Of a stretch of 64,000 bases of DNA, positions 1 to 64,000 are shown piece after piece; the stretch's first letter is position 1; every line of letters begins with the position of its first letter. Below the pieces are notes generated by a model, which saw only the letters and a list, made by a program, of their open reading frames with translations, ran no database searches and was not told where the DNA came from. This DNA is from Bacillus sp. CGMCC 1.16541. Its GTDB lineage: Bacteria > Bacillota > Bacilli > Bacillales > Bacillaceae_H. Location: contig NZ_QFRU01000020.1 of NCBI RefSeq assembly GCF_003184905.1, positions 1 through 64,000 on the forward strand, written 5' to 3'. A program made the translations under genes and the position numbers.

Positions 1-79
1 CAAGGATAAAACGGTTTAAGCATAGGAAGTTGGAAATGTTAATCATTTATATATAGTAAAAGCTACTTATAATGTAAAA

Positions 80-123
80 AGAGGCTAATCTATTATCCAT
101 TTCTGTCAAATAAATTAACCTCT
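80..123 (-). terminator. Probable intrinsic terminator downstream of sftA
   Basis: Ten-base arms (80-89 and 114-123) pair with one position that is a G-U wobble only in minus-strand RNA. The minus-strand hairpin is followed by five U residues. It lies about 120 bases past the sftA stop. Positions 1-79 and 124-244 hold no gene I can support. Confidence 0.55.
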
Positions 124-244
124 CGTTATCTTAACTTCATGCTATTTTCATAGATAGAGATGATTGATAGCTAGCAGCCTGCATTCCCTTACCTGTCTAT
201 CAATAAAAGGCTGGTGCTGACTCTTCAAAAAGAAGGAAGGAAAA

Positions 245-3085
245 TTACGACGTATAGATCTCATGCAAATCTCCCTCTGTAATCAGTACATCCCTAGGTT
301 TGCTTCCTCGTGCCTCCGAAATGATCCCTTGCTCTTCCATTACATCTATTAATCTAGCTGCACGATTATACCCTATGCGGAAATGACGTTGCAAACTAGA
401 GGTGGATGCTCCCCCTTGTTCGAGTACAAATTCACAGGCTTCTAAAAAGAGCTCATCTTCCTCTTGTGAAATAGAGGTTTGACTTTTTGTTAATAGTTCT
501 TCCTGACTAAATAAGTACGCAGGTTTTTGCTGAGCTTTTACATGAGCAACCACACGATCAATTTCTTCATCCGATACAAAATTCCCTTGTACACGAACTG
601 TTTTCGATGATCCATTCTCTAAGAGCAACATATCCCCTCTACCTAGTAGTTTTTCAGCTCCACCTGTATCAATAATGGTACGAGAATCTACTTGTGACGA
701 TACTGAGAAAGCCACTCGTGTCGGAACATTTGCTTTAATTAAGCCTGTAATAACATCTACTGAAGGTCGTTGTGTAGCTAATAATAAGTGAATGCCACAT
801 GCGCGAGCTTTTTGAGCAATTCGACAAATTGCTTCCTCAACCTCACCAGGCGATACCATCATTAAATCTGCTAACTCGTCAATGATAATAACCAAATATG
901 GAAGCTCTCCACTCTTTTCATTATGCGCTCGAACTCGCTCATTATATTTAGTAATATCACGAACACCTGTATGAGCAAATAACTCATAACGGCGTTCCAT
1001 TTCTTCCACTGCCCATTTTAAGGAAGCGGTAGCTGCTTTTGCATCAGTAATAACAGGACTAACTAAATGGGGAATACCATTGTAAGGTGCTAGCTCGACC
1101 ATCTTAGGGTCAATCAGCATTAACTTTACTTCGTGAGGTGCTGCTTTATAAAGTAAACTCACAATAATCGTGTTAATGCATACACTTTTCCCAGATCCAG
1201 TTGCTCCTGCAATTAAACCATGTGGCATTTTATTCAAATCGGTCACCACTGGCTCCCCTGAAATATCTAATCCCAATGCCACTGTTAGTGGTGATGGACT
1301 CTGGTTAAATGCTGGAGTTCGCAATATTTCTCGTAATAAAACAGGCTTACTATGACGATTTGGCACTTCAATTCCAATAGTATTTTTACCAGGAATTGGA
1401 GCTTCAATTCGGATATCTCTCGCAGCTAAACTCAACTTAATATCATCTGTTAAGTTGGTAATTTTGTTCACCTTCACTCCAGGCTCCGGATGCACTTCAA
1501 ATCTCGTAACAGTTGGTCCTTGTGTGACATTTACAACTTTTGCACGTACGTTAAAATTCGTCAATGTCAGATCAAGGAGTTTTCTTTGTTCATCAAGCCA
1601 CTGATTATCGTCTTCCATTTTAGCAGGTGGTACATTTAGTAAGTTCATAGATGGAAAGGCATAGCTTGACTGCGTAACGACAGCTGGTTGTTGTTCTTGC
1701 TTTTTAATCGGTTCTTTCTGTGCCAGTTTTCGACGATCTTTCTTTAGCATCATCACATTGTACGGAACATAGCGTCTTGATTGATTTGGCAGCTCCTCTT
1801 TCTGTTCTAGAGGAGGTTCCTTGACAGGAGTTGATGACATATTAAACGGCTCTTCCTCTTGTTCGGGAGACATAACCGTAGTATCTCTTTCTTGTACATG
1901 AGCAAGTTCCTCAACTGACTGCCCCTCTTTAATGAAAGAAGAGTACTGTTCAATCTGACGTTGTTGTTCATCTTTTAATCTATTCTCATCTACATCATGA
2001 TGACTAGTAGGAGGAAGTTCGATTGGTTGACTTTCCACTTCCTTTACCGGCTCAACTTCAACTTCATTATTTCCTGGCTTTTCATCCTCCGTTGATTCTA
2101 CCGTTCCCTTTTCTTTTCGACGAAAGAAGGCATCTAGATCATCATCATATTTTTCTTCACTTAATGGAACATGCGAATGAGTCTCTTCTATAGGTTCAAT
2201 ACCGTCTGTGTCTACAATCACTTCTTCACTTGGATCTTCTTTCTCGTCGATTTCAACAGACCATTGGCGTTCTTCTGACACCTTTCCCTCTTCTTCATAA
2301 AGGTACGGAACTTCTTCTTGTAACATGTCTGACGTATTCTCTTCGTCAGCCAAATAAAAAAGACGATATTCTTGTTCAACGTCGTGCAGTTCTTTTTCTT
2401 CCGATAGTTCAGGTGTATATTCATCTATCACTCTAGCATCCTCTTGAGTCACGCCATTTGTATCGTTGTCGTGCTCACTTTGAATCATCTCTTCTCTCTC
2501 TCTAAACGAAAAGGAAGAAGGGAGTTCATATTCTACCACGTCGTTACGTTGTAAAGACGTTAGCGTCGTATTCGTTGGACGCTTTTTAAATCCATAAATA
2601 GGTGATGGAACCTCTGTAGGCCTAAAAGGTCGTGTGCTACGCACTTCTTTTTTTGGCGGAGCAGGTTGCGGGACCTTTACCTCTTTTGGCTCTCTTATTT
2701 GTTTTACTTCTTCCACTACCTTTTGGGTTCCTGTTCGCTTTTTCATGCTTGGTTCATCTATTGAAGCTTGACGTCTCGTCGATCTCCTTACAGGACGATT
2801 TGTTACTTCTTCATCAGGAATAAGCGGGAAGCGAAAATTTCCTTTTGGATAATGGTAAGCCACTTTCGCCTCGATTTCTTTCGTTTCTTTTCCCTCGCTA
2901 TTTTCATTTACGTTCACGTTCACCTTCACAGGTTGCTTAACTGTTTTTTTCGGCTGCAGAGTAGAACTCTTATCAGCCTCTTTATTATGTAAAGGAACTT
3001 CTTCAATTTGACCGTCTTCTTTTTCAATAATTTCTTTTACTTCATAACCTAATAAATAATCCATTGCTTTGCGCATCCAACGCAT
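245..3085 (-). CDS. sftA: DNA translocase SftA (FtsK/SpoIIIE family)
   Basis: Cytosolic FtsK-type ATPase that clears chromosomal DNA from the closing division septum in Bacillus. The C-terminal half carries the motor: Walker A GATGSGKS near residue 627, the LMLIDPKMVEL segment, and a Walker B-like VIIIDELADLMM near 732. The last 70 residues form the gamma winged-helix domain that reads orienting sequences. Residues 30-520 are a long, acidic, low-complexity linker. There are no N-terminal membrane segments, which separates SftA from SpoIIIE. I chose the ATG at 3085, which reads MRWMRKAMDYLLG and has an AAAGAGTG ribosome site. An upstream in-frame start at 3148 would add 21 poorly fitting residues. 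Family assignment is secure; the start is less so. Confidence 0.93.
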   Translation of the reverse strand: MRWMRKAMDYLLGYEVKEIIEKEDGQIEEVPLHNKEADKSSTLQPKKTVKQPVKVNVNVNENSEGKETKEIEAKVAYHYPKGNFRFPLIPDEEVTNRPVRRSTRRQASIDEPSMKKRTGTQKVVEEVKQIREPKEVKVPQPAPPKKEVRSTRPFRPTEVPSPIYGFKKRPTNTTLTSLQRNDVVEYELPSSFSFREREEMIQSEHDNDTNGVTQEDARVIDEYTPELSEEKELHDVEQEYRLFYLADEENTSDMLQEEVPYLYEEEGKVSEERQWSVEIDEKEDPSEEVIVDTDGIEPIEETHSHVPLSEEKYDDDLDAFFRRKEKGTVESTEDEKPGNNEVEVEPVKEVESQPIELPPTSHHDVDENRLKDEQQRQIEQYSSFIKEGQSVEELAHVQERDTTVMSPEQEEEPFNMSSTPVKEPPLEQKEELPNQSRRYVPYNVMMLKKDRRKLAQKEPIKKQEQQPAVVTQSSYAFPSMNLLNVPPAKMEDDNQWLDEQRKLLDLTLTNFNVRAKVVNVTQGPTVTRFEVHPEPGVKVNKITNLTDDIKLSLAARDIRIEAPIPGKNTIGIEVPNRHSKPVLLREILRTPAFNQSPSPLTVALGLDISGEPVVTDLNKMPHGLIAGATGSGKSVCINTIIVSLLYKAAPHEVKLMLIDPKMVELAPYNGIPHLVSPVITDAKAATASLKWAVEEMERRYELFAHTGVRDITKYNERVRAHNEKSGELPYLVIIIDELADLMMVSPGEVEEAICRIAQKARACGIHLLLATQRPSVDVITGLIKANVPTRVAFSVSSQVDSRTIIDTGGAEKLLGRGDMLLLENGSSKTVRVQGNFVSDEEIDRVVAHVKAQQKPAYLFSQEELLTKSQTSISQEEDELFLEACEFVLEQGGASTSSLQRHFRIGYNRAARLIDVMEEQGIISEARGSKPRDVLITEGDLHEIYTS

Positions 3086-3344
3086 CTTTATCACTCTTTC
3101 TATTTCTCCGTTTTTTACACAACATGTTATCTGTATGTATCTTGTCATCTTACTATAAAAGCTGTTTTATACACTTTGTTACATTTTAAAGAGTGTAGAG
3201 CTTGATTAATCCCTGCTCTATTTTACCATTTATTCTATAGCCCTTAAAACTGTAACAAATAGGTTATTGAGAAAGAAACATTTAAAATCCATCTTTATAA
3301 ACATATGAACACCTAAAAAATAACAAAAAGACTTTATAATTCAA

Positions 3345-3370
3345 AAACCACTAGTATATACTAGTGGTTT
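3345..3370. terminator. Perfect 26-bp palindrome, terminator-like
   Basis: AAACCACTAGTAT is followed directly by its reverse complement, and a run of T follows on the minus strand. It lies 100 bases past the ytpR stop, so it probably ends the ytpP-ytpQ-ytpR transcript. The rest of the 3149-3470 gap is AT-rich with no supportable gene; it contains the sftA promoter region. Confidence 0.6.
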
Positions 3371-3470
3371 GTTATTTTACCAAATATTCATAAGAGGATG
3401 CAATTCCTTTTGATGAACTGTAATGCTTGAAATGTGTGTGTAAACGAATGCGTTCCAAATGGACTAGTTT

Positions 3471-4079
3471 TTACTTTTGAAAAAACGCACTACCTACCTC
3501 ATAATCATTTGGTAACACTAAAATTCCTTTTTCTTGAGGTGCATCTGGTAAATCTAACTCTTTTGCAGAGCAAATCATCCCCGATGACGCCACACCACGT
3601 AACTCAGCATCTTTGATTACAAGACCACTTGGCATCACAGCACCTACTTTTGCTACGACTACCTTTTGGTTAGCATCTACATTAGGTGCACCACAAACAA
3701 TTTGAAGCGTCTCTGTACCAACATCCACTTTACAAACACTTAATTTATCTGCATTTGGATGTTTTTCTTTTTCTGTCACAAATCCAACAACAAATTTTGG
3801 TGATAAGTCCACTTCAATTGATGCCTCAAAGCCATTTTTCGTCATGACTTCATTAACTTGCTTAACAACTTCTTCTGTTAACTCGACTGAGCCATTTGCT
3901 TCAACTGTCATATATTGAGATAGGTTAAAAATATTATAACCTGCTGTTTCATTTGTTTCTTTATCATAAACGCGAGCTACATCGCCTTTTCGCTCAAACG
4001 TTTTATTTTCTTCATTAATATCTTTCAACGCGACGATTAACGTATCACCAATTCCTTGCTTATTGTAAAAAAGATTCAT
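3471..4079 (-). CDS. ytpR: YtpR family tRNA-binding-domain protein
   Basis: A 202-residue protein with a C-terminal OB-fold like the tRNA-binding domain at the N-terminus of PheT (about residues 90-202). Visible landmarks are HPNADKLSVCKVDVG, QIVCGAPN and the GVASSGMICSAKEL block. Residues 1-90 match the YtpR-specific N-terminal domain. It presumably binds RNA, but no biochemical role is established to my knowledge. It follows ytpQ by 18 bases, the same order as in B. subtilis. It is too short to be a PheT fragment and has no synthetase domain. Confidence 0.93.
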   Translation of the reverse strand: MNLFYNKQGIGDTLIVALKDINEENKTFERKGDVARVYDKETNETAGYNIFNLSQYMTVEANGSVELTEEVVKQVNEVMTKNGFEASIEVDLSPKFVVGFVTEKEKHPNADKLSVCKVDVGTETLQIVCGAPNVDANQKVVVAKVGAVMPSGLVIKDAELRGVASSGMICSAKELDLPDAPQEKGILVLPNDYEVGSAFFQK

Positions 4080-4097
4080 TTTTTATCCCTTCCTTGC

Positions 4098-4898
4098 TCA
4101 TTTTTTGCGATTCTTACCTAAAATAAAGATTGGCTCTAGTTCATTGTTTTCATATAAAAATGATAATGCCGTAATTGGTACTCGACCACTTGCAAAGAAA
4201 CTCATTGTCATTTGAGCCAACACATCATAACCTGTCTCATTTTGAATGTCTGCAATGATTAACACGTCTTGATGTGGTACAGCTATAGCCATTGTACCTT
4301 TTATATCAGATTCCATCTTTTTGAGAAATGATTCGTTTAAAATACGACTCGCATCATATCCATCATTACTGTTAACAAAATAGAACGTACTTCCTGCGAC
4401 CTCATCTTTCTTCACTGAAACAGGTAGAGATCGAAGGTTAAAGGTAGCCATCTCACGAATAGCTTCAACAGATAACTCTTCTTTTTTTAACCATTCTTCA
4501 TCAATTAACCGATATGTATTTCCTAAATCCAAAGCATAGTAAACTCGTGTTTCTGCTGTATGTTCGTCAAATACCAGATTGCGTTCATCATTCGTTTTTA
4601 CTGGAAAAGAAGTTGAACGGATAACCGGATAGACTTTCTTTTCTTGACCAGCTAACTGCTGCTGTTCATTCATAACTTGGAGAGCTTCCCTTATATAATA
4701 TACCATCTCATCGAGAGCTTGTTCTTTTTTTTCTTCCCATTTTCCAATTAACCCGGGGATTGATACATTCAATCCTTTTTTCATTTGCTTATGCTCGACT
4801 CTTAACGTATCCTTTTCCCGATCATAAAAAAAAGACCAATTATCATCGTTAAGACGTTCTTCGAGTAGCTTTCTCATTTTTTGACTATTCATTTTCAT
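4098..4898 (-). CDS. ytpQ: YtpQ, DUF1444 family protein
   Basis: A soluble 266-residue protein of the DUF1444 family, found mainly in Bacillales; function unknown. Recognisable stretches are [14 protein letters not shown] near residue 24, a long central region with DLGNTYRLI, and a C-terminal [15 protein letters not shown] block. No signal peptide, membrane segment or catalytic motif is evident. The start [10 protein letters not shown] fits the family; a second ATG two codons later is possible. It sits between ytpP and ytpR and is probably co-transcribed with both. Confidence 0.9.
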
Positions 4899-4936
4899 CT
4901 TACAGCACCTCCTCTTACAAGATACATGCGCGTTTT

Positions 4937-5254
4937 TTACTTTGAAAGTCCACTAATAAATTGATTAATTTGTTCTTTCGTTTTGCGCTCTTTGTTTACG
5001 TATCGTCCAATTTCTTCGCCGTCTTTATAAGCAAGAAAACTTGGAATCCCAAACACATCTAACTCTACACATAAATCAATAAATTGATCACGATCAACAT
5101 AATAGAATGTATATTCGCTATGTTCATTCATTACTTCTGGTAAAATTGGCTCGATTACGCGGCAATCTGGACACCAATCTGCTGAAAACATCATAATGTG
5201 TTGACCAGTTTGAATCACTTCTTTATATTGTTCAATCGTTTCTAATTTTTTCAT
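4937..5254 (-). CDS. ytpP: Thioredoxin-like protein YtpP
   Basis: A 105-residue thioredoxin fold with the redox motif WCPDC (classical thioredoxin has WCGPC) near residue 27. The cis-proline region reads [14 protein letters not shown]. It is expected to act as a cytosolic thiol-disulfide oxidoreductase. Its partners are not shown by the sequence. It starts one base after the upstream membrane-protein gene stops, so the two are tightly coupled. Length and motif match B. subtilis YtpP. Confidence 0.92.
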
Positions 5255-5255
5255 C

Positions 5256-6281
5256 TCATTTTCCTCCTAATTCTAACTTTAAATCATTTTCTTTAATCCA
5301 TTTACGCTTTCTCATCCACTCTGATAAGACCAAACTAATCATAGCAGGTCCAACAAAATGGAGCAAAAGCACTTTTAATAACACAGACATGGAAAAGCCC
5401 ATTGTCGTAAACGTCATAATCTGTCCTACAAAGCCACTCGTACCCATACCAGCACCTGGGGCATTATTACTCATATCAAACCATACTGTTGCTATTGGTG
5501 CAAGTATGATACCTGCAACAGTAGGCGGAATAAGGACAAGAGGATTTTTGATGATGTTTGGTACTTGCAACATAGAAGTCCCGACTCCGATGGCAACAAA
5601 GCCACCCACACCGTTTTCACGATAACTACTTACTGCAAATCCTATCATCTGCGCGCAACACCCCACCGTTGCAGCACCAGCTGCAATTCCTTCCAAGTTT
5701 AGCATAAGAGCGATAGCAGCACTAGAAATTGGAGCCGTTAATGCAAGACCCATAAGAGTTGCAATAATAATCCCCATAATAAAAGGCTGCTGTTCAGTAG
5801 CCCACATAATCACTTCACCGATGGATGTCATCAATAAATTAATAAGAGGTCCAAATGAACTTGCCACCAAATAACCTGACAAAATTGTCACAAATGGCGT
5901 TACGATAATATCAACTTTTGTTTCTTTACTTATCATTTTCCCAACTTCAGTTGCGATTAAAGCAGCAGCGAAGCTTCCTGCTGGTCCTCCTAATGATGCA
6001 CCAGCTGCACCGCTAACAATCGTTGCAAACAAAACAAGGGGCGGCGCTTTTAGTCCATAAGCTACCGCAGCTCCAATGGCTGGTCCCATTAAACTCATGC
6101 TAAGTTGACCTAGTTCTACAAAGAGCGTAAACCCAACTTGTTCACCAATTGTTTTTACGATTAAACCAATAATAAGAGACGAAAATAGACCAAGGGCCAT
6201 GTATGTCAATCCATCAACAAAATAAACTTTTGGAGATAATGTTACACCTTTTCTATGTAAAAACTGTTTCATCCTGTTCAC
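5256..6281 (-). CDS. PTS IIC-like multispanning membrane protein
   Basis: A 341-residue, very hydrophobic protein with about eight to ten membrane segments. It is rich in Gly/Ala loops such as GAAGASLGGPAGSFAAAL near residue 95 and GAATVGCCAQMIGF in the middle. It resembles the PTS_EIIC_2 group, stand-alone IIC-type permeases without IIA or IIB domains. No phosphorylation domain is present or adjacent, so PTS-dependent transport is unproven and the substrate unknown. It is transcribed just ahead of ytpP with no gap. Confidence 0.75.
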   Translation of the reverse strand: MNRMKQFLHRKGVTLSPKVYFVDGLTYMALGLFSSLIIGLIVKTIGEQVGFTLFVELGQLSMSLMGPAIGAAVAYGLKAPPLVLFATIVSGAAGASLGGPAGSFAAALIATEVGKMISKETKVDIIVTPFVTILSGYLVASSFGPLINLLMTSIGEVIMWATEQQPFIMGIIIATLMGLALTAPISSAAIALMLNLEGIAAGAATVGCCAQMIGFAVSSYRENGVGGFVAIGVGTSMLQVPNIIKNPLVLIPPTVAGIILAPIATVWFDMSNNAPGAGMGTSGFVGQIMTFTTMGFSMSVLLKVLLLHFVGPAMISLVLSEWMRKRKWIKENDLKLELGGK

Positions 6282-6363
6282 CTTTACCGTTATTCATTTT
6301 ACAAGTTTATAAGTTCACTTTTTATGATAACCATTTTAGGGGCATTCATAACTTTACCAAGAT

Positions 6364-6891
6364 TTAATCGTGAGAAAGTCGGACTTGAAACTCATATTGT
6401 CCATATAACATTTCAACAATATGCATAAACATATTCGTACGATCAATTCGAGCATTCGTAAAGATTCCAATAGCTCCTTCTTTTTGACGCACATTGATTT
6501 TCTTTGTGTAAGCTTCCATCACTTCTGCTAATTCTACTTTCTTCTCCCTTAGCTCATTCGCAATTTCAATCGGCAATGCAATCCTTGCTCCTCCTGCTAT
6601 AATGGGAGTTTCAATATGTCTTGAAACAAGCGCTCCCCAATTACAAAGGATAAGACCATGGTTTGTTTCCACTACCCCTCCCTCAAGACCAATTCCAATG
6701 TCAGCACCTGTTTTTTCACATGCTACTTGTGCTCGGTTAATCGCACCTTGTATCGTTTCCTCATCAGAAAAAGGTTGTGAAGATACACCAGAATCAACTT
6801 CTATAGCAGTGAAAAAAGTGCCTTCAGCTCGTATTACTTGCTCTACTGCATTCACTTTTGTAGGGTTCTTAGTTCCAATACCAACTTTCAT
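6364..6891 (-). CDS. DUF84 family inosine/xanthosine triphosphatase
   Basis: A 175-residue protein of the YjjX/DUF84 family, nucleotide triphosphatases that remove ITP and XTP from the pool. The N-terminal GTKNPTKVNAV motif contacts the nucleotide. GVSSQPFSDEETIQGAINRA and GIGLEGGV follow in the family order. The ATG at 6891 has a GGGAGCC ribosome site. A two-hairpin repeat separates it from ytoP upstream. The DUF84 assignment is firm; the exact substrate is inferred from E. coli YjjX. Confidence 0.85.
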   Translation of the reverse strand: MKVGIGTKNPTKVNAVEQVIRAEGTFFTAIEVDSGVSSQPFSDEETIQGAINRAQVACEKTGADIGIGLEGGVVETNHGLILCNWGALVSRHIETPIIAGGARIALPIEIANELREKKVELAEVMEAYTKKINVRQKEGAIGIFTNARIDRTNMFMHIVEMLYGQYEFQVRLSHD

Positions 6892-7100
6892 AACATCTGG
6901 CTCCCTTTACTCGTTTACGTTTTGAACACTTGTTTTACATATAAGCTGTTTTTTAGAGGCTTTCATGCTATATAATCACATATAAGCAACACTCTTTTAG
7001 AAAAAAGCCTACACATAGTAGACAAGAAGAAATCGCCCTCTTCTACTCAGAGGACGAGTGATGTAATCTGCACCATGACAACAACTAAAAGTAATGCCTT

Positions 7101-7184
7101 CATACAACATCCCTTGCCTATCTATTCATGTACTGAATTTCATAGGCAAGGGATGTAACAAGTCAAAGATAGCCCTCTTTGACT
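7101..7184. repeat. Two-hairpin intergenic element, copy A
   Basis: Hairpin 1 has perfect 15-base arms at 7107-7121 and 7142-7156, built around CATCCCTTGCC. Hairpin 2 has perfect 8-base arms, AGTCAAAG at 7161-7168 and CTTTGACT at 7177-7184. Related pairs occur at 28411-28512 and 34115-34221 in the same orientation. No T-run follows hairpin 1 on either strand, so it is not a simple terminator. The remaining 6892-7100 sequence contains no gene I can support. Confidence 0.75.
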
Positions 7185-7241
7185 CAACTATTTTTAGTAT
7201 AAAGGATAAGACACCAACATGGAATCTACAAAGACGATGAT

Positions 7242-8315
7242 TTACGAATTTTGCTTAATTGTGTCAACAGTTTTGCGATCCGATGCTTTTACTAATTTAA
7301 TTAACAGTTCTTTAGCAGCCGCATAGTCATCAATATGAATAATTGATGCATGTGTATGAATATAGCGAGAGCAAATGCCAACTACTGCAGACGGCACACC
7401 TTGATTAGATGTATGGACGCGACCTGCATCTGTTCCACCTTGAGAGACAAAGTATTGATATGGGATGTTATTTGTTTCTGCTGTATCTAAAACAAACTCT
7501 CTCATTCCTCGGTGAGTCACCATTGAGCGATCTAAAATACGTAAAAGAGCACCTTTTCCTAATTGGCCAAATGCATGTTTATCACCAGACATGTCGTTGG
7601 CTGGACTCGCATCTAATGCGTAGAAAATGTCTGGGTTAATCATGTTAGCTGCCGATTGTGCACCACGTAATCCTACTTCTTCTTGAACTGTAGCGCCTGA
7701 ATAAAGAACGTTAGGAAGTTGATCATTTTTTGTTTCTTTTAACAGTTCCACCGCAAGTCCACATCCATATCGATTGTCCCACGCTTTAGCCATGATTTTT
7801 TTCTCATTGGCCATTGGTGTAAATAAACAAACTGGAACAATTTGGTCACCAGGCTTAATTCCCATTTCTTTTACTTCTTCTTTACTGTCTGCGCCAACGT
7901 CAATTAACATATTTTTAATATCCATTGGTTTGTTACGTTGAGCATCCTCTAGTAAGTGTGGAGGAACAGATGCAATTACTCCTACAATAGGGCCCTTGTT
8001 TGTAATGACTTGAACACGTTGTGCTAGTAGGACTTGGCTCCACCAACCACCTAAAGGCTGAAAGCGAAGCATGCCTTTATCCGTAACGGATGTCACCATA
8101 AATCCTACTTCATCCATATGACCGGCTACCATAACTTTTGGACCCGTTTTATCTCCATATTTCACACCAAAGATACTTCCTAGACCATCCTGAATCATTT
8201 CATCTGCATAAGGCTCTAATTGAGAGCGCATAAAAGCTCGAACTTGATGTTCATTTCCAGGTGCTCCTGGAAGTTCGGTTAACGTTTTAAATAGCGTTAA
8301 GGTTTCTTGATTCAT
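7242..8315 (-). CDS. ytoP: M42 family metallopeptidase (glutamyl aminopeptidase type)
   Basis: A 357-residue cytosolic aminopeptidase of the M42 family with two metal ions. Metal-binding and catalytic landmarks in order are [10 protein letters not shown] near residue 65, [13 protein letters not shown] near 180, the double-Glu [11 protein letters not shown] near 212, [11 protein letters not shown] near 233, and a late HTHASIIH. It probably trims N-terminal residues from peptides. The ATG at 8315 has a ribosome site AAGGAG. Length and motifs match B. subtilis YtoP. Confidence 0.93.
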
Positions 8316-8479
8316 TTGAATTCTCCTTTGTATATGTATCTTTTTACATTTTATCTAAAATATAAAATCCTTTCCACTATTCAGACAGATATAACCTCTC
8401 GCTTAACAAAGGGGAAATAATTTTGTATACTTTTCTTATGAAACGAAAACAAGATCAAACAGAAAGGTGAGTAATCATT

Positions 8480-8785
8480 ATGAAATGGACACACGTTGCT
8501 ACAGGATTCGCATTAGGTTTTGCTAGCGCTTACATTATTCAAAAGAAGCAATCATCACTTTCGTCTAGTGACGCCCTTCAATTAGTAAAACAAGCATTTA
8601 AACAAAATGGCACGATTGACGGATCTTGGATTCAAACCACTTCAAAACTTCATCAAGCCCAAGGATTAACATTTGAAGGTTACAGCGGTGGTATTATTCG
8701 AACAGTCGATAACCAACAAGAGCATTTTGAGTTTTTTGTGGATAAATCAAGCGGTGCAATCATTGATTTAAAACTTATTTCTTAA
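8480..8785 (+). CDS. ytzB: Small PepSY-like protein YtzB
   Basis: A 101-residue protein with an N-terminal hydrophobic segment (about residues 6-20, [17 protein letters not shown]) that may anchor it or act as a signal. The rest is a single PepSY-like domain ending [15 protein letters not shown]. It is divergent from ytoP and convergent with ytnP; the last 11 bases overlap the end of ytnP. The start has a GAAAGGTGAG ribosome site. The role is unknown; PepSY domains are thought to modulate peptidases. Confidence 0.85.
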
Positions 8786-9617
8786 TCGTAAGTTGTTCGG
8801 TTATTTCACCTGATTCATTCCACTTTAATGCACGATAAGTCGAATCATGATAAAAGCTTAACCAAGCATTCTTTTTGACAGCAAACGATAACCATGTTTG
8901 TTTTTGATCAATGGAAGTCATTGGATAATCATCATAAGCCATTACCCAGAGTACATTTTGATGGGCATGTGTTGGAAGCAAATCACCGAGATGAACGAGC
9001 GTTTCTCCACCACTCTCTATGACAACGACTGCATGTCCATCACTATGACCTCCTGTATGATACATTTTTACATCCTTTACCACTTCAACTTCCTTTCTAA
9101 ATGGTACCACTTGATCTTTAATAGCTTCCCAATTTTCTTTCCAGTATGTATTTCTTGATCGTATATTAGGATTTCTCATCTCTTCCCATTCGACATCTGT
9201 TGTCACAATCTCTGCGTGTTTGAAGACAGATACAATCTTATCTCCTTCTACTTTTGTAAGACCAGAAGCATGATCAAAGTGCATATGAGTCATTATTACA
9301 ATATCAATATCTACTGGGGTTAAGCCTAGCTCTTTTAGCGATTCTTCAATTGATGACTCTTCAGATACACCAAAATTTCGTTTCTGCTTTTCTGTTAGTT
9401 TCCCTTTACCTAATCCAGCTTCCAGCAAAATGTTTTTCCCTTCTGCTTGAATTAATATAGGATCCGTTCTTAGTGTAATCTGATTCTTTTCGTTTACATC
9501 ATATTTTTTTGACCACAATGCTTTTGGCACAACTCCAAACATTGCACCCCCATCTAAGTTATTTTCACCACCTCGCAACCACGTTAATGTAACTTCACCT
9601 ATTGTTAATGTTTCCAC
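8775..9617 (-). CDS. ytnP: MBL-fold hydrolase YtnP (lactonase-like)
   Basis: A 280-residue metallo-beta-lactamase-fold hydrolase. The metal site THMHFDH lies near residue 108, with HTGGHSDGH near 195 and LVHLGD near 215. B. subtilis YtnP is reported as a lactonase that quenches quorum-sensing signals; activity here is inferred from homology. I chose the GTG at 9617 (reads [13 protein letters not shown]), which has a GGGGGTGA ribosome site at good spacing. A GTG five codons upstream is the alternative. Its 3' end overlaps ytzB by 11 bases. Confidence 0.9.
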
Positions 9618-9767
9618 TCTCTTCACCCCCACTTTTCTTAATATGATTTTACCATTTCAAGATTTGAAAATTCAAAATATTTTATCGTCAAAAAATTGTT
9701 TTCACAAACTTTTTATTTTTACATGTAATGTAGATCAATTTCCCCTCTAGATATTCCGTTTTTGAAC

Positions 9768-9870
9768 TACCCCCACTTAACACTCTTACGAGCTGTTTGA
9801 AGTGGGAGATTCCTAAGAACACCAACCTAACAGTTAGTTATTGATTAGGCGATCCCCGTAGTCCCTACGG
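9768..9870 (-). ncRNA. Probable omega (right-end) RNA of TnpB
   Basis: In TnpB elements the guide RNA spans the tnpB 3' end and the element's right end. Here the minus strand has a CCGTAG/CTACGG hairpin inside the last tnpB codons. It is followed by a CCCACTT...AAGTGGG hairpin with a nested CTC/GAG stem, ending near 9768. The guide would be read from sequence just below 9768. Location is inferred from family knowledge, not from expression data. Confidence 0.5.
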
Positions 9871-10996
9871 TTAGAAGTCTTATTGCTTCATTTTTAAGAT
9901 TTTGTCCTGCGTTAATATCTCGATCATGATGTGCGCCACAAGAAGGGCAATCCCATTCACGGAGGTTGAGATTTTTAACGGCTTTGTTTTGGTAGCCACA
10001 AATTGAACATAATTGAGAACTTGCAAAGGTTTTAGACACAGTGACTACCTGTTTTCCATACCACTTTGCTTTGTACGCTAACATCGTTCTAAATTGCGAC
10101 CACGATACTTCACTAATTGCTTTCGCTAACTTATGGTTCTTCAACATATTTGACACTTGCAAATCTTCGATACCGATTACATCGTGGTTTTTGATGATTT
10201 CAGTAGAGATTTTTTGCAAGTAGTCTGTTCTTGCATTCGTGATTTTCTCATGGAGGCGAGCTACTTTACGTTTTTGCTTTTGATAGTTTTTTGCTTCCTC
10301 CAGTTTACAGTTTCGTTTGAATGCTAATTCCTGTCGTCTCGAAAGAACACGCTGCGCTTTGGCTAATGTTTCTTCCAGTTTGCGAAACCATTTAGGATTA
10401 CTAAATACTTCACCTGTTGAAAGAATCGCAACATCTTTTAGACCAACATCCACACCAACAGACGAGCCCGTTTTAGGAAGTTCTTGAACTTCTGTTTCAA
10501 CAAGAATGGATACAAAATACTTCCCACTTGGATGTCGTCTGATTGTCGCACTAAGAATACGACCTTCTACTTCACGACTTTTCGCAAATTTAACGAATCC
10601 CAATTTAGGTAACTTGATCTTGTTGTCTACAATGGCAATATTGCCATTCGTATGCTTTGTTGTGTAGGATTGCACATTATTCTTTTTACACTTGAAACGT
10701 GGTGGTTTGTTCTGCTTTTTAAAGAATCGTGAATACGACTCGGCAAGGTTTTTTAGTGAGGATTGAATCGCAATGCTGTCTACTTCTTTTAACCAAACGA
10801 ATTCTTTCTTTAGTTGTGTTAATTGAGACGAACAAGCGTTATAAGTTAACCCTTTCCCCGTTTCTTTGTAAGCATCGTTCCATTTCGCCAAAAAGTGATT
10901 GAAAACAAAGCGAGAACAACCGATTGTTTTAGCGATTAAGATTTCTTGTTCCTTATTAGGATAGATCCGAAACTTATAGGCTTTATTGACTAACAT
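9845..10996 (-). CDS. tnpB: TnpB RNA-guided endonuclease (IS200/IS605)
   Basis: A 383-residue TnpB. It has an N-terminal helix-turn-helix-like segment ([14 protein letters not shown]), a RuvC-like nuclease core with candidate catalytic residues D in GVDVGLKD, E in IGIEDLQ and D in [12 protein letters not shown], and a zinc finger CSICG...CPSCG between the last two. All three acidic residues and four cysteines are present, so it looks intact. TnpB proteins cut DNA using the RNA made from the element end. The ATG at 10996 follows GGAGGTGAAAGTC. The C-terminal TVGTTGIA overlaps the RNA hairpin region. Confidence 0.93.
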
Positions 10997-11076
10997 GACT
11001 TTCACCTCCTCGCGTGTTGAGATATACATATTATACCATATTAGATATATATTATATTTTATTTAGAGGTGAAGGT

Positions 11077-11225
11077 ATGGAAACACAATCCGTTGTCTTA
11101 AGATTTCCCAAGATTTTTTTAGATAGAGTCGACACATACAAAGTGGTTTTGGTATTCGTACACAAGCTATTTTTCATTTACTGCAACTCGCACTCGAACA
11201 GTCGGACAATCGAGATGGCAAGTAA
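11077..11225 (+). pseudogene. Frameshifted ribbon-helix-helix small protein
   Basis: Divergent from tnpB, with an AGAGGTGAAGGT ribosome site and ATG at 11077. The first frame reads METQSVVLRFPKIFLDRVD. One frame over, the sequence continues QSGFGIRTQAIFHLLQLA and ends at a TAA at 11223. Joined, this is a 49-residue ribbon-helix-helix-like DNA-binding protein. The 149-base span is exactly one base short, which points to a single deletion around 11136-11140. Function is unknown; its place beside tnpB suggests an element-encoded regulator. Confidence 0.55.
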
Positions 11226-11253
11226 GCCATCCCTTGTCCGAAGGCGATTCATC

Positions 11254-11302
11254 CCCCCACCTACTCATTGGGCTTGGCCCTTCTCATTCCTTGAGGTGGG
11301 GG
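11254..11302. repeat. Element-end hairpin CCCCCACCT/AGGTGGGGG
   Basis: Perfect 9-base arms at 11254-11262 and 11294-11302 enclose a loop with a short GGGC...GCCC inner stem. This resembles the end hairpins of IS200/IS605-type elements and probably marks the far end of the tnpB element. It lies only about 20 bases from the trmB terminator. Confidence 0.6.
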
Positions 11303-11323
11303 TCTTCTCGACTGAAATGATAA

Positions 11324-11379
11324 AAACACCCCTTGTCGGTTATCCAATCATTGCGGCGGATAGATGACAAAGGGTGTTT
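11324..11379 (-). terminator. Intrinsic terminator of trmB
   Basis: Fourteen-base arms AAACACCCCTTGTC and GACAAAGGGTGTTT pair with one wobble on the minus strand. An inner ATCC/GGAT stem is present, and T residues follow on the minus strand. It begins 6 bases past the trmB stop. Confidence 0.8.
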
Positions 11380-11385
11380 CATTCA

Positions 11386-12024
11386 TCAGCGATACTTTAC
11401 TTCACATCGATAAATACGTTGACCTTTTTTAGAAAACTTCTCTTCATATTCAGTCATCACATTTCCTTCAAAGTCACTATTATGCAAGTCTAAGCTAATA
11501 TATTTTAACAGCAAACCGTATTCTGAAAAGCTTGTTAAAGAATATTCGAATAAGCCTTGGTTATCTGTTTTAAAGTGAATTTCTCCATTATCAATTAAAA
11601 TATTCTCATAAGACTGTAAGAACGCCTTATACGTTAAACGACGCTTTGCATGTCTTACTTTTGGCCATGGATCTGAGAAATTCAAATAAACTTGACTAAC
11701 GTCGCCTTTTGCGAAGAACTCTTCTAACTCTCTAGCATCAACATTCAACAAGCATAAATTTGGCAAGTCTTCTTCAATTAATTTATCAAGAGCACTTACA
11801 ATCACACTTTTATACAGTTCAATTCCAATATAATTAATGTGCGGATTTTGTTTCGCCATCCCTACTAGAAATTGACCTTTCCCTGTCCCAACTTCAATAT
11901 GAATTGGGTTGTCATTATTAAAAACTTCATGCCATTTTCCTTTATGTTCGACTGGATTGGCAATAATGTACTGAGGGTATGAATCTAATTTTTCTTGCGC
12001 GCCTGGTTTGTTACGTAATCGCAT
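11386..12024 (-). CDS. trmB: tRNA (guanine-46-N7)-methyltransferase
   Basis: A 212-residue SAM-dependent methyltransferase that makes m7G46 in the tRNA variable loop. The SAM site reads [13 protein letters not shown] near residue 40. The TrmB signature [18 protein letters not shown] lies near 113 and supplies substrate and catalytic residues. A late [12 protein letters not shown] motif completes the family pattern. Length matches B. subtilis TrmB. It is followed by its own terminator and then the inserted tnpB element. Confidence 0.96.
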
Positions 12025-12164
12025 CTGGACACCTCATCTTCATGATTAATTTATTTTATAAATGTACAAGCAAAAAAGTCAGCTACAAGAACTGACATTG
12101 AACATGAATAATTGTATTTCCAAAGAAAAAGATAAGAACATGACATTTGAAAGGATGTGGCCTA

Positions 12165-12443
12165 ATGCCTTTGAGTTATCAAAATCAAATGGACATGCTA
12201 AAAGATATTTTATCAAATCATCAAAGTGATTGTTGTGGAACAGTCGCGGAATGTGAACAAGTAGAAAGACTTATTAAATCTATGCTTGCAACTGGCTCGC
12301 AAAGTGAGCAAATAGCAAGCACACTTCAACACGTTTACGAATACACACAAGCAGCTAAAGATTGTCAACATTTAGATCAACATATCCAAACGAATCAACA
12401 AAATTTATCTCAATGGGTAAGTGAATTAACAACTTTATCATGA
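12165..12443 (+). CDS. ytzH: YtzH-like family protein
   Basis: A 92-residue soluble protein matching the YtzH family of Bacillales. Landmarks are MPLSYQNQMDMLKDIL, a DCCGTVAECEQVERL block with three cysteines near residue 22, and a C-terminal NLSQWVSEL. Function is unknown. The ATG at 12165 has an AAAGGATGTGG ribosome site; a TTG six codons upstream is unlikely. It is convergent with ytmP, with 15 bases between stops. Confidence 0.87.
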   Translation: MPLSYQNQMDMLKDILSNHQSDCCGTVAECEQVERLIKSMLATGSQSEQIASTLQHVYEYTQAAKDCQHLDQHIQTNQQNLSQWVSELTTLS

Positions 12444-12458
12444 GCAACCGGAAATGAA

Positions 12459-13280
12459 TCATTGTGGGTAGATTTCATTAATCAATTGACCTAAGTAATC
12501 CTCCCAATGCTTCATTTCCTCTTCTTCATTTTTTAATCGATACCAATGAAGAAATAAGATTGTTTGACTAACTACATACCACTTCATTCTTCGTTCTAGA
12601 CTCTCTGTTAATTCAATTCCATAATCTTTTAACCAATTCTCCCAATCTGATGGACGGATGTACCAATAAAGCAATAATCCAAGGTCAATTGCTGGGTCTG
12701 CAATCATGGCACCATCCCAATCAATTAAATACAGCTGTTCATCTTCTCCCAATAACCAGTTGTTGTGATTCACATCACAGTGACACACAACGTAACGATC
12801 TGTACGCACATAAGGTAATTCTTTTTGTAGATACCGAATACTTTTTTGCACGACTGGATGGGTAATCAGTTCTTTATCCACTTGTGTATAAATATCTGTT
12901 AATACTTGTTCTGGTAACAAAGGAGCCTTTCCCAACCTTTTTAACATTCCTAGTAATTCTTTGGAATGATGGATTTTACTTAAAAGTTCTGTTACCTTTT
13001 GTGAGCTCATATCAACAGGCTTCAGCTCTCTTCCGTTAAGCCAATGTTGAGCCGTAATCACATCTCCATTTTCCATACGTCTTGTCCATACAAGCTTAGG
13101 GACAATCCCTTCTGCAGATAATACTGCTAAAAATGGCGAGGAATTACGCTTTAAAAAAAGTCTACGGTCTTTGAACTTTGCAAAGTAAGCATCTCCTGTC
13201 GCTCCACCTGCCGGGATAATCTCCCATTCACTTCCTAATATATGTTCCAACCAATTCACCTTCAATTTCAACACACACAT
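12459..13280 (-). CDS. ytmP: Aminoglycoside/choline-kinase-fold phosphotransferase YtmP
   Basis: A 273-residue protein with the APH/choline-kinase fold. GGATGDAYFAKF near residue 25 is the nucleotide loop, and LFLKRNSSPF carries the likely ATP-binding lysine. The catalytic loop is HCDVNHNNWLL near 167, and the metal-binding DWDGAMIADPAIDLG lies near 189. The substrate is unknown, and resistance activity should not be assumed for this chromosomal family. The start is uncertain: the ATG at 13280 is listed, but a GTG at 13259 gives the N-terminus usual for the family. Confidence 0.88.
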   Translation of the reverse strand: MCVLKLKVNWLEHILGSEWEIIPAGGATGDAYFAKFKDRRLFLKRNSSPFLAVLSAEGIVPKLVWTRRMENGDVITAQHWLNGRELKPVDMSSQKVTELLSKIHHSKELLGMLKRLGKAPLLPEQVLTDIYTQVDKELITHPVVQKSIRYLQKELPYVRTDRYVVCHCDVNHNNWLLGEDEQLYLIDWDGAMIADPAIDLGLLLYWYIRPSDWENWLKDYGIELTESLERRMKWYVVSQTILFLHWYRLKNEEEEMKHWEDYLGQLINEIYPQ

Positions 13281-13435
13281 TTCATTTAAAGATTTGAATG
13301 ATTCACCAATTCTTCTACTTCAAAAACAACAAAAACTTTTCGTATATAATTAAGTTTAAACCATCTTTACACGAATCATTACGTCATTGTACATCTTAAA
13401 ATATTTTATAATGGAATTTATTTTTCCTCACAAAT

Positions 13436-13480
13436 AAAAAAGACGGCTATTGAGGACATATTAATCAACAGCCATCCTTT
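13436..13480 (-). terminator. Intrinsic terminator of amyX
   Basis: GACGGCTATTG pairs with CAACAGCCATC; both mismatches become G-U pairs only in minus-strand RNA, where a run of T follows. It begins about 50 bases past the amyX stop. Confidence 0.7.
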
Positions 13481-13528
13481 ATAAATATTATCTCCATCTC
13501 TCTTTTTTCGTCAAGTAGGGGAGAATAA

Positions 13529-15685
13529 TTACTTTTGAAATAATACAAGGACGCTTACAGGTGGGACCTCTATGACATCACCTTCCATATAAGCATAACC
13601 ATTAAGGTCGACTTTCATATCTCTAGCTGCAATGTACCAGCCGGATTCATGAAGCTCTAGTGTTTGTCGCTCTAAATCATTATTAAAGGCTACAATGATA
13701 TTTCGCCAAGGTCCAAACTGTGAAACGTTTTGTAGTTTGTACGCAACGATACAATCATTTGAATGTAGAAATGATAAATGTTCACGAATCTGTGCAGTCG
13801 TCGGTAATCGAAAAGCTTGATGATACTTGCGTAATGAAATAAGGTCTTTAATGTATTGAACATCTTCTTTGTACTCTGCACATCTATTCCAATCTAGCGC
13901 ATTAATATGATCAGAGGAGCGGTAACTATTTTCCACTCCGTCTTTCGTACGATAAAACTCCTGACCACTATGAAGAAATGGAATACCTTGAGATAATAAT
14001 ACAATCGCTGTACCTAAACGCTGGCGCTTTTGCAAAATGTCATCCTGTTCGTGTTCATTACATCGCTTCAGCTTATCCCACGTTGTGTGATTATCATGAG
14101 ATTCAATATAATTAATGCTTTGATGTGGCTCTTTAAATAAATATTTTGCTCCTTTTTTGTAAGGTACACTTCCTGCAATTGATTGCATCACTTCTTCTTT
14201 TTTATGATGATGACCAGCAATAAAGCCTCGATCATATAAATTAAACGTGCTTCCTTTAATCGAATCACGAAATCGATCGTTAAAATAACCGATAGTCGGT
14301 AATTGATGTGCTTGATGAATAATCGCTTTTTGCTCATATGGAAGTGGTGTATTCAAGTCCCACCCCTCCCCAAAGAGAAGAACAGATGGATCTATTTCAT
14401 GAATCTTTTGACGAACACACTGCATCGTTTCGATATCTAATATCCCCATCAAATCGAACCGAAACCCATCTACTCCGTATTCCTTTAGCCAAAATTCAAT
14501 TGAGTCAACAATAAATTTTCGTGCCATTTTCCGCTCTGAAGCGAAGTCATTGCCTACCCCTGTTCCATTAGACGGCATTCCAAATTCATCGTGACGAAAA
14601 AAGTACCCTGGCACAATTTTCTCAAAACTTGATTCCTCTTTTATATACACGTGATTGTACACCACATCTAGAATGACACGTAATCCACTTTTTTGTAATA
14701 AGCGAATCATTTCTTTAAGTTCGTTAATACGACCATAAGGACTGTGAATATCGAATGCGTAACTTCCTTCTGGCACATTAAAAAATAATGGATTATAACC
14801 CCAATTATAAGATTCAGTTTGATTAAGGTCATCTACTCCATAAAAGTCATTGACTGGCAATAGCTCAACATGAGTAACACCTAACCCTTTTAGATAGGAA
14901 AAACCTGTAACTTCCCCTTCGGAACGTGTCGTTTGTTCCTCTACTACTCCTAAATACTTTCCCCTTTGTGTAATTCCGCTACTTTCATGGATTGAAAAAT
15001 CACGAATATGCATCTCATAAATGATGGCATCGGTAGCAACTTGAAAAGGTGGCTTCGGTGTTGGAGAGATGTTCGTTTTATTTATATCCACTACTACGCC
15101 ATACTCACTGTTCGGTGTCAGCGCTACAGTATACGGATCAATTGCTTCCCTCCATATTTGATTGACACATACAAGAAACGTGTAATAGTAGCCCTCAATG
15201 TCCCTTTTCTCTGTGAATGTCCACACTCCTCTTTCAATCCGTTCCATGTTGTTTGTGAACGTTCTTTTCGTTTCAGGATCAATTGTTTTTACTTTTACAT
15301 GTGTAGCCGTTGGTGCCCATAAACAAAAAGTCGTTTCACCTTTACAATACGTTACCCCTAGGTCCGTTCCCTCATATGAAAAGAATTCATCAAACTCATG
15401 AGTACGAATAACTGCTCCAATTTGTAAATCTGTTGTTGCTCCGTGTTCTTCTTTTATTTCATATACCTGCCCAACTACAAGAGGGCTCGAAACGATGCAT
15501 TCGTATTTAATGTGCTCATCTAATAAAATCGTTTGAACGACCTTTAACGTTTCCGTCATTTCCGGACCTTTTAGATAAAAAGAATTGGATTTACCTTCGT
15601 GATACTTTTTAGGAATTAATATAGTGATTAGATCCATCTTATCTAAGTAAGCTTCGAACGTCCTATTTATATATGGCACAAACAC
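13529..15685 (-). CDS. amyX: Type I pullulanase, cytosolic
   Basis: A 718-residue glycoside hydrolase family 13 debranching enzyme that cuts alpha-1,6 links in pullulan and branched dextrins. An N-terminal carbohydrate-binding-like region precedes the catalytic barrel. The type I pullulanase signature YNWGYNP lies near residue 300. DGFRFDLMG (nucleophile Asp) is near 408, GEGWD (acid/base Glu) near 440 and ESHDNHTTWDK near 530. There is no signal peptide, so it acts on internalised maltodextrin or glycogen. Order beside ytmP matches B. subtilis. Confidence 0.95.
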   Translation of the reverse strand: MFVPYINRTFEAYLDKMDLITILIPKKYHEGKSNSFYLKGPEMTETLKVVQTILLDEHIKYECIVSSPLVVGQVYEIKEEHGATTDLQIGAVIRTHEFDEFFSYEGTDLGVTYCKGETTFCLWAPTATHVKVKTIDPETKRTFTNNMERIERGVWTFTEKRDIEGYYYTFLVCVNQIWREAIDPYTVALTPNSEYGVVVDINKTNISPTPKPPFQVATDAIIYEMHIRDFSIHESSGITQRGKYLGVVEEQTTRSEGEVTGFSYLKGLGVTHVELLPVNDFYGVDDLNQTESYNWGYNPLFFNVPEGSYAFDIHSPYGRINELKEMIRLLQKSGLRVILDVVYNHVYIKEESSFEKIVPGYFFRHDEFGMPSNGTGVGNDFASERKMARKFIVDSIEFWLKEYGVDGFRFDLMGILDIETMQCVRQKIHEIDPSVLLFGEGWDLNTPLPYEQKAIIHQAHQLPTIGYFNDRFRDSIKGSTFNLYDRGFIAGHHHKKEEVMQSIAGSVPYKKGAKYLFKEPHQSINYIESHDNHTTWDKLKRCNEHEQDDILQKRQRLGTAIVLLSQGIPFLHSGQEFYRTKDGVENSYRSSDHINALDWNRCAEYKEDVQYIKDLISLRKYHQAFRLPTTAQIREHLSFLHSNDCIVAYKLQNVSQFGPWRNIIVAFNNDLERQTLELHESGWYIAARDMKVDLNGYAYMEGDVIEVPPVSVLVLFQK

Positions 15686-15798
15686 TTCACCCCTTGTTTA
15701 AAGTTGCCGATAATAAAGAAGGTAACGATAACCTTCTCATCGAAAAGTAACTACTTATAGAACTATCATATGTAACATGAAGAAAGGATGAAAACGCT

Positions 15799-16821
15799 TT
15801 GAAAATAAATAATGCCTGTGTACAGTGTGGCATTCCATTCACGATCTACCCATGCGGTTTTTTAATACTTAAGGATATGGACTACTGTTCCTTATCATGT
15901 TTTGAGGTCATTTCATTAGATAATTGTGTTGCGATTTCTTATCAACATGAAGAAGAAATTTGCTTACTCTTTGATCAAATCTCTTCTTTAGTTTCAACTC
16001 AAACGAAGTGTTACCTCTCTCAGTCATTAGATGTCTCTAACGAGTTGTTTTCTTCTTTTTCCCATATACATACACGCATTAAACAAAAAGAAATGATTCA
16101 TTTTATTGAACAAGGATCGCTTGTTAGTTACTTACAGCCAATTATCGACCTAGATACAAATGAGATCTATGGGTTCGAAGCTCTTTTGCGTGCAGAAGAT
16201 AGCTTCAAAGAAATTTCTCCAGCTGTTTTATTTCAAACGGCTATTGACACAGGCATGCAATCATTACTTGATAAGCGAGCACGCCAATGTGCTGTGCAAG
16301 CGAAGGCGAAACATTTACCAAAAGGTACTAAGGTTTTCATTAACTTTCTGCCTTCTACTATTTATAACCCATATTATTGTTTACAACACACCTTTCAACT
16401 AATTGAACAATATGAGCTAGATCCTGCAGATTTTGTATTTGAAGTAGTAGAAACAGAAAAAGTAACAGATCTTTCTCACTTAAAAAAGATTTTACAAACA
16501 TATAAAGAAGCTGGTATGAAGGTAGCTCTTGATGATGTGGGAGCTGGCTTTTCTACACTAGAGATGCTACAAGACTTAAAGCCAGACTTTGTAAAAGTGG
16601 ATCGCCATTATATCTCCTATTGTGATCAAGATGAAGAAAAACAAAGATTTCTTCGTGATGTCATAGAGATTGCTACTAAATTAGACATTCAAGTATTAGG
16701 AGAAGGCATTGAGCGCAAAGAAGAACTCGACTACTGTAAGCAGATTGGTATGAACTATGCACAAGGTTATTATCTCGGCAAACCTGCATTACACGTTGAT
16801 TTAAATAAAAAGAAGAACTGA
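15799..16821 (+). CDS. EAL-domain protein with Cys-rich N-terminus
   Basis: A 340-residue protein. Residues 8-36 contain CVQCG, YPC, and CSLSC, which look like a small zinc-binding module. Residues 95-335 form an EAL domain with EALLR, a FINFLP metal-ligand segment, VVETEKVTD, LDDVGAGFST, KVDRHYI and GEGIER. Key acidic residues for cyclic-di-GMP hydrolysis are all present, so phosphodiesterase activity is plausible. There are no transmembrane segments and no GGDEF domain. The start has a GAAAGGATG ribosome site. It is absent from this place in B. subtilis as I remember that order. Confidence 0.88.
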   Translation: MKINNACVQCGIPFTIYPCGFLILKDMDYCSLSCFEVISLDNCVAISYQHEEEICLLFDQISSLVSTQTKCYLSQSLDVSNELFSSFSHIHTRIKQKEMIHFIEQGSLVSYLQPIIDLDTNEIYGFEALLRAEDSFKEISPAVLFQTAIDTGMQSLLDKRARQCAVQAKAKHLPKGTKVFINFLPSTIYNPYYCLQHTFQLIEQYELDPADFVFEVVETEKVTDLSHLKKILQTYKEAGMKVALDDVGAGFSTLEMLQDLKPDFVKVDRHYISYCDQDEEKQRFLRDVIEIATKLDIQVLGEGIERKEELDYCKQIGMNYAQGYYLGKPALHVDLNKKKN

Positions 16822-16825
16822 TATT

Positions 16826-17782
16826 TCATTCATTCAGTTCTTCTTTCTTGTCTCGTGTTAAATAAGTAGCTTGACTACGTCCTAGCAAAACATGAGCTGC
16901 TTTTAACTGGTTATACTTTAATGGCATGGAGTTGCCTCTCAATTCATGAAACCATGAATCATAATTACGCCGATCAACGAATGTGATACCATAGGGCGGA
17001 ACTGGGCAATCGATATAGCCTGTTCGCGATAAAACCACCTTCTTTATAGGTAATTCAACATTGTTTGCCTCATATAATTGACGAACAATTTTCTCTGTGC
17101 GATTAAGACCTATTAAAGGGTTTAATACCTTTCTTTTTTCGTCTCCTACCCATTCATCCCAAAATCGTTCTTTTGAATATTGGAACACAGAGTTGTCCTT
17201 TCTTTCTATCATTGAAATACACCATGTGTCATTGGGTCCAATAAGAACGACATCAACTTCAACAGGAGCCTTTTTTATAACAAAAATTGGTTTATACATC
17301 ACTAAATATGTATCAGGAAACCGTTGCAAGAAGTATTTTAACGTTGGGTCATGGTAAAACTCCCGCTCTACATTCGAATATTCCCATAGAGTTGAGCTAG
17401 CCCATTTCACTTGAAGTTTAAAAACATTTTCTAAAAAAAGAATTTTGAGATCTTCAAACGTTTGTGGAGTCGTTGTGAAAGAAGAAAGTGACTTTTCAAC
17501 GTGTGGTTCACTAAACCTTTCCTCAACGACTAGTTCCTCGTCTTCTTTTTTGAAAAATTTTCGAACTGTCTTTATAAACGATTGTTTTTCTTCACTTTTT
17601 CCAGCTAATTCTTCTTGTTCAACATGTGAAAACATTAAAGAAATGTCACCTTTTTCAAACGATGCTCTCACATTATTCCAGTTCTTTTTCTTTAATTGGA
17701 TAAAGCGTGCTGGATATTGATATGGATCTTGTTCATATCTAGATACATAGTCTTGAAGCTTAATAAGTTGAGCCATAATCAT
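16826..17782 (-). CDS. ytlQ: NERD-domain protein YtlQ
   Basis: A 318-residue protein with a NERD (nuclease-related) domain in the C-terminal two thirds. Visible pieces are VEVDVVLIGPNDTWCISMIE near residue 178 and LNPLIGLNRTEKIVRQLY near 220. The N-terminal third is charged and variable. Real nuclease activity is not established for this family. It is convergent with the EAL gene, 4 bases between stops. In B. subtilis ytlQ lies in the same amyX-thpR interval. Confidence 0.8.
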   Translation of the reverse strand: MIMAQLIKLQDYVSRYEQDPYQYPARFIQLKKKNWNNVRASFEKGDISLMFSHVEQEELAGKSEEKQSFIKTVRKFFKKEDEELVVEERFSEPHVEKSLSSFTTTPQTFEDLKILFLENVFKLQVKWASSTLWEYSNVEREFYHDPTLKYFLQRFPDTYLVMYKPIFVIKKAPVEVDVVLIGPNDTWCISMIERKDNSVFQYSKERFWDEWVGDEKRKVLNPLIGLNRTEKIVRQLYEANNVELPIKKVVLSRTGYIDCPVPPYGITFVDRRNYDSWFHELRGNSMPLKYNQLKAAHVLLGRSQATYLTRDKKEELNE

Positions 17783-17800
17783 TTAATCTCCTAATCTAAA

Positions 17801-18487
17801 TTACAACATCCACTGAACAAAGAGTGGACAGACAATAACCGTCACAATCGCACTTAATGTCATTGAAATGGAACTGATAGCTGCTGTTTCAGCACCTAAT
17901 TCCAAGGCTTTCGCTGTACCAATTCCATGAGAGGAACTCCCTAAAGCTGTTCCAACACTAATAAAATGATGAATGTTCAATTGTTTTAACAAAAATGGAC
18001 CAATCATCGCTCCCGTTATCCCTGCGACCATTACATAGACTGCTGCTAATGACGAAGAGCCTTCGATTAAAGTCGCGATGTCCATGGCAACAGGTGATGT
18101 AACGGATTTTGGAGCAAGCGAACGAATGACCTCGTTATTGACTTTGAATCCAATTGAAAAAATGAGTCCACTCATAATTCCAACGATACTGCCAATCCCA
18201 ACTCCACCAATAATTGGCCATACATATTGTAAAAGCAAGTGTCGATTGCGATAAAGTGGGTAAGCTAAAGCTACAACAGCTGGACCTAACAATTCTCCTA
18301 TCCATTTTCCTCCTACCATGTAGGTTGGATAATCAACGTTCATTAGTAATAAGAACGCCACAATGATACATGTACTCGTTGCTGTTGGAACCAAAAGTGG
18401 AGTATTTACTTTTTTATAAAGCTTCTTCATACAAATATATACCAAAACCGTACCTACAATGTATAAAACTCCCATTAGCACCTTCAT
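17801..18487 (-). CDS. lrgB: LrgB/CidB family membrane protein
   Basis: A 228-residue, strongly hydrophobic protein with about seven to eight membrane segments. It has the LrgB signatures SVTSPVAMDIA near residue 130 and GTALGSSSHGIGTAKALE near 180. It partners with the LrgA-like protein whose gene overlaps by 4 bases upstream. The pair is described as holin/antiholin-like or as a pyruvate transporter in other Bacilli. It resembles the B. subtilis YwbG-YwbH pair. Confidence 0.88.
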   Translation of the reverse strand: MKVLMGVLYIVGTVLVYICMKKLYKKVNTPLLVPTATSTCIIVAFLLLMNVDYPTYMVGGKWIGELLGPAVVALAYPLYRNRHLLLQYVWPIIGGVGIGSIVGIMSGLIFSIGFKVNNEVIRSLAPKSVTSPVAMDIATLIEGSSSLAAVYVMVAGITGAMIGPFLLKQLNIHHFISVGTALGSSSHGIGTAKALELGAETAAISSISMTLSAIVTVIVCPLFVQWML

Positions 18488-18879
18488 AAGGTCACGCCCT
18501 GTTTTTGTTTTGGTTCGCTTTGTTGTTCTTGTTTATTGATGATAAATTGACTAACAGCTCCTGTCACTATTAATACAAGCAATGTACTAACAATCACCAC
18601 AAGAATGGAGACAAAACCGATTCCCATAAAGTAATCTACATATTGAATAATACCTACAGTCGCTGGTACAAATAATAAAGCCAAGTGGGACAACAGCCAT
18701 GTCGATCCTTTTAAAAGCCATTTTTCTTTCACAATATTTATTTGAAGCATTAGAAACAGTAATAGCATTCCTATGATACTACCTGGAATAGGTACATCCA
18801 TATATGCTTGTATGACGACACCTACTTTGTAGAGAATATACAAACCAACTACTTGAATAACAATGGTTAAGAATCTCAC
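18484..18879 (-). CDS. lrgA: CidA/LrgA family holin-like protein
   Basis: A 131-residue membrane protein with four predicted segments and the family core VPIPGSIIGMLLLFL near residue 30, then LLFVPATVGIIQY near 72. I chose the GTG at 18879 (reads RFLTIVIQVVG), because AAAGGAG lies 9-10 bases upstream of it. The longer reading would run through the ribosome site. Its stop overlaps the lrgB start by 4 bases, indicating translational coupling. Confidence 0.87.
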   Translation of the reverse strand: MRFLTIVIQVVGLYILYKVGVVIQAYMDVPIPGSIIGMLLLFLMLQINIVKEKWLLKGSTWLLSHLALLFVPATVGIIQYVDYFMGIGFVSILVVIVSTLLVLIVTGAVSQFIINKQEQQSEPKQKQGVTL

Positions 18880-19060
18880 TATTTCTTCGCTCCTTTGCAC
18901 GACTCATGCCTTCATAAAGATTGTTTTATTAACACGTTTTCATCATAACCTTTGTGACATTTCAAGAAGCGAATTTATACACAACGATCTGTTAAAAACA
19001 GGCTTGTTATTTACCCATGTGCTTCTTAGACGTTCAACAAAGGAAGTAGCTACTATTGAA

Positions 19061-19624
19061 TTAGGAAAAGGAAAACATCTCTATTACTTCATACTTAGGA
19101 ACACTGTTTGGGTGAATCATATAAAGGTTAATCTTACTTATCGTTAATTCATTTTCTTCTTGTGTCACTATTTCTTTATTCATATATCGGTCAAATTGAA
19201 ACGGACTTTCACCATTCCACCGCTTTGCAATTGTAATATGAGGATGATAGGGACGTTTGTCTAAGCTGAATCCTAGCTGTACACACTTCTCATAGATTTC
19301 TTTTTGCAACTTTGCTAACTTCTCTTCATCGCTTACTTGTAAAAACACCACGCGAGGACGTTCTTTTACCCCAAATACATGCAGTGGTCCTACTTGTAAC
19401 TTAAATGTCTTGTAGTTCTTGGCTATCTCTACGAGTTCTTGAGCTAATTTATTTACTTTCTCTTCTTTTACTGCGCCTAAAAAAGCTAGTGTAATATGAT
19501 AATCACACATATGAGTCCATACTCGAAATGGAAAATCATCTTTATTAGCTTCCAAAAAAGCAACCGATTGTTCGCTGATAAACGTGGGTACATTGATTCC
19601 AATAAAGTAATGTTGCTGTTTCAC
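19061..19624 (-). CDS. thpR: RNA 2',3'-cyclic phosphodiesterase (2H family)
   Basis: A 187-residue 2H phosphoesterase with the two catalytic motifs HITLAFLG near residue 43 and HPHITIAK near 128. ThpR-type enzymes open 2',3'-cyclic phosphate ends of RNA. The start MKQQHYFIGINVP is preceded by GAAGAGGTGTG. It corresponds to B. subtilis YtlP by order. The 160 bases to lrgA (18880-19060) contain no gene I can support. Confidence 0.92.
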   Translation of the reverse strand: MKQQHYFIGINVPTFISEQSVAFLEANKDDFPFRVWTHMCDYHITLAFLGAVKEEKVNKLAQELVEIAKNYKTFKLQVGPLHVFGVKERPRVVFLQVSDEEKLAKLQKEIYEKCVQLGFSLDKRPYHPHITIAKRWNGESPFQFDRYMNKEIVTQEENELTISKINLYMIHPNSVPKYEVIEMFSFS

Positions 19625-19785
19625 ACCTCTTCATCACCCTTCTACTTTCATAATACCATTATCAGTTTTGTCAAAACAGTTCATACTTGTTAGATTCTTT
19701 GATTATTCAATTAAAGCATCTACTGCTTAAAAATTAGCACTTTGTGTTATCATATATAAAAAGTGATTAATAAAGGATGAGAGAT

Positions 19786-20718
19786 GTGAAAGTAGTTAAC
19801 AACATGGCTGATTTAATTGGCCAAACACCACTTGTCAAACTAAATCGTCTTCAACCCGCTGACGGTGCGTCTGTTTATTTAAAGCTTGAATTTTTCAATC
19901 CAAGTCGTAGTGTAAAAGACCGTGCAGCATACAACATGATTATTGAAGCAGAGAAAAAAGGGCTATTAAAGGCAAACTCAACAATCATTGAGCCAACTAG
20001 TGGAAATACAGGGATTGGTCTAGCAATGAATGCTGCTGCTAGAGGTTATAAAGCCATTTTAGTGATGCCAGACACGATGACACAAGAACGAATTAACTTG
20101 TTAAAAGCATACGGTGCTGAAGTGGTTCTTACACCCGGTGATGAAAAGATGCCAGGTGCTATTCGCAAAGCCGAAGAGCTGACAAAACAAATTCCACATG
20201 CATTTATGCCAATGCAATTTGAAAACGAAGCAAACCCAAATGCTCACCGCACCAGCACAGCACTAGAAATTATTGAAGCAATGGAAGAAGTCGGAAAACA
20301 ACTAGGCGCTTTTATTGCAACAGCTGGTACTGGTGGAACCGTAACGGGAACAGGTGAAGTGTTAAAAGAACATTATAAAGACTTGACCGTTCACGTTGTA
20401 GAACCTGCTGGGTCACCTGTTTTATCAGGTGGAAAACCTGGAAAACATAAGTTAGTTGGTACAAGCCCTGGATTTATCCCTAAAATTCTAAATCAAAATG
20501 TCTATGATGAGATTATTCAAATAAAAGATGAACAAGCGTACGAAACGGTACGTAAGCTTGCTTCTGAAGAAGGAATACTAGTAGGACCCTCTTCAGGTGC
20601 AGCTTGCTTTGCTGCTATTGAAGTTGCAAAACGGTTACCATCAGATCAAGCAGTCGTTTGTATCATTTGCGATACAGGAGAGCGTTACTTATCGAGCGAT
20701 TTGTTTGCATTTGAATAA
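19786..20718 (+). CDS. ytkP: Cysteine synthase family protein YtkP
   Basis: A 310-residue PLP enzyme of the O-acetylserine sulfhydrylase/cystathionine-beta-synthase fold. The PLP lysine lies in RSVKDRAAYNM near residue 42. The asparagine loop is PTSGNTGIGLAM near 70. TAGTGGTVTGTG near 172 binds the phosphate. A GPSSGAACFAA block is near 266. It may make cysteine, though B. subtilis has a separate main CysK. I chose the GTG at 19786, 8 bases past AAAGGA; the ATG at 19777 overlaps that site. Confidence 0.9.
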   Translation: MKVVNNMADLIGQTPLVKLNRLQPADGASVYLKLEFFNPSRSVKDRAAYNMIIEAEKKGLLKANSTIIEPTSGNTGIGLAMNAAARGYKAILVMPDTMTQERINLLKAYGAEVVLTPGDEKMPGAIRKAEELTKQIPHAFMPMQFENEANPNAHRTSTALEIIEAMEEVGKQLGAFIATAGTGGTVTGTGEVLKEHYKDLTVHVVEPAGSPVLSGGKPGKHKLVGTSPGFIPKILNQNVYDEIIQIKDEQAYETVRKLASEEGILVGPSSGAACFAAIEVAKRLPSDQAVVCIICDTGERYLSSDLFAFE

Positions 20719-20757
20719 AGAAAAAGTGGCTGAGACATAAGTGTTTCAGTTGATAAG

Positions 20758-20807
20758 ATATCCGAACCATTTTGAGTTATACACTCTTTATAGTTCGGAT
20801 ATTTTTC
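20758..20807 (+). terminator. Intrinsic terminator of ytkP
   Basis: Ten-base arms ATATCCGAAC and GTTCGGATAT are followed by TTTTT. It lies 40 bases past the ytkP stop. Confidence 0.75.
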
Positions 20808-20829
20808 AGTTAAAAAACCAAGTTTAAAA

Positions 20830-20900
20830 GAATAGTGGAATGGAGCGTAGGACACTCGACTCCTGCGGGAAGCGAGTGGCTGGAGCGCAATGGAACGAAC
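20830..20900. repeat. Bacillus-type small dispersed repeat
   Basis: CACTCG and CGAGTG (20853-20858, 20873-20878) enclose ACTCCTGCGGGA, with GGAGCG on both sides. This sequence type is widely scattered between genes in Bacillus genomes. Only one copy is in the window, so recognition rests on memory of other genomes. It is convergent-intergenic, between ytkP and the MFS gene. Confidence 0.55.
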
Positions 20901-20963
20901 TTGTTGTTGTAAACTAACGATGATAGAAACGTCACTGTTCGTTTTTGAGAAGGAATCATTTCG

Positions 20964-22145
20964 TTATATCCCACTCTCTTTTTCTTGCTCCATTCTACGT
21001 AAAAAGAAAATAAATAGACACCCAAACATCGTTAATACGCCAAAGCAACCGTATACTGTAGCAATTGAGTATTTCTCTAAGACTAAACCTCCAAAAAACG
21101 TACAAAACCAACTCCCAAGACCATTTCCAACTGCTGCATAAATAGAAACCGCTGTGACTCTCACATTAGCCGGAGCTAGATCTCGCACATATTGAAGAGC
21201 TGCAGGAATAAACAAACCAACTGAAAACCCTTGAGCAATTGTTGTCGCATATACAATCGCTAACGGCGGCTCTATGAAATAAAATAACCAACGTAAACCT
21301 GAAATAAAAGCAGATAAAATTAAGATATGTAACATACCAAACCTGCGGATCCATCCATTCGCTACTTTCATAAAAGGCGCTTCACTTCCAGCTGCTAGTA
21401 AAAATGCGATTCCAACACCTGTTAAGGTTCCACCAATATCAGTGATGTACAAACTAAAATAAAAATTATTCGCAAAAATAGGACCGAAAACTAAAAAGGT
21501 AATAAGTAGAAACAAAACAAACTTCGGCATCTTAAGTAAGCTAGATACACCGTCTCTCAATCGTACATTCATTGTTTGGCTTTCTTTTGGTAAATATCTC
21601 GCTAAAACAGAAGCTGCTACTAACACGACAGCAAACACGTAGAAGATAACATGCAAACCAAATACCTCTGATAGACGCCCTACCGCAAGTACCGAAACAG
21701 CAAAACCAATCGCTCCCCAAAGGCGAATAGAACCATAATCACCGTTTACTTTTTGTACATAGTTTAAAGCAATGCTATCTGAGATTGGAATAAGAGAACT
21801 TTGAAAGAATGCTAATATGGCGGCTAGAATGACAAAAACATAATAATCATTCACAAATGAAAAGAAAAATCCTACAACTCCTGTGCATAATAATGTACTC
21901 ATTAAAACAAAGCGAGGCTTTTGTGTATAGTCAGAAACGATTCCCCAAAGAGGTTGTGCAAAAATCATCACGACAGGGCTAATTGACATAATGATTCCTA
22001 CCTGTGCGCCAGAAAGTTTGACGACATCACTTAAATACACAGATAACAAAGGAAAAAGTCCACCAATACCAAAAAAAATTAAGAAGTAATACGAAATAAA
22101 AATTGTCTTTACATTTACTTTTTCATTTTTCAATGCTAGTTCCAT
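20964..22145 (-). CDS. YwbF-like MFS transporter
   Basis: A 393-residue, 12-segment major facilitator. The N-terminus reads FFGIGGLFPLLSVYLSD, and the loop 2-3 region WGIVSDYTQKPRFVL near residue 70 has the MFS charge pattern. RLWGAIGF near 145 resembles the sugar/nucleoside MFS branch to which YwbF belongs. The substrate is unknown. In B. subtilis ywbF neighbours ywbGH (lrgB/lrgA), and here lrgAB lies 2.5 kb away. The ATG at 22145 has an AGGTGACGTTAAG ribosome site. Confidence 0.8.
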   Translation of the reverse strand: MELALKNEKVNVKTIFISYYFLIFFGIGGLFPLLSVYLSDVVKLSGAQVGIIMSISPVVMIFAQPLWGIVSDYTQKPRFVLMSTLLCTGVVGFFFSFVNDYYVFVILAAILAFFQSSLIPISDSIALNYVQKVNGDYGSIRLWGAIGFAVSVLAVGRLSEVFGLHVIFYVFAVVLVAASVLARYLPKESQTMNVRLRDGVSSLLKMPKFVLFLLITFLVFGPIFANNFYFSLYITDIGGTLTGVGIAFLLAAGSEAPFMKVANGWIRRFGMLHILILSAFISGLRWLFYFIEPPLAIVYATTIAQGFSVGLFIPAALQYVRDLAPANVRVTAVSIYAAVGNGLGSWFCTFFGGLVLEKYSIATVYGCFGVLTMFGCLFIFFLRRMEQEKESGI

Positions 22146-22204
22146 CTTAACGTCACCTTCTCATATAAAATCATCTATGAGTTTGATTCTTCACCAAAAA
22201 GAGC

Positions 22205-22252
22205 ATAGAGAATGACCGCTTCCCATGAACTAAGCAAGCGGTCATTCTCTAT
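22205..22252 (-). terminator. Intrinsic terminator of pepV
   Basis: Perfect 17-base arms (22205-22221 and 22236-22252) enclose a 14-base loop. The minus strand continues into TTTTT. It begins 34 bases past the pepV stop. Confidence 0.85.
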
Positions 22253-22285
22253 ATTTTACCATAGTCGTTTGTTGAGTAGGAACGA

Positions 22286-23692
22286 TTATTTGGTAAGCTC
22301 ATGCAAAGCTTGTGCATAAATTGCGGTAGCTTTTAACAAATCTTCAATGTACATGTACTCGTCCTTTTGGTGAGCGACTTCTTCACGTCCTGGAAATAAA
22401 GGGCCGAATGCTACACCTGCTTCAAGTGCTCGGGCATATGTCCCCCCTCCAATTGAAAGTAACGTCGCTTCTTCTCCTGTCTGTTCTGTGTATACCTTTT
22501 GCAGCGTTTTTACAAGCTCGTGATTTTGATCAACGTGATGAGGCTTTGAATCGGATATGTTTTCAATACTTACCTGATGTTCTTCGCTGATCTGGGCAAT
22601 TTTTTCTAAAACCTTGTCGTAGTTAGCTGTTACTGGATAGCGCATATTAACCCCAATTTTCCCACCTTGTTCTGCTGTATAAGCTAATACACCAACGTTC
22701 ATCGTTAATGGGCCCGTAATATCATCTTCATATTGAACTCCTAGCTTCTCCCCTAAACAATCTCCAACAACATAATCATTCACGTAGTTTAGAAACCCCT
22801 TAGCAGGTACATCTAGAGGAAGCGTATGTAAAAATTCACTCAAAATCAGTCCTGCATTTATTCCTTTTTGAGGTACACTTCCATGAGCAGAAACCCCCAC
22901 TAATTCAAGCTCTACATTATCACCTTTACTTGTCACTCGCCCTTCTACTTCTTTCGCTTTCAGAAATTGCTCATAAAGCTCTTCAACATTTACCGAGTTT
23001 TCCGTCAGTCGAATTGTTGCACGAGCAAAATCAGGAACCATGTTGTAACGTCGACCAGAAGAAAGTTGTGTTAACATCAATGGACTCTCTTCTACGGAAG
23101 AAGACGGCTTTACTAAATCGAAGTCAGCAATTCCTTTTTCTGCATGAATAAGTGGAAAATCAGCATCAGGAGCAAAGCCGACTGTTGGCATTTCTTCACG
23201 TGCAAAATAATGATCAACACATTGCCAGCTGCTTTCTTCATCTGTTCCAATAATCATGCGGATGCGCTTATTGAGTGGTAAGCCTAAATCTTTTACAATC
23301 TTCATCGCGTAATAAGCCGCCATGGTTGGTCCCTTATCATCGATTGCACCTCGAGCAAAAATTTTCCCGTCTTTTATTTCTGCTCCGTAAGGCTCTACAG
23401 ACCATCCGTCACCTTCAGGAACTACATCAACATGACAAAGTACACCAACAAGTTCTTTACCTTGTCCCATTTCAATATGTCCAGCGTATCCATCTACGTT
23501 TTTCACAGTAAAGCCATCAGTCTCTCCCTTACTTAATAAAAACTCTAAAGCTTGTTGGATCCCTTTACCGAACGGTGCACCTTCTTCATTACTCTCTTCA
23601 AGAACACTTTTAATACGTAGAAATTGTTGTGTTTGCTCAATGATTTCTTGTTTTCGTTTTTCAACCTCTTCTGTCCAGTTAATCTTGCTCAT
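22286..23692 (-). CDS. pepV: Dipeptidase PepV (M20 family)
   Basis: A 468-residue di-zinc dipeptidase. Metal-site motifs in order are LVGVLCHVDVVPEGDGW near residue 80, ARGAIDDKGPTMAAYYA near 110, GTDEESSWQC near 146, and a late GGGTYARAL near 425. It hydrolyses dipeptides, including those with D-residues in relatives. The ATG at 23692 (MSKINWTEEV) follows GGAGTGAACGAG. Seven upstream residues are open but unlikely. It corresponds to B. subtilis ytjP. Confidence 0.94.
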   Translation of the reverse strand: MSKINWTEEVEKRKQEIIEQTQQFLRIKSVLEESNEEGAPFGKGIQQALEFLLSKGETDGFTVKNVDGYAGHIEMGQGKELVGVLCHVDVVPEGDGWSVEPYGAEIKDGKIFARGAIDDKGPTMAAYYAMKIVKDLGLPLNKRIRMIIGTDEESSWQCVDHYFAREEMPTVGFAPDADFPLIHAEKGIADFDLVKPSSSVEESPLMLTQLSSGRRYNMVPDFARATIRLTENSVNVEELYEQFLKAKEVEGRVTSKGDNVELELVGVSAHGSVPQKGINAGLILSEFLHTLPLDVPAKGFLNYVNDYVVGDCLGEKLGVQYEDDITGPLTMNVGVLAYTAEQGGKIGVNMRYPVTANYDKVLEKIAQISEEHQVSIENISDSKPHHVDQNHELVKTLQKVYTEQTGEEATLLSIGGGTYARALEAGVAFGPLFPGREEVAHQKDEYMYIEDLLKATAIYAQALHELTK

Positions 23693-24133
23693 CTCGTTCA
23701 CTCCTGTATTCATTCTATTACTTCCAAATGTACCATAAATATCACTCTAAAAAAATAGCTGTCCATGAGTCCATATGTTTTGGATATAAAAGAAGTGGGA
23801 ATGACAGAAAATAAAGGTGTCTAATTGAAGAGCAAAAATAAAATAGAGAAGAAAAATAAACTTCTTATATTTTTAAATTTATCACTTAAAAATATTCTAA
23901 TTTTTCCGATTATTTTATACAATAGTCATATATTGTTAAAATTAAGAGAGGAGATGTTACGAGATTATTACATACCTTTATCTATTTATGTAAATATTAT
24001 GTTAATTCAGCCTTTTGACTTTCAATTTTATCTAGAATTTGTGTACAATAAAAACAAGTATGAAAGTAGTAATTGACACCTGAGATTTATTCTAAACTTT
24101 TGCGATGCGAAAAACGAATAAGGAAGTGGTCTT
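23693..24133. other. 440-bp AT-rich gap without a supportable gene
   Basis: Lies between divergent pepV and ytzE. An open frame at 23825-24076 begins with TTG, lacks a ribosome site, and encodes a very Ile/Lys/Asn-rich sequence with no recognisable pattern. I see promoters for both flanking genes as the likely content but no clear operator. Confidence 0.5.
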
Positions 24134-24355
24134 TTGAAGCCTTCAACAAATCGAATGCTAACTCGTATCAAATCGATCTACATGTTCATTCGTTCGAATG
24201 GAACAGTCACTACGCAAGAACTTGTTGACGAATTTGGTATCACCCCACGCACCATTCAACGAGACTTGAATGTGTTAGCATACAATGATTTAGTTCGCAG
24301 CCCCAGTCGTGGTAGTTGGACGACTACGAACAAGAAGGTCAGGATGTCATCCTAG
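24134..24355 (+). CDS. ytzE: DeoR-type helix-turn-helix protein YtzE
   Basis: A 73-residue protein consisting almost entirely of a DeoR-type winged helix-turn-helix. The recognition region is VTTQELVDEFGITPRTIQRD near residues 24-43. There is no effector domain, unlike full-length DeoR regulators of about 250 residues. The TTG at 24134 follows GGAAGTGGTC. The target is unknown. It corresponds to B. subtilis ytzE in size and position. Confidence 0.82.
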   Translation: MKPSTNRMLTRIKSIYMFIRSNGTVTTQELVDEFGITPRTIQRDLNVLAYNDLVRSPSRGSWTTTNKKVRMSS

Positions 24356-24423
24356 TTACATTGGCAATAAAGAAACACATATAGAGATAAACGTGAAACT
24401 GTTCACTTAACGGTGAAATAGAA

Positions 24424-24456
24424 AAAGGAACCACGTATTGGGTTCCTTTTTTTTTT
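24424..24456 (+). terminator. Terminator between ytzE and the pseudouridine synthase
   Basis: AAAGGAACC and GGTTCCTTT pair around ACGTATTG and are followed by a long T-run. It serves ytzE mainly; an A-run on the other side lets it work in both directions. Confidence 0.82.
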
Positions 24457-24463
24457 CGGGCAC

Positions 24464-25183
24464 TTATCCCTTTCTATGTTGCTTTAACAAATCTACCTCC
24501 GCGTCTGTTAACTCTCGGTATTCACCTAACTCTAAGTTTTCATCTAATGGTAGTGGCCCCATTGAAATCCTCTTTAAATAGGTTACTTTCTTTCCTACTG
24601 ATTCAAACATCCTCTTCACTTGATGAAACTTTCCTTCCGTAATTGTTAACTCAATTTCCGATTCGGTATCTGCCTTTAAAATTTTAAGTTCGCCGGGTTT
24701 TGTTTCATACCCATCATCTAATGTTACTCCTTGCTTAAACGCCTCAACGTCTTCTTGTGTAACAGGCGCGTTTATGATTGCAAAATACGTTTTAGGCACA
24801 TGCTTTTTAGGAGATAGCAATTGATGTGATAATTGTCCATCATTGGTCAAAAGCAAAAGTCCTTCTGTATCCTTATCTAAACGCCCAACAGGGAATGGAT
24901 TGTACACAGCATCTTCAATTTCCAACAAATCCACCACTGTTTCTTGACGAAAGTCTTCTGTAGCAGATAAGACTCCTGGCGGCTTATTCATCATCAAATA
25001 AATAAATTCTTTATATGAAACAGGCTCACCATGAACAGTAATCTCTTGTTCATTAGGATCTACGTGGGTTTTTGCTTCTTTTATAAGCTCTCCATCTACT
25101 TTTACTACTCCAGATTTTAATAACCCTTTAATTTCTTTTCGACTACCATACCCAATGTTTGATAATAACTTATCGATTCGCAT
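24464..25183 (-). CDS. rsuA: 16S rRNA pseudouridine synthase (RsuA family)
   Basis: A 239-residue enzyme with an N-terminal S4 RNA-binding domain (MRIDKLLSNIGYGSRKEI) and a catalytic domain. The active aspartate sits in PVGRLDKDTEGLLLLTNDG near residue 102. GKFHQVKRMFESVGKKV near 188 is the family's second motif. It is expected to modify U516 of 16S rRNA, though assignment to that site is by family. The ATG at 25183 follows GGAGGTTTTAAC. It corresponds to B. subtilis ytzG. Confidence 0.88.
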   Translation of the reverse strand: MRIDKLLSNIGYGSRKEIKGLLKSGVVKVDGELIKEAKTHVDPNEQEITVHGEPVSYKEFIYLMMNKPPGVLSATEDFRQETVVDLLEIEDAVYNPFPVGRLDKDTEGLLLLTNDGQLSHQLLSPKKHVPKTYFAIINAPVTQEDVEAFKQGVTLDDGYETKPGELKILKADTESEIELTITEGKFHQVKRMFESVGKKVTYLKRISMGPLPLDENLELGEYRELTDAEVDLLKQHRKG

Positions 25184-25203
25184 GTTAAAACCTCCGACCA
25201 TAT

Positions 25204-25239
25204 AACAAAATGAAAGAGGCGAACCTCTTTCATTTTGTT
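25204..25239 (-). terminator. Perfect 16-bp hairpin at the murJ stop
   Basis: AACAAAATGAAAGAGG and its exact complement enclose a CGAA loop. The hairpin contains the murJ stop codon and lies just before the rsuA start, so it separates the two genes' transcripts. It is U-rich on the 3' arm. Confidence 0.75.
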
Positions 25240-26881
25240 ACGAACTTTGTGATTTTTTTCTTAGTATTTTTCGTTGAATTAAACTTGTAATTCGATTCCC
25301 CATCACTTTTTGTAAAAGTTGTGAACGATATGCAATGACAAAGTAAATGACTCCCCCGATAGCTGCGCCAACAAGCGTAATAATAGCTGCTGGCAAGCGT
25401 CCGGCCTCATACATCACAAAGAAGCTCATCGCATATTCAGTTACCTTCACACCAATTCCCATTAACACAGCAAAGATAATCATTAACATCGCTCGCTTTA
25501 CTAACGTACGATGTTCATATCTTCCATGCTTTTTAATCATATAAAACGTATAAGCAATAGAAACAAAATAGCCAAGCCCTGTTGCTAGAATAGAACCAAT
25601 TTCATGGAATAACATAATAAACGGCATGTTACATACAATCTTCACAATTAATCCAAACCCTAGACTAATAACCGCATATTTTTGTTTATTAATCCCTTGG
25701 AGAATGGCAGCATTTACTGTAAAGAATGAAAATAGTAAAGCAATTGGCGCATATACCCGTAAGATGTACCCCCCTGCTTCAACCGTTTCTACTCCAAAGA
25801 AAAAGCCATAAGCTGGATAGGCTAACACAAACAAACCGATAACCGCCGGCAAGACTAAAAAGATAATCGTTTGATAGGTTTGATCAATTTGCTTTTGTAG
25901 TGTGCCATACTCTTTATTCATATAAGAATTTGTAATCGTTGGAACAAGTGTTAATCCAAATGCTGTAGCAAGTGAGACTGGAATCATCACAAGCTTTGGT
26001 ACATACGTTTGGACAATTCCGTACATTGATTCTGCCACATCTTGTTGTCCAGCAGCAATCATTGCTTTGTTAAATGTAAACTGATCCACGAATTGATACA
26101 AAGGAATAGCCAGTCCAACAAAAACAAATGGCAAAGCATACGTAAACAGCTCTTTAAACATTGACGCAGTTGAAATACGTGTAGGCGTCACACTCTGTTC
26201 GAGTAATGAATCCAAATGAGGCTTTCTCTTCTTCCAATACCAAAGTAAAACCGCAAGACCCCCCAATGCTCCAACAAACGCAGCAAAAGTCGCAAAACCA
26301 ACAGCAGTAGCAATACTTCCACCTAATACCTTAATGACAATATAAGTTGAAGCTAATAAAAAGACGATGCGAACCACTTGTTCAATAACTTGTGATACAG
26401 CTGTTGGCCCCATCGATTGATGACCTTGAAAGAACCCTCTCATAAGACTCATCATCGGTACGATCAAAAGCGCCACACTGACCATGCGCATAACCATTAC
26501 AACATCTTCTAATGAGTTTTCTAAGTTATTGCTTCCTAGAGTTGCTTTTGCAATAATAGGAGCAGCAGAATAGAGAAAGATAAACGCTAAAAAGCCTGTA
26601 AAAAGCATCAGTTTCATTCCTGATCGAAACATCCTGCGGCTCGTATGATAGTCTCCTATCGCATTATATTTTGAAACAAATTTTGAAACAGCCATTGGAA
26701 CACCAGCTGTTGCGATACTTAAATAGATTGTGTATTGCACATATCCGTATCCAAATAAGGCTCCACCTACTGTTCCAACAAGAGCAGAAAATGGAAATAA
26801 ATAAATCATCCCTAGAACCCGAGATATGTAAGTACCAAGTGTTAAAATAAAAGTTCCTCTTAATAACTTTGAATCTGACAT
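25238..26881 (-). CDS. murJ: Lipid II flippase family protein (YtgP/MurJ)
   Basis: A 547-residue polytopic MOP-superfamily transporter with about 14 membrane segments. It begins MSDSKLLRGTFILTLG and has the family's SRVLGMIYLFPFSALVG near residue 19 and SLMRGFFQGHQSMGPTAVSQ near 150. B. subtilis YtgP is reported to flip lipid II for peptidoglycan synthesis. The ATG at 26881 follows TTGGAGGCAAATCC. A further 42 upstream residues are open but have no ribosome site. Confidence 0.9.
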   Translation of the reverse strand: MSDSKLLRGTFILTLGTYISRVLGMIYLFPFSALVGTVGGALFGYGYVQYTIYLSIATAGVPMAVSKFVSKYNAIGDYHTSRRMFRSGMKLMLFTGFLAFIFLYSAAPIIAKATLGSNNLENSLEDVVMVMRMVSVALLIVPMMSLMRGFFQGHQSMGPTAVSQVIEQVVRIVFLLASTYIVIKVLGGSIATAVGFATFAAFVGALGGLAVLLWYWKKRKPHLDSLLEQSVTPTRISTASMFKELFTYALPFVFVGLAIPLYQFVDQFTFNKAMIAAGQQDVAESMYGIVQTYVPKLVMIPVSLATAFGLTLVPTITNSYMNKEYGTLQKQIDQTYQTIIFLVLPAVIGLFVLAYPAYGFFFGVETVEAGGYILRVYAPIALLFSFFTVNAAILQGINKQKYAVISLGFGLIVKIVCNMPFIMLFHEIGSILATGLGYFVSIAYTFYMIKKHGRYEHRTLVKRAMLMIIFAVLMGIGVKVTEYAMSFFVMYEAGRLPAAIITLVGAAIGGVIYFVIAYRSQLLQKVMGNRITSLIQRKILRKKSQSS

Positions 26882-27097
26882 GGATTTGCCTCCAATATTC
26901 GATGTTACATATTTGATAATAGTAATAAGATTGAAAATAAGCAAGCTGCAGTTTACAATTAAGAACGCTTTGGTAAAAACTAAACCATAGCTCACTATTT
27001 TATACAATTCTTTAAAGTTTGTCAGTTTTTAATTAAAAAATGTTCAACTTATAAAGGAAGCCAAAGGAAAGACGATAAATTAAAGTTGGTGAATAAA

Positions 27098-28369
27098 ATG
27101 AAGTATGATGTTGTTGTGATTGGTGGAGGACCTTCTGGATTGATGGCATCCATTGCTGCTGGCGAATCGGGAGCCAGTGTATTATTGATTGATAAAGGAA
27201 ATAAACTAGGACGAAAGCTAGCTATCTCTGGTGGCGGACGTTGTAATGTAACCAATCGCTTACCAATTGATGAAATTATTAAGCATATTCCAGGAAATGG
27301 ACGATTTTTATATAGTGCATTTTCAATTTTTAGTAATGAAGATATTATCCGCTTCTTCGAAAACTTAGGAATTAAGCTAAAAGAGGAAGACCATGGACGC
27401 ATGTTCCCTGTAACAGACAAAGCTCAATCTGTTGTAGATGCGTTGATTGGAGAGTTAAAAAGATTAAAAGTAGACGTTCGAACAAATACACCTGTTAAAA
27501 AGGTAGCCTATCAGGATGAGGCTGTAAAAGCTGTTCACTTACAAAGTGGAGAAACAATTGAAGCAAAAAGTGTGATTATTGCCGTTGGTGGAAAGTCTGT
27601 CCCTCACACAGGCTCTACCGGAGACGGTTATAAATGGGCGGAAACAGCAGGACATACGATTACTGAACTGTATCCCACTGAAGTTCCAATTACTTCAAAT
27701 GAAGCATTTATTAAAGAAAAAGTCATGCAAGGACTTTCATTACGTAATGTGGGACTAAGTGTCTTAAATAAAAAAGGCAAGCCTGTCATTACACACCAAA
27801 TGGACATGATTTTTACCCATTTTGGAATATCAGGACCTGCCGTTCTTCGCTGTAGTCAATATGTCGTGAAGGAGTTAAAAAAACAAAAAAGCTCGTCCGT
27901 TACGATGAGTATTGATGCCTTCCCTCATAAAAATGAAGAAGCTATTTTTCAAGAGTTAGTTAAACTAACAAAAGAAGAACCTAAAAAAGCATTTAAAAAC
28001 GTAGTAAAAGGTTTTCTACCTGAACGCTATTTATTGTTTGTGACACACCTTGCTCAAATCGATGAACAAGCAATCGCTGGACATCTTTCTCATGAGAAGC
28101 TACGAGAGTTTGCAAAGCTTTGTAAACGATTTGAATTTCAAGTAAATGGCACTCTTTCAATCGAAAAAGCATTCGTAACAGGTGGAGGCGTTTCAGTAAA
28201 AGAAGTACATCCAAAAGAAATGGCTTCTAAATTCATGAACGGTTTGTACTTCTGCGGAGAGGTACTTGATATTCATGGCTATACCGGCGGCTATAACATT
28301 ACGTCTGCCCTTGTAACAGGACGTCTTGCTGGGTTAAATGCAGGCGCATATGCTAGAAGTTCATACTAA
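27098..28369 (+). CDS. ytfP: HI0933/BaiN-type flavoprotein YtfP
   Basis: A 423-residue FAD-dependent oxidoreductase of the HI0933/BaiN family. The dinucleotide motif [15 protein letters not shown] is near residue 7, and [11 protein letters not shown] near 44 is the family signature. [11 protein letters not shown] near 357 and GYTGGYNI near 398 complete the FAD site. Substrate and reaction are not established. The ATG at 27098 follows AAAGTTGGTGAATAAA. It is divergent from murJ. Confidence 0.9.
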
Positions 28370-28410
28370 AAAAGAGGGTAAGGTATGAATCAATAAACTG
28401 AACAACGTAG

Positions 28411-28512
28411 GTTTACATGCAACATCCCTTGCCTCTCTATCCATTGGTATAACTGGACAACGGAGCAAGGGACGTTGCTGTCTGAGTCAAAAAGGGGTGT
28501 TTTTTCCCCCTT
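28411..28512. repeat. Two-hairpin intergenic element, copy B
   Basis: Hairpin 1 has 14-base arms at 28419-28432 and 28465-28478, GCAACATCCCTTGC and GCAAGGGACGTTGC. The single mismatch becomes G-U in minus-strand RNA. A second stem, AAGGGG with CCCCTT, lies at about 28489-28512. It follows ytfP and precedes the end of cse60 on the other strand. Compare copies at 7101 and 34115. Confidence 0.7.
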
Positions 28513-28521
28513 CTTTTCATG

Positions 28522-28701
28522 TTAGTCTCTGTAAATAACCATGGCTGAAAAGCAATACACCTGCTCTTCTCGATCAAACCCTGTTGAAATCTGATACTTA
28601 ATATCAATAATCTGATCACCTGATAACGTTTTCAAAAATCGATTGACGGATACTTCTAAATCTTTTTCATGTTCTTTATCGAATAACTTCACTTGCACCA
28701 A
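28522..28701 (-). CDS. cse60: Sporulation protein Cse60
   Basis: A 59-residue protein with a non-ATG start, so simple ATG scans miss it. It reads VQVKLFDKEHEKDLE and continues through FLKTLSGDQIIDIKYQIS to CFSAMVIYRD. This matches the small sigma-E-dependent sporulation protein Cse60 (YteV). The TTG at 28701 has GGTG 8 bases upstream; a GTG one codon later is possible. It begins 4 bases past the preceding gene's stop, suggesting coupling. Confidence 0.8.
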   Translation of the reverse strand: MVQVKLFDKEHEKDLEVSVNRFLKTLSGDQIIDIKYQISTGFDREEQVYCFSAMVIYRD

Positions 28702-28705
28702 TACG

Positions 28706-28942
28706 TTAACACCATCCTAAATCACAATCTTCTACATACGGGGGTACGTTTTCCTCACAGTTAATTAATTTCAATATTTTATTGTCTTCATACGTGTAAC
28801 CTTCAATTAATTCATATTCTTTTCCGGATTCAGTTAACACAACTTTTCCAATGCATTCTGTGTAAAAATATAACTCGACACAATCTTCTTTAATTTTGGC
28901 ATGCACCCTTTCTGTCACATCCATAATATGAAACATGCTCAT
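28706..28942 (-). CDS. DUF2553 (YusG-like) family small protein
   Basis: A 78-residue protein: MDVTERVHAKIKEDCVELYF, then IGKVVLTESGKEYELIEGY, ending DCDLGWC. The pattern resembles DUF2553/YusG proteins of Bacillales; function unknown. It has a strong AGGGAGGGG ribosome site and is followed at once by cse60, so the two are probably one transcript. Three cysteines in the last 20 residues are notable. Confidence 0.6.
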   Translation of the reverse strand: MSMFHIMDVTERVHAKIKEDCVELYFYTECIGKVVLTESGKEYELIEGYTYEDNKILKLINCEENVPPYVEDCDLGWC

Positions 28943-29010
28943 ACGTATCCCCTCCCTTTATTTAAGAATATTCAGAAAAATCACATTCATGAACAACAGA
29001 TGAAATAAAA

Positions 29011-29043
29011 AGAAGCTTCAGCATGTATGTTACTGAAACTTCT
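29011..29043 (-). terminator. Intrinsic terminator of ytwF
   Basis: AGAAGCTTCAG pairs with CTGAAACTTCT, one mismatch that becomes G-U on the minus strand, where T residues follow. It starts 26 bases past the ytwF stop. Confidence 0.72.
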
Positions 29044-29068
29044 TCTACTAAATCATTATGAAGTTGCG

Positions 29069-29389
29069 TTATTTTTTAACAACGTCTCCTTGCCAATCTA
29101 ACATGCCACCAACCATGTTTCGCACTTTATATCCTTGATCTTGTAGGTAAAGACAGACATTTTCGCTGCGACGACCTGAACGACAAATAAAAATATATTC
29201 CTTCTCTTTATCAAAATAGTCCACATTCTCAGGGATATCACCCATTTTTATATGTTTCGCTTTTGCGATAATACCTTCTTCTACTTCTTCATCTTCACGT
29301 ACATCTACTAAGTAAAGATCTTCACCTTTTTCAATCTTCTCTTGAAGTTCGCCCGTTGTAATTGTTTTAACTTCTTCCACACTTATCAC
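29069..29389 (-). CDS. ytwF: Rhodanese-like protein YtwF
   Basis: A 106-residue single rhodanese domain. The active-site loop ICRSGRRSENV near residue 70 has the catalytic cysteine and a six-residue loop. LVDVREDEEVEEG near 27 and GGMLDWQG near 96 are the family edges. It probably transfers sulfane sulfur. The start MISVEEVKTI follows AGGAGTGATAAGT. Position near leuS matches B. subtilis ytwF. Confidence 0.88.
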   Translation of the reverse strand: MISVEEVKTITTGELQEKIEKGEDLYLVDVREDEEVEEGIIAKAKHIKMGDIPENVDYFDKEKEYIFICRSGRRSENVCLYLQDQGYKVRNMVGGMLDWQGDVVKK

Positions 29390-29499
29390 TCCTTTTCATA
29401 TCATTTTTTTATTTTATCAAATATAAAAGCAGTAAAGCTACTATCACGACATTTAACTCATCTAGACAGATTCAAAACAACCTTATCTCCTATGATATT

Positions 29500-29523
29500 G
29501 AGAAAAAAATGCGCTTTTTTCTC
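29500..29523. promoter_or_regulatory. Inverted repeat in the ytwF/regulator divergent gap
   Basis: GAGAAAAAA and TTTTTTCTC are exact complements around ATGCGC. The 290-base gap 29390-29678 contains no gene. The repeat could be an operator for the downstream RNPP-type regulator or a terminator-like structure. I cannot tell which. Confidence 0.4.
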
Positions 29524-29678
29524 TCTATATCCCATTGTTTTCCGACTAAAAAAAGAAACTTATAGTTCTATAACAATGAGTCTTTAGTCTCTTTTTTATT
29601 TTACAGAAAATATAGAAAATAAAAAGAAGAGCAGCAATAGTAATCATTTTTACTATATAAAGGAGTTTTTTTCTAACT

Positions 29679-30947
29679 ATGCACTTACTGAATGATAACT
29701 TTGAAGTCAATATTGGCACTCTTATCTCTATTACTCGTCAAGGAAAAGAGATGACACAAGAAGAACTTGCAAAAGGCATTTGCTCGATTCCTTACTTAAG
29801 CAAGTTAGAAAACAACCGCATCGAAGCAAATGATGAGATTATTGAATTATTGTTAGAGAGATTAGGCTATGATTATGGCCTAGTCATGAGTGAACAGCAA
29901 CTTCTTAATGACGAGGTGCTAAGATGGTACGAAGCAATGGTCGATCGACGTAATGAGACGGTTCAAAATTACGCTGAAGAATTAGAACTTAAAACGAAAA
30001 GCATCTATAATATGACGCTTTTGAATAACTATCGTCTCGCTCAATTTCGTTATTTTTTATATGAAGAAAAGTTTTCAGAGGCTAGACAACTCATCGAATA
30101 TTTCACAAGAATTAAAAAGAAATTAACCGTTGTTCAATCTTTATATTTTCATATGTTTTTAGGGTTGTATCATTGTTTACTAGGGGATTATGCACAAGGA
30201 TTAGACATGTTTAAAAAGGCGGAACAAATGAGTGAGAAAATTCGCTACAAAGAGCCTGAGCTCTCTTATAACTTAGCCTTAACTCATAGTCACTTACATC
30301 ATCCTTCTTTAGCCATCATTTATGGTTATGAAGCGTTAGAAATGTTAAACTCTGCATCCCTTTTTTTACGAAGTCTAGACTGCCAATTATTAATTGCGAT
30401 TAATTACAAACGCATTAAACAATTTTCACAAGCCAGACAACTCTTTCATAACATTTTATCAACTGCTAAAAAGCTAGACTTAAAGGACATGCAAGCTTTT
30501 TGCTATCATAACCTAGGAAATTTATATAGTGAGCAAAAGGATCACCAAAAAGCGACTACTCATTATGAAGAATCCTTATTCCTTAAAAAACAGTATTCTT
30601 TTTCCTATTTAAAAACCTCTTATTATTTAGCAAAAGAATTAGTGGCACAAAATGATAAAGAACAAGCACTAGAAATAATTCAACAGTCAATGAAACAACT
30701 AAACAATATGCCAGAACTAGAAATAAAGTTTCAGATTCTTGCTCTTGAAGTTGATCGCAATCATGCAGAGCTAGAAAACTATTTAGAAACTGTCGCCCTG
30801 CCATTTTTTGAAGCAAAAGAAGACCTGCACTACTTATTAATCTGTTACGAGCAATTGGCTAATATGCATTCTAACCGCTTTTCATATAAGAAAAGCAGTT
30901 ATTATTATAAACTTTGCAATGACATTAGAAGAAACTTAACAAATTAG
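29679..30947 (+). CDS. RNPP-family (NprR/PlcR-like) transcriptional regulator
   Basis: A 422-residue protein with an N-terminal Xre-type helix-turn-helix (ITRQGKEMTQEELAKGICSI, then SYLSKLENNR-like YLSKLENNRIEAND). The remaining 340 residues are tandem TPR repeats, e.g. SEARQLIEYFTRI, QARQLFHNILSTA, KATTHYEESLFLKKQ. Size and layout match RNPP quorum-sensing regulators (Rap, NprR, PlcR, PrgX), which bind short imported peptides in the TPR groove. A small exported-peptide gene follows 11 bases later in the same direction, the standard NprR-NprX arrangement. The ribosome site is AAAGGAG with the start at ATG 29679. Targets are unknown. Confidence 0.88.
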   Translation: MHLLNDNFEVNIGTLISITRQGKEMTQEELAKGICSIPYLSKLENNRIEANDEIIELLLERLGYDYGLVMSEQQLLNDEVLRWYEAMVDRRNETVQNYAEELELKTKSIYNMTLLNNYRLAQFRYFLYEEKFSEARQLIEYFTRIKKKLTVVQSLYFHMFLGLYHCLLGDYAQGLDMFKKAEQMSEKIRYKEPELSYNLALTHSHLHHPSLAIIYGYEALEMLNSASLFLRSLDCQLLIAINYKRIKQFSQARQLFHNILSTAKKLDLKDMQAFCYHNLGNLYSEQKDHQKATTHYEESLFLKKQYSFSYLKTSYYLAKELVAQNDKEQALEIIQQSMKQLNNMPELEIKFQILALEVDRNHAELENYLETVALPFFEAKEDLHYLLICYEQLANMHSNRFSYKKSSYYYKLCNDIRRNLTN

Positions 30948-30958
30948 GAGGAATTGTT

Positions 30959-31118
30959 ATGAAAAAGTATATTCTTGGCTTTTTTACATTCACACTAGGT
31001 TTCACGTTCACTTCTTGCTGCTTCATTTTTACATTCTACATCTGATGAAGATCATCCTCGCTATCACAATATTATTGATGTAGCATCGGACGAAGACCAC
31101 CCATATTATCATCGTTAA
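30959..31118 (+). pseudogene. Frameshifted prepropeptide (pheromone) of the RNPP regulator
   Basis: The ribosome site AGGAGGAATT precedes ATG 30959. The first frame reads MKKYILGFFTFTLGFTF, a signal peptide, and stops at TGA 31043-31045 after 28 residues. One frame over, from about 31010, the sequence reads LLAASFLHSTSDEDHPRYHN and then IIDVASDEDHPYYHR, ending at TAA 31116-31118. The 160-base span is one base too long; removing one base near 31000-31040 gives a 52-residue exported propeptide. It carries two copies of SDEDHP(R/Y)YH. Either the gene is broken, or the base call is wrong, or frameshifting occurs. Confidence 0.6.
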
Positions 31119-31121
31119 TGT

Positions 31122-31169
31122 AAAAAGTGGCTAGATAAAGCGCATTACCACTCTATCTAGCCACTTTTT
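31122..31169. terminator. Bidirectional terminator between pheromone gene and leuS
   Basis: Sixteen-base perfect arms AAAAAGTGGCTAGATA and TATCTAGCCACTTTTT (31122-31137 and 31154-31169) enclose a 16-base loop. T-runs lie on both strands. Confidence 0.9.
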
Positions 31170-31175
31170 TAGCTA

Positions 31176-33590
31176 TTAATTTGCTACAATGTTTACTAAC
31201 TTACCAGGTACCGCAATTACTTTTCGAACTGTTTTACCTTCGATATACTCTTGAACGTTTCCATCTGCCATCGCCATTTCCTGTAGTTGTTCTCTAGAAG
31301 CTTCAGTTGGTACGCTTAGTTTTGCACGTACTTTACCGTTAATTTGAACAACAATCTCTACTTCATCATCTACTAATTTGGCTTCATCAAAAGCTGGCCA
31401 TGCTTCATATGAAATTGTTTCAGAATGACCTAACTTCTCCCACAGTTCCTCTGAAATATGAGGACAAATTGGCGCTAATAATTTCACAAAACCTTCTACG
31501 TATTCTTTAGGAAGAACCTCTGCTTTATAAGCATCATTAATAAATACCATTAATTGAGAAATGCCTGTATTAAAACGAAGCCCTTCATAATCTTCTGTCA
31601 CTTTTTTAACCGTTTGGTGATAAACACGCTCTAACGTTGTATCTGTAGAGTCTTGAACTTTGCTACTTAGCGCACCATTATCTTCTACAAGTAAACGCCA
31701 TACACGATCTAGGAAACGACGTGAACCATCTAATCCTTTTTCTGACCATGCAATTGATGCATCAAGTGGTCCCATAAACATTTCATACAGACGTAACGTA
31801 TCTGCACCATGTGTCTCTACGATTTCATCTGGATTCACAACATTTCCTTTTGATTTACTCATTTTTTCGTTGTTTTCACCTAAAATCATTCCTTGGTTAA
31901 ATAACTTTTGGAATGGCTCTTTCGTTGGGACTACACCGATATCGTATAAGAATTTGTGCCAGAAGCGTGCATATAGTAAATGAAGAACGGCATGCTCTGC
32001 TCCCCCGATGTAAATATCTACAGGCAACCACTCATTTAGCTTTTCTGGCGCTGCTAAATACTCATCATTTTTCGGATCAATATAGCGTAAATAATACCAG
32101 CAGCTTCCTGCCCATTGTGGCATTGTATTCGTTTCACGACGCCCTTTTTTACCTGTTTCAGGATCTACAACATTAACCCAGCCTTCAATATTCGCTAGTG
32201 GAGACTCCCCTGTACCAGAAGGTTTGATTTCTTTTGTTTTCGGTAACGTCAGTGGTAGCTGTTCTTCAGGTACAGCAGTCATTGTTCCATCTTCCCAATG
32301 AATAATTGGAATTGGCTCACCCCAATAACGTTGACGACTAAATAACCAATCGCGCAGACGATATGTGACTTGCTTTTCACCTTTGTTGTGTTCAACAAGC
32401 CAGTCAATTGCTTTTGCAATTCCATCCTCTTTGTTTAATCCATTTAAAAAGTCTGAGTTAACGTGCTCGCCGTCTCCTGTGTATGGTTCTTTCTTAACAT
32501 CTCCACCTGCTACTACTTCTTTAATCGGTAGATCAAACTCTTTTGCAAATTCAAAATCACGCTCATCGTGCGCTGGAACAGCCATAATTGCACCTGTACC
32601 GTAGCTAACAAGTACGTAATCTGCGATCCAAATTGGCATCTTTTCACCATTAATTGGATTAATTGCATAAGCACCTGTAAAGACACCTGTTTTTTCTTTC
32701 GCTAAATCTGTACGCTCAAGATCACTTTTCATTTTTACATTTTCTAAATACGTTTGAACCGCTTCTTTTTGATCAGCTGTTGTAATCTTTTCAACAAGCT
32801 CATGCTCTGGTGCTAAAACAGCGTAAGTGGCTCCAAATAACGTATCTGGACGTGTTGTAAACACTGTAAATGTTTCGTCATATCCGTCAATATCAAAATG
32901 AACATGTGCACCTTCTGAACGGCCAATCCAGTTACGTTGCATATCTTTGATGCTCTCTGGCCAATCTAATTCTTCTAAATCTTCAAGTAAACGGTCTGCA
33001 TAAGCAGTGATTCTAAGCATCCATTGCTTCATTGGACGACGCTCTACTGGGTGACCGCCACGCTCACTTTTCCCATCAATGACTTCTTCGTTCGCTAGCA
33101 CTGTTCCTAATGCTGGACACCAGTTTACCGCTACTTCGTCAATGTACGCTAACCCTTTTTCATATAATTTTAAGAAAATCCATTGTGTCCATTTATAATA
33201 ATCCGGATCTGTTGTATTGACTTCCCTATCCCAATCGTATGAAAATCCTAGTGCTTTAATTTGGCGGCGAAAGTTATTAATATTTTGCTCTGTAAATTCT
33301 GCTGGGTCATTTCCAGTATCTAACGCATATTGTTCTGCCGGTAAACCAAAGGCATCCCATCCCATTGGATGTAACACATTAAAGTCTTGCATACGCTTCA
33401 TACGAGATAAAATATCCGTCGCTGTATACCCTTCTGGATGCCCTACATGAAGCCCTGCACCTGATGGGTATGGAAACATATCTAATGCGTAAAACTTACG
33501 TTTACCTTTGTCCTCTGTTGTTTTGAATGTTTTATTTGTTTCCCATTGCTCTTGCCATTTCTTTTCAATCTGTTGGTGATTAAAAGCCAT
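31176..33590 (-). CDS. leuS: Leucyl-tRNA synthetase
   Basis: An 804-residue class I synthetase. The HIGH-type motif is [12 protein letters not shown] near residue 43, and KMSKS is [13 protein letters not shown] near 575. The CP1 editing insertion spans about 220-410, with [12 protein letters not shown] and ALAPEHE-like [11 protein letters not shown]. The anticodon-binding and C-terminal domains end [11 protein letters not shown]. The ATG at 33590 ([11 protein letters not shown]) follows AGGAGGATTATC; five upstream residues in frame are not used. A leucine T-box leader controls it. Confidence 0.97.
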
Positions 33591-33660
33591 GATAATCCTC
33601 CTCATAGTTATAAATAAGTCAGTTTCTGCAGTTATAAACAGTCACCTTCACTTTTAGTGC

Positions 33661-33905
33661 AAATAAAAAACCTCTCATCCCTAAAAAAGGGACGAGAGGT
33701 TGAATTAACTTCCCGCGGTACCACCCACATTAGCACACCATGGTGCTCACTCAAACTCCTTAACGCGGATGGACGGCAAATGCTACTAAAACACTTGTTC
33801 ACACTTGCAACTCAAAAGGCGAGTTCATGAACGCACGTTTGTTGACTCACACCAACCGTCAACTCTCTTTGCTCGTTTCGCTCACTACTATTCCTTATCA
33901 TTGTT
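33661..33905 (-). promoter_or_regulatory. T-box leader of leuS (leucine tRNA sensing)
   Basis: On the minus strand the T-box core GGGTGGTACCGCGG is at 33713-33726. A terminator AACCTCTCGTCCC...GGGATGAGAGGTT with a T-run follows at about 33668-33701. Upstream stem-loop I includes GAACTCGCC; a CTC leucine codon there is the likely specifier. Uncharged leucyl-tRNA would favour antitermination. The 5' boundary is approximate. Confidence 0.9.
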
Positions 33906-34114
33906 GTTAGAATGTATGTAGATTCCTATATGTATTGTAAATAATATGTTACCAATCTGCAAGTTGTTACGGCTATTTTATTTACACTATTTTCAGTATT
34001 TCTTTTCCAATTTTGTTTTATACCAAAAAACACGACCATACGCATTCATTTTAACCATTCACTATCGACCAACGATGTTGTAAGTGTATACGTATTGGAT
34101 GATGGAGTAAGTAC

Positions 34115-34221
34115 GTTTATATGCAACACCCCTTGCCCGCCTTTTTGTTGAGTTTAATGCATTGGGCGAGCAAAGGATGTTCGAGATTAAATCAAAATAC
34201 AGAGTCTTTTATCCCTTTTGA
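34115..34221. repeat. Two-hairpin intergenic element, copy C
   Basis: Hairpin 1 has 17-base arms at 34125-34141 and 34165-34181, AACACCCCTTGCCCGCC and GGCGAGCAAAGGATGTT. The three differences from perfect pairing become G-U pairs only in minus-strand RNA. A second stem (TCAAAA/TTTTGA or AGTC/GACT) lies at 34192-34224. The 34222-34233 gap to the GntP gene is short. The stretch 33906-34114 holds nothing else I can support. Confidence 0.72.
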
Positions 34222-34233
34222 CTTCACTCAATA

Positions 34234-35556
34234 TTAAATCCCTAATCCAAACGAGAATAAAACAATCGCAAGTACCAATCCAATGAGTGGTACAATAACC
34301 GTCATCGCTGCCATAGGTAAATATGCAGCTTTATGGGTGTCTCCACAAATAGCTGTAATGGTTGTTACGACGTAACCATTGTGAGGAAGTGAATCTAATA
34401 CTCCTGATGAAATAGCTACAACACGATGAAGTGCTTCAGGATTCACTCCTGCATCAATATAGTGTGGAGCTAAAATTGGCAATGCAATTGCCTGACCACC
34501 AGAAGCTGATCCTGTCATACCAGCGATCACACTAACAGCAATTGCCCCACCAATTAATGGACTTCCAGGAATGTTTGTCATCGCATCAACTGCTACAGCG
34601 AATGCTGGTACTGCTTTTGCAACTCCCCCAAACCCGACAACTGCAGCTGTATTACCAATCGCAATAAGCGCTCCAAGTGTTCCTTCAGAGATGGCATTCC
34701 AAAAATTTTTAAAATATTTACGATTTAATAAGTAAGTGGCAATAATCCCCCCTGATAATGCAACAATAAGTGCTGATTGCTTTAACGAGTCATGGAAAAC
34801 AAATGAAATAATTAATACGACAAGTAAAGGAATTAAGCTTAGTAACGGATTTGGCAAACTTCCTCCCTCTACAGTAGTAGGATCATTTTTACGTCCTACG
34901 AATTTCTCACCATTGCTAACTGCTTTGCCAATTAAACGCTTTAACCACCAATATCCAAATACCGCCATTAACACGCCAACAATTAAACTAACTTCCCAGC
35001 CTGCATAAGGAGTTGTTCCAAGGTATTCAATGGGAATCCAGTTTTGGATTTCTGGTGATCCCGCTGATGTCATTGTAAATGTAACAGAACCAAATCCTAA
35101 AGCAGCAGGAATAAAGCGACGTGGCAAATCTGCTTGCCTAAACAAACTAACTGCCATTGGATAAACCGAAAATGCAACCACAAATAAACTTACACCACCA
35201 TACGTTAAAATAGCACACGCTAGGACAATCGCAAGCACGGCACGTTTCATACCTAGTTTATCTACTATCCACTTTGATACACTATCGGCTGCACCACTAT
35301 CTTCCATTACTTTCCCAAATATAGCACCTAATAGAAACATTAAGTACCAAGATGCCACAAATCCCGTGAATCCAGACATGTAGTTACCTACAAAATTAGC
35401 TTCACCTTCTCCTACTAACTGAGGAAAGAGTGGCAAACCACTGAAAAGCGCTACAAACAATGCACACAGTGGACCTGCGATTAACAAATTCATGCCACGC
35501 ATTGTCAATACAATGAGTAAAACTAATCCCCCAATTAAACCAATCATACTTAGCAC
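34234..35556 (-). CDS. GntP family permease
   Basis: A 440-residue transporter with about 12-14 membrane segments. GntP/gluconate-permease landmarks are GLFLGAIFGKVMEDSGAADS-type MFLLGAIFGKVMEDSG near residue 75, TSAGSPEIQNWIP near 160, and GMTGSASGGQAIALP near 345, then SSGVLDSLPHNGYVVT near 380. Substrates in the family are gluconate, hydroxy acids or citrate-like anions; this one is undetermined. A cre-like site lies 48 bases before its start, so carbon catabolite control is likely. The start overlaps no ribosome-site ambiguity: GGAGTGATGAGTG precedes ATG. Confidence 0.87.
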   Translation of the reverse strand: MLSMIGLIGGLVLLIVLTMRGMNLLIAGPLCALFVALFSGLPLFPQLVGEGEANFVGNYMSGFTGFVASWYLMFLLGAIFGKVMEDSGAADSVSKWIVDKLGMKRAVLAIVLACAILTYGGVSLFVVAFSVYPMAVSLFRQADLPRRFIPAALGFGSVTFTMTSAGSPEIQNWIPIEYLGTTPYAGWEVSLIVGVLMAVFGYWWLKRLIGKAVSNGEKFVGRKNDPTTVEGGSLPNPLLSLIPLLVVLIISFVFHDSLKQSALIVALSGGIIATYLLNRKYFKNFWNAISEGTLGALIAIGNTAAVVGFGGVAKAVPAFAVAVDAMTNIPGSPLIGGAIAVSVIAGMTGSASGGQAIALPILAPHYIDAGVNPEALHRVVAISSGVLDSLPHNGYVVTTITAICGDTHKAAYLPMAAMTVIVPLIGLVLAIVLFSFGLGI

Positions 35557-35603
35557 TCACTCATCACTCCTATTCATAATTTTTTAATCTAAACACACAA
35601 AAA

Positions 35604-35617
35604 AGAAAGCGGTTTCA
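35604..35617 (-). promoter_or_regulatory. cre-like CcpA site before the GntP permease
   Basis: The minus strand reads TGAAACCGCTTTCT, matching TGWAANCGNTNWCA at all but the last position. It is 48 bases upstream of the permease start, where CcpA binding would repress initiation or elongation. Confidence 0.6.
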
Positions 35618-35722
35618 ATTATCGTAATAGCGTCTTTCTCTTAGGTGCTTGTCACCGTCTATATTATAGTATTAAGATTAGAGTCCGTAAATTCTAAATT
35701 TTTAGTTTTATTATCCAGTAAT

Positions 35723-35781
35723 AAAAAAGCCTCATGTATCTTATCTAATGCTGTCATTAAACAAAACACAGAGACTTTTTT
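35723..35781 (-). terminator. Probable terminator of yttB
   Basis: AAAAAAGCCTC pairs with GAGACTTTTTT (one G-U on the minus strand) across a 37-base loop, with T-runs. It starts 12 bases past the yttB stop. The loop is long, so strength is uncertain. Confidence 0.5.
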
Positions 35782-35792
35782 ATCATTCTCAT

Positions 35793-36992
35793 TTACGTTG
35801 AGATTGGCTTTGCAACCATTTCCTCTTGATATACTCGTTTTAATTTCTTATCGTAAATCCACGTTGGGATGAGTGAAAGTAATAACACAAACATAAGAAC
35901 GTAAAATAACGTTGTAATGTTAGAGAAATCAACAAATAATCCCCCTATAAGAGGTCCTAACATCCTTCCACCTGTTGCAGTACTGTTTACAACCCCTTGA
36001 TAAAACCCTTCTTTTCCTTTTGGTGCTAATTGACTTGCAACCGTTGGAACGGCTGGCCAAACAAACATTTCACCGATTGTAAGAATAACCATTGCTAATA
36101 CAAAATGAGTAAATGTTGTCGCCACAGATACAATACCGAATGAAAGAATAAAGATAGCTGTACCAATCAGAATCTGCACCTTCAACGTTTTGGCAAAGAA
36201 TTTTACAACTGGTAAAATAAATGGCTGACCTACAACAATTAACACACCATTAATTGTCCACAACATACTATATTGTTTTAGTGAAATCTCAAGATCTCGA
36301 GTATGAGCCGCAATAGTAGATTGCCATTGTACATACGCCATCCAACATAATAAATAACCTACACATAGCATAAGTAATGCAGCAAATCTCGCTTTATCAT
36401 TCACCAGTTTTGCTTCATTTAATACACTTGTTTGTTTTGTGTGAGTGGTGGCAATATGGCGATATGAAATAAATGCAATGCTAAAGAAAATGACATACAT
36501 AAGTGCATTCGCAATAAAAATATACGTAAATGAATAAGAAGCCACTAAACCACCAAGAGCAGCCCCAATGGCAACTCCTGCATTTTGCGCCACGTACATA
36601 GCGTTAAATGCCTTACGACCACCTTCTGGCCATACTGTTCCCGCCATCGCGTACATAGCAGGAAACACCATACCGGAACCGAATCCAACAACAATAAGCA
36701 AGATGACATACGTTGGCCATCCATGAAAAAATACTAATCCAATTAAAGCAATTAATGTAATTGAAATGCCAATAACAATTGATTTATATCCTCCAATTTT
36801 GTCAAAAAGCGTCCCACCAATTAAATTTCCAACAACGCTTGCTCCTGCATTTAACATTAATACAAATCCAGCTACAGATAAAGACTTCCCTAGATGTTCA
36901 TGTATGTAGATTGTATTTAGCGGCCAAAGAAACGAAGCACCCGTTACATTGATGAGCATCCCAATTACTAAAAGCCATAAAGCTTTTGGCAT
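35793..36992 (-). CDS. yttB: MFS transporter YttB
   Basis: A 399-residue, 12-segment major facilitator of the drug-efflux type. It begins MPKALWLLVIGMLINVTGAS. The loop 2-3 signature is GGTLFDKIGGYK near residue 59, and GSGMVFPAMYAMAG is near 103. The cytosolic midpoint loop (ATTHTKQTSVLNEA) is typical. It resembles B. subtilis YttB, also in the leuS region; substrate unknown. The start has an AAGGAGAGAG ribosome site. A 150-base structured leader precedes it, suggesting attenuation. Confidence 0.82.
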   Translation of the reverse strand: MPKALWLLVIGMLINVTGASFLWPLNTIYIHEHLGKSLSVAGFVLMLNAGASVVGNLIGGTLFDKIGGYKSIVIGISITLIALIGLVFFHGWPTYVILLIVVGFGSGMVFPAMYAMAGTVWPEGGRKAFNAMYVAQNAGVAIGAALGGLVASYSFTYIFIANALMYVIFFSIAFISYRHIATTHTKQTSVLNEAKLVNDKARFAALLMLCVGYLLCWMAYVQWQSTIAAHTRDLEISLKQYSMLWTINGVLIVVGQPFILPVVKFFAKTLKVQILIGTAIFILSFGIVSVATTFTHFVLAMVILTIGEMFVWPAVPTVASQLAPKGKEGFYQGVVNSTATGGRMLGPLIGGLFVDFSNITTLFYVLMFVLLLSLIPTWIYDKKLKRVYQEEMVAKPIST

Positions 36993-37027
36993 ATATGCTC
37001 TCTCCTTCTTTAACTAATTCCATTCAA

Positions 37028-37093
37028 ATAGGCAGTACACTTCTCATTTGTTACTACATCACCCTAAATCTAAAATGAGAAACAACTGCCTAT
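37028..37093 (-). promoter_or_regulatory. Structured leader hairpin before yttB
   Basis: Outer arms ATAGGCAGT/ACTGCCTAT (37028-37036 and 37085-37093) and inner arms TTCTCATTT/AAATGAGAA (37041-37049 and 37073-37081) are both perfect. The 3' arm of the minus-strand hairpin ends 36 bases before the yttB start. A possible 12-codon leader (MYRQLFLILDLG) runs through the 5' arm but lacks a ribosome site. The rest of 36993-37340 is promoter and leader. Confidence 0.55.
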
Positions 37094-37148
37094 ACATATT
37101 TCATTTATTTAGATTGAAATAACCATTTTATTTCGAAAACCAAAATAA

Positions 37149-37177
37149 ATTGTAGTCCTTTGTTATACTTTTCGCAA
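37149..37177 (-). promoter_or_regulatory. Candidate sigma-A promoter of yttB
   Basis: The minus strand shows TTGCGA, 17 bases, TACAAT. Transcription from about 37142 would give a leader of roughly 150 bases that includes the hairpin at 37028-37093. Confidence 0.5.
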
Positions 37178-37344
37178 CCCATTTTCGTAAAAAGATTATT
37201 AAAAAAACAATGCAAATTCTCTTAATTTTCAACATGTAAAATAGAGTGTTCATATGTATGCAACTAAATAATAGCAATCGCTTCACTAATGATACTCTTA
37301 TTGAAAAAACATACTACTGAATCGTATTTTTAAACACCTTAACA

Positions 37345-37403
37345 AAAAAGATGCCCGTCTTGCTACAACATCAAAAAGTGCGTAGCAAGACGGACATCTT
37401 TTT
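37345..37403 (-). terminator. Strong terminator after the 53-residue gene
   Basis: Arms of about 22 bases (AAAAAGATG plus CCGTCTTGCTAC and complement) with one G-U on the minus strand enclose a short loop. T-runs flank it. It starts 4 bases past the small-gene stop. Confidence 0.85.
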
Positions 37404-37406
37404 CTT

Positions 37407-37568
37407 TTATTTAAATGTTTTGTTTGATTTTACCGGTTGTGCTCGCTTACTATTTTTTTCTTTTACTTCTTTTACCGGGTCAAAGTCTTTTCCAACTTCA
37501 ATATCATTGCTATTTACACCATTCTTTGTCTTTTGTTCTGGATTGTTTTGTTTTGAACGTTTCTTCAT
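37407..37568 (-). CDS. Small Lys/Asn-rich basic protein, unknown
   Basis: A 53-residue protein, too short for a usual ORF cutoff: MKKRSKQNNPEQKTKNGVNS, then NDIEVGKDFDPVKEVKEKNS, ending KSNKTFK. It is very hydrophilic and lacks cysteine and aromatic residues except two Phe. The ribosome site AGGAGGTCTTTCA is excellent and a strong terminator follows, so it is probably expressed. It follows ytzC by 16 bases. Composition resembles small spore-core proteins, but I recognise no family. Confidence 0.72.
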   Translation of the reverse strand: MKKRSKQNNPEQKTKNGVNSNDIEVGKDFDPVKEVKEKNSKRAQPVKSNKTFK

Positions 37569-37584
37569 TGAAAGACCTCCTCGT

Positions 37585-37848
37585 TTAATGTTCTGTAATA
37601 ACCATTTCGTTTTGAAGCTGTTGAATTTGCAACCTCATACGATAGAGTTGCTCACGTTGTTGAGCATTTGCACTATGAGAAAGCTCTTCCAATTCTTTGT
37701 ACGCATTTTCTAATCCTAATTGCGCACCTGTATATTCTGTATCATTGTAATGTTCTTGCTGCATGCCATTTTGAAGTTGTTCTTTTGCAAAACGCATTGC
37801 ATCTTCACATTGTTGCATAAGTTTATCGACTGATTGACGAGTTGCCAT
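37585..37848 (-). CDS. ytzC: YtzC, DUF2524 family protein
   Basis: An 87-residue, mostly helical protein: MATRQSVDKLMQQCEDAM, then YNDTEYTGAQLGLENAYKEL, and SANAQQREQLYRMRLQIQQL near the end. This matches DUF2524 (YtzC) of Bacillus; function unknown. The heptad-like pattern suggests a coiled-coil hairpin. The ATG at 37848 follows GGAGGGAATAAG. The upstream in-frame extension to 37905 has no ribosome site. Confidence 0.88.
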   Translation of the reverse strand: MATRQSVDKLMQQCEDAMRFAKEQLQNGMQQEHYNDTEYTGAQLGLENAYKELEELSHSANAQQREQLYRMRLQIQQLQNEMVITEH

Positions 37849-38041
37849 CTTATTCCCTCCATTTAAAAACAAACTAAAAGCGGTCCTCTCCACTATTTTG
37901 TTCAAAAGTCTTACAGTTTACGACATCATTTAAATAGAAGAAACTGCTAACACGACTTTCATTTGGATATCACGTTGTTTTTTGTTAAAATCTGATGATG
38001 AATCATCATTTATATTTTGCTTTCAAAAGGAGTCTAATTAC

Positions 38042-39004
38042 TTGAAATTATCTAATCCATTTCCTTATACAGCCGAAAACAAGCGTTATCATACATGGAA
38101 TTATCATTTACGTCAGACGTTTGGTCATAAAGTATTCAAAGTAGCTCTAGATGGAGGGTTTGATTGCCCAAACCGTGATGGTACGGTGGCACATGGTGGG
38201 TGTACGTTTTGTAGTGCCGCTGGTTCTGGAGATTTTGCTGGAAACCGTACGGATGATCTTGTCACACAATTTCATGACATTAAAGACAAAATGCATGATA
38301 AATGGAAAGATGGAAAATATATTGCTTATTTTCAAGCATTCACAAATACACATGCACCTGTTGATGTTTTACGTGAGAAATATGAAACAGTTTTAACCCT
38401 TCCTGGTGTTGTTGGTCTTTCGATTGCCACGCGACCAGATTGTTTGCCTGATGATGTTGTAGAGTACTTAGCTGAATTAAATGAACGCACATATCTATGG
38501 GTAGAGTTAGGCCTACAAACCGTTCATGAACGAACATCTTTGCTAATCAATCGAGCTCACGATCATCAATGTTATATAGAAGGTGTGAAAAAACTACGAA
38601 AACACGGTATTCGCGTTTGTTCACATATTATTAATGGTTTACCATTAGAGACACCTGAAATGATGATGGAAACAGCTCGTGAAGTTGCCAAGCTAGACGT
38701 GCAAGGTATCAAAATTCATTTGTTACACTTATTAAAGGGAACACCTATGGTTAAACAGTACGAAAAAGGAATGCTTGAATTTTTAACTTTTGACGATTAT
38801 GTTCAGCTTGTATGCGATCAATTAGAAATATTACCTCCTGAAATGATCGTTCATCGTATTACGGGTGATGGACCGATTGACTTAATGATAGGTCCCATGT
38901 GGAGTGTCAACAAATGGGGAGTATTAAATGCCATTGATCAAGAACTCATTCGTCGAAATAGCTATCAAGGAAAGTATTTTAAAAAGGAAGTTGTGACACC
39001 ATGA
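38042..39004 (+). CDS. mnmL: Radical SAM protein MnmL (YtqA)
   Basis: A 320-residue radical-SAM enzyme, the YtqA group. Cysteines in FDCPNRDGTVAHGGCTFC near residues 35-52 form the iron-sulfur site. GIKIHLLHLLKGTPMVKQY near 224 is the family C-terminal signature. B. subtilis YtqA is reported as MnmL, which converts cmnm5 to nm5 at tRNA wobble U34. The TTG at 38042 follows AAAGGAGTCTAATTA; the ATG-containing extension lacks a ribosome site. Its stop overlaps the mnmM start as ATGA. Confidence 0.9.
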   Translation: MKLSNPFPYTAENKRYHTWNYHLRQTFGHKVFKVALDGGFDCPNRDGTVAHGGCTFCSAAGSGDFAGNRTDDLVTQFHDIKDKMHDKWKDGKYIAYFQAFTNTHAPVDVLREKYETVLTLPGVVGLSIATRPDCLPDDVVEYLAELNERTYLWVELGLQTVHERTSLLINRAHDHQCYIEGVKKLRKHGIRVCSHIINGLPLETPEMMMETAREVAKLDVQGIKIHLLHLLKGTPMVKQYEKGMLEFLTFDDYVQLVCDQLEILPPEMIVHRITGDGPIDLMIGPMWSVNKWGVLNAIDQELIRRNSYQGKYFKKEVVTP

Positions 39005-39573
39005 AAGTAGAGCGTATTTTACCTTTTGCTCGTTCCCTATTAGAACGTGCGATTAAACCTGGAGACACAGTTGTTGATGCAACAATCGGGAACGGACACG
39101 ATACATTATTTTTAAGCCACCTTGTCGGTGAAAGCGGGCGTGTGTATGGCTTTGATGTTCAGAGAGCTGCTTTAGAGGAAACCACAAAACGGTTGAAAGA
39201 ACATAACGTTTTAAATCGAGTCACGTTGTTTCACGAAAGTCATGATCAGCTTTCTTCTTTACTTCCCGACTCTTTAAAAGGAACACTAACAGGAGCGGTT
39301 TTTAACCTAGGTTACTTACCGGGAGGCGACAAACAAATTGTGACTACTCCAAGTTCAACCATTCACGCGATTGAGCAATTAATTCATTGGTTGGCACCAG
39401 AAGGGATCATTGTCCTTGTTATTTATCACGGACATGCAGAAGGTGAAGTAGAAAAGCAAGCACTTATGCAATATGTAAAACAGCTTGATCAGAAGCTTGT
39501 ACATGTGTTGCAATATCAATTTATCAACCAGAAAAATAATCCTCCTTTTATCGTAGCGATTGAAAAACGCTGA
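39001..39573 (+). CDS. mnmM: tRNA methyltransferase MnmM (YtqB)
   Basis: A 190-residue class I SAM-dependent methyltransferase. The SAM motif is VVDATIGNGHDTLFLS near residue 25, and VYGFDVQRAALE near 56 binds ribose. GAVFNLGYLPGGDKQI near 97 is the family's NPPY-like catalytic region. B. subtilis YtqB is reported as MnmM, making mnm5s2U from nm5s2U in tRNA. The preceding gene supplies the previous step, and the two are translationally coupled. Confidence 0.92.
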   Translation: MKVERILPFARSLLERAIKPGDTVVDATIGNGHDTLFLSHLVGESGRVYGFDVQRAALEETTKRLKEHNVLNRVTLFHESHDQLSSLLPDSLKGTLTGAVFNLGYLPGGDKQIVTTPSSTIHAIEQLIHWLAPEGIIVLVIYHGHAEGEVEKQALMQYVKQLDQKLVHVLQYQFINQKNNPPFIVAIEKR

Positions 39574-39579
39574 ACCACT

Positions 39580-39639
39580 AAAAAAATAGAACGCTACTTT
39601 TACCATTGAATTCAGATAAAAGTAACGTTCTATTTTTTT
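39580..39639. terminator. Bidirectional terminator between mnmM and ytpB
   Basis: Arms of 23 bases, AAAAAAATAGAACG plus TACTTTTA with complement, differ at one position (G-U on the minus strand). It serves the plus-strand mnmLM transcript and the minus-strand ytpAB transcript. Confidence 0.88.
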
Positions 39640-39643
39640 GAAG

Positions 39644-40708
39644 TTATTTTGCTTTTGAGAACATCCGATAAATCCGTCCATTGACATAAAAGAAATAACT
39701 AAGCCTCCCACCTGACCGAATCAGTTTCTTGGCAGTCGTATGAACTTCTTTTTGATTCCTCACCTTTTCATCTGATAAATAGACCCCTAGTAATCCTCTA
39801 TTAATAAATCGATGAAAATGCTCATTTGGCAATCCTTTTATGTGAGAATCTGCTTCTGTTACAAAGTGCAAGAAACGATTCATCATGAATTTATAATGAG
39901 GATAGTAAAAACAAAAGTTCAAGTCTCCCCCTAGTTTATCTTCTTCTTGATCAATGAAGTAGTCTAACAAGATATGTAACCCTTGTATATACGGAAAATA
40001 ACCTTTTTTCACTTTCAATGCTTGTTCTTCTGTAAAGGTTGACTGAAAACTGTATGCAACTAAACAAAAAATCCCTAATGTCGATCCTGAACATGCTGAA
40101 AACTCGTACCATTCCATTTCAGGGAGGGTCTCTTTGTATGCAGAAAACCAGTTTTCTAAGCGTGGCACACGTTCTTCGACTGTCACATGCTTATGCACTT
40201 GTAAATCACAATAGTACGTAGCTAGTTCGAGAATGTGTTCTGAAATAATGGGATAATGAACGCTTTTACCCAATACCTCTTGACATGTTTGAACCAATGC
40301 AACTAAATAACCACCATCGTCTTGGTCCGTTCGAAAACGGTAATATTCACGAATAGGAGCACTTACAGTTAACGCATCTAACATGGACTCATGAAGCGCA
40401 GTAAAATCATTAGGATCCAATGAGTTACTTCGGTCACATAAGTTATCTAAATAATCACTAATGGTTTGATACGCTACAATAAAGCGTATGCATTCTGTCA
40501 TCTGTTCCTTTGCTAAAATCGACAGAATACCACCACCTTCGCAGTGAAATGTTTTATAATCGATACTCGAAATGGCTTGCCTTCTTAATTCTTCATCTGG
40601 AATTCTTTCTGCATACTTCCTCCAATAAGCTAGCTGCTTATGAACGAGAGGTAACACATCTTTGTATACTTTCTTCATTAATAAAAAAGGGTGGGACGGA
40701 ATTTTCAT
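39644..40708 (-). CDS. ytpB: Tetraprenyl-beta-curcumene synthase YtpB
   Basis: A 354-residue DUF2600 protein. YtpB of B. subtilis cyclises tetraprenyl diphosphate to tetraprenyl-beta-curcumene, a C35 terpene. Acidic motif DYLDNLCDRSN near residue 85 and LDYFIDQEEDKLGGDLNFC near 248 likely hold magnesium. There are no membrane segments. The ATG follows GAGGTGAATGATAG. It lies 32 bases downstream of ytpA, an operon as in B. subtilis. Pairing with a downstream C35-terpene cyclase is not visible here. Confidence 0.93.
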   Translation of the reverse strand: MKIPSHPFLLMKKVYKDVLPLVHKQLAYWRKYAERIPDEELRRQAISSIDYKTFHCEGGGILSILAKEQMTECIRFIVAYQTISDYLDNLCDRSNSLDPNDFTALHESMLDALTVSAPIREYYRFRTDQDDGGYLVALVQTCQEVLGKSVHYPIISEHILELATYYCDLQVHKHVTVEERVPRLENWFSAYKETLPEMEWYEFSACSGSTLGIFCLVAYSFQSTFTEEQALKVKKGYFPYIQGLHILLDYFIDQEEDKLGGDLNFCFYYPHYKFMMNRFLHFVTEADSHIKGLPNEHFHRFINRGLLGVYLSDEKVRNQKEVHTTAKKLIRSGGRLSYFFYVNGRIYRMFSKAK

Positions 40709-40740
40709 CTATCATTCACCTCGAATTTAAATCACATTCA

Positions 40741-41517
40741 TTAAATGTGAAGGTCAACAAAGCTCTTTGCATAGGCAAAAACTTGCTCTCTTTCTGGTTC
40801 ATTAAAAATCTCATGATATAAAGAAGGCCATTCTTTATAAATCTTTTCACTCAAGTCTACTTCATCAAACCACTGTTTTACAATTAGCTTCTCGATAATT
40901 TTATCTTCTCCTGCTTGCATTAATAAAAGCGGCACGTCTGGTGTGTTCTCTACGTCTTTGAACGCCATGTTCATTGCATCCATTAACTCACGGTACCACC
41001 TAACAGACACTTTTGTTACATAGAGAGAATCATTTTGATCTTCATCCATTACTTCTTTATTTCTTGTCACTTTATCCACTGTTAACACGGTATTAAACAA
41101 CATGCTTGGCATTAACTTATTTAACCCTTTCGACAGCAAATCCATATAAGCAGGTGGATGCTCTCTTAGCCCTAAACAAGGAGACGATAAAATAGCCCCC
41201 CATACTGGAAGGTTTTTTTCCTGAAGTGTGCGAATGACCGCTAGCCCTCCCATACTATGGCCAAGCAAGAAAATTGGCAAATCATACTCTTGAGCTTCTC
41301 GTACCCATGTTTCAATTTCTTCTATGTATTCATCAAATGATTTAATATGCCCTCTTCTTCTCGTTGTCATTCCTTGTCCAGGAAGATCTCCCATAATGAC
41401 GTGCATACCTACAGAACGCCACATTTCAATTAACCATCGATAACGACCATGGTGCTCTGATGCTCCGTGTACCATTACCATGACGCCTTTAGGATTGTCA
41501 GCTTCCCATTTCCTCAT
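40741..41517 (-). CDS. ytpA: Alpha/beta hydrolase YtpA (lysophospholipase family)
   Basis: A 258-residue serine hydrolase. The oxyanion start MVHGASEHHGRY lies near residue 15, and the nucleophile elbow GHSMGGLAV near 86. The acid is in LLLMQAGEDKIIEK near 200 and the histidine in SLYHEIFNE near 229. B. subtilis YtpA is a phospholipase linked to bacilysocin formation; that link here is inferred. It is the first gene of a ytpA-ytpB operon. Confidence 0.9.
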   Translation of the reverse strand: MRKWEADNPKGVMVMVHGASEHHGRYRWLIEMWRSVGMHVIMGDLPGQGMTTRRRGHIKSFDEYIEEIETWVREAQEYDLPIFLLGHSMGGLAVIRTLQEKNLPVWGAILSSPCLGLREHPPAYMDLLSKGLNKLMPSMLFNTVLTVDKVTRNKEVMDEDQNDSLYVTKVSVRWYRELMDAMNMAFKDVENTPDVPLLLMQAGEDKIIEKLIVKQWFDEVDLSEKIYKEWPSLYHEIFNEPEREQVFAYAKSFVDLHI

Positions 41518-41621
41518 AAGAGCTACTTCCTTTCTTTTGTTTACTCATTGAAAAAAACTTTGTACACTTACATTAGAAGATTTATTCATTTTTTTCAACT
41601 ACTATAAAAGGGGTGGGTAAG

Positions 41622-42131
41622 ATGATTTATCCTTATAAAGATAAAACACCTACTATTTCAGCAAGTGCCTATATTGCTGATTATGTAACAATTACAGGCG
41701 ATGTTTCAATTGGAGATGAAAGTAGTATTTGGTTTAACACCGTCATTCGTGGCGACGTCGCTCCTACCATCATTGGTAATCGAGTGAATATTCAAGATCA
41801 ATCGACTCTCCATCAAAGTCCGAACAACCCATTAATTATTGAAGACGATGTGACGGTCGGACATCAAGTCATCTTACATAGTGCGATTCTACGCCAGAAT
41901 TCCTTGATTGGGATGGGGTCCATTGTATTAGATGGGGCAGAAATTGGTGAGGGTGCTTTTATTGGCGCTGGTAGCCTTGTACCACCAGGTAAAAAAATCC
42001 CACCGCATACATTAGCGCTTGGAAGACCCGCTAAAGTTGTACGTGAACTAACAGACGACGACCAAAAAGACATGGATCGCATTCGAAAAAGTTATGTCGA
42101 AAAAGGGAAATACTACCAATCGTTAAAGTAA
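41622..42131 (+). CDS. ytoA: Gamma carbonic anhydrase-like protein YtoA
   Basis: A 169-residue left-handed beta-helix protein with hexapeptide repeats (SIGDESSIWFNTVIRGDV, NRVNIQDQSTLHQ). Zinc-site histidines appear in STLHQ, VTVGHQVILHSA and nearby. Relatives are gamma-class carbonic anhydrase homologues; activity is unproven. The ATG at 41622 follows AGGGGTGGGTAAG; a GTG three codons upstream is less likely. It diverges from ytpA. Confidence 0.9.
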   Translation: MIYPYKDKTPTISASAYIADYVTITGDVSIGDESSIWFNTVIRGDVAPTIIGNRVNIQDQSTLHQSPNNPLIIEDDVTVGHQVILHSAILRQNSLIGMGSIVLDGAEIGEGAFIGAGSLVPPGKKIPPHTLALGRPAKVVRELTDDDQKDMDRIRKSYVEKGKYYQSLK

Positions 42132-42193
42132 CTATTTTCAATCAAGAACTGATAATATTTTCGTGTTCTCTTTATTGTATAACAACCACACAT

Positions 42194-42233
42194 AATCTAT
42201 AAGTGAGTTTTTCCAAAAACTTACTTATAGATT
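42194..42233. repeat. 19-base-arm palindrome after ytoA
   Basis: Arms 42194-42212 and 42215-42233 are complementary except one position, which forms G-U in plus-strand RNA, with a two-base CC loop. No T-run follows the plus-strand arm. The rest of 42132-42405 is AT-rich with no gene. Confidence 0.6.
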
Positions 42234-42405
42234 GTATACCGCCTTTACACAAGCGAACAACTTCTATATATCACCTAACGATACTTTCTCCTAAACATAC
42301 GACTTCTAACTAAATTAAAATTTTCTATTAATTTACATTTCCTTATTACTCACTAAACATTCCCTTATTACAATGAAAATAACACTTTTTCTTAAAGGGG
42401 ATAAA

Positions 42406-42942
42406 ATGATGAGAACAAAGTTGATTCGCCAATTGTATGATGTTGAGTGTTACGTATTTAAAAGTGTGAACAAGCATTTTGATCGACGACTAGCCAACGC
42501 TTATTTTCGTACAATTACCCATTTAGGTGGAGCAACTTTTACAATTACTACAGTCTTAGCTTTGTTCATTTTAACAAGTGGTCCTTTAAAGACCATTACG
42601 CTTGCTAGTGCACTGTCACTTGCTATTAGTCATCTTCCTGTCGCTATTTTTAAGCGCCTTTATCCTCGCAAAAGACCTTATTTACAGCTTAAAAATACAA
42701 AAGTGTTAGAAAAACCTTTAAAGGATCATTCATTCCCTTCCGGCCATACAACAGCTATTTTCTCAATATCAACCCCTTTTATTTTTTATGTACCATCCCT
42801 TGCAATTATTTTGTTACCGTTCGCATTAAGTGTTGGGGTATCCCGTATTTATTTAGGGCTTCACTATCCTACCGATGTTGGTGCTGGAATGGTTCTCGGC
42901 ACTTTTGTTGGATTCTTATCTCTTTATGCTCTAACGTTGTAA
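42406..42942 (+). CDS. PAP2 family membrane phosphatase
   Basis: A 178-residue membrane protein with about five segments and the three acid-phosphatase motifs. They are KRLYPRKRP near residue 82, SFPSGHTT near 112 and SRIYLGLHYPTD near 145. Such enzymes dephosphorylate lipid phosphates such as phosphatidic acid or undecaprenyl diphosphate. The substrate here is unknown. The ribosome site AAAGGGG precedes two adjacent ATGs (42406 and 42409). A glycosyltransferase gene follows 64 bases later. Confidence 0.88.
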   Translation: MMRTKLIRQLYDVECYVFKSVNKHFDRRLANAYFRTITHLGGATFTITTVLALFILTSGPLKTITLASALSLAISHLPVAIFKRLYPRKRPYLQLKNTKVLEKPLKDHSFPSGHTTAIFSISTPFIFYVPSLAIILLPFALSVGVSRIYLGLHYPTDVGAGMVLGTFVGFLSLYALTL

Positions 42943-43006
42943 AGGAAGTCTATACTAGTTTTTATTTACCTAAAACATCATCATTGAATGGATAGGGGGA
43001 GATACG

Positions 43007-44152
43007 ATGAAAATTGCTTTATTCACTGATACATTTACACCAGATGTAAACGGCGTAGCAAAAACATTATCAAGATTCACCCGTTATTTAGAACATAAGA
43101 AAATTGCTTACCAAGTATTTGCTCCTGAAAGTACGAATGATGATTTATTTTCAAAACAAATTCATCGCTTTGCGAGCCTACCTTTTTTTCTCTACCCTGA
43201 ATGTCGCTTAGCACTACCGAATATGCCAAAGATTCGTGCACAGCTACAAGCATTTCAACCAGATATTATTCATATCGCAACTCCTTTTAACATGGGACTA
43301 TGCGGTTTACACTATGCAAAGAAAATGAACATCTCAATGGTCGGTTCTTATCACACTGATTTTGAACAATACTTGTCTTACTATGATTTACATTTTCTTA
43401 CTCCATTTTTATGGAAGTATATGAAATGGTTTCATCAACCACTCGAACGAATCTTTGTTCCTTCTGAATCTACAAAAGAGCATTTACAGCAACAAGGGTT
43501 TACCAATCTCTCTATTTGGTCACGTGGAGTTGATCATACATTGTTTCATCCTCATTATGACCGGTTCGATGTGCGCATTAAATATAATATAAAAAAACCA
43601 TATATCCTAACGTACGTTGGTAGACTTGCGCCTGAGAAGAACCTCACTCTTTTAATGGAAATTGCAAAGTCGTTACCTCCTCATATCCGTCACAAAGTTC
43701 ATTGGTTGATTGTAGGTGATGGACCATTAAAGGAACTGCTAAAAAGAGAATCTCTCGAACATATGACCTTCACTGGTTTTCTTCAAGGTGAACAGCTAGC
43801 AAAAATCTATGCAGCTTCTGATTTATTCGTTTTCCCATCTGCTACTGAAACGTTTGGAAATGTCGTATTAGAGTCTCTCTCTTGTGGAACACCTGTTATT
43901 GGCGCAAACGCAGGTGGGGTCAAAACCATCATTCAACATGGACGAAATGGGTACCTTTGCAATCCTCAATCAGTTGATGAGTTTGTTCATCATACTACAG
44001 AGTTACTAGAAGATTTACACAAACGTATTCACTTTGGACACCAAGGAAGGAATTATGCGTTAACTCAAACATGGGATAGCATCTTTGAGCGATTATTACT
44101 TGAATATGAAGAAGCTGTTATAAACAGAAAACAATCTGTTCAACTAGCATAA
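43007..44152 (+). CDS. GT4 family glycosyltransferase
   Basis: A 381-residue GT-B-fold enzyme. The N-terminal half begins LFTDTFTPDVNGVAKTL, a glycolipid-mannosyl/glucosyltransferase pattern. ILTYVGRLAPEKNLTLLME near residue 197 starts the donor domain, and FPSATETFGNVVLESLSCG near 275 is the E-X7-E motif. It resembles MgtA-like transferases that glycosylate diacylglycerol; donor and acceptor are not determined. The site is GGGGGAGATACG. It probably shares a transcript with the PAP2 phosphatase, which could supply a dephosphorylated lipid acceptor. Confidence 0.87.
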   Translation: MKIALFTDTFTPDVNGVAKTLSRFTRYLEHKKIAYQVFAPESTNDDLFSKQIHRFASLPFFLYPECRLALPNMPKIRAQLQAFQPDIIHIATPFNMGLCGLHYAKKMNISMVGSYHTDFEQYLSYYDLHFLTPFLWKYMKWFHQPLERIFVPSESTKEHLQQQGFTNLSIWSRGVDHTLFHPHYDRFDVRIKYNIKKPYILTYVGRLAPEKNLTLLMEIAKSLPPHIRHKVHWLIVGDGPLKELLKRESLEHMTFTGFLQGEQLAKIYAASDLFVFPSATETFGNVVLESLSCGTPVIGANAGGVKTIIQHGRNGYLCNPQSVDEFVHHTTELLEDLHKRIHFGHQGRNYALTQTWDSIFERLLLEYEEAVINRKQSVQLA

Positions 44153-44187
44153 ACAAAAAGACCTCCTTTAAAGGAAGTCTTTTTGTT
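44152..44187. terminator. Bidirectional terminator, glycosyltransferase/metK
   Basis: Eighteen-base arms AACAAAAAGACCTCCTTT and complement differ at one G-U position. T-runs lie on both strands. It includes the metK stop codon. Confidence 0.88.
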
Positions 44188-45388
44188 AGTTACCTAATGC
44201 TGCTTTTTTTAATGCATCTGCTTTGTCTGTACGCTCCCAAGGAACATCAATGTCTGTACGACCAAAGTGACCGTAAGCAGCTGTTTGTTTGTAAATTGGA
44301 CGACGAAGATCAAGCATTTTAATGATACCAGCTGGACGAAGGTCAAAGTTATGACGAACTGCTTCTACTAACACTTCTTCAGATACTTGACCTGTACCAA
44401 ATGTATCAATTGAGATAGATACTGGCTGCGCAACACCAATTGCATATGCTAACTGAACTTCACATTTATCAGCAAGGCCTGCAGCTACGATGTTTTTCGC
44501 AACGTAACGAGCTGCATATGCAGCAGAACGGTCTACTTTTGTAGCATCTTTACCAGAGAATGCTCCACCACCGTGACGAGCATATCCACCGTACGTATCT
44601 ACGATGATTTTACGACCTGTTAAACCAGCATCACCTTGAGGACCACCGATTACGAAACGACCTGTTGGGTTGATAAAGTACTTTGTATTCTCATCGATTA
44701 ACTCTTGAGGAACAACTGGATTAATGACATATTCTTTTAAGTTACGTTGAATTTGCTCTAACGTAATTTCTGGATGATGTTGAGTTGAAATAACAATTGT
44801 ATCAATACGAACTGGTTTGTTATTTTCATCATATTCAACTGTTACTTGAGTCTTTCCATCTGGACGAAGGTAAGGAAGGATTTCTTCTTTACGCACTTCT
44901 GTTAAACGACGAGCTAATTTATGAGCTAATGAAATTGGAAGTGGCATTAACTCTTTTGTTTCGTTACAAGCAAAACCAAACATTAAACCTTGGTCTCCAG
45001 CACCGATTGCTTCGATTTCCTCGTCAGTCATCTGACCTTCACGAGCTTCTAAAGCCTTATCAACACCCATTGCGATATCTGCAGATTGCTCATCAATTGA
45101 TGTTAATACTGCACAAGTTTCCGCATCAAAACCGTATTTTGCACGTGTATAACCAATTTCCTTAATTGTTTCACGTACCGTTTTTGGAATATCTACATAC
45201 GTAGATGTTGTAATCTCACCACTAACCAATACTAAACCAGTTGTAACACTTGTTTCACAAGCTACACGAGCATTTGGGTCTTTTGCTAAAATTGCATCAA
45301 GAATTGAATCAGAAATCTGATCACAAATTTTATCCGGATGACCTTCTGTTACAGATTCTGACGTAAATAAACGACGTTTCGTTGACAT
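44186..45388 (-). CDS. metK: S-adenosylmethionine synthetase
   Basis: A 400-residue enzyme making SAM from methionine and ATP. Signatures are [19 protein letters not shown] near residue 10, [12 protein letters not shown] near 120 and [19 protein letters not shown] near 260. The ATG at 45388 ([10 protein letters not shown]) follows GGAGGAAAATTG; the 15 upstream residues in frame are leader RNA. A SAM-I riboswitch and a sigma-A promoter precede it. Product controls its own synthesis through that RNA. Confidence 0.98.
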
Positions 45389-45469
45389 CAATTTTCCTCC
45401 TTTAATACAGTTCCATAGTGATACGGTACTCATTTCCCTTATTATTGTTCATAAAAACAATTGAAAATA

Positions 45470-45655
45470 TAAAAAACCTTTCCTTAATTTCGAGGAAAGG
45501 TATCAAATTCAACTTAGCCTTTCACTCTTATCGATCAAGGTTGGACCTTGCATCAGGTTAGCACCTTATCACCTAAATATGTAAAAAAATGGTGATGGTT
45601 GCTGGGTTTCATAGGGCCTGTCCCTCCACCAGCTCGGGATAAGAGAGTATCCGTT
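45470..45655 (-). promoter_or_regulatory. SAM-I (S-box) riboswitch of metK
   Basis: The minus strand has CTTATCCCGAGCTGGTGGAG, then GGACAGGCCCTATGAAACC and CAGCAACC, the conserved SAM-I core, closing with GATAAG near 45527. A terminator ACCTTTCCT/AGGAAAGGT with T-run lies at 45476-45501. SAM binding would end transcription before metK. Confidence 0.95.
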
Positions 45656-45664
45656 CAATGACAT

Positions 45665-45694
45665 ATCATACATTAACATCCATTAAAGTGTCAA
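45665..45694 (-). promoter_or_regulatory. metK promoter
   Basis: The minus strand shows TTGACA (45689-45694), an 18-base spacer, and TATGAT (45665-45670), just ahead of the riboswitch. Confidence 0.7.
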
Positions 45695-45779
45695 CCTTAT
45701 TGACGTAAAAAATATTGTTATTTTTTCAAATCTTTTTATAGAAATATCTATAAATGATATAAAGTAGTTGAAGTCTTTT

Positions 45780-45793
45780 TGAAAGCGCTTTAC
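45780..45793. promoter_or_regulatory. cre-like site upstream of pckA
   Basis: TGAAAGCGCTTTAC keeps the palindromic AAAGCGCTTT centre of CcpA sites; the two last positions depart from the consensus. It is 220 bases before the pckA start and about 90 bases upstream of the metK promoter. Effect unknown. Confidence 0.45.
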
Positions 45794-45935
45794 AATGTAG
45801 TTGTCATACAAGTAAAGAAGGCAAATGAAGAAACCGTTGATCACGAATGCATGTTTCACAAATTTAATCTGTAAAATAATCATTTAAACTACGCCTATTT
45901 TTACACGATATATAAACAATTCGCGATAATTAGTA

Positions 45936-45963
45936 TAGACTATTAATATAAATGTGTTATACT
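45936..45963 (+). promoter_or_regulatory. pckA promoter with CcpN operator
   Basis: TGTGTTATACT at 45953-45963 matches the CcpN consensus TRTGHYATAYW exactly and overlaps a -10 box TATACT. A weak -35 (TAGACT) lies 16 bases upstream. The surrounding arms AATTAGTATA and TATACTAATT form a larger inverted repeat (45928-45967). CcpN represses pckA in B. subtilis when glycolytic carbon is available. Confidence 0.65.
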
Positions 45964-46012
45964 AATTATAAATTTATTGTATTGCAACAAAAAACAAAGG
46001 ATGGTATTGCAA

Positions 46013-47599
46013 ATGAGTACAGTGGATATGTCTATTGAGTTATCTGAACTACTTAAACTACAAACAATTCAACAGAATCTTTCAGTGCCTCAACTCGTAG
46101 AGAAAGTGCTACAACGCAGTGAAGGAACGTTAACATCTACAGGGGCCGTACGTGTAGAAACAGGAAAATATACAGGACGTTCGCCAGAAGATAAGTTTAT
46201 TGTAGAAGAAGAAACGACAAAACAGTTGATTGATTGGGGTAAAGTAAACAAACCATTTTCTGCTGAGAAATTTGATTCATTATATAAGAAAGTGTTAGCG
46301 TACTTAAAAGAAAAAGATGAGTTATTTGTGTTTAATGGCTACGCAGGCGCAGACGCAAAGTACACACTGCCAATTCGCGTCATTAACGAATACGCTTGGC
46401 ATAACCTGTTCGCTCACCAACTTTTCATTCGTCCAACTGAAGAGAACGTAACGTCTCATGCTGCAGAATTCACTATTGTATCTGCGCCAAATTTCAAAGC
46501 AGATCCTGTTGTAGATGGAACAAACTCTGAAACGTTTATTATGATTTCGTTTGAACGAAAGATTATTTTAATTGGTGGAACAGAGTATGCAGGTGAGATG
46601 AAAAAATCGATTTTCTCAGTTATGAACTTCATCCTTCCTCAAAAAGATATTTTATCTATGCATTGCTCCGCTAATGTTGGCAATGAAGGTGATGTAGCAT
46701 TATTCTTTGGATTATCTGGAACAGGAAAAACAACATTATCTGCAGATGCAAATCGACGATTAATTGGCGATGATGAGCACGGTTGGTCTAGCTCTGGAGT
46801 GTTTAATGTCGAAGGTGGTTGTTACGCCAAATGCATCAACTTATCTGAAGAAAAAGAACCACAAATCTTTAATGCCATCCGCTTCGGTGCGGTTCTTGAG
46901 AATGTGACCATTGATTACGATACGAGATTAGCAGATTATGATGATAATTCTCTAACTGAAAATACACGTGCAGCATATCCAATTCAAGCAATTGATAACA
47001 TTGTAGACCCAAGTGTTGCTGGCCATCCTACAGCAATCGTCTTTTTAACAGCAGATGCTTTTGGAGTCTTACCTCCAATTAGTAAATTAACGAAAGAACA
47101 AGCAATGTATCACTTCTTAAGCGGTTATACTAGTAAACTAGCAGGAACGGAGCGCGGCGTCACATCTCCACAAGCAACGTTCTCTACATGCTTCGGTTCT
47201 CCTTTCTTACCTTTACCTGCAACAACATATGCAGAAATGTTAGGAAAGAAAATCGACGAACATAATGTAAACGTTTATCTTGTGAATACAGGATGGACTG
47301 GTGGAGAATATGGTGTTGGTGAGCGTATGAAGCTACGTTACACACGTGCCATGGTTCGAGCGGCATTAGAAGGTGAGCTGTCGAACGCTGAAACGGTTAA
47401 AGACGGTATATTCGGATTAGAAATTCCAATTCATGTGCCTGGTGTGCCTGATGAAGTGTTACAACCAGCAAAAGCTTGGACTGATGCTTCTCAATACGAA
47501 GAAAAAGCAAAAGAACTAGCTTCAAAGTTCAAAGAAAACTTCAAGAAGTTCTCAAACGTTCCAAGCGAAATAAAAGATGCTGGTGGTCCCTTAAACTAA
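46013..47599 (+). CDS. pckA: Phosphoenolpyruvate carboxykinase (ATP)
   Basis: A 528-residue gluconeogenic enzyme converting oxaloacetate and ATP to phosphoenolpyruvate. The P-loop is [17 protein letters not shown] near residue 234. The N-terminal [13 protein letters not shown] region near 55 and the signature [15 protein letters not shown] near 425 are intact. The ATG at 46013 ([12 protein letters not shown]) follows AAAGGATGG. Twelve in-frame upstream residues lack a ribosome site. It diverges from metK as in B. subtilis. Confidence 0.97.
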
Positions 47600-47614
47600 G
47601 AGTATGCGCGTAAA

Positions 47615-47652
47615 AAGAGAGTCCTTATCAGGGTGCTGAAAAGGACTCTCTT
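47615..47652. terminator. Terminator after pckA
   Basis: AAGAGAGTCCTT and AAGGACTCTCTT are exact complements around a 14-base loop, followed by ATTTTT. Confidence 0.88.
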
Positions 47653-47705
47653 ATTTTTATAGAATAAGGGTTCAAAACGGACCCCATGAGGTCGTTTCCT
47701 TACGT

Positions 47706-47948
47706 TTAATTAGTGGAATTTAATTTTACTAACTCATATGTAATTCTTGTTTGATTATGAACAAGCTCTACTTTACGAATGACTCCTGTTCCTGTACGCT
47801 CTCCCTCTTTCGTTTTATGTACACCAATTGGGATATCTAACGGATACAAGCGGTACCCCTCTTTTTCTAACATAAAAAGATTCTCATCTAGTCGTTTTTC
47901 TAATCCTTTTGTCACAATCATCGTGTTTAGTTCTAATGGCATTCCCAT
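47706..47948 (-). CDS. ytmB: YtmB, DUF2584 family protein
   Basis: An 80-residue protein, MGMPLELNTMIVTKGLEKRL at the start and RTGTGVIRKVELVHNQTRIT toward the end. It matches DUF2584 (YtmB) of Bacillus; function unknown. It has no membrane segment. It is transcribed after ytmA with 69 bases between them. The ribosome site is GGGAGGATTTTAA. Confidence 0.88.
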   Translation of the reverse strand: MGMPLELNTMIVTKGLEKRLDENLFMLEKEGYRLYPLDIPIGVHKTKEGERTGTGVIRKVELVHNQTRITYELVKLNSTN

Positions 47949-48017
47949 TTAAAATCCTCCCTTTTTTCTTTCTTGTATTGTACAACGTCTATTTTAAAAG
48001 GAAAACTCCCAGTATCA

Positions 48018-48800
48018 TTATTGACTTTTCATCCATCTTGTTAATTTATAAACGGTTTCGCGATTTGTAACAGGCGGAAAATAATGAGTGAAAGTTTTAA
48101 AGTACCAGCTTTCTACTTGCTTGTTAAGCTCCTTTAGTCGATTTTCTACTTTATATGCGTGATCAATTGATACGTTTCGATCTTTTGCACCATGAATAAG
48201 TAACACTGGCGCATTGAGTTCTTCAAGTGTATGTAAAGGTGTTCGCCAGTCGTAGCGTTCGGGATATTTATGAGGAGTTCCCCCGATTACTCTTTTCATC
48301 ATTCTTCGTAAATCTTCTCTTTCATAATAAGTAAGTGTCATATCACTCACGCCTCCCCATAACACAAGAGAACGCGCATGTTGACGCAAAATAGCTGTAA
48401 ACAAGGCCATTACCCCGCCACGAGAAAAGCCGAAGATGTGGATACGATCTCTACTTACACGATGATGATTTTGTAACAAGTCGTAAGCTGACAACGCATC
48501 TTCTCGGTCATCACCAGCGAAGTCTTCATTTCCTTCCCCTCCTTGGTTCCCTCGATAAAAAGGTGCCATGACAATAAATCCCTCCGATGCAAATTGAACA
48601 ATTCGTCCAACCCGTACCATGCCGACATTCTTTATGCCACCTCTTAAATATAAAAAGCCATCATACATTCCTTCTGCTTTCGGTTCGGCTAGTAACCCTT
48701 TTACTTTCAATCCATTAGATATATATGTAACAATATACAGCTCGATTGCTGGATTAGGAGAAGGAAACCTTTGCTTGTCTATAATTAAACCATTATCCAT
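48018..48800 (-). CDS. ytmA: Alpha/beta hydrolase YtmA (prolyl oligopeptidase type)
   Basis: A 260-residue serine hydrolase of the S9/prolyl oligopeptidase superfamily without a propeller domain. The nucleophile is in IHIFGFSRGGVMAL near residue 120. The acid residue is in LLIHGAKDRNVSID near 205 and the histidine in FTHYFPP near 240. Small size suggests an esterase or peptidase on small substrates; the substrate is unknown. Position matches B. subtilis ytmA. Confidence 0.88.
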   Translation of the reverse strand: MDNGLIIDKQRFPSPNPAIELYIVTYISNGLKVKGLLAEPKAEGMYDGFLYLRGGIKNVGMVRVGRIVQFASEGFIVMAPFYRGNQGGEGNEDFAGDDREDALSAYDLLQNHHRVSRDRIHIFGFSRGGVMALFTAILRQHARSLVLWGGVSDMTLTYYEREDLRRMMKRVIGGTPHKYPERYDWRTPLHTLEELNAPVLLIHGAKDRNVSIDHAYKVENRLKELNKQVESWYFKTFTHYFPPVTNRETVYKLTRWMKSQ

Positions 48801-48918
48801 CTTTTTATCTCTCCAATATGTTCACATTTCATTTTGGCTTAGGCACTCACCAAACACCTACTCCCTTCATACTTTATCATAGAGTATCTTTGTACTTTCA
48901 AGGAGGATTGAATAACGT

Positions 48919-49920
48919 ATGAAGAAAAAAGTAAAATGGCTTTTATCATTCGTTGCTGTCTTTATACTAATTGTTCCACTTATTTCGTGTAATAAACAAG
49001 AAGAAACGTACACATTACGTGTTGGAGAAGTTACACACTCTATTTTTTATGCTCCTCAATATGTAGCTCTTTCAGAAGGGTTCTTTGAAGAAGAAGGATT
49101 AGATGTTAAGCTACAGACGACTTGGGGTGGAGACAAAACGATGACTGCTCTCCTGTCTAACGGAATTGACATTGCATTAGTAGGAGCTGAAACATCCATT
49201 TATGTGTACGCACAAGGAGCAAATGATCCTGTCGTTAACTTTGCTCAGCTCACACAAACGGATGGTACATTCCTTGTTTCACGTGAAAAAGTTAGCGAAT
49301 TCTCATGGGAGCAATTGAAAGGAACCACCTTCCTAGGACAACGTAAAGGTGGTATGCCTCAAATGGTAGGAGAATACGTTCTTAAACAACATAACATTGA
49401 CCCTCAAAATGATTTAGATTTAATTCAAAATGTTGATTTTGCTAACATTGCAAATGCATTTGCATCTGGCACTGGTGATTATGTGCAACTATTTGAACCA
49501 ACCGCTAGTATTTTTGAAAAAGAGGGGCGAGGTACCATTGTTGCTTCTTTTGGTGAAGAATCCGGAAACGTCCCTTATACCACTTTTATGAGTAAAAAAA
49601 GCTTTATCAACGAAAATACGGAAGCAATCGAAAAGTTCACTCGTGCTATTTATAAAGCTCAACAATGGGTAGACACACACAGCTCTAAAGAAATCGCTGA
49701 ATCCATTCAACCTCAATTTGAAGACACACCACTTGATATCATCGAAACTGTCGTTGAACGTTATAAAGCTCAACAATCTTATGCTACAACTCCATTGTTA
49801 CCTGAAGAATCTTGGAATAACCTTCAAAACATTATGAACGAAGCAGGAGAACTTCCAACTAAAGTAGACTATTCTGAACTCGTCAATACGAGCTTTGCCG
49901 AAAAGGTAATCTCTGAATAA
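48919..49920 (+). CDS. ytlA: ABC transporter substrate-binding lipoprotein YtlA
   Basis: A 333-residue exported lipoprotein. The signal peptide ends at the lipobox PLISC with the cysteine near residue 24. The mature part has the SsuA/NrtA/ThiY fold: YAPQYVALSEGFFEEEGLDV near 49, then TALLSNGIDIALVG and DYVQLFEPTASIF. Relatives bind sulfonates, nitrate, bicarbonate or pyrimidines; this one's ligand is unknown. It starts the ytlACD operon with an AAGGAGGATTG ribosome site. Confidence 0.88.
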   Translation: MKKKVKWLLSFVAVFILIVPLISCNKQEETYTLRVGEVTHSIFYAPQYVALSEGFFEEEGLDVKLQTTWGGDKTMTALLSNGIDIALVGAETSIYVYAQGANDPVVNFAQLTQTDGTFLVSREKVSEFSWEQLKGTTFLGQRKGGMPQMVGEYVLKQHNIDPQNDLDLIQNVDFANIANAFASGTGDYVQLFEPTASIFEKEGRGTIVASFGEESGNVPYTTFMSKKSFINENTEAIEKFTRAIYKAQQWVDTHSSKEIAESIQPQFEDTPLDIIETVVERYKAQQSYATTPLLPEESWNNLQNIMNEAGELPTKVDYSELVNTSFAEKVISE

Positions 49921-49933
49921 GGAGAGAATTGAC

Positions 49934-50713
49934 ATGTCCAAACTACATGTCCATCGCGTTCACCATACGTATTTTACAAAAGAATCTGCGATTACCGCTT
50001 TGCAAAACATTGATTTATCAATTGAGGAGGGAGAATTCGTCTCCTTTCTCGGCCCTAGTGGCTGTGGAAAAACTACGTTGCTTTCAATTATCGCTGGACT
50101 CCTCAAACCGACTGAAGGCCGTGTGACCATCAATAACGAAGACATCTATACGAATGATTCAAGAATTGGATATATGCTACAACAAGATTACCTATTCCCA
50201 TGGAAAACCATTAAAGAAAATATACTTCTTGGCTTAAAAATGCGTAAAGAATACACAAAAGAAAAAGAAGAGCTTGCTCTTCACTTATTAAAAAGCATCG
50301 GCCTTACAGATGTCGAAAATCTGTACCCTCGCCAACTCTCAGGAGGCATGCGACAACGTGTTGCACTGGTACGTACACTTGCCATTGATCCATCTATCCT
50401 ACTACTAGATGAGCCCTTTTCAGCGCTAGATTTTCAAACGAAACTAAAATTAGAAGAGCTTGTTTCAAAAACATTAATGTCTTTAAAGAAAACAGCTGTA
50501 TTAGTCACACATGACATTGGAGAGGCCATTGCGATGAGCACTCGTATCTTTCTTCTGTCTAATCGACCTGGAACGATTGCTAAAACATTTCTTGTACCAC
50601 AAGAACTTCGAACACTCTCGCCTTTTGAAGCGAGGCAGCATCCTACGTACAATGAATTGTTTCAGCGTATATGGAAGGAGCTTGATGACCTTGAATCAAA
50701 AAGCAACGATTAG
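49934..50713 (+). CDS. ytlC: ABC transporter ATPase YtlC
   Basis: A 259-residue nucleotide-binding subunit. Walker A is [12 protein letters not shown] near residue 39, the signature [13 protein letters not shown] near 135 and Walker [13 protein letters not shown] near 156, followed by the H-loop VTHDIGEA. It energises uptake of the YtlA-bound substrate. It begins 13 bases after ytlA and overlaps ytlD by 29 bases. Confidence 0.92.
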
Positions 50714-51503
50714 CTCCCTTCATCAACAATATAAAAATAGCTTAAAAAAAGAACAACGTGTCATTTTAATGCTCCAAACACTTATTTTTATTTCCTTCTT
50801 TTCACTTTGGGAGATTGCTTCTACCTATCAGTGGATTGATCCATTAATTTTTAGTTCCCCATCTAAGATTTGGACGTTATTCATCACAAAACTAGCTGAC
50901 GGATCTTTACTTCCACACATCACGTTTACATTATTTGAGACCGTGTTAGGGTTTATCCTTGGAACATTAGCTGGTGTATTATTGGCGACTGCTCTCTGGT
51001 ATTCCCCTCGATTGGCTCGTGTATTAGATCCTTACCTCGTTGTTTTAAATGCCATGCCGAAAGTAGCGTTAGGTCCTATTTTAATTGTAGCAATTGGGCC
51101 TGGTTTTTTTTCCATTCTTGTTATGGGTGCTATCATTTCAGTCATTATTACAACCATTGTCGTCTACACCGCTTTTAAAGAAGTAGATGAAAACTACATC
51201 AAACTGTTAAAAACGTTTAACTCGACTAAAAATCAATGCTTCCAAGAAGCGGTTCTTCCGGCTTCTTTGCCAGCCATTATTTCTACTTTCAAAGTAAATG
51301 TAGGATTATCGTGGGTAGGGGTTATTGTCGGAGAATTTCTCGTTTCATCTAAAGGATTAGGGTACATGATTATTTATGGCTTTCAAGTATTCAACTTTAC
51401 TCTTGTATTACTAAGTTTATTGCTAATCGCTGTATGCGCTACAGTAATGTATCAAGTTGTTAACTACATGGAACGAAAATTAATCAAAGAAAAAGATAAT
51501 TAA
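50685..51503 (+). CDS. ytlD: ABC transporter permease YtlD
   Basis: A 272-residue membrane subunit with about six segments, of the SsuC/NrtB family. The EAA-loop is the region [20 protein letters not shown] near residue 180, which contacts the ATPase. The ATG at 50685 ([11 protein letters not shown]) follows AAGGAG inside the end of ytlC, so the two overlap by 29 bases. The longer frame starting at 50577 lies inside ytlC and is not used. Confidence 0.9.
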
Positions 51504-51514
51504 ATAAAAAATGG

Positions 51515-51559
51515 GGCTAGATCAAAAGAGATGTTCTCTACCTCTTTTGGTCCAGCCCG
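51515..51559 (-). terminator. Terminator between ytlD and ytkD
   Basis: Seventeen-base arms GGGCTAGATCAAAAGAG and CTCTTTTGGTCCAGCCC, one G-U pair. A six-T run follows on the minus strand, so it mainly ends ytkD. Confidence 0.78.
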
Positions 51560-51585
51560 CGCTCCTTTTCAGTACAAAGAGTTAT

Positions 51586-52080
51586 TTATTTGGTTGTGTT
51601 CATTCGTTTTATATACTTCATCACGTATTGAAGCACATTATCTTTCATAATAAAACTAAAGGTCTCTTCTTTTTGAATAGAAGGTGGAAGGTTATCTAAG
51701 AGGACTGGACCTTTTGTTTCTAAGTAATCTTGTCGTTCAATTAATTCACTAATTGTTGCAACATAAATATTTTTAATAATTGGTGCGCCTTTATTTACTA
51801 CTTTATACTGCCCAATATACGTCAGTGCATCAACTTTTCCACCGGTTTCTTCAAATACTTCACGTACTGCAGCTTGTTCAGGTGTCTCTCCTGCCTCTAA
51901 TTTCCCACCAGGAAACTCCATTCCTCGTTTTGAGTGTCTCGTCAGCAACCATTGGCCATTATAAGTACATACAACCCAAACATGACGTGGTGCTTTTGAG
52001 AATGGATGACGTTCAAACGATAAAAATACTTGGTTATTATATGCATCCTTAAACGTGTACATTGTCTTTTCAAGCCCCAT
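51586..52080 (-). CDS. ytkD: Nudix hydrolase YtkD
   Basis: A 164-residue Nudix protein. The Nudix box GGKLEAGETPEQAAVREVFE continues with ETGG near residues 60-83, with all catalytic glutamates. B. subtilis YtkD hydrolyses 8-oxo-dGTP and other nucleoside triphosphates; it protects against oxidised nucleotides. The long N-terminus with YNNQVFLSFERHPFSKAP is typical of YtkD rather than MutT. It is placed as in B. subtilis. Confidence 0.92.
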   Translation of the reverse strand: MGLEKTMYTFKDAYNNQVFLSFERHPFSKAPRHVWVVCTYNGQWLLTRHSKRGMEFPGGKLEAGETPEQAAVREVFEETGGKVDALTYIGQYKVVNKGAPIIKNIYVATISELIERQDYLETKGPVLLDNLPPSIQKEETFSFIMKDNVLQYVMKYIKRMNTTK

Positions 52081-52166
52081 TTAATTTTTTTATCATTTTA
52101 TCATAATTAAAGGGCTTCTTATCAGAAAAAGTAGTTAATTTTAAAAAAAGAGTAATTCACTGTGAA

Positions 52167-52493
52167 CTACTCCTTACTTTGTGATAAAATCCCCATCTGT
52201 TCAATATGTTGGCGCGTTTCATTGCTTCCTAAGTTATATAACATCTCGAAAACTTTTGTTGTCGTTTGATCATAAGCATCATTTTGACGGTCATAATGAT
52301 ACTCTAAGTAAGGGACATGAGCACGAAAGAAACCTTGCCAATCACTTGAGAAACGTTGATCAAAATACTCTCGCAATGTTGTGATTTCATCTTCTGTTGC
52401 TTCAATTTCATAACTCCATTCAGAAGCTGATCGTACTTGTGAAATTTCTCCTGATCCTAGTGAGATATAATAGGTTTTCTTATGTTGTTCCAA
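52167..52493 (-). CDS. Conserved protein of unknown function
   Basis: A 108-residue soluble protein: TYYISLGSGEISQVRSASEW near the N-terminus, LREYFDQRFSSDWQGFFRAH in the middle, then HYDRQNDAYDQTTTKVFEML. I recall close relatives in Bacillaceae without a demonstrated role. No catalytic motif is obvious. The ribosome site is AAGGAGCTGCTGGC. It lies between ytkD and the holin-like gene on the same strand. Confidence 0.72.
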   Translation of the reverse strand: MEQHKKTYYISLGSGEISQVRSASEWSYEIEATEDEITTLREYFDQRFSSDWQGFFRAHVPYLEYHYDRQNDAYDQTTTKVFEMLYNLGSNETRQHIEQMGILSQSKE

Positions 52494-52562
52494 TGCCAGC
52501 AGCTCCTTTTTTCTTCTCTATCTTACTTATGCCAATTAATGAGCTTGTTTATGCATCTACTA

Positions 52563-52874
52563 CTATTTCAAGCGATTTTTAAGCTGTTCAATTGCTTTTA
52601 AGATGGGCTCTGGAATGGGCAACCCTACGATTCCTGCATTTTCTGTAATCGAGATTACTTCATTTGCAATATAAAATAAGATGGTGGCATCACGAATAAG
52701 GTGGTTGTCCCACAGCAAAACATCTAAAAAGTTGGCTACAGCTACTAATATGAATATAAATATTTTCTTGGTGATTCCTTTTGCCCCAACTTTGCTTGAT
52801 ATATTTTTTTGAACAAAAGCAGCTAACACACCCGTTATATAATCCAATGCTACACATGCTACTAATACCGTCAA
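52563..52874 (-). CDS. Phage holin family protein (YtkC-like), 5' end uncertain
   Basis: A hydrophobic protein of the phage/toxin-secretion holin family, with the motif VALDYITGVLAAF near the start and KIFIFILVAVANFLDVLL in the middle. The intact reading begins at a TTG at 52874 without a ribosome site, giving 103 residues. Coding sequence extends upstream in frame (SLLALSGLGSLSVFWFGGWD). A good AAGGAGG with ATG at 52959 is out of frame by one base, at a five-A run (52944-52948). Removing one A gives 131 residues, usual for the family. Confidence 0.7.
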   Translation of the reverse strand: MTVLVACVALDYITGVLAAFVQKNISSKVGAKGITKKIFIFILVAVANFLDVLLWDNHLIRDATILFYIANEVISITENAGIVGLPIPEPILKAIEQLKNRLK

Positions 52875-53055
52875 TAGGTAGTCCCATCCACCAAACCAAA
52901 AAACAGAAAGTGAACCTAAGCCTGAAAGAGCCAGTAAGCTATATTTTTGTATATTCCATTCCTCCTTATGAAAAATGACTTATATCTTTATAATATGAAG
53001 CAAAGAATAAACATGTTCTTATGTAGAAATAAGTATTTTCATCAAAGAAGGACAG

Positions 53056-53265
53056 GTGAATAAGGTGGATTGGATTAATTCTTTACATAAAGATGTGAGC
53101 CTTAAAGGACAAAGAGACCATGAAGATGTAGACACTCTCGTTCACTCATTTCTTTCAAGGATGACAAAAGAACAGCTGACAAGTGTCATTCAAACTATGA
53201 GTAGAGAAGACATACACTCTGTTCTATTTCCTTACGTCCAACAAAAAGTGGAAGAGACGTTTTGA
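53056..53265 (+). CDS. Small conserved cytosolic protein, unknown
   Basis: A 69-residue acidic protein beginning at a GTG: MNKVDWINSLHKDVSLKGQR, ending VLFPYVQQKVEETF. Amphipathic helices are likely. No family I can name with confidence. GAAGGACAG precedes the start. It diverges from the holin-like gene and converges on dps. Confidence 0.6.
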   Translation: MNKVDWINSLHKDVSLKGQRDHEDVDTLVHSFLSRMTKEQLTSVIQTMSREDIHSVLFPYVQQKVEETF

Positions 53266-53290
53266 CTACCAACTGATTGTGAATAAAAAA

Positions 53291-53325
53291 AGGAAGCATA
53301 ACCAATTATGTTGGCCGTGCTTCCT
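53291..53325 (-). terminator. Intrinsic terminator of dps
   Basis: AGGAAGCA and TGCTTCCT pair across a 19-base loop and are followed by a seven-T run on the minus strand. It starts 12 bases past the dps stop. Confidence 0.75.
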
Positions 53326-53336
53326 TCTTCATCTAT

Positions 53337-53777
53337 CTATTTACCAAGGAATGATTTTAACATCCATGCATGCTTCTCAAAGCTCTTATGAATCGCTAAC
53401 AACATATCACCCGTTGTTTCATCATCTACTTCTCCAGCAACATCCATTCCTTCTTTTAATTCTTTTGTTAATGTATCAAAGTCTGATACAAGTGTTCCTA
53501 CCATATCCGTAGCAGTTTCGTTACCGCTTGCTTCTTGAATACTTGACATTGCAAGACACTCTTTCATTGTAGCTACCGGCTTACCTTCTAATGCCAATAA
53601 ACGTTCTGCTAGATCATCAATATTTGTTGCTACTTCATTGTATAGCTCTTCAAACTTTTCATGAAGCGTAAAGAACTGCTCACCCTTTACGTACCAATGG
53701 TAATTATGTAGTTTAATGTACAACACACTAAAGTTCGCAATTTGATTGTTTACAACATCTGTTAATTGTTTTGACAT
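53337..53777 (-). CDS. dps: Dps-family DNA-binding ferritin-like protein
   Basis: A 146-residue four-helix ferritin-like protein. The ferroxidase site residues lie in [20 protein letters not shown] near residue 23 and in [16 protein letters not shown] near 52. Dps proteins form 12-mers that oxidise iron with peroxide and coat DNA in stress and stationary phase. B. subtilis dps (ytkB) lies in the same place. The start has an AAGGAGTGAGATGA ribosome site. No PerR or sigma-B box was proved. Confidence 0.94.
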
Positions 53778-53911
53778 TCATCTCACTCCTTATATTGTAA
53801 TATTACCCGGTTTTAAATAGTTAAAACCTTCTTTTGAACTTCTTACACGTTTTATTATGGTAAGATAAAAGCAAGATTATAACCGTCAGGAAAAGAAAAA
53901 GGGGATTTCAA

Positions 53912-54073
53912 ATGTTATACACAATTCTTATTATTTCAATTTTAATTGTCGCCATTGTCCTCATACTTAGTGTCGTCACAACTTCAAAGGCATACGACTA
54001 CAAACATACAGTAGACTCACTAGAGAATAATCCAAATTTAGAGGGTGAAGATTCTCGTTATAACAAGCAGTGA
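53912..54073 (+). CDS. ytzI: Small membrane protein YtzI
   Basis: A 53-residue protein: an N-terminal transmembrane helix (LYTILIISILIVAIVLILSV), then TTSKAYDYKHTVDSLENNPN and a short acidic tail ending SRYNKQ. It matches the YtzI proteins found beside luxS in Bacillus. The ribosome site AAGGGG precedes ATG 53912. Function is unknown. Confidence 0.78.
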   Translation: MLYTILIISILIVAIVLILSVVTTSKAYDYKHTVDSLENNPNLEGEDSRYNKQ

Positions 54074-54126
54074 ATGATAATTAGGAGCTCGACAAGCCGC
54101 TCAATTACTTGTAAACAGTGGATAAA

Positions 54127-54165
54127 AAAAAACAAGAGCTGACGACACGTCAGCTCTTGTTTTTT
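54127..54165. terminator. Bidirectional terminator, ytzI/luxS
   Basis: Eighteen-base arms including GAGCTGACG and CGTCAGCTC enclose an ACA loop. A- and T-runs flank it. The right arm reaches the luxS stop codon. Confidence 0.9.
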
Positions 54166-54637
54166 ATCCAAATACTTTCTCTAAATCTTCCTTGCTTTGC
54201 TCTAACCAAAAACGCATAAGACGCTTTGAACCTTCTAAATCGTGAAGTTTCGCTTGACCACATTGCTTTTCGTTTGCCGCTGGAATCTCAACAATTTCAA
54301 CAGCATCTTTCATTGTATCTTCTAAAAGATCAATAATTTCACGAACAGTTGGTTCACCACTTACTACTAAATAGTACCCTGTTTGACAACCCATTGGTGA
54401 AATGTCAATGATGTCAAAATGATCGTACTTCTCTGCGTGAGTACGAATATTAAACGCTAATAAGTGTTCAAGTGTGTGAATCGCATCTGGTTTCATTGCT
54501 TGTTTATTTGGTTGACAGAAACGAATATCATATTTATTTACAACTCCGTCGCTACCTACTTTGTGAACACCACAGTGTCTCACATAAGGTGCTTTTACGG
54601 CATTATGATCAAGTTCAAAACTTTCTACTGATGGCAT
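54164..54637 (-). CDS. luxS: S-ribosylhomocysteine lyase
   Basis: A 157-residue iron/zinc enzyme of the activated methyl cycle; its product leads to autoinducer-2. The metal site HTLEHLLAF lies near residue 54 and MGCQTGYYL near 82 supplies the catalytic cysteine. A third metal ligand is in [10 protein letters not shown] near 125. The ATG at 54637 ([11 protein letters not shown]) follows AGGAGTGGTAACT. It recycles the product of SAM-dependent methylation, linking to metK functionally. Confidence 0.97.
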
Positions 54638-54792
54638 AGTTACCACTCCTTTTTTTAGCTCTTATTATATCATACAATTAATTCCGATATATTTCATCAA
54701 TTTAATCTGTTTTACTTAATTTGGTTGCATTTTGGATACAAAATCGTCTATAGTAACCTCAAAGTATATGAAAAAGGATTGTGAATCATAAC

Positions 54793-55026
54793 ATGTTAGC
54801 TAAATTCTTTTTAGCCGTTATTCGTTTTTATCAAAAAGCCATCTCTCCCCTAAAGCCCCCGACATGTCGCTTCTATCCAACATGTTCTCACTACGGACTT
54901 CAAGCGATTAAACGTTTTGGAGCCATTAAAGGTGGTTGGCTCACCATTAAACGAATTTTAAAATGCCACCCGTTTCACCCAGGTGGCATCGATGAAGTCC
55001 CTGAAAAGAAACCGTCACATCGTTAA
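54793..55026 (+). CDS. yidD: YidD membrane-insertion factor
   Basis: A 77-residue basic protein with the YidD motifs [20 protein letters not shown], then CSHYG and [13 protein letters not shown]. It is thought to help insert inner-membrane proteins. The ATG at 54793 gives the family-typical N-terminus [17 protein letters not shown] at 54781 is closer to the AAAGGA, so the start is not certain. It matches B. subtilis ytjA. It is convergent with ytiB. Confidence 0.9.
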
Positions 55027-55593
55027 TTATTTAGTTTCATATCCATCCACAACTAAATCTAATTTTCCTGTGCCTGGGTCAATGACTAAGCCATGTACAG
55101 GAATTTCTTTTGCAAATAGCGGATGATTTTTAATTGTCTCCACACTATGTGCTACACTTTCTTCCACTGAATTAAAGCCTCTTAACCATTTGTCTAACTC
55201 TACACCTGAATATTCAAGTGTATTAAATACATCTTCAGATATCCCTTTGTCTTGCATCTTTTCAATAATGGATTCAGGTGTCAGTTTCCCCATTCCACAA
55301 TCATGATGACCGATAACACACACTTCATCAGCGTTTAGCTCATACACAGCTACTAGAATACTGCGCATAATGCTTCCGAACGGATGAGATACTATCGCTC
55401 CAGCATTTTTAACGATTTTCACATCTCCATTACGAAGATTCATTGCTCTTGGTAATAATTCCACTAACCTTGTGTCCATACAAGATAGAATAACTAACTT
55501 CTTATCTGGAAATTTCGTCGTATGATACTTTTCATATTCTTTTTCATCTACAAATTTTTCATTATACGTTAAGACATCCTTTAGTAAACTCAT
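55027..55593 (-). CDS. ytiB: Beta-class carbonic anhydrase YtiB
   Basis: A 188-residue beta carbonic anhydrase. Zinc ligands are Cys in LSCMDTR near residue 37 and His/Cys in IGHHDCGMGK near 95. The acidic partner is the Asp of the MDTR motif. It interconverts carbon dioxide and bicarbonate. The ATG at 55593 (MSLLKDVLTYNEK) follows GGGGAGAGTAGAGG; 16 upstream residues in frame are dropped. It lies beside the zinc-limitation cluster. Confidence 0.92.
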   Translation of the reverse strand: MSLLKDVLTYNEKFVDEKEYEKYHTTKFPDKKLVILSCMDTRLVELLPRAMNLRNGDVKIVKNAGAIVSHPFGSIMRSILVAVYELNADEVCVIGHHDCGMGKLTPESIIEKMQDKGISEDVFNTLEYSGVELDKWLRGFNSVEESVAHSVETIKNHPLFAKEIPVHGLVIDPGTGKLDLVVDGYETK

Positions 55594-55768
55594 ACCTCTA
55601 CTCTCCCCTTCATTGTTGACTATATCATTTATTATAAGCATACGAAGCTATAGATAGCTACATTTACTATCTTATCATAGAAACTCATCTTCATTTAATA
55701 AAAATGTAGTTCTCTTTTTAAACTTCTCTCTTGTATTATACACAATTATTCTGTATGATGTAAAAGTT

Positions 55769-55789
55769 AAATCGTAATAATTCTTATTT
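55769..55789 (+). promoter_or_regulatory. Zur-like box and promoter before the COG0523 gene
   Basis: AAATCGTAATAATTCTTATTT matches the Zur pattern AAATCGTAATNATTACGATTT except three bases in the right half. It lies just downstream of a promoter TTGTAT (55731-55736), 17 bases, TATGAT (55754-55759). Binding would block transcription when zinc is plentiful. Confidence 0.65.
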
Positions 55790-55809
55790 AAACTCAGGAG
55801 GAAACATAA

Positions 55810-56997
55810 ATGAAAAAAGTCCCTGTTACTGTATTAAGTGGCTACTTAGGTTCTGGGAAAACCACTTTACTTAATCATATTTTACAAAACCGTGAAGGCT
55901 TAAAGGTCGCTGTTATCGTCAATGATATGAGCGAAGTAAATATTGATGCTGACTTAGTCAATCAAGGTGGATTCTCTCGTACAGAAGAAAAGCTAGTTGA
56001 AATGCAAAACGGCTGTATTTGCTGTACATTGCGTGATGACCTAATGAAAGAAGTAGAACGACTGGTGCAAGGAGGAAGTATCGATTACATTGTGATTGAG
56101 TCATCTGGAATTAGTGAGCCAGTTCCCGTTGCTCAAACGTTCACTTACATCGATGAAGAATTAGGAATTGACTTAACAAAAGTTTGTCAATTAGACACGA
56201 TGGTAACAGTTGTAGATGGCAACCGCTTTTGGGAAGACTTTTCATGCGGAGAAAGTTTACTAGATCGCAAAGAAGGTACAGATGAAAATGATACACGCGA
56301 AGTAGTCGATTTACTCATTGATCAAGTAGAGTTTGCCAATGTCATTTTATTAAATAAAGTCGACTTGTTAGAAGAAGAAGACGCTATCGAATTAGAAAAC
56401 GTATTGCGCAAATTGAATCCTGAAGCAAAAATCATTCAAACTGTAAACAGTAGAGTAGCTTTATCCGAAGTGTTACATACAAACACATTTGATTTTGATA
56501 AAGCTAGTCAAGCAGCTGGTTGGATTAAAGAGTTGAATCAAGAGCACCACACACCTGAAACAGAAGAATTCGGTATCTCTTCATTTGTTTATCGTAGAAA
56601 GCGTCCTTTCCACCCAGAACGTTTCATGAGTTGGTTAGAAGACTGGCCAGTAGATGTGGTACGTGCAAAAGGCTTCTTTTGGTTGGCTTCCCGAAACGAT
56701 TTTTCTGGACTACTATCTCAAGCTGGAACTTCAATTATGATTCAAGGTGCTGGCGAATGGGTAGCCGCTTACTCAGAAGAAGAAAAGCAACAAACATTAA
56801 AAGAAGAGCCTGAATTGCTCCAAAAGTGGGATGAAAAATTTGGTGACCGTATGAATGAGTTGGTCTTTATTGGTCTAGATATGAATAGAGATGAAGTGGA
56901 GAACTCATTGGACACATGTTTGTTAACAGATGAAGAAATGGAGCAAGATTGGTCAACGTTCCGTGATCCCCTACCTCCGTTCACCGTTGCGTCATAA
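55810..56997 (+). CDS. COG0523 (CobW/ZagA-type) metal-linked GTPase
   Basis: A 395-residue G3E-family GTPase. Walker A is [13 protein letters not shown] near residue 10. The metal motif GCICC lies near 70, and Walker B-like [11 protein letters not shown] near 98 follows. The G4 motif NKVD is near 184. The C-terminal domain is the usual CobW-C type. Such proteins deliver or conserve zinc when it is scarce. A Zur-like box lies 20 bases upstream. It matches YciC/ZagA of B. subtilis in type, but order here is different. Confidence 0.85.
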
Positions 56998-57010
56998 TTT
57001 TCTTGTTTTC

Positions 57011-57034
57011 AAATCGTAACACTTACGATATAAT
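57011..57034 (+). promoter_or_regulatory. Zur box inside the promoter of the zinc lipoprotein gene
   Basis: TCGTAACACTTACGA (57014-57028) is a perfect 6-3-6 inverted repeat. It sits exactly between a weak -35 (TTTTCA, 57006-57011) and a perfect -10 TATAAT (57029-57034). Zur binding would exclude RNA polymerase. Confidence 0.75.
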
Positions 57035-57046
57035 GACCTAGGTCAT
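57033..57046. promoter_or_regulatory. Perfect 14-bp palindrome at the start site
   Basis: ATGACCTAGGTCAT is its own reverse complement and overlaps the likely transcription start of the zinc lipoprotein gene. It may be a second operator. I do not recognise the protein that would bind it. Confidence 0.45.
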
Positions 57047-57083
57047 AAAAATAGAGAACAAAGAAAAAGGAGAGAAAACGTAA

Positions 57084-58055
57084 ATGAAGCTAAAAGCGAC
57101 ATTAATGGCTTTACTCTTAGGAGCAGGAACCGTTCTTTCTGGATGCGGATCTGACGCAAAGGAAGAAGCGGGTTCTACTAGCAATGCAGATGAAAAATTA
57201 AAAATATATACAACCATTTATCCTCTACAAGACTTCACAGCTAAAATTGGTGGTGAACATGTAGATGTAGAGAGTGTGTTCCCTCCAGGGGTCGATGCGC
57301 ACACATTTGAACCTACGTCTAAAACAATGGTAAATCTCGCTCAAGCAGATGCATTTATTTATTCTGGTATTGGATTAGAAGGATTTGTGGATAGTGCAAA
57401 GAAAACATTAGCAAACGAAGACGTTCAACTTGTTGAAGCCGCTCAAGGGATTGAACTATCCAAAAATGAAGAAAGTCATGACGATCATGCTCACGAAGAA
57501 GAAAATCATGATGATCATGGACACAACCATGGTGACGAAGATCCACATGTATGGATTGATCCAGTTCTTTCTATTAGTCTAGCTGAAAACATTAAAGATT
57601 CACTTATTGAATTAAAGCCTGAGGCAAAAGAAGATTTCGAAAAAAACTTTGAAACAGTAAAAGCCGATTTAACAGCACTCGATCAAGAATTTAAAGACAC
57701 AATTGAAAATGCGTCGAAGAAAGAAATTCTTGTGGCACATGCTGCTTACGGTTACTGGGAAAAACGTTACGGATTGAAACAACTTAGTGTTGCTGGTTTG
57801 TCTCCAACAAACGAGCCATCACAAAAACAATTACAAGCAATTATCAAAGAAGCAAAAGAGCATAACATTGAACACGTCATCTTTGAACAAAACTTACAGC
57901 CTAAAATTGCTGAACTTGTTCAAAAAGAAATTGGCGCAGAAGCTTTAACTCTTCATAACTTAGAGTCTGCTACAAAAGAAGACGTCGAAAACAATGATGA
58001 TTATTTCTCAATTATGGAGAAAAACATTAAGACACTGAAAAAAGCGTTAAACTAA
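57084..58055 (+). CDS. znuA: Zinc ABC transporter substrate-binding lipoprotein (ZnuA/AdcA type)
   Basis: A 323-residue exported lipoprotein of the cluster A-I metal-binding family. The lipobox is LSGCGS with Cys near residue 21. The mature protein starts KIYTTIYPLQDFTAKIGGEH. A His/Asp/Glu-rich loop (HDDHAHEEENHDDHGHNHGD, residues about 132-152) is typical of zinc-binding members and captures metal. Binding histidines also occur in VDAHTFEP, DPHVWIDP and VAHAAYGYW. No permease or ATPase genes adjoin it, so its transporter partner is elsewhere. Confidence 0.92.
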   Translation: MKLKATLMALLLGAGTVLSGCGSDAKEEAGSTSNADEKLKIYTTIYPLQDFTAKIGGEHVDVESVFPPGVDAHTFEPTSKTMVNLAQADAFIYSGIGLEGFVDSAKKTLANEDVQLVEAAQGIELSKNEESHDDHAHEEENHDDHGHNHGDEDPHVWIDPVLSISLAENIKDSLIELKPEAKEDFEKNFETVKADLTALDQEFKDTIENASKKEILVAHAAYGYWEKRYGLKQLSVAGLSPTNEPSQKQLQAIIKEAKEHNIEHVIFEQNLQPKIAELVQKEIGAEALTLHNLESATKEDVENNDDYFSIMEKNIKTLKKALN

Positions 58056-58088
58056 AAAATAAACCAGTCATTCGGCTGGTTTATTTTT
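58055..58088. terminator. Bidirectional terminator, znuA/rpmE2
   Basis: AAAAATAAACCAG and CTGGTTTATTTTT are exact complements around an 8-base loop. It contains the rpmE2 stop codon. Confidence 0.88.
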
Positions 58089-58332
58089 GTTTTATGCTGT
58101 ATTTTTGCATAAAGCGATCTGCACGCCCACCACGATCAGCAAATTTCTGTCTACCTGTGTAGAACGGGTGTAAATCAGAACTAACTTCTACTTTAATTAA
58201 TGGATACGTATGACCATCTTCCCACTCAATTGTCTCATTTAACCATTTTTTAGAGCCCGTTAAGAACTTAAATCCACTTTTTGTATTCATAAATAAAACC
58301 TTTTTATATTCTGGATATGTATTTGGCTTCAT
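58081..58332 (-). CDS. rpmE2: Ribosomal protein L31 type B (zinc-independent)
   Basis: An 83-residue L31 paralogue without the zinc-binding CxxC motifs of the A type. The signature is [20 protein letters not shown] near residue 46. In B. subtilis ytiA (RpmE2) replaces zinc-binding L31 when zinc is low, releasing zinc. A degenerate Zur-like box precedes it. The start has a GGAGAGATAGT ribosome site. Confidence 0.93.
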
Positions 58333-58370
58333 ACTATCTCTCCTTTTATATCTTAATCTCTTCTATCACA

Positions 58371-58388
58371 TCGTGATGATTCTTATTT
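58371..58388 (-). promoter_or_regulatory. Degenerate Zur-like box of rpmE2
   Basis: TCGTGATGATTCTTATTT differs from the Zur pattern at four bases. It shares the exact right half ATTCTTATTT with the box before the COG0523 gene, which supports common recognition. It lies about 40-55 bases upstream of the rpmE2 start. Confidence 0.55.
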
Positions 58389-58493
58389 ATGATTGTTAAA
58401 CTTGCTAAAATATGATTTCCTATTTATGCATAATTCGTGGTAAAAAGTGGACAATAATGGGCATCACTACTCTATTTGAAAGGTTGATTTCCA

Positions 58494-59831
58494 ATGGATC
58501 ATCTCGTCACTGCACGATCGATGTTTGGTATGACAATGGGTGTTCACATCATCTTTGCCACACTTGGTGTTGGGATTCCCCTCATGATTTTACTGGCTGA
58601 ATTGATGTATCAAAAAACAAAAGACAAAGATTATGAATTAATGGCAAAACGTTGGACAAAAGCACAGGCAATTCTTTTAGGAGTGGCTATTCCTACCGGG
58701 ACAATTGCTGGTGTTCAATTAGCTTTGCTTTGGCCTGGGTTCATGGAAGTTGTTGGGAAAGTAATGTCTCTGCCTTTTCAGATTGAAATCTATGCTTTTT
58801 TTATTGAGGCACTTTTTCTCTCGATTTACGTGTATGCAGCCGATCGCATTTCACGCAAAATGCGTATTATCAGTTTAGTACTTGTTGCACTTGGGGCAGT
58901 TGGTTCCGCTGTATTAATTACAAATGTCCATGCTTTTGAAGGGACTCCAGCAGGGTTTCGAATTGAAAATGGCGAGATTGTGGATGTAGATCCATGGGCT
59001 GCCTTCTTTAATCCAAGCTTTCTTGTAACCGCAGGGCATGTGGCTGTATCTGCTTACATGACGGGTGCATTTATCATCGCTTCCATCGCAGCTTATAAAA
59101 TGTTAAAAACACGAAAGAAAGACCCTCGATTATATAAATTTCATCACAAGGCATTAATGATGGGATTAGTTGTAGGGGGCATCTTTTCATTCCTTACCGC
59201 TTTAAACGGACATGAATCAGCACAACTTCTTCATGAATATCAGCCAGAAAAGCTTGCTGCTGCAGAAGGATTGTTTGAAACACAAAGTTATGCTCCACTT
59301 GCTATCGGAGGATATACCGATCGGGAGACCCAAGAAGTGAAATGGGGAATCGAAATTCCTTGGGCTTTAAGTTTTTTAGCCAATGACCGATTCGATACTG
59401 TCGTGGTTGGATTAAATGATTTTCCAGAAGACTATTGGCCACCTCTCTTCGTGCATACGCTTTTTAATGCTATGGTAGGAATTGGCTCTTTATTGATTCT
59501 TTTATCAATTGTTGGAATCATCTGGTATAAGTTTTTGAAGAAAAAAACGTTTCCAAAACCATTTATGTGGGCGTTTGTTTTAGCTGGCCCTTTATCTATG
59601 GCTTCCATTGAGTTTGGATGGATTTTTGCTTGTACAGGAAGACAACCTTGGGTGATTTACCGAATCATGCGTACTTCTGAATCGGTAACAACATCTGCTA
59701 ATTTAGGCTTTCTATTCACATTGTTTCTCATTATTTATGTTGTATTAATGGCCGCTGTTGCGCTTGTATTGATTTATTACTTTAAGCGCAATCCATTATC
59801 AAAAGAAATTGCTGCACATGTTAAGCCATAA
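58494..59831 (+). CDS. ythA: Cytochrome bd-type oxidase subunit I YthA
   Basis: A 445-residue haem-binding subunit with nine to ten membrane segments. Haem ligand histidines are in GVHIIFATLGVG near residue 17 and in HVAVSAYM near 184. The glutamate in FFIEALFLSIY near 102 is conserved. GRQPWVIYRIMRT near 382 is the classical signature. The Q-loop is the short type, so it may be a cyanide-insensitive or otherwise variant bd oxidase. Start MDHLVTARSMFG, ribosome site AAAGG. It transfers quinol electrons to oxygen with YthB. Confidence 0.92.
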   Translation: MDHLVTARSMFGMTMGVHIIFATLGVGIPLMILLAELMYQKTKDKDYELMAKRWTKAQAILLGVAIPTGTIAGVQLALLWPGFMEVVGKVMSLPFQIEIYAFFIEALFLSIYVYAADRISRKMRIISLVLVALGAVGSAVLITNVHAFEGTPAGFRIENGEIVDVDPWAAFFNPSFLVTAGHVAVSAYMTGAFIIASIAAYKMLKTRKKDPRLYKFHHKALMMGLVVGGIFSFLTALNGHESAQLLHEYQPEKLAAAEGLFETQSYAPLAIGGYTDRETQEVKWGIEIPWALSFLANDRFDTVVVGLNDFPEDYWPPLFVHTLFNAMVGIGSLLILLSIVGIIWYKFLKKKTFPKPFMWAFVLAGPLSMASIEFGWIFACTGRQPWVIYRIMRTSESVTTSANLGFLFTLFLIIYVVLMAAVALVLIYYFKRNPLSKEIAAHVKP

Positions 59832-59846
59832 GGACGTGATACTACT

Positions 59847-60884
59847 ATGACAGATTCGGTTATTGCTATTACGGTTGTTTGGGGATTTATTTTCATCTAT
59901 GCATTAATGGGAACGATGGATTTTGGTGCTGGGTTTTGGTCAATGATTTACATTAACCGCGAACAAACAAATGCAACAAATATCGCCAACACGTACCTCT
60001 CTCCTACATGGGAAGTGACAAACGTATTTATTGTAGCCATTGTTGTTGCCTTATTTAGCTTTTTCCCTGGTGCGACATTTACATTAGGAACAGTTCTTCT
60101 CATTCCAGGAAGCATTATTCTTTTGTTACTAGCATTACGAAGTGGCTTCCTTGTATTTGCAAACTATACAAAAGGTTATCGTCATCAAAAAGCTTTAACG
60201 TATATTTCTGGGATTTCAGGTGTATTAATTCCTGCCTTTCTCATTTGTGTACTTCCTGTTAGTCAAGGTGGTTATATTGATACGATTGATGGAAATCAAA
60301 AGCTAAATTTAATCAGTGTGTTCACAAGTGTACACGTGTATGCATTTATTGGATTTGCTGTTAGTTCGTCTCTCTTTTTATCCTCTTTGCTCTTAGCAGA
60401 TTATTCCAAGTCTTCTGATGAGCTAAGAGCATATGATATCTATCGAAGAGATGCTCTCATTACTGGACCCATTTCGTTAATTATGGCTGCATTTATTATG
60501 ATTACGATGCGTAATGAAGCCAATTGGTTATTTTCCAATATGATGGACTTTAAATGGGCTTTATTTGCTTCTGTTGCGATGTTTGTTGTTGCTGGAATTG
60601 CGTTAATGATGCCATACAAAGGACAAAAAGGAATGCCTCGCTTAGCTGTCGTAGCGGTTTTATTGCAATACTTCTTTGCTAGTTATGCATATGGACGGGG
60701 ACATCTTCCTTACATTGTCTATCCTGAAGTAACTATTGAAACAGGGTTTACTCACCCTAATGCTTTTCGTGCATTGTTTATTTCATACATCGTCGGATTT
60801 GCCATTTTGTTTCCTGGTTTTTATTACTTCTGGCGATTGTTTATGAAACAAAACAAAGAATATGTCAAAAAGAAGCCTTATTAA
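59847..60884 (+). CDS. ythB: Cytochrome bd-type oxidase subunit II YthB
   Basis: A 345-residue membrane protein with about eight to nine segments, the CydB/YthB family. Characteristic parts are ALMGTMDFGAGFWSMIY near residue 20 and SPTWEVTNVFIVAIVVALF near 50. It follows ythA by 15 bases, an operon. The pair matches B. subtilis ythAB. A strong terminator ends the transcript. Confidence 0.92.
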   Translation: MTDSVIAITVVWGFIFIYALMGTMDFGAGFWSMIYINREQTNATNIANTYLSPTWEVTNVFIVAIVVALFSFFPGATFTLGTVLLIPGSIILLLLALRSGFLVFANYTKGYRHQKALTYISGISGVLIPAFLICVLPVSQGGYIDTIDGNQKLNLISVFTSVHVYAFIGFAVSSSLFLSSLLLADYSKSSDELRAYDIYRRDALITGPISLIMAAFIMITMRNEANWLFSNMMDFKWALFASVAMFVVAGIALMMPYKGQKGMPRLAVVAVLLQYFFASYAYGRGHLPYIVYPEVTIETGFTHPNAFRALFISYIVGFAILFPGFYYFWRLFMKQNKEYVKKKPY

Positions 60885-60891
60885 CAAAATG

Positions 60892-60940
60892 AGGGTATTT
60901 CAAAAAAGTACGTTATGTTCTTTTTGAAATACCCTTTTTA
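60892..60940. terminator. Terminator between ythB and the flavodoxin gene
   Basis: AGGGTATTTCAAAAA and TTTTTGAAATACCCT are exact complements followed by TTTTT. A-run on the left side lets it act for the flavodoxin as well, whose stop codon begins at 60941. Confidence 0.88.
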
Positions 60941-61393
60941 TTATGCATTTACTTTCATATTAGCGATTACACATGCAGCAAAACTCTTACACTTTTCAAC
61001 ATCTTCTCCAAATGGTGCAAGTTCTACTTTTAGGCCCTCCGCTATCAATTCACCATGTAATTCTTTTACTTTCTCCTCGATCAGATCCACCGCTCCGCAG
61101 AAAATATCATAGGCTGTGTCTCCTGACCCAAACACACCCACTCTTTTACCTTCTAAACTAATTGATTCCAGTTCGTCATAGAGGTCTAGAAATTCATCTG
61201 GCAGTTCTCCATCTCCCCACGTGTAAGCACCTAAAAGAATATGATTGAATTCTAGTAAGTCACTAACATCCACTTCAAATGCTTCTTTACGAGTGACAGA
61301 AATGCTCTCTTTTGTTAATTCTTCTTCTAAAATATCCGCAATGGCTTCCGTATTTCCAGACATACTTGCATAAATTAATAATACATCAGACAC
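60941..61393 (-). CDS. Flavodoxin
   Basis: A 150-residue short-chain flavodoxin. The FMN phosphate loop is YASMSGNTEAIA near residue 8. LLGAYTWGDGELPDEFLD near 53 and FGSGDTAYDIFCGA near 89 form the isoalloxazine loops. Flavodoxins replace ferredoxin when iron is low. The gene follows DUF2325 by 89 bases on the same strand, downstream of paired Fur boxes. That matches the YkuN/YkuP flavodoxins of B. subtilis in logic. Confidence 0.9.
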   Translation of the reverse strand: MSDVLLIYASMSGNTEAIADILEEELTKESISVTRKEAFEVDVSDLLEFNHILLGAYTWGDGELPDEFLDLYDELESISLEGKRVGVFGSGDTAYDIFCGAVDLIEEKVKELHGELIAEGLKVELAPFGEDVEKCKSFAACVIANMKVNA

Positions 61394-61482
61394 CCTATTC
61401 TCTCCTTTACTACTTACATAAACATCGTCAATATATCTTCCTCATCCTTTAAGCACTCTGCTTTTAAAGAACAACTATAGAG

Positions 61483-61761
61483 CTACGCTTGCTCAATTAC
61501 TTTACGAATGGCACTCCATGAATGCTTAACAAAATAGATTGGTTTTTGCTGTTTTTTTGCCTTTTCTTTGATGACTTTCGCCATATTATGATTAATAAAA
61601 TCGGTAATGACTAAAATGAACCCAATGTGATCTGGTATGTCTCTCTTTACCATGTTACTCTTACGACCATCTAAATGAATAATTTGTTTGAATCCTTCTC
61701 CTTCTAACCGATCCGTTATGTGCTTTAAACGATCGCCACCTACTACCATAATTGAAGACAC
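61483..61761 (-). CDS. DUF2325 domain protein
   Basis: A 92-residue protein of DUF2325: SIMVVGGDRLKHITDRLEGE at the start, then DHIGFILVITDFINHNMAKV and the end WSAIRKVIEQA. Function is unknown. The ribosome site GGAGGAGTAACT precedes the start. It is the first gene after two Fur-like boxes and is probably co-transcribed with the flavodoxin. A role in low-iron metabolism is inferred from that context. Confidence 0.85.
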   Translation of the reverse strand: MSSIMVVGGDRLKHITDRLEGEGFKQIIHLDGRKSNMVKRDIPDHIGFILVITDFINHNMAKVIKEKAKKQQKPIYFVKHSWSAIRKVIEQA

Positions 61762-61856
61762 AGTTACTCCTCCTTATGTTTGATGTATGTATTTATGAAA
61801 CTATATAATGTTCTATTTTAGAGTGTATAATTTATTCTTTCTATTTATAACTTAAT

Positions 61857-61901
61857 TGATAATGATTATCTTTGTCAATGATTTATTGATATTAATTCTC
61901 A
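61857..61901 (-). promoter_or_regulatory. Two Fur-like boxes and -35 for DUF2325-flavodoxin
   Basis: TGATAATGATTATCT (61857-61871) matches the 7-1-7 Fur pattern TGATAATNATTATCA except its last base. TGATATTAATTCTCA (61887-61901) matches except two bases. A minus-strand TTGACA (61873-61878) lies between them. Repression by iron-loaded Fur is expected. Confidence 0.75.
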
Positions 61902-61908
61902 ATTAAAC

Positions 61909-61963
61909 AAAAAGATTGGCCTCGTTGAGCAGAAAATCGCTCATATACAAGACCAATCTTTTT
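61909..61963 (-). terminator. Terminator of the acyl-CoA thioesterase
   Basis: AAAAAGATTGG pairs with CCAATCTTTTT with a further T-run on the minus strand; loop 33 bases. It ends at the thioesterase stop codon. Confidence 0.7.
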
Positions 61964-62425
61964 TTATTTCCCTCGTTTTTGACGCCTTTCCATTGCTGAT
62001 TGATAAAGCTCTTTTTCTTCATCTGTTTCAGGATAAACACTTGGCACTTCTAACGGTTTACCTTCATTATCCACTGCGACCATTGTCAAAAAACTTGTGG
62101 TCGTGAGCGTCTGTTCACCCGTTTTCCAACTTTCACGTTTTACACGTACATACACTTCCATTGACGTACGACCTGTAGAAGTCACAAATGCTTCTAGAGT
62201 TAACACATCTCCAACTGTTACGGGCGAAAGAAAATTAACAGAGTCAATCGATGCTGTAACAACAATCGATCGTGAATGTTTCATTGCAGAAATGGCAGCA
62301 ACTTCATCAATATACGCTAATACTTTCCCACCAAAAATGGAGCCCATATGATTTGTATCAGGTGGTAAAACAAGCCTTGTTTGAACCACCTTTGATTGCT
62401 GCATTGGAATTTTTTGAGTCATCAC
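61964..62425 (-). CDS. Acyl-CoA thioesterase (YkhA-like, hotdog fold)
   Basis: A 153-residue hotdog-fold thioesterase. The catalytic region is [20 protein letters not shown] near residue 25, where Asp/Glu residues act. VTASIDSVNFLSPVTVGDVL near 57 is the second motif. It hydrolyses acyl-CoA, possibly medium or long chain. Family size about 150-170. The start site MMTQKI follows AGGAAGGAATACATG; a second ATG directly after is possible. It lies 12 bases from nrdB and is probably in the same transcript. Confidence 0.88.
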   Translation of the reverse strand: MMTQKIPMQQSKVVQTRLVLPPDTNHMGSIFGGKVLAYIDEVAAISAMKHSRSIVVTASIDSVNFLSPVTVGDVLTLEAFVTSTGRTSMEVYVRVKRESWKTGEQTLTTTSFLTMVAVDNEGKPLEVPSVYPETDEEKELYQSAMERRQKRGK

Positions 62426-62437
62426 ATGTATTCCTTC

Positions 62438-63484
62438 CTAAAGCTCATCAAACCCATTTAAATCTGATGCTTTCGTATACTGTCTTGACTTTTGTTCAAA
62501 GAAGTCGGTTTTCCCTAAATCAACTTCTTGATACGCAATAATCCATCGCAAAGGATTTTGAATCGGTGCATGTGGAAATACATCTCGTCCAAACCCTAAT
62601 TGATTGCATCGCTTATTTGCCATATAGTGTATATATTGTTCAATTTCTTTCATCGTTATGCCGTCAAATTTCTCACCAATAATGGACTCAGCCCATTCTA
62701 TTTCAAGTAATGCTGCTTGTTGGAACGTCTGCACCACAAATTGTTGTAGCTCCTCTGTGTTACATTCCGGGTTTTCATACAATACTTCTTTAAAAATTTT
62801 TTCAAAAAGACCCACGTGAAGTTGCTCGTCTCGATTGATGTAATTAATCATGGTAGACGTAGCAACCATCTTTTGGTTACGAGCTAGATTATAGAAAAAT
62901 GCAAAACCGCTATAGAAGAATAGGCCCTCCAAGATCACGTCAAATACAATTGATTTCAAGAAATTTTCGACTGTTGGATGTTCAACAAATTGCTTGTATC
63001 CATTCGTGACAAAATCATTTCGTTTTCGAAGTTTTTCATCAGTTCGCCAATATTCGAACACTTCATCTTGTTTTGATTTGGACACGATACTAGATAATAC
63101 ATATGAGTAAGAATGGTTATGAACCACCTCTTGTTGTGCCAAAATAATCATCAATGCATTGATTGAAGAGTCCGTCACATAGTCTGCTACTTTACTCGCA
63201 TAATCTGATTGAATGCTATCTAACAACGCTAATAGACCAACAATTTTCAAGAAACTTTCTTGCTCATCTTTTGATAGCTGTGGAAATTGTTTAATATCTT
63301 GGCTCATATTAATTTCAAATGGAACCCAAAAATTAGCTAGCATTCGCTTATACTTTGGATAAGCCCAGGAAAATCGTACGTCGTCCCAGTTTAAGATGTT
63401 AGAACTTTCTCCATTAATGATTGCTGTCGATCGATTTGGTGCTTGCTCGTCCATTAATAAACGCTTCTGTAGTAGTGTAGACAT
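62438..63484 (-). CDS. nrdB: Class I ribonucleotide reductase small subunit
   Basis: A 348-residue beta subunit carrying the metal-tyrosyl cofactor. Ligand residues appear in ALLDSIQSDYASK (Asp) near residue 85, AQQEVVHNHSYSYV (Glu, His, likely Tyr) near 115, DVILEGLFFYSGF (Glu) near 178, and RDEQLHVGL (Glu, His) near 217. Together with the large subunit it makes deoxynucleotides. The ATG at 63484 (MSTLLQKRLLMD) lies 8 bases past AAGGGAG; an ATG two codons earlier is too close. No nrdI gene adjoins. NrdB or NrdF naming is uncertain. Confidence 0.92.
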   Translation of the reverse strand: MSTLLQKRLLMDEQAPNRSTAIINGESSNILNWDDVRFSWAYPKYKRMLANFWVPFEINMSQDIKQFPQLSKDEQESFLKIVGLLALLDSIQSDYASKVADYVTDSSINALMIILAQQEVVHNHSYSYVLSSIVSKSKQDEVFEYWRTDEKLRKRNDFVTNGYKQFVEHPTVENFLKSIVFDVILEGLFFYSGFAFFYNLARNQKMVATSTMINYINRDEQLHVGLFEKIFKEVLYENPECNTEELQQFVVQTFQQAALLEIEWAESIIGEKFDGITMKEIEQYIHYMANKRCNQLGFGRDVFPHAPIQNPLRWIIAYQEVDLGKTDFFEQKSRQYTKASDLNGFDEL

Positions 63485-63500
63485 GTCCATCTCTCCCTTT

Positions 63501-64000
63501 TTAGCTATGACAACTTTCGCATTCTTCCACGACATCGTTTGATGTTGAACGTACATAATACGTCGTTTTCAACTTCTCCTTCCAAGCCATCACATGCAAA
63601 TCTAATAAATCCTTTGCACGAATGTCATTGCGAATATATAAATTAAAAGAAATGGATTGATCAATGTGACGTTGGCGTTTCGAATTTTGTTTAATACTCC
63701 ACTTTTGATCAATAAAATAAACGGATTTATAATACCAATTTGTCTTTTCAGTCAAATCAGGTGCAGTCACTGGTATCTTATAATCTTTCTTCTCTTCAGA
63801 ATAAAATTTACGAAAAATAGGGTCAATACTTGCTGTCGATCCCGCGATAATTGATGTCGATGAATTAGGTGCTACAGCCATTAAATATCCATTTCGAATA
63901 CCATGTGTTTTGACTTTTTCACGCAATTTATCCCACTTTTCACTTTTATATCCTCTGCTTGTAAAATAGGTTCCGGTTTGCCAACTCGAACCTTCAAACA
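63501..64000 (-). CDS. nrdA: Ribonucleotide reductase large subunit, C-terminal part (5' cut by window)
   Basis: The frame is open to the right edge, so only the last 166 residues are seen. VAPNSSTSIIAGSTASIDPI is the conserved class I substrate-site region. The C-terminus has the redox cysteine pair CESC four residues from the end, which re-reduces the active site. The small-subunit gene starts 16 bases after this stop, an operon. An apparent start at 63926 (TTG) is internal. Confidence 0.93.
   Translation of the reverse strand, partial: FEGSSWQTGTYFTSRGYKSEKWDKLREKVKTHGIRNGYLMAVAPNSSTSIIAGSTASIDPIFRKFYSEEKKDYKIPVTAPDLTEKTNWYYKSVYFIDQKWSIKQNSKRQRHIDQSISFNLYIRNDIRAKDLLDLHVMAWKEKLKTTYYVRSTSNDVVEECESCHS

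Follow-up and report, generated by a model that had tools for sequence, protein, structure and literature searches.

The window, i.e. the whole stretch of 64,000 nucleotides that was analysed, probably harbours a chromosomal operon next to leuS that comprises an NprR-type receptor and its pheromone, and in which a recent change has put the precursor gene out of frame. Precursors with several copies have been described before in systems of the NprR, Rap, PlcR and AimR types (PMC9765709, PMC11343458); thus, the window adds a further member to a kind of system already on record, with the difference that its precursor is broken. In a literature search covering articles without their supplementary files, no listed paper was recognised as dealing with the locus or with a DEDHP-type pheromone.

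The receptor gene (positions 29679..30947, forward strand) is an uninterrupted open reading frame that encodes 422 residues, with an N-terminal helix-turn-helix (HTH) domain followed by a TPR superhelix (Pfam HTH_3 and TPR_12). In a phmmer search of the PDB, NprR came first (4gpk, E 4.7e-32; 5dbk, E 1.1e-31; residues 80-417), and the AlphaFold2 model, built from 62 aligned receptors, has a mean pLDDT of 93.7 and retrieved with Foldseek NprR chains at ranks 1-11, followed by Rap, the best match being NprR 5dbk. No family of NCBIfam was matched above its cut-off. The receptor thus has both features by which we delimit the NprR subfamily, namely an HTH combined with an NprR/Rap-type TPR superhelix, and NprR as nearest solved relative by sequence. 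The preliminary description of the locus had left the choice between NprR and PlcR open. PlcR was rejected, as an entry of this name is absent from the 47 PDB sequence matches (E 0.1) and also from the first 50 fold matches listed, i.e. sequence and model both point to an NprR-like rather than a PlcR-like protein.

In NprR from B. thuringiensis D107, Y118, E188 and Y223 are needed for the Rap-like inhibition of sporulation via Spo0F, whereas Y223 and F225 are needed for transcriptional activity, Y223 being reported as necessary for the DNA-binding tetramer as well as for Spo0F (PMC4970707). A single offset in residue numbering (59) fits all seven residues used, and on this basis the four Spo0F residues correspond to N, Q, E and S in the window receptor, so that only E188 is kept, while at the tetramer interface F225 is conserved and Y223 is replaced by Ser. 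In the alignment of 62 receptors D is found in 23 rows (107 column), E in 23 and Y in 34 (223 column), and in the 118 column Y does not rank with the six most frequent letters. The loss of the Spo0F residues would argue against a Rap-like function, not against kinship with NprR, and we expect the window receptor to be a transcription factor without Spo0F activity. Its oligomer interface may differ from that of NprR and, given the Ser in place of Y223, the NprR switch is not simply transferable. In comparison with the receptor of Metabacillus iocasae the dN/dS ratio is 0.104, the sixth highest among 28 gene pairs that were picked by hand from 70 rows, suggesting that selection on the receptor is not visibly relaxed.

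Downstream of the receptor gene two frames have to be distinguished. An AGGAGG motif resembling a ribosome-binding site (30946..30951, forward strand) overlaps the receptor stop codon, and an ATG follows at 30959, 11 bases past this stop. The frame opened by this ATG (30959..31045, forward strand) translates to MKKYILGFFTFTLGFTFTSCCFIFTFYI and ends at a stop codon (31043-31045) after 28 residues, so that it contains a hydrophobic leader only. Both pheromone copies, SDEDHPRYHN (31041..31070) and SDEDHPYYHR (31086..31115), lie on the same strand in another frame, whose open stretch is bounded by a TAG (30996-30998) and a TAA (31116-31118), and in which no ATG, GTG or TTG start was found over 30999-31118. 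The two copies had been reported correctly, letter for letter, and so had the ATG 11 bases after the regulator gene, but the single secreted peptide assigned to this region joined two frames, since 30959-31118 spans 160 bases, which is no multiple of three. Hence, the two cores are present in the window, though in a frame without a start, and export signal and mature peptide do not share one frame. As the precursor is out of frame, no such pheromone is expected from this gene, i.e. ordinary translation of the sequence as assembled cannot yield the signal.

Chance does not account for the tandem repeat. When all 861 open stretches with a length of 30-120 codons were taken from the six frames of the window, the repeat frame alone showed a self-match of 7 or more out of 8 residues, and shuffling its 39 residues 20,000 times never gave this value. 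Between the two copies 2, 2 and 7 differences fall on codon positions 1, 2 and 3, respectively, a pattern that would fit conservation at the protein level and not a fresh duplication of DNA. In a genome-wide search for a second source of the signal, based on a pattern for the DEDHP motif itself and not for variant cores, only two other DNA sites coding for DEDHP were found, both in open frames (315 and 295 codons) that are not peptide genes. In these two frames of the strain's own genome (L135 and L136) the motif reads DEDHPYGH, which resembles the core DEDHPYYH, probably by chance; judging from their HPYGH motif, they presumably encode cation efflux proteins.

The nearest relative, M. iocasae DSM 104297 of the same genus, has a receptor with 78% identity and, at the same site, an intact precursor of 54 residues with two identical VDEDHPRFH cores, MKKFIIGSVTFTLGFAFASFVSTSFLHSAVDEDHPRFHNVIDVAVDEDHPRFHR. 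Compared to this gene, the window precursor is 5 bases shorter in the part encoding the signal peptide, and the repeats align without a gap. In the repeat half, the window and M. iocasae differ at 6 first, 5 second and 13 third codon positions (dN 0.164, dS 1.51 over 31 codons), i.e. this half retains a coding signature, as would be expected from a recent break. Another two-copy precursor, likewise of 54 residues, is found in Priestia koreensis, where the receptor is 46% identical and the peptide AKGDDLLPPY occurs twice. The system of P. koreensis resembles that of the window in its two copies and in having leuS after the receptor/precursor pair, but its core is KGDDLLPPY and its precursor is intact; as in M. 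iocasae, it is a single open frame. The claim that the window encodes a two-copy pheromone precursor thus held for the kind of gene, exemplified by the two DEDHPxxH-core copies in M. iocasae, and not for the copy in the window, which is out of frame. Within the genus a receptor at E 1e-15 or better is present in 4 of 10 genomes, including that of the window; of the other three, one is interrupted by an internal TAA and another is only remotely related (25% identity). The interrupted receptor (L008/L117; Priestia megaterium CH447_14T, genome G004) has no downstream precursor according to our filter and is perhaps another decayed copy in the genus.

The gene order rhodanese-receptor-precursor-leuS is common to the window and M. 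iocasae. This order was rejected as a general rule, as the coordinates show it elsewhere in M. iocasae only. In P. koreensis (L003/L058, and L004, which is probably from the same species) leuS follows the pair of L003/L058, and no rhodanese gene was found within the flank examined; in Anoxybacillus rupiensis, A. tepidamans and L034 a rhodanese gene separates the pair from leuS, and in L022 both rhodanese gene and leuS are located on the other side of the receptor. Thus, leuS recurs as a neighbour of the pair while the order of the genes varies. An inverted repeat resembling a terminator (31122..31169; arms of 19 nt, 95% complementary, with a T run) was detected by an inverted-repeat search between the precursor gene and the convergent leuS; a scan for consensus terminators omits it, as the loop of 10 exceeds the limit of 8 in that scan. 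Upstream of the receptor, 66 of 70 bases (29552..29621, forward strand; ungapped comparison) are identical in M. iocasae, as compared to pS values of 0.26-0.66 across the 28 window/M. iocasae gene pairs, and this block is possibly a promoter or operator region. With up to 3 mismatches allowed, the central 24 bases of the block have a single occurrence in the genome, so that a search of the genome for a regulon via this block returned its own copy only. In plasmids only distant relatives of the receptor were found (47 records, all below 60% identity). For P. koreensis FS-1 two plasmid-borne NprR-NprX systems have been reported (PMC10075063). Two further NprR-type receptors (L032 and L033), each with a single-copy precursor, lie on contig 2 of a genome (G012) that is probably P. 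koreensis as well.

In order to place the locus within its family, receptor-linked precursors were surveyed in the best 80 of 479 loci from a contig scan with an alignment as query (the receptor sequence alone as query retrieved nothing), in further listed loci and in 60 more stretches. This resulted in 198 loci, 196 of them with a receptor ORF, of which 162 were examined after removal of receptors identical over the last 300 residues (near-copies were retained) and of two receptors cut by contig ends. By our filter a downstream precursor is present at 131 of the 162 loci and absent from 31, although the filter is imperfect and passed over a single-copy precursor in at least one of the 31 (L060). 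Two false precursors (L012 and L088) were dropped by eye, leaving 129, the truncated ORF of the window included: 45 with repeats, 83 with a single copy and that of the window, proportions that describe this branch only, since loci were sampled by similarity to the window receptor. The automatic count gave 2-9 units per multi-copy precursor, with nine in L009 and L042. Contrary to what had been proposed, several copies per precursor are not new, being both on record in the literature and common in this survey, nor is an acidic core that ends in H-P unusual in this branch, since DEHPDP-, EEHPKF- or DEDHPEY-like cores are found in relatives. Relatives that have the regulator and lack a downstream repeat peptide, which the preliminary description had named as evidence against its proposal, are frequent (83 loci with a single copy, 31 with none by the filter); they show that the repeat is not obligatory, not that receptor and peptide were wrongly paired.

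The repeat units share further properties. All 45 repeat units conserve a Pro that has an acidic residue 1-4 positions ahead of it, as compared to 21.5 when the conserved letters were shuffled, whereas a looser test was uninformative for all 131 filtered precursors (120 observed, 110.3 shuffled). An Ala within the three residues before the acidic residue precedes 126 of 190 copies (42.6 in shuffles), and in 55 copies (20.2 in shuffles) this Ala has a small or aliphatic residue two positions before it, counts in which copies inside one precursor are not independent of each other. A small or aliphatic residue at this distance corresponds to the preference of signal peptidase. The putative processing sites are deduced from this Ala; in 11 of the 45 multi-copy precursors no copy is preceded by it. 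On a quick tree of the 162 receptors the label multi-copy needs 18 changes, 16 of them forced by well-supported branches; here the window was labelled multi-copy even though its gene is broken, and the program issued a long-branch warning. Taken together, this suggests that precursors of this branch commonly hold between 2 and 9 units built around an acidic-x-Pro core, in many cases with an Ala in front, and that changes in copy number are frequent. Two deviating loci were seen in the survey. In L030 (G038) the receptor is followed by an ORF of 11 codons, MKKAPILPPVT, with a GGAGG-like ribosome site, which may be a leaderless form of the signal; the precursors of its nearest receptors (L181, L184 and L193) end in GMPPI(L/Q)PP(A/V) after a full leader. 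In L194 (G016) two DxDYPL-like motifs (NDADYPL and NDVDYPL) lie 3' of the receptor in one short frame with no obvious signal peptide.

The relation to characterized systems is closest for NprR-NprX from the Bacillus cereus group (PMC4970707; PDB 4gpk, 5dbk), with which the window system shares the HTH and TPR architecture, the position of the precursor gene directly downstream of the receptor and a Pro in the core (SSKPDIVG in NprX). It differs in the receptor, which retains one of the four Spo0F residues and F225 but not Y223 of the tetramer, in the acidic and His-rich core, in the two copies found in its relatives and in the precursor gene being out of frame. Several copies of the mature peptide per precursor are a feature shared with the multi-copy NprR precursors described by Felipe-Ruiz et al. 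(2022, PMC9765709), who found repeats in 17 of 17 atypically long NprR precursors and reported up to six copies per precursor for AimR, NprR, PlcR and Rap. In contrast, up to nine units were counted here, and some of the two-copy precursors are of ordinary length (54 residues), so that they probably escape a screen for atypically long ones. The word Priestia does not appear in the main text of that study, and neither nine units nor a recurrent gain and loss of copies within this branch was found in those parts of the literature that were searched. Finally, Phr105 from phage phi105 also has two copies, with the short spacer LKLA, whose last residue is Ala, in front of the second ERPVGT, and its maturation by secreted proteases was shown experimentally (PMC11343458); its receptor, however, is a Rap protein without HTH, and its precursor is intact.

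The frame break is known from a single genome of the species and may therefore be specific to this strain. Were it an error of sequencing or assembly, the gene would be intact in the living strain and two peptides, one DEDHPRYH-like and one DEDHPYYH-like, would be released. The coding signature retained by the repeat half, the differences between the window copies mainly at third positions and the intact precursors of relatives would all agree with such an error, but we consider it unlikely, since the difference to M. iocasae is a block of 5 bases and not a one-base slip, and since nearly all other ORFs that were compared are open. When ORFs of at least 50 codons from M. iocasae were compared with the window after removal of shadow ORFs, 67 were matched (about 53 kb) and 61 were full-length, i.e. 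at least 85%, and open. Among the six exceptions, one is the precursor itself (k60) and one runs off the edge of the window (k20). The other four, which have a stop upstream of the apparent start (k56), a frame change upstream of the likely start with its ribosome site (k49), a frame change in 50 codons of the leuS leader region (k58) and a match over 22 residues of a 61-codon ORF (k87), were judged to be non-coding differences, leaving the precursor as the sole broken gene. In addition, completeness and contamination of the genome are rated at 99.74% and 0.11%, respectively. A real loss is thus favoured by the size of the gap and by the ORF control, and the precursor is likely to have been inactivated recently.

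By homology, the intact system would work as follows. The precursor of 54 residues would be exported via its signal peptide, secreted proteases would free both DEDHPxxH units, probably by cutting at the spacer-terminal Ala, and the short peptides would be re-imported by an oligopeptide permease and bind to the TPR groove of the receptor, which would switch its DNA binding and, thereby, the genes under its control. Export, cleavage, re-import and TPR binding are modelled on NprX and Phr105 and are the most likely course; peptide import is plausible as the genome encodes five peptide-binding proteins of the SBP_bac_5 family. In the window strain, where the signal-peptide part of the precursor gene falls short by 5 bases, translation would end after 28 residues and yield no copy of the pheromone, so that the receptor would be unliganded or would respond only to peptide from other cells. 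The latter option leads to a more specific reading, compatible with a recent loss of the frame and refining it: the strain may have dropped its own two-copy signal recently, while its receptor was kept under selection and reads the DEDHPxxH peptides of neighbours, e.g. of M. iocasae-like bacteria. For Rap, AimR and PrgX of this superfamily it has been suggested that receptors lacking a precursor act as 'eavesdroppers' (PMC9765709), and the intact receptor with its dN/dS ratio of 0.104 fits such a role. However, when the loss is recent, ongoing selection on the receptor cannot be read from a pairwise dN/dS, import of or response to the peptides by this strain is hypothetical, and a decaying system, for which the same-genus receptor with the internal TAA provides an example, would look alike, so that we regard this reading as a speculative one with a rather low probability.

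Programmed frameshifting that fuses the leader frame with the repeat frame is very improbable, because, even though both halves resemble the M. iocasae gene and the two frames overlap without a stop over 30999-31042, the gene is a single open frame in M. iocasae and P. koreensis and the required direction of the shift is rare in bacteria, the survey being silent on this point as its filter lists open frames only.

Returning to the reading that we prefer, a precursor gene that has recently lost its frame, the chief interest of the system lies in the possible receptor-only 'listener'. If the break is real, M. iocasae should both speak and listen and the window strain could only listen, with the same locus and a nearly identical upstream block, and this pair of strains would allow a direct test of eavesdropping receptors with synthetic peptides. 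If, in addition, the receptor does read the peptides of its neighbours, the window strain would represent a cheater or eavesdropper caught soon after the loss of its signal, in a family that repeatedly gains and loses pheromone copies. The frequent change in copy number also makes this branch of NprR-type systems tractable for asking what the extra copies do.
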